From NCBI GenBank assembly GCA_018693855.1, contig JABHMO010000036.1, positions 1 to 48,448 on the forward strand: 48,448 bases of DNA. Direction: 5' to 3'. A program made the translations under genes and the position numbers. The notes below the pieces were generated by a model that saw nothing but the letters and a program-made list of their open reading frames with translations, had not been told where the DNA came from and did no database searches. The number at the start of each line of letters is the position of its first letter. Within the stretch, counting starts at the first letter, position 1. The stretch is from Candidatus Falkowiibacteriota bacterium (lineage in GTDB: Bacteria > Patescibacteriota > Patescibacteriia > UBA11705 > JABHMO01). Shown here piece after piece: positions 1 to 48,448 of the stretch.

Positions 1-8
1 CAAACATA

Positions 9-1331
9 ATGATAATTTCTGAATCAAATGACCATAAAAAGAAAAAAATATCCCCAAAACAAAATCTTGATGTACTATGTAATATTTACAACAACAAAAT
101 TGAATCTCCTGAATTATTAGGCATAGATAAAGGCTTAAATTTTGAACAATTCAAATCACTATTTATCAGAATGTATTATGAACAGATGTCTGGCTATCAA
201 TTTGACCAAGTGGCAATTATATCAAGAAACCTTATTTTCTATCTTGATATTCTTCCTCAACTTACAGCAACAGAAAAGTTGGGTGATTTGCAAAATATTT
301 TCATTGAAGAAAATAAGATTACATTGAAAGAATACTTCATTTTGGCTTTTTGTGTGCAGGCTATCGCTATGAAAGATACTACTTTCAAAGCAGAACAGCT
401 TACTATGGCTCAAATTGAAAACTTGAAGGAGGTTTTACAAAAAACAGATGATTTTTTGAATATACTCGTAGCTGACTATTCGTCTTTTAGAAAAGCGGAT
501 ATGGAAATAAACAAATTATTCAATGGGAAGTATACAAAAAACAGATTTAATCCTCTATTTGTTTATCCTATTGTTGAGACTCAAATAAGTGAAGATGGAC
601 GCAAATACGTCATTCCGAACTTTCTTGCTTACATAGATAAAGCATTTCGAGGTGTTTTTTGGTGGTTTAACAACCATTTTGAAAAAAAGGGTAAAGCCCT
701 TGATTTTAGAATATTTTTTGGTGGAATCTTTGAAGAATATGTAAAACTGATACTAAATACTATATACGGTAAAAATAGTGTAAAAAAACTTATATTAAAA
801 AATGGAGAAGAATTTTTTGACTGGTATGTAATAAAAGATGAAAAAGTATATCTATTCGAAGCTAAAGCTTATCAATTTAATTTAGTAAGTAAAACTACCG
901 CGGAAAAAGAAAGTGTAATCGATGTTGAAATAGGCAAAGTTGCAAAGGCAATGAAACAAGTAAATAAAAATGTACAAAAAATTAGTAAAAACAAAGAACT
1001 TAGCATATTTAGAGGTAAAAAAGTAATACCCATTATAGTTGCTTTGGAAATGCCTTTTGTAGACACTGATTTATACGATGAGTGGTTATTAACAAAGGAA
1101 ATTAAAAAAGAAGAAATTATTCGAACAATGAATATCGAAGAATTAGAGGTTTATGAAAATGGAAAAAACAAATTAGAATTAGAAGACATTCTTGATGAAA
1201 TTAAAAAAAATCATCACAAAAACTTTACATCAATAATGAAAGAGAAAGGCATTACTTCTTTTAATAATACTATTTTGGACAAAAAGTACAAAGATTTTGC
1301 AAATTCTCTAGCGACAAAACCTCTTTTTTAA
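9..1331 (+). CDS. hypothetical protein with PD-(D/E)XK nuclease-like C-terminal motif
   Basis: 440-aa ORF; FEEYVKLIL ... FFDWYVIKDEKVYLFEAKAY gives an E...D-x12-EAK pattern as in PD-(D/E)XK nucleases. Confidence 0.7.
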   Translation: MIISESNDHKKKKISPKQNLDVLCNIYNNKIESPELLGIDKGLNFEQFKSLFIRMYYEQMSGYQFDQVAIISRNLIFYLDILPQLTATEKLGDLQNIFIEENKITLKEYFILAFCVQAIAMKDTTFKAEQLTMAQIENLKEVLQKTDDFLNILVADYSSFRKADMEINKLFNGKYTKNRFNPLFVYPIVETQISEDGRKYVIPNFLAYIDKAFRGVFWWFNNHFEKKGKALDFRIFFGGIFEEYVKLILNTIYGKNSVKKLILKNGEEFFDWYVIKDEKVYLFEAKAYQFNLVSKTTAEKESVIDVEIGKVAKAMKQVNKNVQKISKNKELSIFRGKKVIPIIVALEMPFVDTDLYDEWLLTKEIKKEEIIRTMNIEELEVYENGKNKLELEDILDEIKKNHHKNFTSIMKEKGITSFNNTILDKKYKDFANSLATKPLF

Positions 1332-1356
1332 CAAAAAATTGAATTCAAATTTAACT

Positions 1357-1956
1357 ATGAATAAATACAAATATTTACCAGGAGATAAAAAACAACTATA
1401 TACACCAATTGGTGTTAAAGAATTATTTCAAGATGCAGTTAATAAAGAAAATGGGAATATAAAAAAAGTCCTAACATTAGATAAATACAAAAAAATCATA
1501 GAATTATGGCACGCATCTCCATTAGCAGTTGCGATATACAACAAAACAGGAGATAAATTTTTCTTATACCCGTCAGAAAATCCTGACGTCCACTTTATAA
1601 AAATGGACAAAAAGCAAGAACAAATGGAAGAAGGATTTTCATTAGAAGTAATGTCACTTTACAACCACAATCAGACTTTTGATCAAGATTATGACAAATT
1701 AACAAAAAACATCTGGGACAAGAAAGGATTAAACGACTACGATAGAAGTGAATTGCTACTAATTGCAAGATTAAACAGTAACTTTAACGTTGATAAATTC
1801 ATCGATAATATTAATAAATATCAATGGAAATTCTTACAAATTTGGTTAAGTGCCTTTTCTGAAAAGGATAAAATGTGGAGACTAATCAATGTAAAACCTT
1901 ATCCAAATGAGACCTCTTATCAACTTGAAGTTGGATTAACTGATTTCCCATACTAA
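1357..1956 (+). CDS. hypothetical protein, probably co-transcribed with the upstream nuclease-like gene
   Basis: ORF begins within ~25 bp of the upstream stop; ATG at 1357 preferred over TTG at 1339. Confidence 0.65.
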   Translation: MNKYKYLPGDKKQLYTPIGVKELFQDAVNKENGNIKKVLTLDKYKKIIELWHASPLAVAIYNKTGDKFFLYPSENPDVHFIKMDKKQEQMEEGFSLEVMSLYNHNQTFDQDYDKLTKNIWDKKGLNDYDRSELLLIARLNSNFNVDKFIDNINKYQWKFLQIWLSAFSEKDKMWRLINVKPYPNETSYQLEVGLTDFPY

Positions 1957-2014
1957 TAAGACAATAAAACAAAATTTCACTATTGTCGCATTTGTCCTGT
2001 CGCATCACTCAAAG

Positions 2015-2036
2015 TAGCCTAATTAGGCTATTTTTG
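2015..2036 (+). terminator. intrinsic terminator
   Basis: TAGCCTAATTAGGCTA followed by TTTTT. Confidence 0.6.
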
Positions 2037-2258
2037 CGTTTTAAGCCCCCGACCCGAGTGCATCAGTGTCTCATTTCCCAGACCTCCAAATAAGCCCTTA
2101 ATTTGCTTGATCTAAAGTGGTTCTGAACCCTAACTGTGAGCCAAAGAAAATTATTTTCACATATCAAAAACAGTCCGTTTTAGCGGAGCTGTTTTTGTTT
2201 AACAAAACACCAAAACTATGTTACGCTATTAACATTAATTAATAGAAATAATTGACTT

Positions 2259-2792
2259 ATGAAAAAATTCAAACTGGCATTTTGTATCATTTTCGTCCTA
2301 TTTCTTGTCGTTGGGTGCTCAAACTCAGACAAAAAATTAATAGATGATACAACCGAATTATTAACTAATTCCAACTTACCCCCAGAAGTGAAATTTGAAG
2401 GGTATATTCCTGAATCAATGAAAGTTGGTCAAGACATTGAAGGATATGCTAATTTCGAAAATATTGGAAGTGGGGAAATAATAGTTTTTGGACATCATTA
2501 TAAAAACGATCAATATACATCCACATTAACAACGAAGTCTGTTTTTAAGAATGGAATAAAAGGTGGCACAAATTTAGATCCCTTTGATTCAACAATTAAT
2601 CCAAACATTGAAAATAGTTTTGCAAGTCCTGGAATTTATAAATACGAATTTGCATTTTATGATTGTCAAGATATTATAGAAAAATACAATACAGAGTCTT
2701 GTAATATATCCTATAAAACGCCAACCAAATTAGAAAATGCAGGACTAGTCCCTCTTAAAATTGAAACGTTATCAACTCAGGTAACAAACTAA
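2259..2792 (+). CDS. putative lipoprotein
   Basis: 177-aa ORF with N-terminal signal and lipobox-like LVVGCS. Confidence 0.75.
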   Translation: MKKFKLAFCIIFVLFLVVGCSNSDKKLIDDTTELLTNSNLPPEVKFEGYIPESMKVGQDIEGYANFENIGSGEIIVFGHHYKNDQYTSTLTTKSVFKNGIKGGTNLDPFDSTINPNIENSFASPGIYKYEFAFYDCQDIIEKYNTESCNISYKTPTKLENAGLVPLKIETLSTQVTN

Positions 2793-2908
2793 TAAAACAT
2801 CATTAAAACAAGATGTTATTCTGAACGCATCCCTGACCGTGAGCCAACTCAAATTTATTCACATATCAAAAATAGCAGAATTTCTCTGCTGTTTTTGTGT
2901 ATATAATT

Positions 2909-4669
2909 TTATTTAATTTGATCGCAATCAGAACAATTCTCTATGTAAGTGTCAGATCTGAAAATCTTGAAATCAGCAAGGAATTGATCAATGGAAGAAT
3001 TATCAGTAATATCCACAATCAAATCATAGAAATAGTAGCTCTGCGTGTTGCGACTTTTTAGCCAAGATTGTTTGATGAGCTCTGTTAGTTTATCGTAACC
3101 ATAATTTTGAGCGAATTTATTGTAGAAACAAAACCCTGTTTTATAGATATTTTGGGAGGTCTCAGTATTATCATACGCATGGATCGTTGTCTGTCCGTCA
3201 ATTGCCCAGCCGTTATCTAGGCATACAAATAATTTATCGTGATTCAATTGGTAAGTCACATACTCTGCAATACCTTCGACAAAAATACCATTTTCAGGCA
3301 AATATGAACTAGTTAATATATGAGTCATTTCATGAGCTAAAGAAAAAGGTTCTGGACATGGCGTGTTATCCAAATTAGTGACAAAATCATTCAACTTTGT
3401 TTGGTCAGAGTCTAACGTGGAATAAGCCCTGGTCGAACCTATTTGAGAAAATGAAAAATCAGCGCCACTAGCACTATCCCTATCTTCAGCTAATACACTT
3501 AACCCCACGTAAGTATGATCTGGATTTACTTTTATTAGATTTGCAACTCCACTGTAACATTTATCTAAAATTCGTGGATAAACATCGGTGTATGACGAAT
3601 ACTGATTGGGAAACTTGGCCCAATAACCTCCGGATAATTCAACTGATTTATACGGGTTACTACTTACTGGACAAATATAACAAGATTCTTCATTTCTAGT
3701 GTCTAGATCTAGTAAACAACTATCAACATAATCTTGGCAATCTAAATACAAAGACACAGATGCTTTTTGATCTTCGATTTCGTAATCATTAAAAACGAGA
3801 ATGAGCCCATTAATATTTCGTTCTCCATTTTTGAAAATTTCATTTCTTTTGGAAGGCCAATAATAATAATGTCCATTTGACTCTTTTTTAAAAACCTCAA
3901 AATGCAATGTATAAATTCCCCATTTATTATCATTGTCAATTTTTTTTATTTTTATTAAATACTCGTCATTTCCAACTCCGTCATTTTCCATCAATTGATA
4001 GGTCCCTGATTGGTAATGATTATTACCAATATTTTCAGGATGAATAGTGTCTAAATTTGACCAATTCACTGTCAGAACATCATAATCGTTGACTACATCA
4101 GTGTCGATCAATCCCTTTGAGATACAACTGTCGCCAAATTTATAGTAATTTGTTTGGCAAACAGTTTCTTTATTAGATTCGGTTGGAATTACTGAACCTA
4201 CTGGAGAAGGAATTGGAATCGATTGGCTGTTTTTACTTTTTGCAATACTTTCAAGGTTTGAATTTGTAATACCAAGCCCCAATTCCCTCATAACCTGGAA
4301 TGCATCAGCCGGTCTTCCTAGATAATGCATTTTTAGATCTGTTGGATTTATGTAATATGCTTCTCCATTAGCTTCAACTCGAAGTAAAATTTTACCGGAT
4401 AAATTTTTTGGTGCATAACCGTTAAATTTCGAATAATTTGATTCGTTGATCCCCAATCCCAATTCTCTCATAATTTGAAAAGCATCTGCTGGACGACCGA
4501 GAAAATAACGATTATTGTCTGCTGGGTTTACATACCAAGCCTCACCGTTTTCTTCTATTTGTAGAAGAATTTTGCCATTCAGTCTTTCGGCTATAGTTGC
4601 TGCATCAACTGAAACTACAAACGCTAATACTAAGAGGAATGAAAAACTTAAAAAAAACACTTTTTTCAT
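2909..4669 (-). CDS. secreted protein: two GRPADAF surface modules plus zincin-like metallopeptidase domain
   Basis: Signal peptide; two tandem modules GKILL..ENGEAWYVNP..GRPADAFQIMRELGLGI; C-terminal AHEMTHIL...EGIAEYV (HExxH plus downstream E). Confidence 0.8.
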   Translation of the reverse strand: MKKVFFLSFSFLLVLAFVVSVDAATIAERLNGKILLQIEENGEAWYVNPADNNRYFLGRPADAFQIMRELGLGINESNYSKFNGYAPKNLSGKILLRVEANGEAYYINPTDLKMHYLGRPADAFQVMRELGLGITNSNLESIAKSKNSQSIPIPSPVGSVIPTESNKETVCQTNYYKFGDSCISKGLIDTDVVNDYDVLTVNWSNLDTIHPENIGNNHYQSGTYQLMENDGVGNDEYLIKIKKIDNDNKWGIYTLHFEVFKKESNGHYYYWPSKRNEIFKNGERNINGLILVFNDYEIEDQKASVSLYLDCQDYVDSCLLDLDTRNEESCYICPVSSNPYKSVELSGGYWAKFPNQYSSYTDVYPRILDKCYSGVANLIKVNPDHTYVGLSVLAEDRDSASGADFSFSQIGSTRAYSTLDSDQTKLNDFVTNLDNTPCPEPFSLAHEMTHILTSSYLPENGIFVEGIAEYVTYQLNHDKLFVCLDNGWAIDGQTTIHAYDNTETSQNIYKTGFCFYNKFAQNYGYDKLTELIKQSWLKSRNTQSYYFYDLIVDITDNSSIDQFLADFKIFRSDTYIENCSDCDQIK

Positions 4670-4842
4670 AATTATTTCTTTAATTCTTATATCTAGAAAT
4701 ATTATAACACATTACAGTAATATTTCTGAACGCATCCCTAACTGTGAGCCAAAGAAAAACAGCATATTTATCATGCTGTTTTTCTTTGACTTAATAGTCA
4801 TTCATTGATAAAATATAGTAATTAGACTATAACTATATATTT

Positions 4843-5838
4843 ATGAGTTGTTGTACAAATTTGAATAAAAAGATTGGAATCGACACTAATACTAAGAAAA
4901 AAGAACAATTAAAAAATAAAAAGGTACTATTGAATTTTAATCATCAAAAATGGAGTGAGCCAACATATGGTCCATACTTCAAAACAATTCTATTATTTAT
5001 TACCAATCGATGTAATTTAAATTGTTCTTTTTGTTTTGATAATGCAAATGTGCATGGGTTAGAGGAAATGAGCTTTGATTATATAAAAAAAATCGTTGAC
5101 AACAATCCTCAAGTTAATAAATATGACATCATGGGTGGTGAACCTTTGTTACATAATGATTTAGATAAAATACTGAGGTATTTGGCAAAAAAAGGGAAAA
5201 AAATTGGTTTATATACAAATGGATTCTTGCTTCATAAATTAAAAGACGATTATGATAATTTAAAAGTTAATATTGCTTTTCATAGCATCAATTCTAAAAA
5301 TAAGTCATTGAAACCCATTGCATGCTTGAATGAATCAATAAAAAAAATACAACAAATATACCCCTTAAAAGTCGTCTTTCTGATAACAAACAAAAATAAA
5401 AAATTGTTACTAAAATTTGCAAAATATATAGAAAATAATTTCAAATTAATAAATAAATTAACTATTGGTTTAGTGCGAAATGAAGAAGATTATTACAATG
5501 ACAACTATGAAGGAATAGTCTCTTTTGATGAATACGTAAAAATAGTTAAAGACTATGTAAATAATTACGGAGGTACTTTAGATTTAGATATTTTCGCAGA
5601 AGGTATGTTGTATACAAACAAATTACCCTTTTCACAAAAAAATCAAATTAACCGATTCAAATGTGTATTTGTAGATAACAAATATACATCTTGTTTATAT
5701 GATATTGGCCCAGACAAAAAGAACAATTTTGATCCCGAAAAAAGAATAACATATTCAAATTGCGAATTGTGTCCAAAAACAGGGAAGAATAGATGTTTAA
5801 CCGACAAAATAAAATTAAAAAGGGAAAAAAATACTTAA
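4843..5838 (+). CDS. radical SAM protein
   Basis: CNLNCSFC (CxxxCxxC), MGGEPLL motif, additional C-terminal cysteines (CELCPKTGKNRC). Confidence 0.85.
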   Translation: MSCCTNLNKKIGIDTNTKKKEQLKNKKVLLNFNHQKWSEPTYGPYFKTILLFITNRCNLNCSFCFDNANVHGLEEMSFDYIKKIVDNNPQVNKYDIMGGEPLLHNDLDKILRYLAKKGKKIGLYTNGFLLHKLKDDYDNLKVNIAFHSINSKNKSLKPIACLNESIKKIQQIYPLKVVFLITNKNKKLLLKFAKYIENNFKLINKLTIGLVRNEEDYYNDNYEGIVSFDEYVKIVKDYVNNYGGTLDLDIFAEGMLYTNKLPFSQKNQINRFKCVFVDNKYTSCLYDIGPDKKNNFDPEKRITYSNCELCPKTGKNRCLTDKIKLKREKNT

Positions 5839-5848
5839 TAAATATAAT

Positions 5849-6496
5849 ATGTGCGATAGAATAACAACAAACAGTGTATGGGCGGAAACAAAAACATTTT
5901 TCCCTTTGTTCTTCGATTATTTAGAAAAACAAAATAAACAAATATCAGTCTGTGTAATAGGGGCTTCAGATGGACGTTTTGTTGTACCTTTGGCAAAAGA
6001 AGGATACACTGTAGTTGCAATTGAAAGTGATCCAACTTTGTTAAATGGTGGAATAATTTCTGTAGGGAAAAATAAAAAAATAGAAATATTGGGCTTAAAA
6101 AAAAGATTGGAACTAGAAAATGAGTTTAAGAATGTAAAAGTGATTTCAAAAAATTTTTTAGATATGAAGGTTAATTTTAAAGTAGATGCAGTTTTTACGA
6201 GTTCTACTTGGGATTGCTCCATTAATCATAATCGACCAGTCAAAGAATATATAGGAAAAATGCAAGCAATTATTAAACCAAAAGGAATATTTTGTGCAGA
6301 ATACATGATGCCCTGTGAGGATAAACATAAAAAAATTGAACATTTTATTGATGAAAAACAAATAAATAAATATTTTGATAAAAAATGGAAAATTATTGAT
6401 GAATTTTATACACCTGTTTTTAATGATTTACCTCATATTGGAAAAGAAATTGAGCACATTCATCGTATGGGATTTTTTTTAGCAAAAAACAAATAA
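5849..6496 (+). CDS. SAM-dependent methyltransferase-like protein
   Basis: VCVIGASDGRFVVPLAKEGYTVVAIESD motif I/II pattern; 10 bp after radical SAM gene. Confidence 0.7.
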   Translation: MCDRITTNSVWAETKTFFPLFFDYLEKQNKQISVCVIGASDGRFVVPLAKEGYTVVAIESDPTLLNGGIISVGKNKKIEILGLKKRLELENEFKNVKVISKNFLDMKVNFKVDAVFTSSTWDCSINHNRPVKEYIGKMQAIIKPKGIFCAEYMMPCEDKHKKIEHFIDEKQINKYFDKKWKIIDEFYTPVFNDLPHIGKEIEHIHRMGFFLAKNK

Positions 6497-6509
6497 AAAC
6501 ATAAAAAAT

Positions 6510-6941
6510 ATGACTCAACGTTACAAACTTCCAGTTGCCGCACATTTATTTTTAATAAAAGATAACAAAATATTACTTCATTTAAGAAAGAATAGCAGTT
6601 TTGAGAACATGTACGGAGTAATTGCCGGACACTTAGATGGTGGTGAAAGTGCAATTGATTCTATAATTAGAGAAGCAAAAGAAGAAGCAAATATAGATAT
6701 CAATAGAAATGATTTAAAAATTGCGACAGTATCACATAGCAATGCTAACAATAATGAATATATACAGTTTTTTTTCTTTTGCGACAAATGGGATGAAGAC
6801 ATTAAGAACATGGAACTAGACAAATGTAGCAAATTAACTTTTTTCCCAATTAATGAATTACCTGAAAACATTGTTCCTTATATAAGAAAAGCAATCGGAT
6901 GTGCAATGGAAAATATTACCTATTTTGAATTAGGTTGGTAA
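6510..6941 (+). CDS. NUDIX hydrolase
   Basis: Nudix box GHLDGGESAIDSIIREAKEEANI. Confidence 0.9.
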   Translation: MTQRYKLPVAAHLFLIKDNKILLHLRKNSSFENMYGVIAGHLDGGESAIDSIIREAKEEANIDINRNDLKIATVSHSNANNNEYIQFFFFCDKWDEDIKNMELDKCSKLTFFPINELPENIVPYIRKAIGCAMENITYFELGW

Positions 6942-7001
6942 TTATAAATTGTTTTTTGACCTGGAATGATTAATCAAACAATTCACGACAAGGAGGCTGT
7001 C

Positions 7002-7511
7002 ATGATTATAAATATTTTCGGAGGTGGGGGAAGTGGAAAAACAACTCTTCAAATGGCGTTGCTTAAAGATCCAAGATTCATTAACGTAATTCCTTACACC
7101 ACTAGAAAAATGAGATCAGGTGAAGAAAATGGAGTTCATTATCATTTTGTAACAAAACAGTTTTTTAAGAATAAGACATTAGTACTAAAACGATTTGCTT
7201 TAGGACATTCATACGGATACAAACTGAGGGATCTACATTTGCCGAGAATTGGTATTTTAACAGTTGACCTAGAGGGACTTTTAGAACTACATCGTTTAAA
7301 TATTGAAACAAAAGTTATTTATTTAAATTTAAAAGAAGAAGAAAGAGTTCAACGAATGACTCTTCGCGGTGATACAAAAACACAGATATTGAATAGGATT
7401 TCACTTGATCGAGAAAAAATTGTTCACCCAAAGATTGATTTTCCTGTTATGGAAATAATTGGAGGAACAATTGCAGAAAATGCAACAAAAATAAAAAATT
7501 TTGCAACATAA
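7002..7511 (+). CDS. guanylate kinase-like P-loop protein
   Basis: GGGGSGKTT Walker A and PYTTRKMRSGEENGVHYHFV guanylate-kinase-like segment; AAGGAGG just upstream of ATG 7002. Confidence 0.75.
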   Translation: MIINIFGGGGSGKTTLQMALLKDPRFINVIPYTTRKMRSGEENGVHYHFVTKQFFKNKTLVLKRFALGHSYGYKLRDLHLPRIGILTVDLEGLLELHRLNIETKVIYLNLKEEERVQRMTLRGDTKTQILNRISLDREKIVHPKIDFPVMEIIGGTIAENATKIKNFAT

Positions 7512-7537
7512 AACCTGAATCTTGATTCAGGTTTTTC
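7512..7537 (+). terminator. intrinsic terminator
   Basis: AACCTGAATCTTGATTCAGGTTTTT. Confidence 0.8.
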
Positions 7538-7632
7538 TTATCAGACCTAGAAACGCATTAAGACAACAAGCCAATCAAATTTCACACAAAAAAAGCAGCC
7601 CCGCGATCGCGAAGCTGTTTTTATTTTGTCTA

Positions 7633-8781
7633 TTATAATACTCTATATTGATATTTCACATCATTGGGAGACGATGCGTTACAATCAGCTCCTTCAAGGG
7701 CTTCTCCATTAATAGTACAAGTTGTAGACTGAGTTCCTAAATACATAAATTCACGACCATCAGCAGTCACAGTCTCATCCTTCTCCATTGTGTATGGAGC
7801 GCCATTCAATTCAAACACAGCGGTTCCATCAACACCTTCAACAGAGACAACCCCTACACTGAAACCATTCACAGTTGCAGTTCCTCCAAGCATAGACCAT
7901 CCATCTAACCACGTATTGTAAATCTCCGTATCCATGTCATTATCAAGAGTCCAATAACCATCATTTTTCCATCTATTTAATACATCTTTCAAATCCGTCT
8001 TCGCTATTCTTATATAAGTATCTTCACCATGAAAGAATACTTCATAAGCACTCTGCAAATCAATAGCATTTTGATCTATTGTATCGTCTGTCTCCCCCAA
8101 ATCCAAGGCAACCTGTCTCTGCGCGTCACTCAGGGTTACAGCTACATCTGAAATATTATATCTATAGTTACATTTACCATCTCCATTATCTCCAATGATT
8201 TCATTCTCAACCTTCATTGTAACTGTAATAGTGTCTTCATCGTACAAAGACTGTTTACTAACTGTAGAAGCAGAACAATCGTCAACAGAATTAATCATGC
8301 CATTCAAACTATTCCCTGCATTTTCCGGTCTTTTTGAATTTGCATGAATCTTGACCTTGTCCAAATTTCCATTTGTAATACCAAGCCCAAGCTCTCTCAT
8401 CACTCTGAATGCATCAGATGGTCTTCCTAAATAATTCATTTTTAGATCTAGCGGATTAACATAATAAGCTTCTCCGTTTGCTTCGACTCGAAGTAAAATC
8501 TTTCCTGCTAAATAACTTGGGGCATAACCATCAAACTTATCATAGTTCGCTTCATTAATACCAAGCCCAAGCTCTCTCATAATCTGAAAAGCGTCTGCTG
8601 GTCTACCAAGAAAATGACGATAGTTATCGGCTGGGTTCACATACCAAGCTTCTCCGTTTTCTTCTACCTGAAGAAGAATCTTCCCTTTCAATCTCTCAGA
8701 CATTGTTGCTGCAGCATCAGCTTGAGGGATGAAAGAGACTATCAAGAACATTGCTAAACATAGAAAAATAGCTTTTTTCAT
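7633..8781 (-). CDS. secreted protein with two GRPADAF surface modules
   Basis: Signal peptide and the same tandem modules as 2909-4669; unrelated C-terminal region. Confidence 0.8.
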   Translation of the reverse strand: MKKAIFLCLAMFLIVSFIPQADAAATMSERLKGKILLQVEENGEAWYVNPADNYRHFLGRPADAFQIMRELGLGINEANYDKFDGYAPSYLAGKILLRVEANGEAYYVNPLDLKMNYLGRPSDAFRVMRELGLGITNGNLDKVKIHANSKRPENAGNSLNGMINSVDDCSASTVSKQSLYDEDTITVTMKVENEIIGDNGDGKCNYRYNISDVAVTLSDAQRQVALDLGETDDTIDQNAIDLQSAYEVFFHGEDTYIRIAKTDLKDVLNRWKNDGYWTLDNDMDTEIYNTWLDGWSMLGGTATVNGFSVGVVSVEGVDGTAVFELNGAPYTMEKDETVTADGREFMYLGTQSTTCTINGEALEGADCNASSPNDVKYQYRVL

Positions 8782-8997
8782 AGTTGTTTTGTTAATTTAT
8801 TGTTAAGGCTATTATAGCACATAACCTTGTTGTCGAAAAAATACGTCAACGCAATCCCCTATTTTACTTTAATTTAAGACCAAATAAACAGACAGTCTTC
8901 ATGAATGGCTGTTTTTTGGTTCAAAAAGCTGGAATCTCGATACGATATAAGCAGAGAATAACTAATGACCTTTGACAAAAAGACAAGGAGCCAAACC

Positions 8998-9249
8998 ATG
9001 AAGATAGCAAGACCTATAAACATGGTGCCTAACGAACTAGCATCAATCACACCAAATCGACCTGGATATGGAATGTTCAACGCATGGGACACTCAAGATT
9101 GCGCAGGGTCTTTTGCTCAACTTGACGGAGATGGAATAGAAGAGGAAGAAGAAGAAATTTTCAATCCAGACGAAGGAATCTTTCTCCCCTTTCCTAGAGG
9201 ATTAGGAACAAAACATCGATTCCCATTCTTCGGTAGTTCAAATTTATAA
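8998..9249 (+). CDS. small paralogous protein, copy 1 of 3
   Basis: ORF with AAGGAG upstream of ATG 8998; MKIARPINMVPNELASITP..YGMF..WDTQDC...FLPFPRGL..KHRFPFFG. Confidence 0.8.
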   Translation: MKIARPINMVPNELASITPNRPGYGMFNAWDTQDCAGSFAQLDGDGIEEEEEEIFNPDEGIFLPFPRGLGTKHRFPFFGSSNL

Positions 9250-9270
9250 AAACACTAAAAGGAATAATTC

Positions 9271-9537
9271 ATGAAACTCGCCAAACCAAAAGAGATGGTT
9301 CCAAAGAGACTAGCAAAAATCATACCACCATGTGAAAGATATGGAATGTTTAATAATTGGGATAGTCAAAACTGGGAAGGAGATTTTGAGTCAATTGATG
9401 GAACCAGCGAAGAAAACAAAGCCTTAAGCGATAAAAAAGAAAGACCACTCTCTTCATTCAGGCCTTTCCCAAAAGGACTAAAAACCGAACACAGATTCTC
9501 GTTCTTCGGCAGAACACATCTACCGGATAAGGAGTAA
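9271..9537 (+). CDS. small paralogous protein, copy 2 of 3
   Basis: AAAGGA upstream; MKLAKPKEMVPKRLAKIIP..YGMF..WDSQNW...FRPFPKGL..EHRFSFFGR. Confidence 0.8.
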   Translation: MKLAKPKEMVPKRLAKIIPPCERYGMFNNWDSQNWEGDFESIDGTSEENKALSDKKERPLSSFRPFPKGLKTEHRFSFFGRTHLPDKE

Positions 9538-9542
9538 ACAAG

Positions 9543-9812
9543 ATGAAGCTGACTAAACCAAATCATCTAGTACCAGACAGATTAGCATCAATCATACCAA
9601 GGCAATCGGCATATGGGATGTTTAGTGAATGGGACACCCAGGATTGCAAGGGTAAATTCGCAAAACTCGACGAGCAAGAAACTGACCAAAATGTCACAAA
9701 ACAACGTAACAAACCAAAAGAAAAACCTTTCTTGCCTTTCCCAAAAGGACTTCTAATAAAACACCGTTTCAGTTTTTTCGGCCGACCAAACCTATCCAAA
9801 GGAAAAGATTGA
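9543..9812 (+). CDS. small paralogous protein, copy 3 of 3
   Basis: AAGGAG upstream; MKLTKPNHLVPDRLASIIP..YGMF..WDTQDC...FLPFPKGL..KHRFSFFGR. Confidence 0.8.
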   Translation: MKLTKPNHLVPDRLASIIPRQSAYGMFSEWDTQDCKGKFAKLDEQETDQNVTKQRNKPKEKPFLPFPKGLLIKHRFSFFGRPNLSKGKD

Positions 9813-9849
9813 TATTCAAATACAACGATAAATTCAAACCATCAAAAAA

Positions 9850-9876
9850 CCGTGAACACTCTCACGGCTTTTTTAT
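9850..9876 (+). terminator. intrinsic terminator of the small-protein operon
   Basis: CCGTGAACACTCTCACGG followed by CTTTTTT. Confidence 0.8.
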
Positions 9877-9998
9877 TGAACTTTAGATAAATACAAAGTA
9901 TAATCAAATTACCATACTCTTAGTTTACTAAGAGATAAAAACTAATACAAAACAATCCATTTAGCCTTATATAGCCTCGTTTAGCCCCCTTTTTCTCT

Positions 9999-10748
9999 AT
10001 GAATAAACAAACTCAAGAGTACTTACAAGAACTTGATTTCAAACCAAATGAAATAAAAGTTTACATTGCTTCAACTCAACTGGGAGAAGCTACTGCTGCA
10101 CAGATCGCTAAGAAGATTAATTTACCAAGAACAACCGTAATCAGTGTTCTGCAAAAGCTAGAACAGAGCAACTATATTTCAGCCCACAAATACAAAGGTA
10201 AAACTTTTTATTGGGTTGAGTCACCTCGATTAATTAAATCTAGTTTAGAACATAAAGTAGAAGTCGCGAGCAACCTTGAAAATCTTTTGACTGAACTTTA
10301 CCGTAGCGAATCTACTTTCCCCTTCTCAAAAACAGTTGACACGAAAAATGGTATTAAAAAATACATTGAAAAGACATTACTAGAAACCACTAAAAAATCC
10401 ACTATATACACAATTGACAACCCAAACGTAGGCAACTACAGAAAAATCTTTTCAGATGATTATGGTAAAATTTTGGTTGGAATAAAAAAGAAAAGACAAC
10501 TCAATACAAAAACACTAATTCCTTTTGGAACTCTAAACAAGATTCATCCAAACAAAATTAAAACTCAAGCAATAGAAGTCAAAGAACTACCTGAAGGAAT
10601 CGATTTCCCTGCATCACTCTGGATAATTGATAAAAAAATAGTCTTCTTTTCCGGTAAGATTCCATTCCTAGTAGAAATAAATCATCCATTAATAAAAGAA
10701 AGTATTAAGAGTTTGTATAACTATTTGTGGGGAACAGCTACAGGGTAA
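9999..10748 (+). CDS. TrmB-like transcriptional regulator
   Basis: N-terminal winged-helix (LGEATAAQIAKKINLPRTTVISVLQKLEQSNYI) and TrmB-like C-terminal region. Confidence 0.8.
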   Translation: MNKQTQEYLQELDFKPNEIKVYIASTQLGEATAAQIAKKINLPRTTVISVLQKLEQSNYISAHKYKGKTFYWVESPRLIKSSLEHKVEVASNLENLLTELYRSESTFPFSKTVDTKNGIKKYIEKTLLETTKKSTIYTIDNPNVGNYRKIFSDDYGKILVGIKKKRQLNTKTLIPFGTLNKIHPNKIKTQAIEVKELPEGIDFPASLWIIDKKIVFFSGKIPFLVEINHPLIKESIKSLYNYLWGTATG

Positions 10749-10848
10749 TTATGAGTAAGGCTCTTTAACCTAGCCTTACTCCGGATCGAGTCCGGAGTGA
10801 CTTGATTTTGATAGAGCCCGAACAATCGTTATTAAAAACCTTAAATCT

Positions 10849-11451
10849 ATGCATTTGATCCTAATGTCCAACGGTGAATTTTTCACGGAGAAAGTTCCTC
10901 AACTTGTTGAGAATTTTTCGAAGATGAAAATCGCCTACATCAATACAGCAACTAAAGGTATGCCTGATCCGTCAGCACTTGATCGACATATTGAGAGGAT
11001 GAAAGAGCTTGATTTTAATTTTGAAGTGATTGATATTGCGGATAAAAACGAGGATGAACTTTTCGAACAATTAAAAACTAAAGATCTAATTTACGTTCAA
11101 GGAGGAAACACATTCTACTTATTAAAATGCATCCGAGAAAGCGGTTTTGATAAAGTCATTAAAAAACTTTTACAGAAAGGAATTATATACACTGGCGCAA
11201 GTGCTGGAGCTTATGTGGCTTGCCCGACAATTGAAATGGCAACTTGGAACGATTCGCAACACTTTGATAGATTTGGAATCACTGATTTCACAGCCCTAGG
11301 CTTGTTCCCCTCTTTAATCAAAGCTCACTTTACAGAAGATCAACGACCAGTTCTTGATTCTTATATTAACAATTCACATTATAAAGTTGAACTGCTAGCA
11401 GATAATGAAGCGCTCATGATAAAAAACGGTAAAATCACTAAATTCAATTAA
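10849..11451 (+). CDS. Peptidase E-like (S51 family) protein
   Basis: IYVQGGNTFYLL and GASAGAYVA nucleophile motif. Confidence 0.85.
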   Translation: MHLILMSNGEFFTEKVPQLVENFSKMKIAYINTATKGMPDPSALDRHIERMKELDFNFEVIDIADKNEDELFEQLKTKDLIYVQGGNTFYLLKCIRESGFDKVIKKLLQKGIIYTGASAGAYVACPTIEMATWNDSQHFDRFGITDFTALGLFPSLIKAHFTEDQRPVLDSYINNSHYKVELLADNEALMIKNGKITKFN

Positions 11452-11475
11452 ACAAATCTAATACAATATCCTCTT

Positions 11476-12366
11476 ATGAAAACAACAAAATATAACATGG
11501 TCGCATTTGGGATTGTGTTTTTCTCATTATCGGTCAATTTTCTGGCACTTCTATTCACTTCTGTAATCACGAAAGTTGGGTCACCTACTAACTTCTCAAT
11601 CTTTGGACTTTATAATGGAACAGGGACAACGATCGAAATGACTGCGGGACTAACTCTGTTCTTCGCTGTACTCATGTTATCAGCCTTTGTACATATTGGT
11701 ATCTATTCAATTAAACAAGCTGTTACAATTAACAACGAAAAAACGACTACTTATCAGGATAAAAATATCTGGTGGGCAACAGCACTCTTTCTAATAGTAA
11801 AAGATAGCTTCAAATTGATTCTTGCTATGATAATCGCTGTCCCTCTTTTACTCGTAACGCTATCAATGACAGTCTCTGCCCTATTTATGAACCAGCTTGA
11901 ATTAGGACAACCTCTTTTAATTTTCGTAGTTGGAATAATCGCTTATATACCAACACAATCTGTTGGGTTAAGGATTGGTAAATTAATTACAAAAGCAGCT
12001 GACAAAACAAAGGCTACTATCACCTTTTCTAAAACTGGATTTGATATTCAGTTCCATTGGTTAGGCCTTAAACCAGGAGAGGGTGAATTCCATATTGATT
12101 TTTCTGAATTAGAGCGAGTTGAGACAATGACATTTTTCGAAGCACAAAAGTACCAAAAAGAGTTTGGTCCAAACGTACAGATGGCATATGATCAGGTAAA
12201 ATCAATGTACAAAATGAAAGAGAAAAGACCTTCCACCCTATTTCAAGCTGAATCAGGTACTAATACACTAATCAAAGGACCAGAAATACATTACCTTTTC
12301 CGGTTCCGATCTGATCAGGATATTGATGGATTAGTTAAAGCATTTAATGATTATAAAAAAAAATAA
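11476..12366 (+). CDS. integral membrane protein, unknown
   Basis: 296-aa ORF with multiple hydrophobic segments. Confidence 0.7.
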   Translation: MKTTKYNMVAFGIVFFSLSVNFLALLFTSVITKVGSPTNFSIFGLYNGTGTTIEMTAGLTLFFAVLMLSAFVHIGIYSIKQAVTINNEKTTTYQDKNIWWATALFLIVKDSFKLILAMIIAVPLLLVTLSMTVSALFMNQLELGQPLLIFVVGIIAYIPTQSVGLRIGKLITKAADKTKATITFSKTGFDIQFHWLGLKPGEGEFHIDFSELERVETMTFFEAQKYQKEFGPNVQMAYDQVKSMYKMKEKRPSTLFQAESGTNTLIKGPEIHYLFRFRSDQDIDGLVKAFNDYKKK

Positions 12367-12374
12367 GATAGTAC

Positions 12375-12401
12375 AGTCCTGAGGAAACTCAGGACTTTTC
12401 T
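12375..12401 (+). terminator. intrinsic terminator
   Basis: GTCCTGAGGAAACTCAGGAC followed by TTTTC. Confidence 0.75.
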
Positions 12402-12430
12402 TTACACAAAATAGTAATCAAAATTGTCCT

Positions 12431-12459
12431 TGACAAGCAAATTCAATAGGTGTATATTC
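12431..12459 (+). promoter_or_regulatory. sigma70-type promoter for the 76-aa ORF
   Basis: TTGACA - 17 nt - TATATT. Confidence 0.7.
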
Positions 12460-12496
12460 CTGACAGGTCAATTTTTCGCCTGAAAGGAGTGCGGAA

Positions 12497-12727
12497 ATGA
12501 TCGTTCGTGCGAAGAGACAAAAAAGAATAAGGGGTGGTAAGCACTACTACGAATTCTTGGGGATCTTCGTCTCATGCGTTGCAGTGCTCTATGTAGCCAA
12601 GGTAGGAATTCTCCTGTCTCTGCTACTAGGTGGCTGCTTTGCAATTCTGCTCTTTATCTTCATCTATCCAATCCCCATCAAAATACCAGAGGAGAACGAT
12701 GAGGAGGATGAGGACGGCACACAATAA
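12497..12727 (+). CDS. small membrane protein
   Basis: 76-aa ORF with AAAGGAG SD, two hydrophobic segments, acidic tail. Confidence 0.7.
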   Translation: MIVRAKRQKRIRGGKHYYEFLGIFVSCVAVLYVAKVGILLSLLLGGCFAILLFIFIYPIPIKIPEENDEEDEDGTQ

Positions 12728-12740
12728 AAAATGTCCATTT

Positions 12741-12772
12741 AGCGGCTTCGCATTGCGAAGCCGCTTCTCTTT
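12741..12772 (+). terminator. intrinsic terminator
   Basis: AGCGGCTTCGCATTGCGAAGCCGCT hairpin followed by T-rich tract. Confidence 0.8.
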
Positions 12773-12826
12773 TAAATCAATTCCTTTCTGCTTGATAATA
12801 ACCTTCAGTCATGCTATTATTTGGCT

Positions 12827-14104
12827 ATGAAAAAAATCAGTTGTAATACACTAGTAATAGGTGGCGGTCCTGCTGGGATAATGTCAGCAATTAAAGCATC
12901 AGAAAAGAATTCTGATGTAATTTTAGTAGAAAAAAATAATCGATTAGGTGTAAAATTACTTATTACTGGTAAAGGCAGATGTAATATTACTAATGCTGAA
13001 AACAATGTAAAAAAACTAGTTGAGAAGTATGGTAAAAATGGAAAATTCCTTTACTCTTGCTTGAACAATTTTTGTACTCAAGACGTTGTAAATATGCTAG
13101 AAAAGTACGGTTTGAACACTAAAATTGAACAGGGAAACAGAATTTTTCCAGATTCGGATAAATCGGCTGATGTTCTTAATTTATTTGTAAAATTACTTAA
13201 AAAGCAGAAAGTTGAGATTATGGTTAATAGTGGGGTTAGAAAGATAGTCACAGAGCACAGAACAGATAACACGGAACAAAAGACTCCAAGCACAAAGATA
13301 ATCAAAAAGGTAATTCTTGATGATGGGACGGAGATTGAGGCGAAGAAGTATATTCTTACAACGGGTGGCAAATCATATCCAGCGACTGGATCGACTGGAG
13401 AGGCGTTTTTATGGTTAAGGACTCTAGGTCACAATATTACGAAGCTATCCCCTGCTCTAGTACCAATCAAGTGCAAAGAATCGTTTATTGAAGAACTCGA
13501 AGGACTGAGTTTAAGAAATGTAGAGATCGCAGCTTATCAAGACAATAAGAAAAGACTATCTCAATTTGGAGAGGCTGTTTTCACAAATAACGGGATGAGT
13601 GGACCTATTATTCAAGATATGAGTTCTAATGTTGGCGAGTTACTTGAGAATGGAGAAGTTAAACTAAAAATCGATTTCAAACCAGCACTCGACTTCCCTA
13701 CCCTTGATAAACGACTACAAAAAGATTTTCAAGAATTTAGTAACAAAATGTTTAGAAATAGTTTAGATAAACTTCTACCAAAGTCTTTAATTCCTATAAT
13801 TATAAAACTTTCTAAGATAGATCCTGATAAAAAAGTAAACTTAATCACAAAAGAAGAAAGAAATAAACTTCTGCATCTACTTAAAGAGTTCGAACTGATA
13901 GTTACAGCCTTAGAAAAGTTTTCAAAAGCAATCATCACTAAAGGTGGAGTAGATTTAAAAGAAGTTGATCCCAAAACAATGCAATCTAAAATAGTCGATA
14001 ATCTATATTTCGCTGGAGAGATCCTTGACCTAGACGGCCCGACTGGCGGCTACAATCTGCAAATATGTTGGAGCACTGGTTATGCAGCTGGGACAAGCAG
14101 CTAA
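12827..14104 (+). CDS. HI0933-like NAD(P)/FAD-dependent oxidoreductase
   Basis: LVIGGGPAGIMSAI and C-terminal LYFAGEILDLDGPTGGYNLQICWSTGYAAG. Confidence 0.9.
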   Translation: MKKISCNTLVIGGGPAGIMSAIKASEKNSDVILVEKNNRLGVKLLITGKGRCNITNAENNVKKLVEKYGKNGKFLYSCLNNFCTQDVVNMLEKYGLNTKIEQGNRIFPDSDKSADVLNLFVKLLKKQKVEIMVNSGVRKIVTEHRTDNTEQKTPSTKIIKKVILDDGTEIEAKKYILTTGGKSYPATGSTGEAFLWLRTLGHNITKLSPALVPIKCKESFIEELEGLSLRNVEIAAYQDNKKRLSQFGEAVFTNNGMSGPIIQDMSSNVGELLENGEVKLKIDFKPALDFPTLDKRLQKDFQEFSNKMFRNSLDKLLPKSLIPIIIKLSKIDPDKKVNLITKEERNKLLHLLKEFELIVTALEKFSKAIITKGGVDLKEVDPKTMQSKIVDNLYFAGEILDLDGPTGGYNLQICWSTGYAAGTSS

Positions 14105-14123
14105 GGACTAGCTGCTTTTTAGT
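14094..14123 (+). terminator. intrinsic terminator overlapping the stop codon
   Basis: AGCAGCTAAGGACTAGCTGCT followed by TTTT. Confidence 0.7.
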
Positions 14124-14241
14124 TTATAAACAGTAACACTTGCATTTATTTAATTATGGGTATATACTTATTATCATATCACGTAGCATATGGTACGTAA
14201 CATAAAAATAATAATTCAAATCTAAATCATTATTCAAAACT

Positions 14242-15447
14242 ATGAGATCCAAACTTACTATTTTCGCTATTTTATTTTTTTGCCTTTTGTCATTTTTACC
14301 GATACAACCGACTAACGCAGCCGAACAAGTTGAGTTAGACTTTTTCTACAGTGAAACATGTCCTCACTGTATAAAAGAGTATAAATTTTTGGATAATGAT
14401 ATTGAGCCAAAATACGAAGACGTTAAAATTAATAAATACGTTTTATCAAAACAAAAAAACGTTGATCTGCTGGAAGAATTTTACGCAGAATATGAAGTTC
14501 CAAAGAATATTCATGGATACGTGCCTATCACTTTTATTGATGATGTTTATTACTCAGGATTCAATGATCGGATTGCCATGCAAATTGAGTCAAAGATCAT
14601 TAATTTAACAAAGTACGAGGCATCTCAGCAACCGATTGAAGACGGAGACTCTCAAATGGCCGACGAACTAAGAGAGACTGTTAAAGTTCCTTTGTTCGGA
14701 GAAATTGATCTGAAAAACTCATCACCTCTAACCCTATCAATAATCCTCGGTACACTCGACGGATTCAACGCCTGCGCAATGATCGCTCTGGGATTTTTAC
14801 TAGCTGTGCTAATTGGAACAGGTGTCAGAAAAAAAATAATCCTAATCGGAGGAACATTCATCCTGGTTTCAGGAGCTGTCTACTTCCTGTTTATATCAGC
14901 TTGGTTGAACTTGTTCATGATCACTCAAAACATAGCATTCATAACTTCAATTGTTGCAATTATTGTAATTATTTTCGCAATCCTGATTTTACGAGACTAC
15001 ATTAGAAATATTGTTTGTAAAATCTGTCATATCAATCCAAAGGGAGCAACAATCTGGCAAAAGATGGAAAAATACTTGTTTACTAAAATGCAGTATTACG
15101 CAACAACTCCAATGTCAACATTCTTGATGCTACTAGGAGTTGCTGGAGTAGCTGTTGGAATCAATACAGTTGAACTTGTCTGTTCATTCGGCTTCCCTCT
15201 TGCATTCACAAAAGCTCTGACAGACATGGGAATGTCAACTGGTAGTTACTACTTTTATTTGATCCTGTACATCATGTTCTACATGCTTGATGATTTCATT
15301 ATCTTCTTAATTGCAGTAATAACCCTGCGTGTAACAGGAATCTCTGACAAATACCTGAAGTTCGTCATGTTAATCTCTGGAATAATGTTACTAATACTTG
15401 GTATTGTTATGTTATTTAAACCAAGTTTGTTAGCTTTTAATTTATAA
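14242..15447 (+). CDS. thioredoxin-like / CcdA-DsbD-like membrane protein
   Basis: Signal peptide, FFYSETCPHC thioredoxin-like motif, multiple TM segments. Confidence 0.7.
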   Translation: MRSKLTIFAILFFCLLSFLPIQPTNAAEQVELDFFYSETCPHCIKEYKFLDNDIEPKYEDVKINKYVLSKQKNVDLLEEFYAEYEVPKNIHGYVPITFIDDVYYSGFNDRIAMQIESKIINLTKYEASQQPIEDGDSQMADELRETVKVPLFGEIDLKNSSPLTLSIILGTLDGFNACAMIALGFLLAVLIGTGVRKKIILIGGTFILVSGAVYFLFISAWLNLFMITQNIAFITSIVAIIVIIFAILILRDYIRNIVCKICHINPKGATIWQKMEKYLFTKMQYYATTPMSTFLMLLGVAGVAVGINTVELVCSFGFPLAFTKALTDMGMSTGSYYFYLILYIMFYMLDDFIIFLIAVITLRVTGISDKYLKFVMLISGIMLLILGIVMLFKPSLLAFNL

Positions 15448-15533
15448 AAAATAAAGTTCATTATAATCTTTCAATAAAGAGTACTTATCATCTATTACGT
15501 GATACGTGATACATGATACATGATACGTGATAC

Positions 15534-15704
15534 ATGAAAAATATGAATGATACAAAAACAGGCTGCAACTGCTCATGTGACTGTAGCGGATGCGGTAAAA
15601 GTAAAAAACCATCTAAAGAAGAGATTGATGCTTTCATTCAAAAGTTCGCTGATTACACAGATCAGGAAAAGGCTGATGTGAAGAAAGCGTTGGATAAGCT
15701 TTAA
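15534..15704 (+). CDS. small Cys-rich protein
   Basis: 56-aa ORF not in supplied track: MKNMNDTKTGCNCSCDCSGCGKSKKPSKEEIDAFIQKFADYTDQEKADVKKALDKL. Confidence 0.6.
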   Translation: MKNMNDTKTGCNCSCDCSGCGKSKKPSKEEIDAFIQKFADYTDQEKADVKKALDKL

Positions 15705-15826
15705 GTCAGTTGTTTACCTTGCCAGACTCCGGATCCCGTCCGGAGTGACCTAATTGGGAGTTGGCCTCCTTGCGACTTTAATTGTTCCCATCTCCCCCCT
15801 CTACCTCCTCTCGCCCCTCTAATTAT

Positions 15827-16096
15827 ATGCCACGACCAAAACTACTAAGAAAAATTTGCTGTTGTCCATGTGCAACAATATTCAAACCTAATGATAAAAA
15901 ATCAAAAGGCAAAGTTTTGTTGTCTCTTGAAGAGCTGGAGGCTCTTAGATTAAAAAACATAGAAAATCTAGAACAGATTAACTGTGCGAAAAAAATGGAT
16001 ACGTCTCAAAGTACTTTTCAACGAATACTTACCTCTTCATATAAAAAGATAAGTGACGCACTAATTAACGGAAAAGAGATTGAGATTGGGAAATAG
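15827..16096 (+). CDS. DUF134 (UPF0251)-like DNA-binding protein
   Basis: MPRPK..CCCP...LSLEELEALRLKNIENLEQINCAKKMDTSQSTFQRIL; ATG at 15827. Confidence 0.8.
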   Translation: MPRPKLLRKICCCPCATIFKPNDKKSKGKVLLSLEELEALRLKNIENLEQINCAKKMDTSQSTFQRILTSSYKKISDALINGKEIEIGK

Positions 16097-16243
16097 ACGT
16101 TAGGAAATAGGAATTGGGAATTTGTAATTAGCAATCAATGAAACAAAACATGTCCCCACTGGGGACTTTTTTGATTGGGCAAAATATGATAAAATTAGAA
16201 TTAAGAGACTACTACATCTATTAGTAAAATACCTCGATAAAAT

Positions 16244-17593
16244 ATGCCAAAACAGAATCAAAACATTAAAGCTCATGTAGTTGCAGTAAACATGGGTTAC
16301 GGTCATCAAAGAGCCGCTCACCCACTTCAAGAGATTGCTTACAGAAACTCAATCATTGACGCCAATACTTATGCTGGTATCCCAGCAAAAGATAAAGCGG
16401 TTTGGGAAGATAGTCGGAAAGCTTATGAGTTTATCTCTAGATTCAAAAAAGTGCCTTTAGTCGGGCAAGTTGCTTTTGATCTGTTTGATAAGTTCCAAGC
16501 AATTCCAGCCTTCTATCCAAAACGAGATCTGTCTGCTCCATCAATTCAAGTTAGATCTTTCTACAAATTAATCAAAAGAAAGAAATGGGGTAAACATTTA
16601 ATAGACAAACTAGCAAAAAAGCCATTACCAATAGTTACAACCTTTTTCATGACAGCTTTTATGGCAGAAATTTGGGATTATCCCGGAGAAATTTACTGTT
16701 TAGGAACAGATACTGATTTAAGTCGAGCCTGGGCACCACTTCGACCAAAAGAAAGTCGGATAAAATATTTTGCTCCTAACTACAGAGCTGAAGCTCGATT
16801 AAAAATGTATGGAATAAAAGCGCAAAATCTTTTCGTAACAGGTTTTCCATTACCTGATAAATTAGTTGGTGGAAAAAAAGAGAAAGCTGTGAAAAAGAAT
16901 TTAGGAAAAAGACTGTTCCGACTTGATCCGAAAAAAGTTTACATTAAAAGATATCATGAATCTATCTGTAAACACATTGATAAATGCAATGCTCCTAAGG
17001 CAGCGAAGCAACCTCTAACTTTAACATTCGCAGTTGGTGGAGCTGGAGCACAGAGAGAGCTTGGTATTGAGATTGTAACTAGTTTGAAACAGAAAATTGA
17101 GCAACATGAAATAAGAGTAAATTTAATCGCTGGTACACATAATGATGTAAATAAATATTTCCGAAAAGAGATCGCAGCGTTAGGTCTTAATCGAGAATTA
17201 GGTAAATATATTTCAGTAATCTACGAGAAAAAGAAAAAAGACTATTTCCTCGCTTTTGATAAAGCATTAATGCAAACAGACATTCTCTGGACAAAACCAT
17301 CTGAACTAAGTTTTTATACTGCTCTAGGTTTACCAATTATAATGTCTAGCCCAATTGGCTCACAAGAAAAATTTAATCAAAAATGGCTTAAGACAATTGG
17401 TTCTGGCATTGATCAAGAAAACCCAAAATACACAAGCCAATGGTTATTCGATTGGTTAGAATCGGGCTGGTTTGCTGAAGCTGCAATGCAGGGATTTGTT
17501 GAAGCTTCTACTAGCGGAGTTGAAAACATTAAAAAAGTTCTGGCTCATAAAGAACAAGAAGTACATAAAATAAAAAAGATCTTACAGTATTGA
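16244..17593 (+). CDS. glycosyltransferase-like protein (MGDG synthase/GT28-like)
   Basis: N-terminal VAVNMGYGHQRAA resembling GxGHxxAA; two-domain GT-B-like length. Confidence 0.55.
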   Translation: MPKQNQNIKAHVVAVNMGYGHQRAAHPLQEIAYRNSIIDANTYAGIPAKDKAVWEDSRKAYEFISRFKKVPLVGQVAFDLFDKFQAIPAFYPKRDLSAPSIQVRSFYKLIKRKKWGKHLIDKLAKKPLPIVTTFFMTAFMAEIWDYPGEIYCLGTDTDLSRAWAPLRPKESRIKYFAPNYRAEARLKMYGIKAQNLFVTGFPLPDKLVGGKKEKAVKKNLGKRLFRLDPKKVYIKRYHESICKHIDKCNAPKAAKQPLTLTFAVGGAGAQRELGIEIVTSLKQKIEQHEIRVNLIAGTHNDVNKYFRKEIAALGLNRELGKYISVIYEKKKKDYFLAFDKALMQTDILWTKPSELSFYTALGLPIIMSSPIGSQEKFNQKWLKTIGSGIDQENPKYTSQWLFDWLESGWFAEAAMQGFVEASTSGVENIKKVLAHKEQEVHKIKKILQY

Positions 17594-17640
17594 TAGCCAA
17601 ATAAAAAAGATCTTACAGTATTGATAGCCAAATAAAAAAG
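17568..17640. repeat. 31-bp tandem duplication spanning a stop codon
   Basis: AAATAAAAAAGATCTTACAGTATTGATAGCC repeated at exact 31-bp spacing. Confidence 0.9.
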
Positions 17641-17677
17641 ATAACCGAGAATGCGCATTCTCGGTTATCTTTTTTTA
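17640..17677. terminator. bidirectional intrinsic terminator
   Basis: GATAACCGAGAATGCGCATTCTCGGTTATC perfect inverted repeat between convergent genes, A-rich and T-rich flanks. Confidence 0.9.
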
Positions 17678-17685
17678 TAGCACTA

Positions 17686-19332
17686 TTAAATCAATGGTAA
17701 TTTCGTCTCTTTATCCATGGCCGCTTTGATAAATGAGTTAAAAAGTGGATGCCCTTTCGTTGGCCGAGACTTAAACTCTGGATGAAACTGACAAGCAACA
17801 AAGAAAGGGTGATCAGGCACTTCAATAATCTCAACTAACTTTCCATCAGGAGATGTCCCCGCAAACTTCAAACCATTCTCTTCCAATCGTGGTCTATACT
17901 CATTGTTAACTTCGTACCGATGTCTATGTCGTTCAGTAATATCTTTCTGACCATAAGCAGCAAAACTCTTAGAATCTTCAGCTAGAGTACATGGCCAAGA
18001 ACCGAGCCTCATAGTTGACCCGTATTTACCTTGCTCAATATTTTCAATCTGCTCAGGCATAATATGAATAACTTGATTTGGAGCATTTTTATCAATCTCA
18101 GTTGATGTAGCATCCATGATTCCACATTTATTTCTAGCAAACTCAATTGTTGCTAATTGTAATCCGTAACAGAGACCTAAAAATGGAATATTATTTTCTC
18201 TTAAATACTGAATTGCCTTAATCTTACCTTCAATCCCTCGTGATCCAAACCCACCAGGAATAATCACACCATCATATTTCTGTAATTCAATTAATTTTTG
18301 AGGATCTTCTTCGTATGTCTCTGAATTAATCCACTCAATAACAGGTTTCTTCTCAAAATGCCAACAAGCATGTTTTACTGCTTCAATAACTGAAATATAT
18401 GAATCTGAAAGCACGAACTCACCAGTTCTGAAATACTTACCAACAATACCTATTTTAACTTCGTCTTCCGCCTTTAATATAACATTGTTAAGTTTTTCCC
18501 AATCACCAATACCTGGAGCGTCTGGTCTTGTTGCCCAGCCAAATACTTTCAATAACTTTTCAGCAACATGCTCTCTATTAAAATTAATTGGAATCTCATA
18601 AATAGAACCAACATCTGGTGCAGAAATTATATGATCAGGAAAAATATTGCCTTGAATACCAATCTTTTCTTTTCTAACATCATCAAGAGGTTTTTCACTT
18701 CTACACAACACAAAATCAGGTTGTATTCCGACAGAATTTAATGTTCTAATAGCATACTGAGTTGGCTTTGTTTTCATTTCACCTACCTTGGAAGGAACTG
18801 GTAAATAAGAAACCAAAATAAATTGAACATCATGAGAATTTTGCATCTTCATCATTCTAGCTGCTTCTAGGAAAAGTACGCTTTGATACTCACCAACTGT
18901 TCCACCAATCTCAACCATCATAATATCAGATTCAGTGTCTCTGGTAGCTTTTGTTATTCTACGAATAATTTCTTCAGGAATATGCGGGACAACCTCTACA
19001 CATTTACCACCGTACTCAAGATTTCGTTCCTTTTCAATCACAGACTGATAAACTCTACCAGTTGTCATGTAATTTGTAGATAAAATATTTGTATCCAAAA
19101 ACCGCTCATAGTTCCCAATGTCCTGATCAGTTTCATCACCATCTTCCGTAACAAAAACTTCTCCATGTTCTGTTGGATTCATTGTTCCTGCGTCAACGTT
19201 GATATAAGGATCCACTTTTATAGCACTTACTTTATATCCTTTTCCTTTTAATAAACGACCAATTGTTGCACAAGCAACACCCTTTCCAACACCACTCATA
19301 ACACCACCGACAACGAAAATAAATTTAGACAT
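17686..19332 (-). CDS. pyrG: CTP synthase
   Basis: MSKFIFVVGGVMSGVGKGVACATIGRLLKGKGYKVSAIKVDPYINVDAGTMNP; GLCYGLQ amidotransferase motif. Confidence 0.98.
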   Translation of the reverse strand: MSKFIFVVGGVMSGVGKGVACATIGRLLKGKGYKVSAIKVDPYINVDAGTMNPTEHGEVFVTEDGDETDQDIGNYERFLDTNILSTNYMTTGRVYQSVIEKERNLEYGGKCVEVVPHIPEEIIRRITKATRDTESDIMMVEIGGTVGEYQSVLFLEAARMMKMQNSHDVQFILVSYLPVPSKVGEMKTKPTQYAIRTLNSVGIQPDFVLCRSEKPLDDVRKEKIGIQGNIFPDHIISAPDVGSIYEIPINFNREHVAEKLLKVFGWATRPDAPGIGDWEKLNNVILKAEDEVKIGIVGKYFRTGEFVLSDSYISVIEAVKHACWHFEKKPVIEWINSETYEEDPQKLIELQKYDGVIIPGGFGSRGIEGKIKAIQYLRENNIPFLGLCYGLQLATIEFARNKCGIMDATSTEIDKNAPNQVIHIMPEQIENIEQGKYGSTMRLGSWPCTLAEDSKSFAAYGQKDITERHRHRYEVNNEYRPRLEENGLKFAGTSPDGKLVEIIEVPDHPFFVACQFHPEFKSRPTKGHPLFNSFIKAAMDKETKLPLI

Positions 19333-19394
19333 AATTTTTCACGTATCATATATCACTTAGCACGTAGCAATCGTTACGTGCTATGAGTTACGTG

Positions 19395-19829
19395 TTACGT
19401 GCTTGTGTTTGTAATGATTTTTATTTCACTTTTAATACCAGAATCAACATTGATCTGGACAGTTGTTTTAGTTGCTTGCTTGATTGGACTGTCCAAAACG
19501 ATCTTCTTTGGATGAACTGTGATTCCTTTAGCTGCTAGCGCTTTTGCAATCTTTTCTTTACTAATCCCTGCAAAGAACGTACCATTCTCATCTGCTTTCT
19601 CTTCAAATGTTAATGTAATCGCTTTAATTTTATTAGCTAAAACTTTTGGATCAACCTTTGATTTTTTTTGACGAATATCATCTTGCTGAAGCTTCTGCTC
19701 CATCTTCAAACTATAAGGAGCTGCTACTTTCTGAGGTATTAAAAAATTCCTAGCATGTCCATCAGAAACATCCTTCACATCACCCTTTCGTCCTAATTTT
19801 TTATCATGTTTTAGTAGAATAATTTTCAT
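19395..19829 (-). CDS. rplI: 50S ribosomal protein L9
   Basis: MKIILLKHDKKLGRKGDVKDVSDGHARNFLIPQKVA. Confidence 0.97.
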   Translation of the reverse strand: MKIILLKHDKKLGRKGDVKDVSDGHARNFLIPQKVAAPYSLKMEQKLQQDDIRQKKSKVDPKVLANKIKAITLTFEEKADENGTFFAGISKEKIAKALAAKGITVHPKKIVLDSPIKQATKTTVQINVDSGIKSEIKIITNTST

Positions 19830-20053
19830 AGAATAAGGAGGCTATACGGGGCCAGCCCGCAATGTCTACGCATAGCGTTGCTGGCGGGCTAAACGAGGCC
19901 TTTAATAAATTATATTAATAAAAAAGAGAGCCTAAAATAGACCCCCTCCCTTAAAATTGTAAGTTACTTAGTTTATAGTGAATATGAAGTTTATACAGGA
20001 TATACAGGGTATAAAGGTTATTAAGTTACATATTATAGTAATAACTTTGCTCA

Positions 20054-20125
20054 CCCTGCCCGCAGTGCTACAGCGTTGCCCGCCTGCTACGATATAGCAT
20101 TTCGGGCAGGCAGGCGGGCTTAATT
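20054..20125. repeat. GC-rich palindromic interspersed repeat, long form
   Basis: CCCTGCCCGCAGTGCTACAGCGTTGCCCGCCTGCTACGATATAGCATTTCGGGCAGGCAGGCGGGC. Confidence 0.85.
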
Positions 20126-20137
20126 TCAACTCAATAT

Positions 20138-20172
20138 CCCTGCCCGCAGTGCTACAGCGTTGCAGGCGGGCT
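20138..20172. repeat. GC-rich palindromic interspersed repeat, short form
   Basis: CCTGCCCGCAGTGCTACAGCGTTGCAGGCGGGC. Confidence 0.85.
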
Positions 20173-20221
20173 CAATTTTAACTTAATATCCTTTTCTTGC
20201 GATTCGCTTCGCTCGACTCCC

Positions 20222-21427
20222 CTATTTTAACAAATCTAAAGCTTTTTGTAACTGCGGATCGACTTCGTTATCCACATCTTCCTTAGTGTATTCAACTTCA
20301 TGATCTGGATTGATTCCTTCACCGTCGATGACTCTGTCTTTTGGTGTTAACCATTTTGCAACAGTTACTTTTACAGATGAACCATCTGGCAACGTCTTCA
20401 AAACTTGAACTGAACCTTTACCGAAGGTCTTTTTTCCAATTAGTTCAGCAATTCCATGATCTTGTAATGCACCAGCAACAATCTCGGCTCCAGAAGCACT
20501 TCCTTGATTAATAAGAGCTACAGTTGGGATATCTCCAAACACAGTGCCTGTACTAGCAACGTGTAACTCTTCTGTACCATCACCAAACTTTTCTTTAACA
20601 ACAACTGATCCGTCTAACCACAGCGAACTAACATTAATCGCGGAATCAAGAAGTCCACCAGGATTATTTCTCATATCTAAAACCATTCCTTTAATCGGTT
20701 TATTTTTCACTTCATTAACCATCTTTTGAATTAATGACATTGTATCTGTCCCAAAAGCATTTAACTCTACATATAGAATTTGATCGTCTTGATATTCCCA
20801 TTTCACACTTTTCAATTCAATAACGTCCCGAGTTATAATAATTTCCATTGGTTCATTGTCGCCACGAACTATTAATAGCTTCACATCAGTACCTCTTGGT
20901 CCACGAATCTTTCTAGCAACTGAATCAATACTCTCACCAATCACTTCCTCGTCATCTACTGAAATAATTTTATCACCTGCTTCTAAACCAGCTCTTTCAG
21001 CTGGAGAACTGTCAATTGGAGAAACAACTGTTGTAAATCCATCTCTGATTGCAATTTCAGCACCAATCCCTTCAAACTCACCATTAATCTGAATCTCAAA
21101 CTCCTCAGTGGTTGGTGGATCTAAAAATACAGTATATGGATCCCCTACGCCATCAACAAAACCACGCAATGCACCATAGTACAGCTCATCTTTTTCAATA
21201 TTCTCTATATCAACGTAATCTTCATTAATAATACTCCAAACCTGTTTAATCAAATCACTTTCAAACAACTCTGGTAACTCAGTCTTATGGATGTAATCAG
21301 GATTAATGTTCAATCTCAATTTATTATCAGTCAATTTCCCAACAAAATATCCTGTCAAAAAGATTCCCCCAATCACAAAAATCACAAGTAAACTAATAAT
21401 TACCTTTAATGTCTTATTATTCTTCAT
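20222..21427 (-). CDS. S41 family C-terminal processing peptidase with PDZ domain
   Basis: GIGAEI..PDZ, DMRNNPGGLLDSA, NQGSASGAEIVAGALQDH, GKKTFGKGSVQ. Confidence 0.95.
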   Translation of the reverse strand: MKNNKTLKVIISLLVIFVIGGIFLTGYFVGKLTDNKLRLNINPDYIHKTELPELFESDLIKQVWSIINEDYVDIENIEKDELYYGALRGFVDGVGDPYTVFLDPPTTEEFEIQINGEFEGIGAEIAIRDGFTTVVSPIDSSPAERAGLEAGDKIISVDDEEVIGESIDSVARKIRGPRGTDVKLLIVRGDNEPMEIIITRDVIELKSVKWEYQDDQILYVELNAFGTDTMSLIQKMVNEVKNKPIKGMVLDMRNNPGGLLDSAINVSSLWLDGSVVVKEKFGDGTEELHVASTGTVFGDIPTVALINQGSASGAEIVAGALQDHGIAELIGKKTFGKGSVQVLKTLPDGSSVKVTVAKWLTPKDRVIDGEGINPDHEVEYTKEDVDNEVDPQLQKALDLLK

Positions 21428-21514
21428 ATTTTTTCACGTAACACATATCACGTAGCACGTAACATATAGCACGTAGCATAACAATTATATAATAATTAAA
21501 TAATGATAGAACAA

Positions 21515-21664
21515 ACAAGGGGTCTGGGGGGCGACTGTTTAAGCGTCGTTGATCAACACGCTAAAAGTAGCTAAATAGAACATAGTGAGTTTTAGCCCCC
21601 CAGCGGTTTTGGTTACTTTTGGCGGCAAAAGTAACTCGAACGAGAGTTCGAAGGTCATTACCCA
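21515..21664. repeat. dispersed structured element, copy A
   Basis: ~150 bp similar to 26187-26340; nested inverted repeats. Confidence 0.85.
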
Positions 21665-21689
21665 CAAACTATTCTCAATAAGTATCTTA

Positions 21690-22943
21690 TTAATCAACGC
21701 GTTTTATATCCGCTCCTAAAGCAGTTAATCTTTCTTCAATCTTCTCATATCCTCTATCAATTTGATAAATATTATCAACTTCTGTTTCACCCTGGGCAAC
21801 TAGACCGGCTAAGATAAGAGCAAAGCCAGCACGAAGATCAGGACTTTCTAGTTTACGTCCGTAAAGATTGGTTGGACCATTAACAATCACTCGATGAGGA
21901 TCACACATAACAATGTTAGCTCCCATCTGTTTTAATTTATCAGTATAAAAAAGTCTTGCTTCAAAAATAGTTTCATGAACCATGCTCATGCCATTTGATT
22001 GAGTTAGAAGAACTGTGAATGGTTGTTGCAGATCTGTAGTAAAACCTGGGTATTCATGAGTTACAACATTAACAGCCTTCACCTTGTCAGACTTTCTAAC
22101 CTCTATCCAATCGTCTCCTACCTTGTAATCAACTCCCATCTTATCAAACATCACAAATAAAGCTTCTAGATGTTTTGGTTCACAGTTAGTAACTTTTATA
22201 GGATCACCGACTAAAGCGCCTAAAATCGCAAAACTACCAGCCTCTACCCTATCTGGCATAACATCATAAGTGTCTGCAGTTAAAGACTCAACTCCTTCAA
22301 TCTCAATAGTATGAGTACCAGCCCCTTTAATTTTAGCACCACATTTGTTTAGATAATCAGCTAAAGCAGGAATCTCTGGTTCACAAGCCGCATTTTTTAG
22401 AACTGTAGTACCTTCTGCTAATGTAGCACTTACCATCAATGCTTCAGTTGCTGTAACAGAAATTTTCGGAAAGATAAAAGTATTACCGATTAATTTATCT
22501 GCTTTGAAAGTATATCCAGTTGGATCTTCTGTAACTGTTGCGCCTAATTTTTCAAACCCCTCAACAAAAATATCAATCGGGCGTTGTCCAATAGCACATC
22601 CACCTGGATGAGGAAGTTTGACTTCACCGTTTCTAATCATGATTGGTCCAATCAGAAGAACAGCCGTTCTAATCTTTTTCACTAATTCAGGATCAAGTTC
22701 AGAAGACGCAACTTTTTCTGTTTTAATTTTTACAACGCCTTTTTCACGTTGCACAGTACTGCCAATTGATTCACAGATTTCAAGTAATCGATTAATCTCT
22801 TCAATATTTGGACAGTTTGTAATAGTGATCTCTTCTTTTGAAAGAATTGAAGCAGCCACAACTTTTAATGCTGCGTTCTTTGCTCCATTAACAGAAATCT
22901 CTCCTTTGAGAGTTTTTCCGCCATTGATTATGAATTTTGACAT
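21690..22943 (-). CDS. murA: UDP-N-acetylglucosamine 1-carboxyvinyltransferase
   Basis: MSKFIINGGKTLKGEISVNGAKNAALKVVAASIL; GGCAIGQRPID; DLRAGFALILAGL. Confidence 0.97.
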   Translation of the reverse strand: MSKFIINGGKTLKGEISVNGAKNAALKVVAASILSKEEITITNCPNIEEINRLLEICESIGSTVQREKGVVKIKTEKVASSELDPELVKKIRTAVLLIGPIMIRNGEVKLPHPGGCAIGQRPIDIFVEGFEKLGATVTEDPTGYTFKADKLIGNTFIFPKISVTATEALMVSATLAEGTTVLKNAACEPEIPALADYLNKCGAKIKGAGTHTIEIEGVESLTADTYDVMPDRVEAGSFAILGALVGDPIKVTNCEPKHLEALFVMFDKMGVDYKVGDDWIEVRKSDKVKAVNVVTHEYPGFTTDLQQPFTVLLTQSNGMSMVHETIFEARLFYTDKLKQMGANIVMCDPHRVIVNGPTNLYGRKLESPDLRAGFALILAGLVAQGETEVDNIYQIDRGYEKIEERLTALGADIKRVD

Positions 22944-23178
22944 AAATCGCAAGGTGGCTAAACGGGGCTAAACGAGGCTAAGAAGAAGCCAGATAACCCG
23001 ATTACTCATTATTAATTTTGGGTTCTATAATACTTCAATTCTAGCATATTATTTACATAATTACAAAACTTGAATTTTTTGCTATTTTATCATATAATTT
23101 ACTCAGATTTATCATTATAATACATTCATTTACGAATAAGGGGATTGAGTTAAAATTAAGGATATAAAGTTGAAATTG

Positions 23179-23247
23179 AGCCCGCCTGCCTGCCCGAAAT
23201 GCTATATCGTAGCAGGCGGGCAACGCTGTAGCACTGCGGGCAGGGTA
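23179..23247. repeat. GC-rich palindromic interspersed repeat, long form, inverted
   Basis: Reverse complement of 20054-20125 unit. Confidence 0.85.
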
Positions 23248-23335
23248 AGAAAAGTTATAACTACTGCGATTTTCATGGTCTTGAGCGTAGTCGAAAGGCT
23301 TCGATTCACTTCCATTTACTTCGATTCACTAAAAT

Positions 23336-24676
23336 ATGCATATCAATATACGAAGAGCTATTGCTCTCTTTTTCCTAATCATTTTTGTCGTCGGTACACC
23401 AATTTTAATTTTTTATGCTTCAGGTTATCGATATAATGTAAAAAAAGGAAAGGTTGAAAAATCTGGAGGTCTTATCATTGATTCAGAACCGTCTCGTGCT
23501 GGGATCTTTTTGAATGAAAAATTCATAAATGACTCAACACCTGCTAGGTTAAAAAACCTTGTTCAAGATAGATACAGTGTCAGATTAGAAAAAGAAGGTT
23601 ATTACAGTTGGAATAAAAATCTTGAGATCAGAAGTCAGGAAACAACTTTCGCTGAAGATGTAATTCTTTTCAAAAACACAGAACCTGAAAAAGTTATTGA
23701 CTCAGAAATTCAGTTCATCTCGTTTTCACCAGATCATTCATATGCCGTTTTCACAACTTCCGACTTTGAACAAGACTATCTTTATTTAATGAATTTGAAT
23801 AATCAAAAATACAATCTAATTTACAACAATAACAAAAAGTTTACTGAACCTTCTGTCTATTGGACTGATGATGCTTCAGAAATACTTTTCGTATCAAATG
23901 GTGACAGAATCATTATTCCAACTCAATTCCCAAAGAACTCTTTTTCATTAACAAAGTTCTTCAACTACCCAGATGCTGTAAACTATAAATGGGACGCAAA
24001 CAGCAACAATGCTCTTTTTGCTCAAACTGAAAATGCAGTATTTAAGATAAACAGTTCTACAAAAAAAGCTGAAGATATTTTCTTGCTAAATCCGTCTGAA
24101 AAATTAATTGACTTTTATATCAATAAAAACGACATCTATTACATTTTCGGAATTGAGAATAAAACCTTTTTGGGAAAAGCTGATTTAGCTGACAATAAAT
24201 TACAAAAGACTCTTGAATTAAAAAATGATAGTTACAAATTTGATAGATTCTACGGAGACAAAATAGCGATCTTTGATCATAAACTGCCAACTCTATACTT
24301 AATTAATCAAGAGATTGATAATATCTATTTTCAAAAAGCTGATGTCCAAAATCTAGATTTCCACAAACAAAAAAATCTGCTACTTATGCAGACTCACCAA
24401 GATTTATCTTCTTTAGATTTAAATGAAGCAGTTGCTAATGAAAGAAACATCACTCGATACAGTTCAAATCTGACAGATGCAAAGTGGCACAAGTCAACCA
24501 ACTACGCGATTGATCTACAAAATCAGACTATTAACATAATCGAATTAGATGATAGGGACTCACACTTCATCCTCTCTCTTCCCTATCAAAACATTACAAA
24601 CTTCTCAATCGACAAAGATTCTGAAACAATATACTTCATTCAGAATGAACTACTTTATAGTTTAGAGATTAAATAA
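23336..24676 (+). CDS. PEGA domain-containing membrane-anchored protein
   Basis: N-terminal TM; GGLIIDSEPSRAGIFLNEKFINDSTPARLKNLVQDRYSVRLEKEGY PEGA-like segment. Confidence 0.75.
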   Translation: MHINIRRAIALFFLIIFVVGTPILIFYASGYRYNVKKGKVEKSGGLIIDSEPSRAGIFLNEKFINDSTPARLKNLVQDRYSVRLEKEGYYSWNKNLEIRSQETTFAEDVILFKNTEPEKVIDSEIQFISFSPDHSYAVFTTSDFEQDYLYLMNLNNQKYNLIYNNNKKFTEPSVYWTDDASEILFVSNGDRIIIPTQFPKNSFSLTKFFNYPDAVNYKWDANSNNALFAQTENAVFKINSSTKKAEDIFLLNPSEKLIDFYINKNDIYYIFGIENKTFLGKADLADNKLQKTLELKNDSYKFDRFYGDKIAIFDHKLPTLYLINQEIDNIYFQKADVQNLDFHKQKNLLLMQTHQDLSSLDLNEAVANERNITRYSSNLTDAKWHKSTNYAIDLQNQTINIIELDDRDSHFILSLPYQNITNFSIDKDSETIYFIQNELLYSLEIK

Positions 24677-24689
24677 AAATTTTTAAAAA

Positions 24690-24721
24690 TAAGAGCCCCA
24701 GATCGATGTCGATCCGGGGCT
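24690..24721 (-). terminator. intrinsic terminator (possibly bidirectional)
   Basis: AGCCCCAGATCGATGTCGATCCGGGGCT; minus-strand T-rich tract follows. Confidence 0.75.
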
Positions 24722-24789
24722 GGTTTTGTGTGCACGCCTTTTTCATTTGAGTCGGAGGACCGGGCGCCGTCGGTCAGCTGTTGCCATGG

Positions 24790-24960
24790 CTATTCGCTGG
24801 TCTGCATACCAGCTAGGACATGAGTCCAACCATTCTCCTTAAAGTATTGTCCCAGAATTTTTCGAGAAGGTTTCTGGTACCCTGCGGTTTCCTCAAAAGT
24901 GCAGCTCTCGAGGTCCTTTGGCATACGCCGCCCCTTTCGATAAAGAGACGTCTCTGACAT
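24790..24960 (-). CDS. possible 56-aa protein embedded in the candidate ncRNA
   Basis: ORF MSETSLYRKGRRMPKDLESCTFEETAGYQKPSRKILGQYFKENGWTHVLAGMQTSE; no convincing SD. Confidence 0.25.
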   Translation of the reverse strand: MSETSLYRKGRRMPKDLESCTFEETAGYQKPSRKILGQYFKENGWTHVLAGMQTSE

Positions 24961-25121
24961 TTTACATCATTCGAGATCCCAGTAGATCTCCCAAGGCCGC
25001 TAGCCTTGATCAGCGTACCAATGCTGCTGAATAATGCTATCCCAATTAGCGGGATGTTACAGATCAGGGAATCTTTAAGAAGCTGTAAGCCGGCCTCTCC
25101 CCTCTCCGTACTGGAATATAG

Positions 25122-25150
25122 CATATAGCACACATTCAATGTTCTGTCAA
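25122..25150 (-). promoter_or_regulatory. sigma70-type promoter
   Basis: Minus strand TTGACA - 17 nt - TATATG. Confidence 0.6.
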
Positions 25151-25265
25151 GTCTTTTTCTTCCTCTATTGTTATTTAGTCTAAATTTAGATAATTATTGC
25201 GAATAAAAAATATCACTTGACTGAAACGTAAAGTGATATTTTTTATTATTTAAGTTATGTTTGCT

Positions 25266-26129
25266 TTACTTTTTGTCATTAAGAGCCCAATAGACTTGAG
25301 TCATGAAACCTTGGAAAAAGGTTGAAAGATAGGCCTTCACACATAGAAGAAGGAATAAAAGACCTATAAATGCAAAGAATCCAAGTATAACGATGAAAAT
25401 GATGAAACCTCCATATAAGAACGATAAAGTAGCAATTGTCACAACAATTGCAGATCCGATGAAGAAAATTACAACAAGTATCGCCATGATAGCTAGAATT
25501 AAAACAATTTCAATCAATTTAGCCAAAATTACGTTTTTAGGATTCTTTCTCAATAACTGCCAAGCTGCTACGATTGCCTGCCAAGTAGATTTATTTTCAA
25601 AAACGATGTAACAGTACGCATAGTGCTTACATAGATATAGAATGACATTATAGATAAGCAATAGTAACATCGCAACAATAAATAGAACAGCCATTACCGC
25701 TGATTGAGTATACATGAAGTACAGACTAATTATTACTGCCAACACAATGTTAACTATGCCTAGATAAATTTCTAACAGTAATGTTCTAGGAATTTTTCTG
25801 AAACCAAACTTGATCAGTTCCCAAACTTTATAATCTTCATTCTGCTTAATCTTCTTCAACCCTGACAGAATACTTGCCTTAGCAATGAGTGAGATCAAAT
25901 AAACAACAACGAAAAACAAAAGCCCTAAAACAATCATTTTATCAAATCGAAAAGATGAAAATCCATCTTTGAAAAAACTAACAATGTTCAAATCAGCTGA
26001 GTCGTCTTGCCAAAACTGAAAACTAATTGTTGTTGTAGTAATAAAAAACCCAATGATCCATATTCGTTTATAGATCCAAGCCCAACTCAACGACTGTTTA
26101 ATAAAACTAGAAAATGGTAATGCTTTCAT
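25266..26129 (-). CDS. integral membrane protein, unknown
   Basis: 287-aa ORF with ~6 hydrophobic segments. Confidence 0.75.
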   Translation of the reverse strand: MKALPFSSFIKQSLSWAWIYKRIWIIGFFITTTTISFQFWQDDSADLNIVSFFKDGFSSFRFDKMIVLGLLFFVVVYLISLIAKASILSGLKKIKQNEDYKVWELIKFGFRKIPRTLLLEIYLGIVNIVLAVIISLYFMYTQSAVMAVLFIVAMLLLLIYNVILYLCKHYAYCYIVFENKSTWQAIVAAWQLLRKNPKNVILAKLIEIVLILAIMAILVVIFFIGSAIVVTIATLSFLYGGFIIFIVILGFFAFIGLLFLLLCVKAYLSTFFQGFMTQVYWALNDKK

Positions 26130-26186
26130 AAAATGTTTTATATTTATTTTTTTATTATAAAGTAATTGTAAATATTATTTAATACA

Positions 26187-26340
26187 CCAAGGGGTCTGGG
26201 GGGCGACTGTTTAAGCGTCAACAATCAACACCACGAAAAACGCTAGATAGTACATAGTGAGTTTTAGCCCCCCAGCAGTTTTTGGTTACTTTTTGCTGCC
26301 AAAAAGTAACTCGACCGAGAGGGCGAAATCTATTCCCCAC
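26187..26340. repeat. dispersed structured element, copy B
   Basis: ~150 bp similar to 21515-21664. Confidence 0.85.
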
Positions 26341-26378
26341 CAACAAAGTACTCAGAAAAACATTTTCATCACACAAAA

Positions 26379-27101
26379 CTACTTATCTTGCTCCATTTTA
26401 TATACATGATTAGACGCCCTTAACAAAGAATCAAATGTTCCTGCATCTGTCCAATTATTTTCTAGAATTTCATAACTCATTGTTCCTTGCTGAACATAAA
26501 AATTATTCACATCAGTAATCTCCAACTCTCCCCTACCAGACGGAACTAAATCATCAATCACGTTCCAAACTTGAGAGTCATACATATACAAACCAGTTAC
26601 TGCGTAATCAGATTTTGGTACAGCGGGTTTTTCTTCAATCTGAACAATCTTATCTCCTGAAAGCTGTGGAACACCAAACCTTTTTGGATCTTCAACTGAT
26701 TTAAGAAATATTTTCGCACCACCGGGTTGTTTTTTGAAATCTTCAACAGCTTTGGAAATATTATCATCAAAAATATTATCTCCTAAAATGACCATTAACT
26801 TTTCATCACCAGCCCACTGACGCGCCAAACCAAGAGCTTGAGCAATACCGCCAGCCTCTTCTTGAACTTCATAAGTAATTCGAGCTCCAAGAGCTTTCCC
26901 TGAACCAAGTAATTCGACAAAATGCCCTGCAAACCCCTTACCACTTACGAGCATAATGTCTTTTATCCCTGCATCAACAAGTGTTTGCAGAGGATAATAG
27001 ATCATTGGCTTATTATAAACAGGTAACAAATGTTTATTTGTTATCTTGGTTAATGGCATCAATCTTGAACCAGTTCCGCCTGCTAATATTATTCCTTTCA
27101 T
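26379..27101 (-). CDS. rfbA: glucose-1-phosphate thymidylyltransferase
   Basis: MKGIILAGGTGSRLMPLTKITNKHLLPVYNKPMIYYPLQTL. Confidence 0.93.
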   Translation of the reverse strand: MKGIILAGGTGSRLMPLTKITNKHLLPVYNKPMIYYPLQTLVDAGIKDIMLVSGKGFAGHFVELLGSGKALGARITYEVQEEAGGIAQALGLARQWAGDEKLMVILGDNIFDDNISKAVEDFKKQPGGAKIFLKSVEDPKRFGVPQLSGDKIVQIEEKPAVPKSDYAVTGLYMYDSQVWNVIDDLVPSGRGELEITDVNNFYVQQGTMSYEILENNWTDAGTFDSLLRASNHVYKMEQDK

Positions 27102-27224
27102 ATAAAACAAACTCTAAGCACTAAACTCTAAATACTAAACAATATCTAATTTTCAAAACTCTAAATACTAAACTGTTTTAGAATTTTGAACATTTGAATT
27201 TTGTGTTTGTTTAGGATTTAGGAA

Positions 27225-28064
27225 TTAGGATTTAGAATTTAAATATGCACTAAGCGCCTCCCTCCAGTGTCTTAATTTAGGTAATTTCGTATTAATTAGA
27301 GATGAAAACTCAGGCCTTTTTGCTGGTCTAGGGAACTTATCTGAGCTAACTGGGTTAATTGTAACATTTTTACCTAATATTTCAAATATAGCTTTGGCAA
27401 ATTCAAACCAAGTACAGGCTCCTTCGTTCACACCATGATAAAGACCAAAATCATAATTACCATCGACGAGGACCTTCGTTTGAGCTGCTAGATCATTCAC
27501 AAAGGTTGGATTACTAAATTCTTCGTCAACTACATCCAAACTATCTCTTGTTTCTGATAAAAACAACATTACATCAACAAAACTTTTCTTAGCCCCTTCA
27601 CTTTTCGCTGGTGAACCAAACAATCGAGAAGTTCTAATGACGTAAGCTTTATCACAGTAATTAAAAACCTTTTCTCCTCCAAGTTTTGACTCTCCGTATC
27701 TTGAAATCGGACCTGGTTGATCAATCTCGACATACCCATCTTTCTTTGTTCCGTCAAAAACATAATCTGAACTATAATGAACAAAAACAGCACCTACTTT
27801 TTGCGCTGCCTTTGCAATATTGATTGGCCCATCACTGTTAACAGCTTTCGCAATATCAAAATCAGTCTCACAACGATCAACATCGTTAAAAGCAGCTGAA
27901 TTGACAATTAAGTCTGGTTTTATTTCCAGAACTTTTTGTTCAACCTGTTCTTCACTGGTAATATCAATCTCCTCTCTATCACAACAAACTAAATCGTGAG
28001 CAGCAAAAACCTTTTGCAGCTGAGCGCCGAGCATACCTTTTGAACCGATTATAAGTATTTTCAT
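27225..28064 (-). CDS. rfbD: dTDP-4-dehydrorhamnose reductase
   Basis: MKILIIGSKGMLGAQL; VHYSSDYVFDGTKKDGYVE; YGESKLGGE. Confidence 0.93.
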   Translation of the reverse strand: MKILIIGSKGMLGAQLQKVFAAHDLVCCDREEIDITSEEQVEQKVLEIKPDLIVNSAAFNDVDRCETDFDIAKAVNSDGPINIAKAAQKVGAVFVHYSSDYVFDGTKKDGYVEIDQPGPISRYGESKLGGEKVFNYCDKAYVIRTSRLFGSPAKSEGAKKSFVDVMLFLSETRDSLDVVDEEFSNPTFVNDLAAQTKVLVDGNYDFGLYHGVNEGACTWFEFAKAIFEILGKNVTINPVSSDKFPRPAKRPEFSSLINTKLPKLRHWREALSAYLNSKS

Positions 28065-28218
28065 AAGTAGAAAGCGAGTCGAAGTAAACCTGTCCTACGA
28101 AGCTATTAGCGTAGTAGGATCGATGTAAATCGGAGTAAATCGAAGCCTTCATTAATTATCTATTGTAGTACAAGAATAGTCAATCTCAGCTAAAAAGTCA
28201 ATTCAAAAAAGGAGTGTG

Positions 28219-28788
28219 TTAACTCCTTTGGTAACCATCGTGAAAGAGTGTTCTTGCTTGCTCGAAGCATTTGCGACAAAATGCTTCTTTCTCAAGAAAC
28301 AGATCCATTAATGTGTCAAGGATTCTGTGCCTTGGCAACATAGCAAAAAGTCGATTTCTATCTTGCGAAAGTTCTGAAGTGAGTCGATTGAAAATCGTTT
28401 CAAAATATCTTCCCCGTAAAAAAGTTTCAGTGTTTATTTTCGCTGTAAATGTAATCGTTTCAGGTTCAACTTCACTTGCCTTCATATAAAGCATCCGAAA
28501 CAACAAAGCAGAAGGAACCACTTTTATTGTTATAAAAACACATCCGTGAGCTTGTTCTTCATTGGTAATGACCTCACTGATACATCCTATCTTTACTGGT
28601 TCAAATACTTGAAAAGCATCTTGTTCCAAATCATCAACTACAATAAATTTTCCGATCAAGTCAGCTTGAGCAATATTTGAAATCTTTTCAGCTCGATGTT
28701 CTTCTAGTTCATGTACATTACATGGTCCGGATCCTATGAAAGTTTCACTACAAAAACTACACTGAATATTTCTTACCTCATGTCCCAT
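28219..28788 (-). CDS. hypothetical protein with zinc-finger-like N-terminus
   Basis: CSFCSETFIGSGPCNVHELEEH; strong SD (AAGGAGG) upstream. Confidence 0.65.
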   Translation of the reverse strand: MGHEVRNIQCSFCSETFIGSGPCNVHELEEHRAEKISNIAQADLIGKFIVVDDLEQDAFQVFEPVKIGCISEVITNEEQAHGCVFITIKVVPSALLFRMLYMKASEVEPETITFTAKINTETFLRGRYFETIFNRLTSELSQDRNRLFAMLPRHRILDTLMDLFLEKEAFCRKCFEQARTLFHDGYQRS

Positions 28789-28808
28789 ACCAACCTCCTT
28801 GTTAAGAC

Positions 28809-29837
28809 CTATATAAGAAAATCGCTTTTTTGATCAGGTTGTTGTTCTTCGGGTTTGTAATTGCGATACTCGCCTGATTGGATATTTTTCCACCAACCTT
28901 CATTCGCAATATACCACTGAACCGTACGCCGAATACCTTCTTCAAAACTGATCACAGGTTTCCAGCCAAGCTCAGCTTGTGCTTTATTTGAATTAATTGC
29001 GTATCGTCTATCATGACCAAGTCGATCTGCTACAAACTCAATCATCTCTTCGCCAAATCCCATCTGATTCAAGATAGTCATAGTTAAATCTTTATTAGAT
29101 TTTTCACTATCAGCACCCAAACAGTATGTCTCACCTATTTTCCCTTTGTGAATAATAGCATCCACTCCAGCATTATGATCATCAACATGAATCCAATCAC
29201 GCACATTCTTTCCATCACCGTAAAGAGGTACTTTTCTACCTTCTATTAAATTAGTTACAAACAACGGAATAACCTTTTCTGGAAACTGATACGGTCCATA
29301 GTTATTTGAACAGTTTGAGATTGTAATTGGTAATCCATAAGTACGATGATAAGCTCTTACCAAATGGTCAGATGATGCTTTAGCAGCAGAATAAGGACTA
29401 CTTGGATCGTAAGCTGTTTTTTCATCAAACTGACCTGGATCTTCAAGTAATAAGTCGCCAAAAACCTCATCAGTTGAAATATGATGAAATCGAATATTAT
29501 ACTTTCTAGCAACTTCAAGCAAAGTAAAAGTCCCAAGAATATTTGTTTTAATAAAATCTTCCGGAGCATCAACACTTCGATCAACATGACTCTCTGCTGC
29601 GAAATGAACAATGATATCACAATCTTTCACAAGATGATCGACTAATTCTTGATTAGAAATATCACCTTTTATAAATTTATAATTATCATACCTTTCAAAA
29701 TCCTTCAAATTTTCCAAATTTCCAGCGTACGTTAATTTATCATAGTTTATTACACTATAATGAGGATATTTAGTTAAAATGTATCGGATGAAGTTAGAGC
29801 CAATGAAACCGGCTCCACCGGTTATAAACATTTTCAT
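28809..29837 (-). CDS. rfbB: dTDP-glucose 4,6-dehydratase
   Basis: MKMFITGGAGFIGSNFIRYIL; HISTDEVFGDL; YSAAKASSDHLVRAYHRTYGLP. Confidence 0.97.
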   Translation of the reverse strand: MKMFITGGAGFIGSNFIRYILTKYPHYSVINYDKLTYAGNLENLKDFERYDNYKFIKGDISNQELVDHLVKDCDIIVHFAAESHVDRSVDAPEDFIKTNILGTFTLLEVARKYNIRFHHISTDEVFGDLLLEDPGQFDEKTAYDPSSPYSAAKASSDHLVRAYHRTYGLPITISNCSNNYGPYQFPEKVIPLFVTNLIEGRKVPLYGDGKNVRDWIHVDDHNAGVDAIIHKGKIGETYCLGADSEKSNKDLTMTILNQMGFGEEMIEFVADRLGHDRRYAINSNKAQAELGWKPVISFEEGIRRTVQWYIANEGWWKNIQSGEYRNYKPEEQQPDQKSDFLI

Positions 29838-29977
29838 ATAAATAAGGAGGCTATATGGGGCTATAGAAGGCCAACAAAGAATATGTTTTAATAATTAGAT
29901 CTTACCTCTTTTTATCTAATTTTGCAACTTAAAAAGGAGGTGGGCCTCCTTTTCGTATTTTTGATAATTTTATTGAT

Positions 29978-31000
29978 TTAACTATACTGCGCTTTTGTTC
30001 TATTATAAACATCTTCATCAATAAGTTCTTGCTTTTTCAACTGATCCAAATGTCTTTTAGCGCTAATCATACCCTCTGCAGAACTTGTCTGAACAACGTT
30101 TTGAATTTGAGGGATCTTACCTTCACGAATTGAGTTAGCAATTGCGGGATTGTTTAGAAGAACTTCCCAGTTAGCTAATCTACCACCTCCAATCTTGGGC
30201 AACAACCGTTGTGAAATAATCCCTCGCAAAGTAATTGAAGTCTGAATCTTAACCTGCTCCTGTTGATATGGAGGGAAAACATCAATAATTCGATCGATTG
30301 TCTGACCGGCAGTATGAGTATGTAATGTTGATAAAACTAAATGTCCCGTTTCCGCGAGAGTAATAGCTGTCGCAATTGTTTCAAGATCACGCATCTCACC
30401 AACCATGATTACATCTGGATCTTGTCGGAAAACATGTTTCAATGCACTATTAAATGAGTTAGTATCTCGTCCAACTTGTCTTTGCGTGAAAAAACTTTTA
30501 TTATTTTCAAAAAGATACTCAATTGGATCTTCAATTGTTGATATATGATAAGAATAGTTCTGATTCAAATAATTGATCATCGCAGCCAAAGTTGTTGATT
30601 TACCGCAACCTGTTGGACCAGTTACTAAGATTAATCCTTCTTGATAATTTAACAAATCTTTGAACGATTCAGGTGCACCAATATCTTCCAACGTTGGAAT
30701 CTGTTTTGCAATGATTCGAGCTGCTAAACACAGCTTGTTTTTTTCATAATAAAGATTTATTCTAAGTCTTGCTCCATCCTTTAGCTGATACGAAGCATCT
30801 AACTCCTTCATCTCTTGGATAATCTCTTTCTGTTTCTCATTTAACAGTCCAAAAATCACGTTATCAGTAACAGCTTGTGTACCTTGTTTAATTTGAACTA
30901 ACTGCCCATCAATACGAAAAATAGGCAGCTTGCCAGACACTAAGTGAATGTCAGAAGCACCTTTTTTTATCGCTAGAGTGAAGATTTCGTTTATAGGCAT
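29978..31000 (-). CDS. pilT: type IV pilus twitching motility ATPase PilT
   Basis: GLILVTGPTGCGKSTTLAAMI; VGEMRDLETIATAITLAETGHLVLSTLHT. Confidence 0.95.
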   Translation of the reverse strand: MPINEIFTLAIKKGASDIHLVSGKLPIFRIDGQLVQIKQGTQAVTDNVIFGLLNEKQKEIIQEMKELDASYQLKDGARLRINLYYEKNKLCLAARIIAKQIPTLEDIGAPESFKDLLNYQEGLILVTGPTGCGKSTTLAAMINYLNQNYSYHISTIEDPIEYLFENNKSFFTQRQVGRDTNSFNSALKHVFRQDPDVIMVGEMRDLETIATAITLAETGHLVLSTLHTHTAGQTIDRIIDVFPPYQQEQVKIQTSITLRGIISQRLLPKIGGGRLANWEVLLNNPAIANSIREGKIPQIQNVVQTSSAEGMISAKRHLDQLKKQELIDEDVYNRTKAQYS

Positions 31001-31090
31001 AAAGTCGCGGAGTGAAGACAGGTAAATATAAGCGAGTACATGTAAATATAGGCGAGTAGAAATAAATTACAAAACAAAACATGCAAATAA

Positions 31091-31495
31091 TTAGGCTGAT
31101 TTGATTTTATCAGCAATAACAGATAATTCATCAGGACTCATCTCTTTACCGTGAAAAAGTTCGTGGCCATCGTCTGTAAATCTAGGAATAATATGAAAAT
31201 GTAGATGAGGGATGACTTGGCCAGCTATCTCTCCATTATTCACAATTAGATTAAAATCTTTAGCATCAACTGCGTCAAGTACAGACTTAGCAATCTTGGG
31301 AATAGCTTTTGTAACTGCTGTTAAATAGTTTTCTTCTACTTCGAAAAGATCCTTAAAATGTTTTTTAGGAATAACTAAAACATGACCTGCATTAACCGGA
31401 CTTATATCCAGAAACCCCAAAACCATATCATCTTCATAAACAATATTAGCAGGAATTTCTTTATTAACCATCTTACAAAACAAGCAATCCTCCAT
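31091..31495 (-). CDS. HIT family protein
   Basis: DCLFCKMVNKEIPANIVYEDD; QVIPHLHFHIIPR. Confidence 0.95.
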   Translation of the reverse strand: MEDCLFCKMVNKEIPANIVYEDDMVLGFLDISPVNAGHVLVIPKKHFKDLFEVEENYLTAVTKAIPKIAKSVLDAVDAKDFNLIVNNGEIAGQVIPHLHFHIIPRFTDDGHELFHGKEMSPDELSVIADKIKSA

Positions 31496-31549
31496 AATTT
31501 TTTATTTATTACCGCAAAATCCATTTGTAAATTTGTAATTTCGTATTCC

Positions 31550-32131
31550 CTATATCCCTTTTCTAAAAATACTCATCAAAGCAAAAAATAAGCTTATATA
31601 AAACAGTAATTCTCCAAAAAACATTAAATGACTTACGCCAATGATTAATCCAAGTAAGATAAATCCTATCCCAAAACATTGCAAGTTCATCTTGATCTTC
31701 CCCCAAATATTAGCTTGAATATCAGTATGACTAGACATTCTATGAAAAGCTCCGCCGATTATAAAGGATAACTCCATGGCTAAAACTAGAATTGTTAAAA
31801 CTAAATTAACCTTCAATAATAAAACCACAACTGCTCCACCAACCAACAACTTATCAGCAATCGGATCCCAAATCTTTCCCCAAGTAGTGATCTCTTTTCT
31901 AATTCTTGCCATTGATCCATCAAACATGTCAGTTAACGCAAGAATCACAAATAAAATAAGACCGATAAAATACTGTTCAAAAGCTAACCAAGTGATTACA
32001 ACTGGAGAAAAAACCAACCGAAAAAATGTTAAATGGTTTGGTTTAATCTTCTTTGGAATAAACGGGATAACATATTTAAGAACATGGTCATAAACAGCTA
32101 CCTCTTTTTCTGGTACATCTTTTAATTTCAT
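31550..32131 (-). CDS. CDP-alcohol phosphatidyltransferase family protein
   Basis: DMFDGSMARIRKEITTWGKIWDPIADKL (CDP-OH-P motif DG..AR...G...D...D). Confidence 0.9.
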   Translation of the reverse strand: MKLKDVPEKEVAVYDHVLKYVIPFIPKKIKPNHLTFFRLVFSPVVITWLAFEQYFIGLILFVILALTDMFDGSMARIRKEITTWGKIWDPIADKLLVGGAVVVLLLKVNLVLTILVLAMELSFIIGGAFHRMSSHTDIQANIWGKIKMNLQCFGIGFILLGLIIGVSHLMFFGELLFYISLFFALMSIFRKGI

Positions 32132-32196
32132 AAGACAAAGAAGGCTATAGGAGGCGAATGAGGCCAACTCTATATCCTCAATTTTAACTTAATATC

Positions 32197-32229
32197 CCTG
32201 CCCGCAGTGCTACAGCGTTGCAGGCGGGC
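32197..32229. repeat. GC-rich palindromic interspersed repeat, short form
   Basis: CCTGCCCGCAGTGCTACAGCGTTGCAGGCGGGC with same AT flanks as the 20138 copy. Confidence 0.85.
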
Positions 32230-32256
32230 TTAATTTCAACTCAATATTCTGACTCC

Positions 32257-32712
32257 CTATCTATTCTTCGTTTCCCAATCAAATCCAATCGTTGGATCAT
32301 CAAAATCAATACGTTCTTCATCAGGATTCTCTGGATCGTACGCTTCACTTGTATGGTAAAACAGTGCTACCTTTTCATTTCCAAGAACTCTATAACCATG
32401 AGCAACTCCCGGTGGGATTGATATCACAACAGGATTATCAGCACCTGCGTAAATAACTTGAGTCTCCCCTTTTGTACTTGAATCATCTCGCAAATCATGA
32501 AGTACAACTTGAGCCATACCTCGTACAACAAACCAGACATCCCATTGTTTTTTGTGCCAATGAAAAGCCTTTATTACGCCAGGTTGCGTTTCTGTATAAC
32601 TAGTCTGTTTAACTTCGTGAAAAATTTCTTCCCCATCCTTAATAATTTCTGCGAAAAACCCCCTATCATCGCAATACTTTTTAAGTTGTTTGACTTTTAC
32701 ATCATTGATCAT
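32257..32712 (-). CDS. rfbC: dTDP-4-dehydrorhamnose 3,5-epimerase family protein
   Basis: DDRGFFAEIIKD; GVIKAFHWHKKQWDVWFVVRG; IPPGVAHGYRVL. Confidence 0.85.
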   Translation of the reverse strand: MINDVKVKQLKKYCDDRGFFAEIIKDGEEIFHEVKQTSYTETQPGVIKAFHWHKKQWDVWFVVRGMAQVVLHDLRDDSSTKGETQVIYAGADNPVVISIPPGVAHGYRVLGNEKVALFYHTSEAYDPENPDEERIDFDDPTIGFDWETKNR

Positions 32713-32879
32713 ATTATAGCATTTTAGTTAGTGCGAGTAAATATAAGTGAATACATGTAAATATGTGTAAATACATGTAAAGACAAGTGAAGATAAATAA
32801 ATGGTAATAAAGCTCAATCAAGAATAATTCGCATTGCGATTATTAGTATTATATTAGTATAATTCGCATGATTCGCATA

Positions 32880-35090
32880 TTAGAATATATCCGCAATCGT
32901 TCCGTAAATGTAACTATCACGATCAGCTCGGAACTCGGCTTGGAAGTCGCCATTGTTATCAAATATCTTAACATGAGGACCACCTCCTTGGCCAGGGCCT
33001 GTAATTATTTCTAAATCAGAGTCGCCTCCCCAATCGCCTGTTCTGACATAAACTCCGCCAGTAAAAGCCTTGTCATATGCGTAAAAGTTGACTAATTGGT
33101 CTCCATTATAAGAAAAAGCTTGAATGTGAGGTCCGCCTCCAGGTCCAGCTCCTGTTATGATATCTTGTTTTCCATCTTTATTCAAATCACCCAGCGCGAT
33201 GTTTACTCCGCCTACAAATTGAGCGTCGTAAGCTAAAAGACTTTTTTTCAAATTTCCGTTATAATCAAATATTTTAACTTTTGGCATAATCCCATGTTTA
33301 GGAGCAACTACTAAATCATCTTTCCCATCACCGTCAACATCACCTATTTCAATGTGAACACCATTTTTGTACGAAGGGTTAAAGACAGTCAACTGTTTTT
33401 TGAACTTGCCATCTAAATTATAAATCTTAACAATAGGTGCGTAATTACTATCAGGAGCAACAGCTAAATCAATCTCGCCATCGTTGTCTAAATCACCTGC
33501 GGCAACATTAATACCACCTTGATAATCATTACCAAATGGTAAAAAGCTTGATTCGAGAACACCGTTATCTTTGATAACTCTTACCAAACATCGATCCCCT
33601 TCAACAGCACCTGCCACAATATCTTTTTTTCCATTATTATTAATGTCTATTAATTTAAAGTTTACACCTCGTGAAGTTTTTGAAAATACTTTAATTTCTC
33701 TTTCAAATTCAAAATCTTCATCATAAACTCGAATTTTTCCATTCTTTCTCTGCAATCCACTCACATAGACATCTGTTTTTCCTGAAATCTTTTGAACGAC
33801 TTTTGTCGGTGCTGGAGTGTCGTCAACTTCTTCTTCGTCATCATCATTATTATTATCAGAAGAATCATTATTATCTGAACTTGGTGTATCAGATCTATCA
33901 GAAGACGAAGATGAGTCTGAATCTGAATCAGAGCTGTCATTTGAAGATGAACTTGAATCAGAAGATGAATCAGAAGATGAATCAGAACTATCGTTCATTC
34001 TTCGTTCAACTTCTTGCAAAGCTTTCTTTATATTCAAAACTCCGTCACCAGACTTCCCACTGTGAACTGAATCTAAGACGATTAATCCGCTTTCTTCTTT
34101 GATAATCTCAATCATTTCAGATGGACGCAAAGTTGGGTCTAATGATTTCATTAAAGCTGCTGCACCGGAAACTAAACCTGTAGCAAACGAACTTCCATTC
34201 CAATGTTGTTTAACATAATCACGGAAGTTACGATCATCATCTGAATAGTAACCTAAACTAACAATATCACTGCCAGGTGCACCAATATCTATACAACCTT
34301 CTCCGTAATTAGAAAAAGGTGAAACTCGATTATTTTCATCTGTTGCTAGTACTCCTAAAACTCTATTCACACTTGATCCTTTATCATAACAAACCGGGTA
34401 GACAGGTGTTTTACCAAGATCAGAACCAACTGTTCCGTTAAGTGCATTACCTGAAGCTGCCACAACTAGAACACCGTTACTATATGCTCGTCGAATACTT
34501 GATTTTAGATCTGAACTGTATTCAGTTCCTCCAAAACTTAAATTTATGATGTCCGCCCCATTCGCAACTGCGTAATCAATTGCGTCGGAAACGTCAGAGG
34601 AGATGCCTGAACCTGATGCGTTCATAGCAACCAAAGGCATAATCTTCACGCGTTTTGTAACTCCCTTAATTCCAACATTATTATTATGAACAGCTGATAT
34701 CAAACCTGCAATAAAAGTCCCATGATTAGCAGCTTCTACATTATAATCAAGTCCTAAGACAGGTTCTCCTCCAGGTTCATTATTAATAAAATGCCAACCA
34801 TAACGATCATCAACATAACCGTTGTGATCATTATCAATATTATCATTAGCTACTTCACCACTGTTTTTCCAAATGTTATTCTGCAAATCAGGATGATCTA
34901 GATCAACACCTGTATCAACTACAGCCACAACGATATCACTGTCACCACTTGTAATTTCCCAAGCGTAAGTTGCCTTAATTTTATCCAAATACCACTGTTT
35001 CGTATAATAAGGATCACTAGCAGCAAAAACTGTTCCAGCGGAAAAAAAGAGTATTAAAAAAAAGATTAAAACTTTGTTAGAAAGTTGCAT
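32880..35090 (-). CDS. S8 subtilisin-like serine protease with Ser/Asp linker and FG-GAP/VCBS-like repeats
   Basis: VDTGVDLDHPDL, NHGTFIAGLI, GSSFATGLVSGAAALM; low-complexity S/D linker; DLDNDGEIDLAVAPD, DVDGDGKDDLVVAPK repeats. Confidence 0.93.
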   Translation of the reverse strand: MQLSNKVLIFFLILFFSAGTVFAASDPYYTKQWYLDKIKATYAWEITSGDSDIVVAVVDTGVDLDHPDLQNNIWKNSGEVANDNIDNDHNGYVDDRYGWHFINNEPGGEPVLGLDYNVEAANHGTFIAGLISAVHNNNVGIKGVTKRVKIMPLVAMNASGSGISSDVSDAIDYAVANGADIINLSFGGTEYSSDLKSSIRRAYSNGVLVVAASGNALNGTVGSDLGKTPVYPVCYDKGSSVNRVLGVLATDENNRVSPFSNYGEGCIDIGAPGSDIVSLGYYSDDDRNFRDYVKQHWNGSSFATGLVSGAAALMKSLDPTLRPSEMIEIIKEESGLIVLDSVHSGKSGDGVLNIKKALQEVERRMNDSSDSSSDSSSDSSSSSNDSSDSDSDSSSSSDRSDTPSSDNNDSSDNNNDDDEEEVDDTPAPTKVVQKISGKTDVYVSGLQRKNGKIRVYDEDFEFEREIKVFSKTSRGVNFKLIDINNNGKKDIVAGAVEGDRCLVRVIKDNGVLESSFLPFGNDYQGGINVAAGDLDNDGEIDLAVAPDSNYAPIVKIYNLDGKFKKQLTVFNPSYKNGVHIEIGDVDGDGKDDLVVAPKHGIMPKVKIFDYNGNLKKSLLAYDAQFVGGVNIALGDLNKDGKQDIITGAGPGGGPHIQAFSYNGDQLVNFYAYDKAFTGGVYVRTGDWGGDSDLEIITGPGQGGGPHVKIFDNNGDFQAEFRADRDSYIYGTIADIF

Positions 35091-35229
35091 AAATACTTTT
35101 ATTTGATTATTTTTGTTAACTACTTAATTATACAACAAATATTCATTATACCCAAGTAAAACTTGACAATATTAAAAAAATATGCGAAGATATGATGATT
35201 GATCTTTTCTAACTAGAAGGAGAAGCAAC

Positions 35230-35853
35230 GTGGGAAACAATGCACATAGCAACGTAATCCAAGTTAAATTCGGGGGACAAAGTACCGTAACCCCTACCGT
35301 GGGGGACAACAACATGAGAATTGAAAGAATCAAGGCAGATGCATTCGACATTGAATTAAGTCGTCTTGTAGAAGAAGGATTCATTACTTCAGCTGACGCA
35401 GTTCAACTTTTACACATGCTACAACCAGTGCGAAAGCTTGTACCTTGGGTAGACGCAAGACACGTCAAAGAAGCTGAGGATTCCCATCAATTCGCTACGG
35501 TTCTTAGAAAAGAAAGAGGTAGATATTTCATAGCAATAGATAATAAGCGAGTTTTCTTCCGTGGATTGGACTTCCGTCCAGTATATGCTCAATTCTTCCT
35601 CGATCCAATTGAACACCCAATAGCGATCACGTCTATCATCAGCGGAAAAGAAGAAAACATTACTGAACCATACCTGAATCCTGAGTTAGCTCACCTTGAA
35701 ACATACTTCTTCTACCTCGTGAAAATTCTTCGTAGGCAAAATGTCCAAAACTACAACGAGACAGCTAACGAAGAAGCAAAAAAAGAGGTCCAACAGATGC
35801 AACCTTGGCTAAAAAGATGGCTAGACAAAATTGTCAACTCCCTCTTCAAATAA
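35230..35853 (+). CDS. hypothetical protein
   Basis: 207-aa ORF; GTG start with AGAAGGAG SD; followed by terminator. Confidence 0.75.
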   Translation: MGNNAHSNVIQVKFGGQSTVTPTVGDNNMRIERIKADAFDIELSRLVEEGFITSADAVQLLHMLQPVRKLVPWVDARHVKEAEDSHQFATVLRKERGRYFIAIDNKRVFFRGLDFRPVYAQFFLDPIEHPIAITSIISGKEENITEPYLNPELAHLETYFFYLVKILRRQNVQNYNETANEEAKKEVQQMQPWLKRWLDKIVNSLFK

Positions 35854-35884
35854 AAAGCGCGACCAAAACCGATCGCGCTTTTAG
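35853..35884 (+). terminator. intrinsic terminator
   Basis: AAAGCGCGACCAAAACCGATCGCGCTTTT. Confidence 0.85.
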
Positions 35885-35896
35885 AATTCTCGAAAT

Positions 35897-35932
35897 AAAA
35901 TAACCGAGAATGCGCGTTCTCGGTTATTTTTA
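35897..35932. terminator. bidirectional terminator, near-copy of the 17640 terminator
   Basis: AATAACCGAGAATGCGCGTTCTCGGTTATT between convergent genes. Confidence 0.85.
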
Positions 35933-35946
35933 TTAAAATTGTTCTT

Positions 35947-37680
35947 CTAATTAATTCTCTCTTTATTCTCCTTTTCCAACTGTTTGATAAACTTGTCCAA
36001 CTGTTGAGCACCTAGATCACCTTCTTTTCTCTTTCTAACTGCTACAGTTTTGTCAGCCTGTTCTTTCTCTCCTATAACTAATATATATGGTAACTTTGAT
36101 TTTTCTGCGTTTCTAATTCGTTTATTGAGTGATTCACTTTCATTATCAAGTTTACTTCGCAACCCAGCTGCAACCAACTTATCATTCACTTCCTTTGCAT
36201 ACTCGTCAAATTTTTCTGAAACAGGGAGCACTCTCACCTGTTCAGGAGACAACCATAGTGGAAAAGCTCCCGCGAAATGTTCAACTAAGATACCGAAGAA
36301 TCTTTCAACTGAACCGAAGATAACTCGATGAATCATAACTGGTCTTACATCTTCTCCTTTTTCATTAACGTAGTTAAGATCAAATCGTTCTGGTAAATTC
36401 ATATCTAGCTGAATTGTTGCACATTGCCAAGTTCGGCCAAGAGCATCTTTTACATGAATATCAATTTTAGGACCATAGAAAGCTCCATCACCTTCATTTA
36501 GTTCATAACCTTGCCCATATTCATCAAGAGCGTCTTGCAAACCTTTAGTTGCTTTTTCCCAAGCTTCATCAGTCCCAATAGATTTTTCAGGACGAGTTGA
36601 TAGTTCAAGATGATAAGATAGACCAAATGCTGAATAAATTTCATCTGCTAACTTTAACACTCCGAAAATTTCTTCTTTAATCTGATCTGTTCTCATGAAG
36701 ATGTGAGCGTCATCTTGCCAAAAAGCTCTGGCTCGAAATAAGCCATTCAGAGTTCCTGAAAGTTCATGTCGATGATCAAGTCCAATCTCAGCCCATCTCA
36801 GTGGTAAATCTCGATAAGAGTACTGTCCTTCTTTGTACAAAAGCATTCCACCGGGACAGTTCATTGGTTTAATCGCGTAATCATGATCATCTATTTTTGT
36901 TGTATACATGTTTTCTCGATAGTTATCCCAATGCCCTGATTTTTCCCACAACTCACGTGACAAGATAACTGGAGTTTTCACTTCACTGTATCCTGCTTTA
37001 TCATGAGCTTCTCTCCAATATTTCATCAATTGATTCCAAACAACAACGCCTTTTGGTTTGAAAAATGGAAATCCAGCACCAACATCATGAAAGCTAAATA
37101 GCTCTAGCTCTTTTCCGAGTTTCTTATGATCTCTTTTTTCTGCTTCTTCAATTAGCTTCAGATAATCGTCCAACTCTTCTTTTTTCTCAAATGCTAAACC
37201 ATAAATTCTTTGCAACATCTTATTTTTCTCATCTCCTCTCCAATACGCTCCAGCCACTTTATCAAGTTTGAAAGCACCAACTTCTTTTGTTGATTCCAAA
37301 TGAGGACCTCGACACATATCAACAAAAACATCTTCTCCTTTTGCGTTTATGTTTTTGTAAAAACTGATCTCTTTCTCCCCTTCCTTTTCTAAATCCTCAA
37401 TCATCTCAATTTTATAAAGATTGTCTTTAAGTTTTTCTTTAGCTTCCTTAATAGGTAAACTAAACTGTTCAAATTTCTGACCTCCCCCAATAATTTTCTT
37501 CATTTCCTTTTGGATCTTTTTCAGATCTTCCGGAGCAAAAGAATCTTCACCCAAATCAAAGTCATAATAAAATCCATTATCAATCGCTGGCCCAATCGCC
37601 ATCTTAGCATTTGGATAAAGTTTAAGTACTGCTTGCGCCATAATGTGAGATAGTGAGTGACGCATGTTTTCTAATTTCAT
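35947..37680 (-). CDS. thrS: threonyl-tRNA synthetase lacking an N-terminal TGS domain
   Basis: MRHSLSHIMAQAVLKLYP; PMNCPGGMLLYK; IHRVIFGSVERFFGILVEHFAGAFPLWLSPEQV. Confidence 0.97.
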   Translation of the reverse strand: MKLENMRHSLSHIMAQAVLKLYPNAKMAIGPAIDNGFYYDFDLGEDSFAPEDLKKIQKEMKKIIGGGQKFEQFSLPIKEAKEKLKDNLYKIEMIEDLEKEGEKEISFYKNINAKGEDVFVDMCRGPHLESTKEVGAFKLDKVAGAYWRGDEKNKMLQRIYGLAFEKKEELDDYLKLIEEAEKRDHKKLGKELELFSFHDVGAGFPFFKPKGVVVWNQLMKYWREAHDKAGYSEVKTPVILSRELWEKSGHWDNYRENMYTTKIDDHDYAIKPMNCPGGMLLYKEGQYSYRDLPLRWAEIGLDHRHELSGTLNGLFRARAFWQDDAHIFMRTDQIKEEIFGVLKLADEIYSAFGLSYHLELSTRPEKSIGTDEAWEKATKGLQDALDEYGQGYELNEGDGAFYGPKIDIHVKDALGRTWQCATIQLDMNLPERFDLNYVNEKGEDVRPVMIHRVIFGSVERFFGILVEHFAGAFPLWLSPEQVRVLPVSEKFDEYAKEVNDKLVAAGLRSKLDNESESLNKRIRNAEKSKLPYILVIGEKEQADKTVAVRKRKEGDLGAQQLDKFIKQLEKENKERIN

Positions 37681-37819
37681 ATTAAGAAGTTAAGAGGGTA
37701 AAGAAGAAAGAAGAAGGTTAAAGGAAATTTTAATACTTTTATTCCCTCAATTTTAACTCAATTTCAACTTAATCCCCTTTCATTTAATTAATTATTGTTA
37801 TTTGATTACCGATAATAAG

Positions 37820-38287
37820 TTATTGATTATTGGAATTTGAAACTTGGTTATTCCTTTCGATTAGAAAGGTTGCCGGCCCATCATTCTCAAGTTTAACTTG
37901 CATATAAGCTCCAAATTCTCCAGTAGAAACTTTCAGTCCCGTGGCTTCTAATTTCGTGATAAATTCATCATAAATCTTTTTCGCTCGGAACGGTTCTGCT
38001 GCTGCGAAAAAATCAGGTCGTCTCCCCTTTTCACATGCAGAGCAGAGAGTAAACTGAGAAACAATTAATGCTTCACCTTCAACCTCTAACAATGATTTAT
38101 CAAAAGCTTTGTCTTCATTTTCAAAAATTCTTAGATTAGTTAGTTTATTTACAAGATAATCAACCTCCTCGCCAGTGTCATCTTTTATAATTGCAAGAAA
38201 AACTAAAACTCCATTGCCAATTTCACCGACAACTTTATCTTTAATTAGAACTTGTGCGTTTTTCACGCGTTGTATTAATAATTTCAT
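37820..38287 (-). CDS. dtd: D-aminoacyl-tRNA deacylase
   Basis: MKLLIQRVKNAQVLI; SQFTLCSACEKGRRPDF; FGAYMQVKLENDGPATFLIE. Confidence 0.95.
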   Translation of the reverse strand: MKLLIQRVKNAQVLIKDKVVGEIGNGVLVFLAIIKDDTGEEVDYLVNKLTNLRIFENEDKAFDKSLLEVEGEALIVSQFTLCSACEKGRRPDFFAAAEPFRAKKIYDEFITKLEATGLKVSTGEFGAYMQVKLENDGPATFLIERNNQVSNSNNQ

Positions 38288-38290
38288 ATA

Positions 38291-38465
38291 AACAAAAACC
38301 AAGGCGCATAACCTTGGGTCCCATTTTCATCTAACGGGAGTTTCCACCCAAGTTCCTAAGCAGACAAACGCTTAAGCACTTCATTTATTCAATTGTTCTC
38401 AAAAGTTTAGCCTAATTTAGGATACAAAGATGATTAGTTGGTAGCTAATCCAATCGCTTTTGATT
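38291..38465 (-). promoter_or_regulatory. structured leader / attenuator-like RNA upstream of dtd (or independent small RNA)
   Basis: Minus strand: hairpin CTTAAGC..GCTTAGG, CTTGGGT..ACCCAAG pairing overlapping terminator CCAAGG-ttatgcg-CCTTGG-TTTTTGTTT. Confidence 0.6.
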
Positions 38466-38471
38466 AGATTT

Positions 38472-38500
38472 ATTATAAGTATTCCTAATATAATTGTCAA
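38472..38500 (-). promoter_or_regulatory. sigma70-type promoter
   Basis: Minus strand TTGACA - 17 nt - TATAAT (consensus match in both boxes). Confidence 0.85.
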
Positions 38501-38507
38501 ATTAAAA

Positions 38508-38531
38508 ACCGCCTCTATGGAAACGGTACTT
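38508..38531 (-). terminator. intrinsic terminator of the membrane protease gene
   Basis: Minus strand ACCGTTTCCATAGAGGCGGTTTTTA. Confidence 0.65.
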
Positions 38532-39686
38532 TTAATGTGGTGTTCTATTATACAGTTGCACTAAGTTCGCCCTGATCTGATCAGGTCCAGAAAAGAGCTG
38601 GCAACACAGAGAATCAAACGCGCCAATGCCTTCAAAATATCCATGCAACAAGCCTACTAATTCACCAGTCTCGCGATCTACAACAGGAGAACCTGACGCA
38701 CCCTGATTAAGACTGTTGTATTTTGGATCTGTCACACTTTTTACTCGAAAACAAAATTTGTTTTGATAATTCTTCCAATCTGTTGAAAAATGAAACGACA
38801 AGCCAGCATTTGCAACGTAGTGATGAGATTTCGCTAGACCAACATTTTCTAGCTGTCTATTCGTCAACTCCTGATTTGTCAATTCTGAAAGTTCTAACGC
38901 AACGTCTTGAGCGTCTGCACCGAGCAACGTTACGTATCGCATGCTAATGATGGCAATATCGTACTCACGATCCATAACAGCAAGTGCTTCAAGTTCTTTT
39001 CGAGAATTGAGCAAAACATGCTCATTTGTTGCTAAGAAAAACTCACCTTGATATTTCAAAACTAAACCCGAAGCTCTGCCTGGGGTAACATCATATTCTT
39101 CATCCCGACTTTCAATTTCGAATCGATAAAGATGTCTATTCGGTCCTAACTCTCGAGGATAGGATACCAGCTGGTAAAAATACGGGATTGTCATAGCGAC
39201 AATATCACCATTCTGCTCAATCTGAAGAACAAGCGTCATCGAATTCATAGGATGGTTTTCGAATTCGATTGTTTCCACATGAGCATACTCCATTCTAGCC
39301 AAAGCGTAAAAACGACTTGGTATTAGAGAGAGACCAATTGCCATACAAACAGCGCAAAACAATAAAACAAATTTCCAACCAATGATCAAGTTTACAATGT
39401 TCTTTTTACGATTAAAAGAGTTACTCACCCAGATCAAGACTAGAATCAGACTTGCTCCAAGAAAAAGTAAATACCCGTAATCAAAATAAAAAACGAAATG
39501 AACCAGTGCTGTAAAGGTTGACCAGATAAAAACAAATCTACCTATCAGCCAAGACATGTCGACACGATTTCTTTTGGCCAAAGCCTTGTCCTTGAAAGAC
39601 AATGTCCACGGAACAAAGATTAAATAAATTACGCTATAAAAAACAATTAATAAACAGAAACTTGTCACTGACAACTTATACAACAT
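38532..39686 (-). CDS. membrane-anchored trypsin-like serine protease
   Basis: N-terminal hydrophobic segments, then ATNEHVLL, REYDIAII, NQGASGSPVVDRETGELVGLLHG; ATG 39686 with GAGGAGG SD. Confidence 0.75.
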   Translation of the reverse strand: MLYKLSVTSFCLLIVFYSVIYLIFVPWTLSFKDKALAKRNRVDMSWLIGRFVFIWSTFTALVHFVFYFDYGYLLFLGASLILVLIWVSNSFNRKKNIVNLIIGWKFVLLFCAVCMAIGLSLIPSRFYALARMEYAHVETIEFENHPMNSMTLVLQIEQNGDIVAMTIPYFYQLVSYPRELGPNRHLYRFEIESRDEEYDVTPGRASGLVLKYQGEFFLATNEHVLLNSRKELEALAVMDREYDIAIISMRYVTLLGADAQDVALELSELTNQELTNRQLENVGLAKSHHYVANAGLSFHFSTDWKNYQNKFCFRVKSVTDPKYNSLNQGASGSPVVDRETGELVGLLHGYFEGIGAFDSLCCQLFSGPDQIRANLVQLYNRTPH

Positions 39687-39799
39687 TGGAAACCTCCTCG
39701 AGTGCAATTGTCAAAAAACAGTTCATAGTATATTACCATCTAAAGTCAATTCCGTCAACACAAAAACAAGCTATTACAAGCTTGCTTTTAAAATCTCTT

Positions 39800-40285
39800 T
39801 TAAGCATTTCCTTCCCTACTTGTATTGGCCAGCACTTTGTTTTCTGCTACATTCGTTAAGTCATCAACCCAAATATGTGTATCTGAATATACTATTGCAC
39901 CTCTTTTTCCGTTTACAATGGGATACACTTCTAAACAAACTCCATTAATGGCTTTTTTATCAGACACCAACAGATGTAAGAACTTTTTTTTATCAAGCAA
40001 ATCCTTGTCCATTGGAGCTAAAACTCGATACTCTACTCCATCTTGTTTTAAAAATAGTTCAACTGCATTTTCCATAAATGCGTCTTGTTTTTCATCTGAA
40101 TCTTTCTCGATTTCTGTATCAAAATCAGACATTGCCTTTTCTTGTCTACTGGAGACAAGGTCACCTACTGCTTCACTTGTACTTCTCTGTGATTCAATAG
40201 GCTTGCTATCAACCTTAAAATTAGTATCACCTTCTTCACTAATTGCTTTCTCAAGTTTTAGAAAAACTTCATCTTCTTTACCCAT
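39800..40285 (-). CDS. hypothetical protein
   Basis: 161-aa ORF; the opposite-strand 154-aa ORF overlaps but is less credible. Confidence 0.55.
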   Translation of the reverse strand: MGKEDEVFLKLEKAISEEGDTNFKVDSKPIESQRSTSEAVGDLVSSRQEKAMSDFDTEIEKDSDEKQDAFMENAVELFLKQDGVEYRVLAPMDKDLLDKKKFLHLLVSDKKAINGVCLEVYPIVNGKRGAIVYSDTHIWVDDLTNVAENKVLANTSREGNA

Positions 40286-40375
40286 ATAATTGTATTTACA
40301 AACTATATAATAAAAGTTTTGATTTTTTTCGGATTTCGAGTTTCGGATTTCGAGTTTCGGATTTCGAAATTCCCC

Positions 40376-41503
40376 CTATTCAATCACAATTTCTATATGA
40401 TCTCTAAATTTTGGAACTTTTTTTACCCAGAACGGACTAAGCTCGACTGTAACTTCTTCAACTTCTTCAAAGTTCGCTAAGTACAGCTCAACACCTTTGG
40501 GACTTAATCCACCAATTTTATCTTTATCAAATATCTCACTATTATTTTGGATTTTCACTTCACCTTCAAGATGCGCTTTTATTACACCTGACTTTGAAGC
40601 ATCATCAAAGCTTTGCACACTGTATGTGAAGTTATCAAGATTAACTGTAACAAGTTCTTTACCTGAAGGCACAACGTTACCAAGCCTCTCTCCTGCTAAT
40701 TGTAACACATCTTCTCGATTAATTGCTAATAAAACTACTTTCTTTTTCTGACTAATACTAAACTGATCAGTCGCATCGCCTATTTCATCAGACAGTTCTT
40801 CATCAAGTAACTGACTTTTAATTTCAATAATTTGGTATGAATCATTTGGTAACTGAACCTTAAACTCTGTCATTGCTTTATCAACAAGTTTTCTATCTAA
40901 AATTTCTTTTGCTGTAATGATATCAACTTCTTGAACAGCTTTGACAGACTGCCCAGTTGATTTTAGAACTGTTGAACTTTCGCCGTAAACTAATTTTTGC
41001 AAATTCTCGAACAGTCCAGGAATAATGAAGCTAGTTGGTTCAAGTTCCTTAAAAGAATCTGGATCATCAGCATACACAAATGCTTCCAACTCACCATTAG
41101 CAGGAATATCAACACGCTCTACTAATCTAAGTAATATTCCATCTGAAGTTTGTAGCCGAGTTGTCTTAACTAATGTTTGGTTCTCTGATCTTTTATTAAT
41201 TAATTTCACTTTTCCAATTGAGTCACCTTGTACGACAGCTTGTCCGGTTGATTCTCCAACTTCCTCTGCCATGACTTCTGTTTCAAATAAAACACCTTGC
41301 AGAGCAGACGCTGAACTCATTCCCCCATCAGTTGCAACATCACTTACAAAATCTGTTTCAATTGTTGTACTTTGCGCAGCAACTCGAATTATTGCTCGGC
41401 TTGCAGAAAAATAAAGAACTACGATAACTAGAATAACAGTTACAACAACAAATCCGAAAATAATTTTTTTATACCCCTCCGATACTTTTGCGTTTTTTTT
41501 CAT
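40376..41503 (-). CDS. membrane-anchored hypothetical protein
   Basis: Single N-terminal TM then extracytoplasmic-looking region; ATG at 41503. Confidence 0.7.
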   Translation of the reverse strand: MKKNAKVSEGYKKIIFGFVVVTVILVIVVLYFSASRAIIRVAAQSTTIETDFVSDVATDGGMSSASALQGVLFETEVMAEEVGESTGQAVVQGDSIGKVKLINKRSENQTLVKTTRLQTSDGILLRLVERVDIPANGELEAFVYADDPDSFKELEPTSFIIPGLFENLQKLVYGESSTVLKSTGQSVKAVQEVDIITAKEILDRKLVDKAMTEFKVQLPNDSYQIIEIKSQLLDEELSDEIGDATDQFSISQKKKVVLLAINREDVLQLAGERLGNVVPSGKELVTVNLDNFTYSVQSFDDASKSGVIKAHLEGEVKIQNNSEIFDKDKIGGLSPKGVELYLANFEEVEEVTVELSPFWVKKVPKFRDHIEIVIE

Positions 41504-41635
41504 GAACATATAGAGCAAGGGGGCTAAACAAGGCTAAACGAGGCTATACTTAATTAATTGCCTAGAATAGCGCCTGATGGCCTCATTGGTTTTCTTATTT
41601 CAATTATACATAAAGCCATTCAAAGATCAACGCTG

Positions 41636-44600
41636 TTAAATCGTAATCATGCAGTTTTTGCCTAAAATTGACTCAATTTTGTCTTGATTGTCACCGTTTG
41701 GATTGACCTTAAAGTTGGTTTTTATTAATTTTTCGCCTATTTTTAAATAAACTTGATACTGACCAGGAATTGTCATAAATAACATCTTAATCTGACCAGC
41801 TAACTCAGCAGAAGCACCAACCGGATATTTCAAAACGACTTTTCGACTAGATTCAGTATTTACTGGAATAGCAGCATTCTTATTCTGAAAAAAACTTTTG
41901 CGATTATCTTGTTTATACGGAGTGTTCCGCAACTCTTCGGTTAACTCTTTTATATTATCACCGTTAACATCCCAAACATTATTACACAGTATTTTCTTCT
42001 CATCATCTTTATCAGACAACGTACCTTCAACAACAATAACCTTACCTTCAATCCATTCAATCTTATCTTCTTTGTACAACCGAGGAAAGATCAAAAGCTC
42101 TGTCGAAGAAACACCATCGTCAAAACCAACAAACAACATTGGATCACCTTTTTTTGTCATGATCTTTTTTACTGTGGAAATAACTCCCCCAGCTCTAACG
42201 ATCTTATCACTTTCTTGAATTTCATTTATCAAAGTAATCGAAGTAATGAATGGTTTCAAATACTCTGCGTAACTTGCGAAAGGATGATCAGACACATACA
42301 AACCAAGATACTCTCTTTCCCAACCAAGAATCTTCGTTTTTGAAGCTGGTTCTGTCTCCTTTAAAATCAATCTAGTCGTTGTTACGTCTTCACTATTACC
42401 AAAACTGAACAGATTAGTCTGATTTGAGTTTTTTTCTATCTCAATTTCTTTAATGAACAACAAAATCTTCTCCATGTTTTCTAATAAACTGGTTCTTTCT
42501 CCAAATAAATCCATGGCTCCACTTTTGACTAATCCTTCTAAAGACTTTTTATTTAAATCTCGACAGTTAATTCTGGTTAAGAAATCTTCTAGGTCTTGAT
42601 ACTTACCATTCTCTTTTCGTTCATGAATAATCTTTTTTGCAATCGCTTCACCAACGTTACGAACCGCGTTTAATCCAAATCGGATAGTTGGTTTATCAGA
42701 GTCGAGCGTTTCAGCAACAACTGTGAAGTTTGAATAACTTTCATTTATATCAGGTGGTAAAATAATAATTCCCATCTGTTTACATTCATCAATTTCAATC
42801 GCAATCCTTTCCATATTCCGTTGATCTGCTGTCATCAGAGCTGCCATAAACTCAGCTGGATAGTTTCCTTTCAGATACGCAGTCTGATATGAGATCATTG
42901 CATAACAAGCAGCATGACTTCTGTTAAAACCATATCCAGCAAACGGTTCGATAAAGGCAAATACGTTTTTAGCTTTCTCTCTATCAATACCATTATCAAC
43001 ACAACCATTGATAAACTTCTCTTTTTGCTCAGCTAGAAGTGCTGCAATCTTTTTACCAACCGCTTTACGCAAAACATCAGCTTCTCCTAGTGAGAAACCG
43101 GCTAAATCTCGAGTAATTTGCATGATCTGCTCCTGATAGATTGCGATTCCAAATGTCTTCGCCAAGGAAAGTTCTAGTTTAGGATGAATATACTCAACTT
43201 TTTTCAAACCATATTTACGATTAATAAAATCTGGAATCAAATCCATCGGACCGGGACGATACAGTGACACCATCGCAATTAGATCTTCAAAAATATTGGG
43301 TTTTAACTGTCGCAGATATTTTTTCATTCCACTAGATTCAAACTGAAACACGCCAGTTGTTTGTCCATCTTGAAAAAGTTTATAAGCTTTTTCATCTGTT
43401 AATGAAATACTATCAATATCAATCTCTACATTATGAATTTTTTTAATGTATTCACACGCATTTTCCATGATTGTCAGATTCTTCAAACCCAAGAAGTCCA
43501 TTTTCAACAGACCTAAATCTTCAACAGGGTGCAGTGAGTACTGACTAACTACAACGTTCTCATTATCACGAGAGTACTGACATGGTGCATACTCATCAAG
43601 TGACAACTTTGTAATAACCACACCACAAGCATGAACTGAACAGTGACGCGCTACACCTTCAATCCTCCTAGCATAATCAATTATCCTTTTTGCATCTTTA
43701 TTTGTATCGTAGAGTTCTTTCACTTCTTGAATTTGAGAGATTGCTTCATCCAGTTTCAAGTTCATCGGAATCAACTTCGAGATCTGATCACAAAAAGCAT
43801 ATGGCATTTCCATTACTCGACCAACATCTTTTACCGCCGCTCGAGCTGCCATTGTTCCAAATGTTACAATCTGAGCGACATGATCTTTACCATACTTTTC
43901 TTCCGTATATCGAAGCACCTCGTCTCGACGAGTATCAGCAAAATCAATATCAATATCAGGCATGCTAACTCTTTCTGGATTCAAAAATCGCTCAAACAGA
44001 AGATCGTATTCAATTGGATCAAGATTTGTAATGTTTGTTAGATAAGCCACAATACTTCCAGCAGCACTTCCACGACCAGGACCAACCACAATACCTTGTT
44101 CCTTTGACCAGTTAATAAAATCTTGCACAATTAAAAAATAAGACGGATAGCCTGTCTTTTTTATAATCTCCAACTCATAATCAAGTCTTTCAATAATACT
44201 AGTCTGTTTCTCATTAGTTGGATTATGATAATCAAACCCATATCTAGTTTGGAAATTGTCGATACACATTTCACGAAGCACGCCATCATCAGTTTTTCCC
44301 TCAGGAATTTCATAATAAGGCAGTTGAGTTTCACCTAAACTGATCTCTACTTCACACTGCTCTGCGATTTTATTTGTATTTTCTAATACTTCTAAATTAC
44401 CTCGAAAAAAATCGCTCATCTGGTCACTAGAATACAGTGAATAATCTTCACCTAAATAACTCATTCTATTCTCAGCGTTAATCGTCTTCTTTGTTTGTAA
44501 ACAGATCAAAATATCATGAGCTTCCGCATCTTCTGTATTTACATAATGAGTATCATTAGTTGCAACAATTGGCACATCGAATTTTTTTCCAAGATCAAAC

Positions 44601-45166
44601 ACTTTTTCATTAACTTTTTTCTGTTTTGGTAAGTTTGGATGATGTTGAACTTCTAAGTAATAGTTTTCTTTACCAAAAATATCTTGATATTTATCGATTA
44701 TCTTTTTTAATTTATCATCTGAAGCATCATTTAAAATACCTCTAGCAAGTTCACCGTTCTGACAAGCGCTACAACAGATAAGTCCTTCACTATATTTTTT
44801 CAAAACCTCAAAATCAATTCTTGGTTTATAATAAAATCCTTCCAGATGAGCAATCGTTGTCAGTTTAATTAGGTTTTTATACCCTTTATTGTTTTTCGCT
44901 AATAAAATAAGATGGAATCGTTGTTCAGTTGCAACGTCTTTTACATTTCGGTTAGTTACGATGTAAGCTTCCACTCCGATAATAGGTTTAATCCCAGCTT
45001 TCTTACATTTCTGATAAAACTCAATCGCTCCATACATCACACCATGGTCAGTCAATGCCAAAGCTGTCATGCCATCACTTTTCGCCTTATTAATAAGGTC
45101 ATCAAGCTTAGCCAATCCGTCAAGAAGGCTGTAGTGGCTGTGGACGTGTAGTGGGGTGTATTTCAT
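41636..45166 (-). CDS. dnaE: DNA polymerase III subunit alpha
   Basis: PHP domain YTPLHVHSHYSLLDGLAKLDDL; GPGRGSAAGSIVAYLT; MPDIDIDFADTRRDEVLRY. Confidence 0.98.
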   Translation of the reverse strand: MKYTPLHVHSHYSLLDGLAKLDDLINKAKSDGMTALALTDHGVMYGAIEFYQKCKKAGIKPIIGVEAYIVTNRNVKDVATEQRFHLILLAKNNKGYKNLIKLTTIAHLEGFYYKPRIDFEVLKKYSEGLICCSACQNGELARGILNDASDDKLKKIIDKYQDIFGKENYYLEVQHHPNLPKQKKVNEKVFDLGKKFDVPIVATNDTHYVNTEDAEAHDILICLQTKKTINAENRMSYLGEDYSLYSSDQMSDFFRGNLEVLENTNKIAEQCEVEISLGETQLPYYEIPEGKTDDGVLREMCIDNFQTRYGFDYHNPTNEKQTSIIERLDYELEIIKKTGYPSYFLIVQDFINWSKEQGIVVGPGRGSAAGSIVAYLTNITNLDPIEYDLLFERFLNPERVSMPDIDIDFADTRRDEVLRYTEEKYGKDHVAQIVTFGTMAARAAVKDVGRVMEMPYAFCDQISKLIPMNLKLDEAISQIQEVKELYDTNKDAKRIIDYARRIEGVARHCSVHACGVVITKLSLDEYAPCQYSRDNENVVVSQYSLHPVEDLGLLKMDFLGLKNLTIMENACEYIKKIHNVEIDIDSISLTDEKAYKLFQDGQTTGVFQFESSGMKKYLRQLKPNIFEDLIAMVSLYRPGPMDLIPDFINRKYGLKKVEYIHPKLELSLAKTFGIAIYQEQIMQITRDLAGFSLGEADVLRKAVGKKIAALLAEQKEKFINGCVDNGIDREKAKNVFAFIEPFAGYGFNRSHAACYAMISYQTAYLKGNYPAEFMAALMTADQRNMERIAIEIDECKQMGIIILPPDINESYSNFTVVAETLDSDKPTIRFGLNAVRNVGEAIAKKIIHERKENGKYQDLEDFLTRINCRDLNKKSLEGLVKSGAMDLFGERTSLLENMEKILLFIKEIEIEKNSNQTNLFSFGNSEDVTTTRLILKETEPASKTKILGWEREYLGLYVSDHPFASYAEYLKPFITSITLINEIQESDKIVRAGGVISTVKKIMTKKGDPMLFVGFDDGVSSTELLIFPRLYKEDKIEWIEGKVIVVEGTLSDKDDEKKILCNNVWDVNGDNIKELTEELRNTPYKQDNRKSFFQNKNAAIPVNTESSRKVVLKYPVGASAELAGQIKMLFMTIPGQYQVYLKIGEKLIKTNFKVNPNGDNQDKIESILGKNCMITI

Positions 45167-45343
45167 AAATTAGAAAGTAGGAAGTAGTAAGTAGAAAGTA
45201 GGAATAAACAATCACTTCTATGTTCCTCATTTTAACATATAAAATCAAAATCAGGTAGTTGACAAAAGATTGGTTTACTGCTAATTTATGTGTATATATT
45301 GTACTTTTCAGCCATTCAAAAAACCTTACGAAGGAGAAGTATC

Positions 45344-45817
45344 ATGTCGATGATAAACTGGAACAATCGAACAGAAGAACAAAAAGATCTTTTCATTCAT
45401 GGGATAGAAGGTTTGATCTTGTTCTTTGCCTTTTGCATATCTCTTCTCTTCTGGCCAGAAAGCAAACGCACAAATCAATACCCAAACGATTGGACTTCCA
45501 TGTTTGGAGCAGTCGTCATGATATATTTAATGCTATCAGTATTGGATAAAATCATGCACCTGTTTTTCCTATCTTTCGAAAGACTCCATGCCTGGTTAAA
45601 ATGGTTGCCTCTACTTGTGATACTTTACGGAGCTGCAATCTCTATAAACAACGCTGTTAATATTGATTCGGTCACAATGGAGCAAATGGTCCAAGGCTGG
45701 TTCTCTGTCCAAGGACTCACCGTTATCCTTTTTGCTTTCATCGGTTTTTGCGACATTGAACTACTGGCATCTGACAACGGAAAAGCACTCACGCGATTCC
45801 TTCGCAAACACCAATAA
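45344..45817 (+). CDS. integral membrane protein, unknown
   Basis: ORF with GAAGGAG SD, several hydrophobic segments; followed by terminator. Confidence 0.7.
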   Translation: MSMINWNNRTEEQKDLFIHGIEGLILFFAFCISLLFWPESKRTNQYPNDWTSMFGAVVMIYLMLSVLDKIMHLFFLSFERLHAWLKWLPLLVILYGAAISINNAVNIDSVTMEQMVQGWFSVQGLTVILFAFIGFCDIELLASDNGKALTRFLRKHQ

Positions 45818-45818
45818 A

Positions 45819-45843
45819 CCGCCCCCAAATAGGAGCGGTTTTT
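45819..45843 (+). terminator. intrinsic terminator
   Basis: ACCGCCCCCAAATAGGAGCGGT followed by TTTT. Confidence 0.7.
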
Positions 45844-45901
45844 CAATCCAAAAACAATCAGTTATCTGATTGTTTTATTTATACGATATTTAATTTTACA
45901 A

Positions 45902-46837
45902 TTATTCAACTAAATTATCTAACTTCTCCAATATAGCACTAATTTTTTTTGATTTTTCAACACCAATTGAGCCATCATAAAAATTTTCTTTTCGTTTATA
46001 TTCTGTACTCAAAGTACTAGCTCTATAAAATCCATTTCGATAGTCCTCACTAGTTGGCTGAATGACACTCTCAGGTTGACCAGCGTATTCACGAAGAGGA
46101 ACATGACTACCAAAAACGTAAATGTCTCGATCTTCTTCTTCTCGAAAAACTTTTATATCAACAACTCGATTACCTGAAGATAAGCAGACAATTCTATAAG
46201 TTTCATGATTTGCTCTGTAACTTGTTTCAAACTTCTCTTGAACAATATCTTCTTCCTTTTGATTAGTTACCTCATGAATATAAAAAGCTAACTCATGCAG
46301 GGCTCTTCGAAAATATTCGTTTTCAACAAACCGTTTTGGATCAAAGAACTCACGATATGCTGGTAAAATTGATTTATGATAAAAATCCTCATTAAATCTC
46401 ATCCTAGCAGGTTCTCGACCAAATTCCAGTTCTCTTTCTTCATCCAAATATTTATAATATTCTGGATGGACAGAAATTCCGAACAAAACAGAGATTTTAT
46501 TAAAACCCTGCTCAATCTTTTTCTCATCTTTGCTCAAGTTCCTATCTTCTATTTTATTTTTAGATAAAATAGCTTTTATTCCAGCCCAAAAAGAAGGTTT
46601 CTTCCTTTTTGCATATCCTAATGGACGTTCTGGTTCTGGCGGTGGAACTAGATGAACAGGAGCAGTTTCAACTTTTGCTCTTGCAGATTCAAGACTAGCC
46701 GCTTCTCTTTCTCTTGCTTCCCTTGCAGCTCTTGCTACAGCTAGGTCTACTAGATTTTCATTATTTACCGGAGTTTCTACTTGTTTAGAAGCTGGTAATA
46801 AATTTTGTTCAACTTTTTTTTCATTTGTTAATGCCAT
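45902..46837 (-). CDS. hypothetical protein
   Basis: 311-aa ORF 4 bp downstream of DUF4012-like gene. Confidence 0.7.
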   Translation of the reverse strand: MALTNEKKVEQNLLPASKQVETPVNNENLVDLAVARAAREAREREAASLESARAKVETAPVHLVPPPEPERPLGYAKRKKPSFWAGIKAILSKNKIEDRNLSKDEKKIEQGFNKISVLFGISVHPEYYKYLDEERELEFGREPARMRFNEDFYHKSILPAYREFFDPKRFVENEYFRRALHELAFYIHEVTNQKEEDIVQEKFETSYRANHETYRIVCLSSGNRVVDIKVFREEEDRDIYVFGSHVPLREYAGQPESVIQPTSEDYRNGFYRASTLSTEYKRKENFYDGSIGVEKSKKISAILEKLDNLVE

Positions 46838-46841
46838 ATTA

Positions 46842-48448
46842 TTAATACTTTACTTCATCTAAATATATATTATAAATTTCATCATGAGTCAGCTGTTCTG
46901 CATAATCAAACTCGTAATGATTGAAACTTTTACTGTCAAAATTAAAATCTAACTGTAAATTGATTTTCGGGATACCACTTTGTTTTTGGAATAAAAGTTT
47001 ATACTCACCATCACCGTACAACTTCTCATTCATTCGTTCAGGTAATTTATAATTCCAACAAACTTGCTTACTGCTCTGAGGTTCTACTTCGAGAAATAGT
47101 CCAAAAGCTGTTTTTCCGAATTCATTATAAGTATCAACTTTGCTTTCTTGATTGTGACCAACTGTAACAGCAATCAATTCACTTCCAGCTGAAACATACA
47201 GTCGTGAATAAGTTCTGTATCGAGTTGTTGCCCATCCGAAATTACCAGTGTTTTGATAATTAACACAACTTTGAGCTATTAGTTCATCAGAAGTTTGATC
47301 TAATTTATACGTTAAAGTTCGTTCCATAACAGAATCAGTTTTCAAGGCTGCTAAATTAGCATCAACTAACTGAATGTAATCATTCTCAAAATCAGAGACA
47401 TGGCCTGACCAATCATTCTCAACAGCTATCTGCTGGAAATCGTTATCATTAAAATAGAACAGCAACTGTCTTTCATCCAACTGATTATCAATAACACCCA
47501 GAAGATCTGGCCACTGATCTAGTGGATATTTATATAGTTTTTCAATTAAAACTTTTGCTAACTCGCCAATCACATCTTTCCTATCAGACTCTTCAATCCC
47601 GCGATTCTTATATCCATACTCAACTTCATACTCAAGCTTTTCCCAAAGATCTTTGTAGTCAAATATTAAATTCTGAACAGAGATTGCACCTGTTTTCTTA
47701 ACTAACGCTTCAATTAACGTTGGTGTTAAACCAATCACACCATCAATTTTTTCGGTTCCACCTTCTAAGTTATAAAACTCAATCGCCTTTTGCGCAGAGG
47801 TTGGAAAATCAGGTGACCAGTTACTGTCTCGCAAAAACCAGTGTTCTTGCTTCATATACTCCTGAATCGGAGCTGGTGCTTCAATTTTTAATGTATCTTT
47901 TACTAATTTGTCCAAATTGTAACTATTATCAATAAATAACTCTTTAACTTCAGCGTCTTTTACTTTCAAAATACCATATGCACCAATAAATCCTCCACTA
48001 GGACGCATCTCTCGGTTGTTTTGCAGTAGTATTAAATAAGTTTGCTCTTCTGGAAATCCACTTAGAGCTGGCAGCAGTCTAATTCCGAGCATTGAGTTAT
48101 CAATTGTTCTTTTCAACTCAGGTAACTGCTGTTGCAAAGGTGTGAGAATCTCATCATAAACAAAGAAAGGATTTCTTCTATTGATCGCTACTAACTTTTC
48201 ATCAACTTCTGCTAATGAAACCTGCAAGTCCTCGAACTTATTCAGAGAATCATTCACAAGTGCGAGCAAGCCTTGTTTTGTTTCCAAATCTAGATTAGAA
48301 AAAGTCACATCTGACGATCCTAGGATCTTGTACGCTTCTACTCCCACAGTTGATAGGTCCTGCAAAGCGGTTGCTGCGTCCTCACCTATCTCCGTAAGAT
48401 CCATTGCTATTAAAAGTTGATTGTTCAAATAATCATTCTTAAATAAGA
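46842..48448 (-). CDS. DUF4012-like protein, truncated by window edge
   Basis: EEQTYLILLQNNREMRPSGGFIGAYGILKVKDAEVKELFIDNSYNLD; reading frame stays open to base 48448. Confidence 0.85.
   Translation of the reverse strand, partial: LFKNDYLNNQLLIAMDLTEIGEDAATALQDLSTVGVEAYKILGSSDVTFSNLDLETKQGLLALVNDSLNKFEDLQVSLAEVDEKLVAINRRNPFFVYDEILTPLQQQLPELKRTIDNSMLGIRLLPALSGFPEEQTYLILLQNNREMRPSGGFIGAYGILKVKDAEVKELFIDNSYNLDKLVKDTLKIEAPAPIQEYMKQEHWFLRDSNWSPDFPTSAQKAIEFYNLEGGTEKIDGVIGLTPTLIEALVKKTGAISVQNLIFDYKDLWEKLEYEVEYGYKNRGIEESDRKDVIGELAKVLIEKLYKYPLDQWPDLLGVIDNQLDERQLLFYFNDNDFQQIAVENDWSGHVSDFENDYIQLVDANLAALKTDSVMERTLTYKLDQTSDELIAQSCVNYQNTGNFGWATTRYRTYSRLYVSAGSELIAVTVGHNQESKVDTYNEFGKTAFGLFLEVEPQSSKQVCWNYKLPERMNEKLYGDGEYKLLFQKQSGIPKINLQLDFNFDSKSFNHYEFDYAEQLTHDEIYNIYLDEVKY

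Follow-up and report, generated by a model that had tools for sequence, protein, structure and literature searches.

A candidate structured RNA cassette between two conserved convergent genes of a Candidatus Falkowiibacteriota bacterium

Between two convergent genes that are conserved in its relatives, a Candidatus Falkowiibacteriota genome carries a cassette that, judging from modelling of its fold and frames, most likely yields a folded RNA of about 420 bases and not a protein. We read it as an orphan gene, specific to its lineage, for a structured RNA that acts in trans, a reading to which we give a probability of just under 0.6; as it stands, the cassette is one unreplicated sequence and a candidate RNA gene. 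We propose the following scheme. A cassette of about 500 bp, composed of a promoter, an RNA of about 420 nt and a terminator, was inserted between the two genes, and its own sigma70 promoter would drive the transcription of a noncoding RNA that stands alone and is highly structured. This molecule would be closed by a long-range helix, inside which there would be several hairpins and a four-way junction resembling a cloverleaf, and the folded RNA would then most likely act in trans, as a scaffold or as a ligand- or protein-binding RNA. A role in trans is preferred to that of a cis-regulator because no gene is found downstream on the same strand before the terminator. CPR bacteria have minimal genomes; if our reading is true, finding an orphan, accessory gene for a structured RNA in a genome of 1 Mb would show these cells to acquire RNA genes in cassette form. 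In the open-access literature, we found no paper linking CPR bacteria with novel structured RNAs.

Layout and predicted fold of the unit

The initial annotation had described, on the minus strand, TTGACA-17-TATATG followed by some 420 GC-rich nt and a terminator hairpin, and all these elements are present at 25150-24694 of the window, i.e., the whole 48,448-nt stretch of DNA that was analysed (Table 1). The predicted promoter is made of TTGACA (25150-25145), a 17-nt spacer that includes the TG of an extended -10, and TATATG (25127-25122). The pattern TTGACA-N17-TATA is found three times in the window (0.27 expected), and a looser promoter pattern shows no excess; in this genome, TTGACA-17-TATAAT also precedes a tRNA gene, at a distance of 19 nt. 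At the other end, the predicted intrinsic terminator has G-C pairs at 8 of its 12 positions and U's after the stem. The stretch of about 420 nt is bounded, at the level of motifs, by a consensus promoter and a strong terminator of its own, and since the upstream DUF7544 gene possesses its own terminator, the cassette appears as a separate unit.

Table 1. Features of the cassette and its surroundings (positions in the window)
Feature	Position	Strand	Details
PEGA-domain protein, flanking gene	23336-24676	+	446 aa; Pfam PF08308
DUF7544 membrane protein, flanking gene	25266-26129	-	287 aa; Pfam PF24400
Terminator of upstream DUF7544 gene	25202-25247		20-nt arms
Predicted sigma70-type promoter	25122-25150	-	sequence motif
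Predicted transcript, candidate structured RNA	24690-25115	-	about 425 nt; GC 0.51; fold z -4.68; no convincing coding signal; no Rfam/Pfam/PHROG match
Intrinsic terminator	24694-24721	-	12-bp stem then CTTATTTTTA; pair probability 0.99
56-aa frame	24790-24960	-	44 aa if started at the inner ATG (24924)
Long-range closing helix, 5' strand	25089-25111	-	pairs with 24732-24765; MEA structure of a single sequence; pair probabilities about 0.65-0.85
Long-range closing helix, 3' strand	24732-24765	-	pairs with 25089-25111; MEA structure
Inner helix	25073-25082/24835-24844	-	pair probability 0.88
Compact four-way junction, cloverleaf-like	24964-25037	-	pair probabilities 0.92-0.99
Four-way junction, 9-bp stem	25029-25037/24964-24972	-	predicted
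Four-way junction, first arm	25023-25026/25011-25014	-	loop AUUGGUAC
Four-way junction, second arm	25002-25009/24991-24998	-	predicted
Four-way junction, third arm	24984-24990/24973-24979	-	predicted
Hairpin AUCCCG/UGGGAU	25039-25055	-	pair probability 0.90
Hairpin GUCUCUUU/AAAGGGGC	24930-24949	-	pair probability 0.96
Hairpin CCUCGAGAG/CUUUUGAGG	24891-24913	-	pair probability 1.00
Hairpin GCUGGU/ACCAGC	24796-24813	-	pair probability 0.99

The cassette has a GC content of 0.51, the window one of 0.35, and the GC-richest 400-nt block of the whole 48 kb starts at 24701. The known stable RNAs encoded by this genome span a range that includes the value of the cassette (tmRNA 0.38, RNase P 0.46, tRNAs 0.57-0.65). 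The eight inverted repeats that had been reported were all recovered in place; one of them, AGAGACGTCTCT, has no loop and so is unable to fold as drawn, and another, GACCG/CGGTC, is in competition with the closing helix. The cassette has more perfect hairpins than its dinucleotide shuffles, with 8 observed versus 3.75 for stems of at least 5 bp (P = 0.022), and 5 versus 1.14 for stems of at least 6 bp (P = 0.004).

The predicted transcribed strand also folds above its shuffled background. Its minimum of -157.9 kcal/mol corresponds to a z of -4.68 against dinucleotide shuffles, none of 100 being as low; z amounts to -3.06 when the terminator is left out and to -2.05 for the opposite, plus strand. 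Among 110 random 426-nt segments of the same 48-kb sequence (mean z -0.72, sd 1.45), two fall below -4, one overlapping the cassette and the other being a repeat-rich intergenic region at 19884. A junction as compact as that of 25037-24964 appears in 3 of 600 shuffles (0.5%). The preference for the minus strand, the excess of hairpins and this four-way junction all argue for the RNA reading.

Coding potential and a coding cassette in the same window

An alternative, which we judge improbable, is a small protein gene with foreign codon usage, either a 44-aa frame starting at ATG 24924, with AAAGGGG before it, or a 103/108-aa frame. The initial annotation had already raised a protein of 56 or 108 aa as the rival to an RNA; neither frame displays a convincing coding signal and neither has homologues. 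When codon bias, 3-base periodicity and homologues are considered together, there are weak hints for the 103-codon frame only: an ATG frame of at least 103 codons is found in just 1.2% of shuffles, and its 3-base periodicity is weak (P 0.025). Against this, its GC by codon position (0.44/0.48/0.52) places GC1 under GC2, whereas GC1 exceeds GC2 in the sampled genes, and its amino-acid log-odds of -0.144 lie three sd under real genes (0.07 +/- 0.07) and resemble wrong frames (about -0.20 +/- 0.10). Its ATG falls within the -10 box, so that the predicted transcript would exclude that start. The 103/108-aa frame was rejected on these composition measures, which are independent of host codon usage.

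On the sequence measures, the 56-aa frame and its inner 44-aa version are probably not coding. Both are devoid of 3-base periodicity (P 0.49 and 0.57), their host codon score resembles that of wrong frames, and they span a third of the transcript; the 44-aa frame is short, hence the test is weak for it. Moreover, the Shine-Dalgarno-like AAAGGGG that precedes this frame would be buried, as part of the 3' arm of the predicted hairpin 24930-24949. Searches in Pfam and PHROGs gave no match for any frame of the cassette, tblastn of these frames against phages and plasmids gave nothing, and in the viral contigs neither the 56-aa frame nor the flanking gene had a relative, and a 19-mer had no exact copy.

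A point in favor of a small protein is found elsewhere in the window, in the form of a comparable GC-rich standalone cassette at 12430-12770 (plus strand), which we used as a control. It includes the consensus promoter TTGACA-17-TATATT, the Shine-Dalgarno sequence AAAGGAG, a 76-aa frame (12497-12727) and a terminator (12741-12765). Its product, hydrophobic in the middle and acidic in the tail, is an orphan small membrane protein, by its sequence, and has no Pfam family. By its GC per codon position (0.55/0.31/0.53), periodicity (P 0.002) and amino-acid log-odds (0.114), this frame is clearly coding. Yet the cassette is GC-rich (0.42), and its RNA fold reaches a z of -5.85. Folding energy alone is thus not diagnostic, and GC-rich, strongly folding islands in this genome can be small foreign-looking genes, in practice, a caution to any screen that regards GC and folding energy as proving a noncoding RNA. 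On the other hand, the measures that recognise the 76-aa gene recognise none in 24690-25150, which we consider the best argument available here against a coding function.

The initial proposal that a GC-rich island marks a structured RNA must then be qualified: the GC and folding excess of the cassette are real, but the argument is weaker in a genome where a coding cassette behaves alike. A standalone structured-RNA unit is still the best reading, through its promoter and terminator, its fold, the lack of Rfam match and the absence of a convincing coding signal. What speaks against it is the z of the coding cassette, an ATG frame of 103 codons that exceeds those of 99% of shuffles, and the lack of a homologue in any collection searched, hence of covariation and of any indication that the structure is under selection.

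Genomic setting and search for relatives

The position of the unit adds an observation that was not in the initial annotation. The convergent PEGA-DUF7544 gene pair is kept in nine relatives, and in eight of them (G001, G003, G004, G006, G007, G009, G010 and L074) nothing stands between the two genes but a short, terminator-bearing spacer; L074, a Kuenenbacteria MAG, is the closest relative found (48% identity in the PEGA protein). The relatives of the flanking protein suggest that our genome is a Patescibacteria (CPR) MAG close to Kuenenbacteria/Falkowbacteria. In our genome, the terminator at 25202-25247 is probably the one that the pair originally shared, and the cassette is placed between this terminator and the PEGA stop codon. 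By this comparison, the cassette is an insertion of about 500 bp between two conserved convergent genes. The spacer-only arrangement of the relatives implies that the unit is accessory, and it is unique to this genome among those searched. A 9-nt direct repeat, TAAGAGCCC, flanks the insert, as expected by chance. The ninth relative (G005) has an unrelated insert of about 400 bp at the same spot, which indicates that this spot tolerates inserts. This other insert (L053, G005:C23:21519-21921) contains long palindromes, GTCATTGCGAGAGGCCCTGC...CTCGCAATGAC.

These observations bear on the main rival, which we hold to be rather unlikely, i.e., a non-functional insert of higher-GC foreign or decayed mobile DNA, with a fortuitous promoter and terminator, that is drifting. 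The cassette is missing from all nine relatives that have the gene pair, one of which received something different there, and it has neither relatives nor a conserved protein, as such a drifting insert would. The strand-specific folding excess and the neat promoter-RNA-terminator layout fit it poorly, as does the outcome of a search for mobile or repeat elements, in which the cassette proved to be single copy in the genome and to have no long terminal repeats.

Homologues of the RNA were sought by blastn in the order (11 genomes), the class (389), the phylum (389), phages and plasmids, and none was found. The matches were of 14-50 nt only, with a best E of 2e-4 per genome (chance level over hundreds of genomes), and those inspected were all within long open frames. 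One of them (L034), which looked intergenic at first sight, is inside an open frame of 1007 codons. Single-sequence covariance models were also built for two domains, the four-way junction (R1) and the 3' domain (R2). R1 found itself alone in 389 class and 370 phylum genomes, and R2 gave three weak matches in 351 class genomes; the best one (23 bits, several pairs broken) was discarded, being inside a 427-aa coding gene. As no homologue was found, covariation, the decisive test, has no basis for this cassette. The sets searched include no other species of its genus, so that its immediate lineage may still contain a homologue. That the unit would represent a new class of large structured RNA (about 420 nt), free-standing and built around a core that resembles a cloverleaf, is a tentative proposal that we hold doubtful; such a class would be restricted to few CPR bacteria of one narrow lineage, which would have acquired promoter, RNA and terminator together as a cassette.

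The window contains several repeated elements besides. A REP-like palindromic 35-nt repeat, CCCTGCCCGCAGTGCTACAGCGTTGCAGGCGGGCT, is dispersed in intergenic regions in both orientations (20036-20172, 23188-23245 and 32196-32230), and its regions include 104-nt inverted copies 3 kb apart. A 114-nt intergenic direct repeat (21497-21610 and 26169-26282) is 80% identical over its two copies, which are 4.7 kb apart. On the plus strand, 8965-9812 holds three tandem diverged ORFs (94, 88 and 89 aa) that repeat at intervals of 276 and 272 nt; they have common ends such as PFPKGL..HRFSFFGR, the motif YGMF..WDTQD and no Pfam family. Finally, the proteins encoded at 2909-4669 and 7633-8781 (minus strand) resemble each other at the N-terminus (...GKILLQVEENGEAWYVNPADN..., 79% identity over 300 nt), apparently through a local duplication.

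Comparison with known RNAs

A divergent member of a known family (RNase P, tmRNA, SRP, 6S, riboswitch or group I/II intron) would share with the cassette its size and its long-range closing helix, and a stretch near the 5' end, CCGGCUUA, looks like RNase P CR-V. We nevertheless regard such a membership as very improbable. In the window, no Rfam family reaches its gathering threshold; a search at E <= 5 yields eukaryotic chance matches only, so no known RNA is recognised in the cassette. Features of RNase P, tmRNA and SRP had not been seen at first reading, and the models agree: the cassette has no match to the RNase P models RF00010 and RF00011 or to the SRP models, and it is not a tmRNA by RF00023, tag peptide or tRNA-like ends. 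The RNase P RNA of the genome (84 bits, E 1.6e-26) and its tmRNA (132 bits, E 8.8e-54) are located away from the cassette, on contigs C39 and C10, respectively. As a normal RNase P is present in the genome, we gave up the idea of a permuted one, which CCGGCUUA had suggested. The absence of any match to the small bacterial SRP model RF00169 in the window's genome (G000, assembly 93% complete), which could be counted in favor of a divergent RNA, is explained either by sequence missing from the assembly or by an SRP RNA that has diverged.

The free-standing structured RNA that we prefer recalls several known systems. It resembles RNase P RNA (RF00010) in size, GC and long-range closing helix, and differs from it in being unmatched by the model in a genome with its own copy on C39. 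The predicted four-way junction recalls a tRNA by its linkers of 2, 1, 0 and 0 nt, by a first arm CAGC-AUUGGUAC-GCUG whose 8-nt loop bears GG, and by a second arm readable as 5 bp with the 7-nt loop CUAGCGG. However, it has no T-loop sequence and no CCA, its stem is of 9 bp, and the cassette gives no ARAGORN call and no match to the tRNA model RF00005; this resemblance of the modelled junction is an observation, not a family membership.

As a long GC-rich intergenic region with a complex predicted structure in an AT-rich genome, the cassette is similar to the candidates of genome-by-genome pipelines (PMC11109978, PMC6429828), which are ranked with homologues and covariation, whereas ours is a single sequence. 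One of these pipelines orders intergenic regions by length and GC, and most such regions turned out to be known ORFs (2948 of 4714; PMC11109978). Finally, GOLLD, ROOL and OLE (PMC12286853) are conserved families, whereas the cassette has no Rfam match; with them it would share a large size, multiple helices, a standalone nature and possibly a role as a scaffold.
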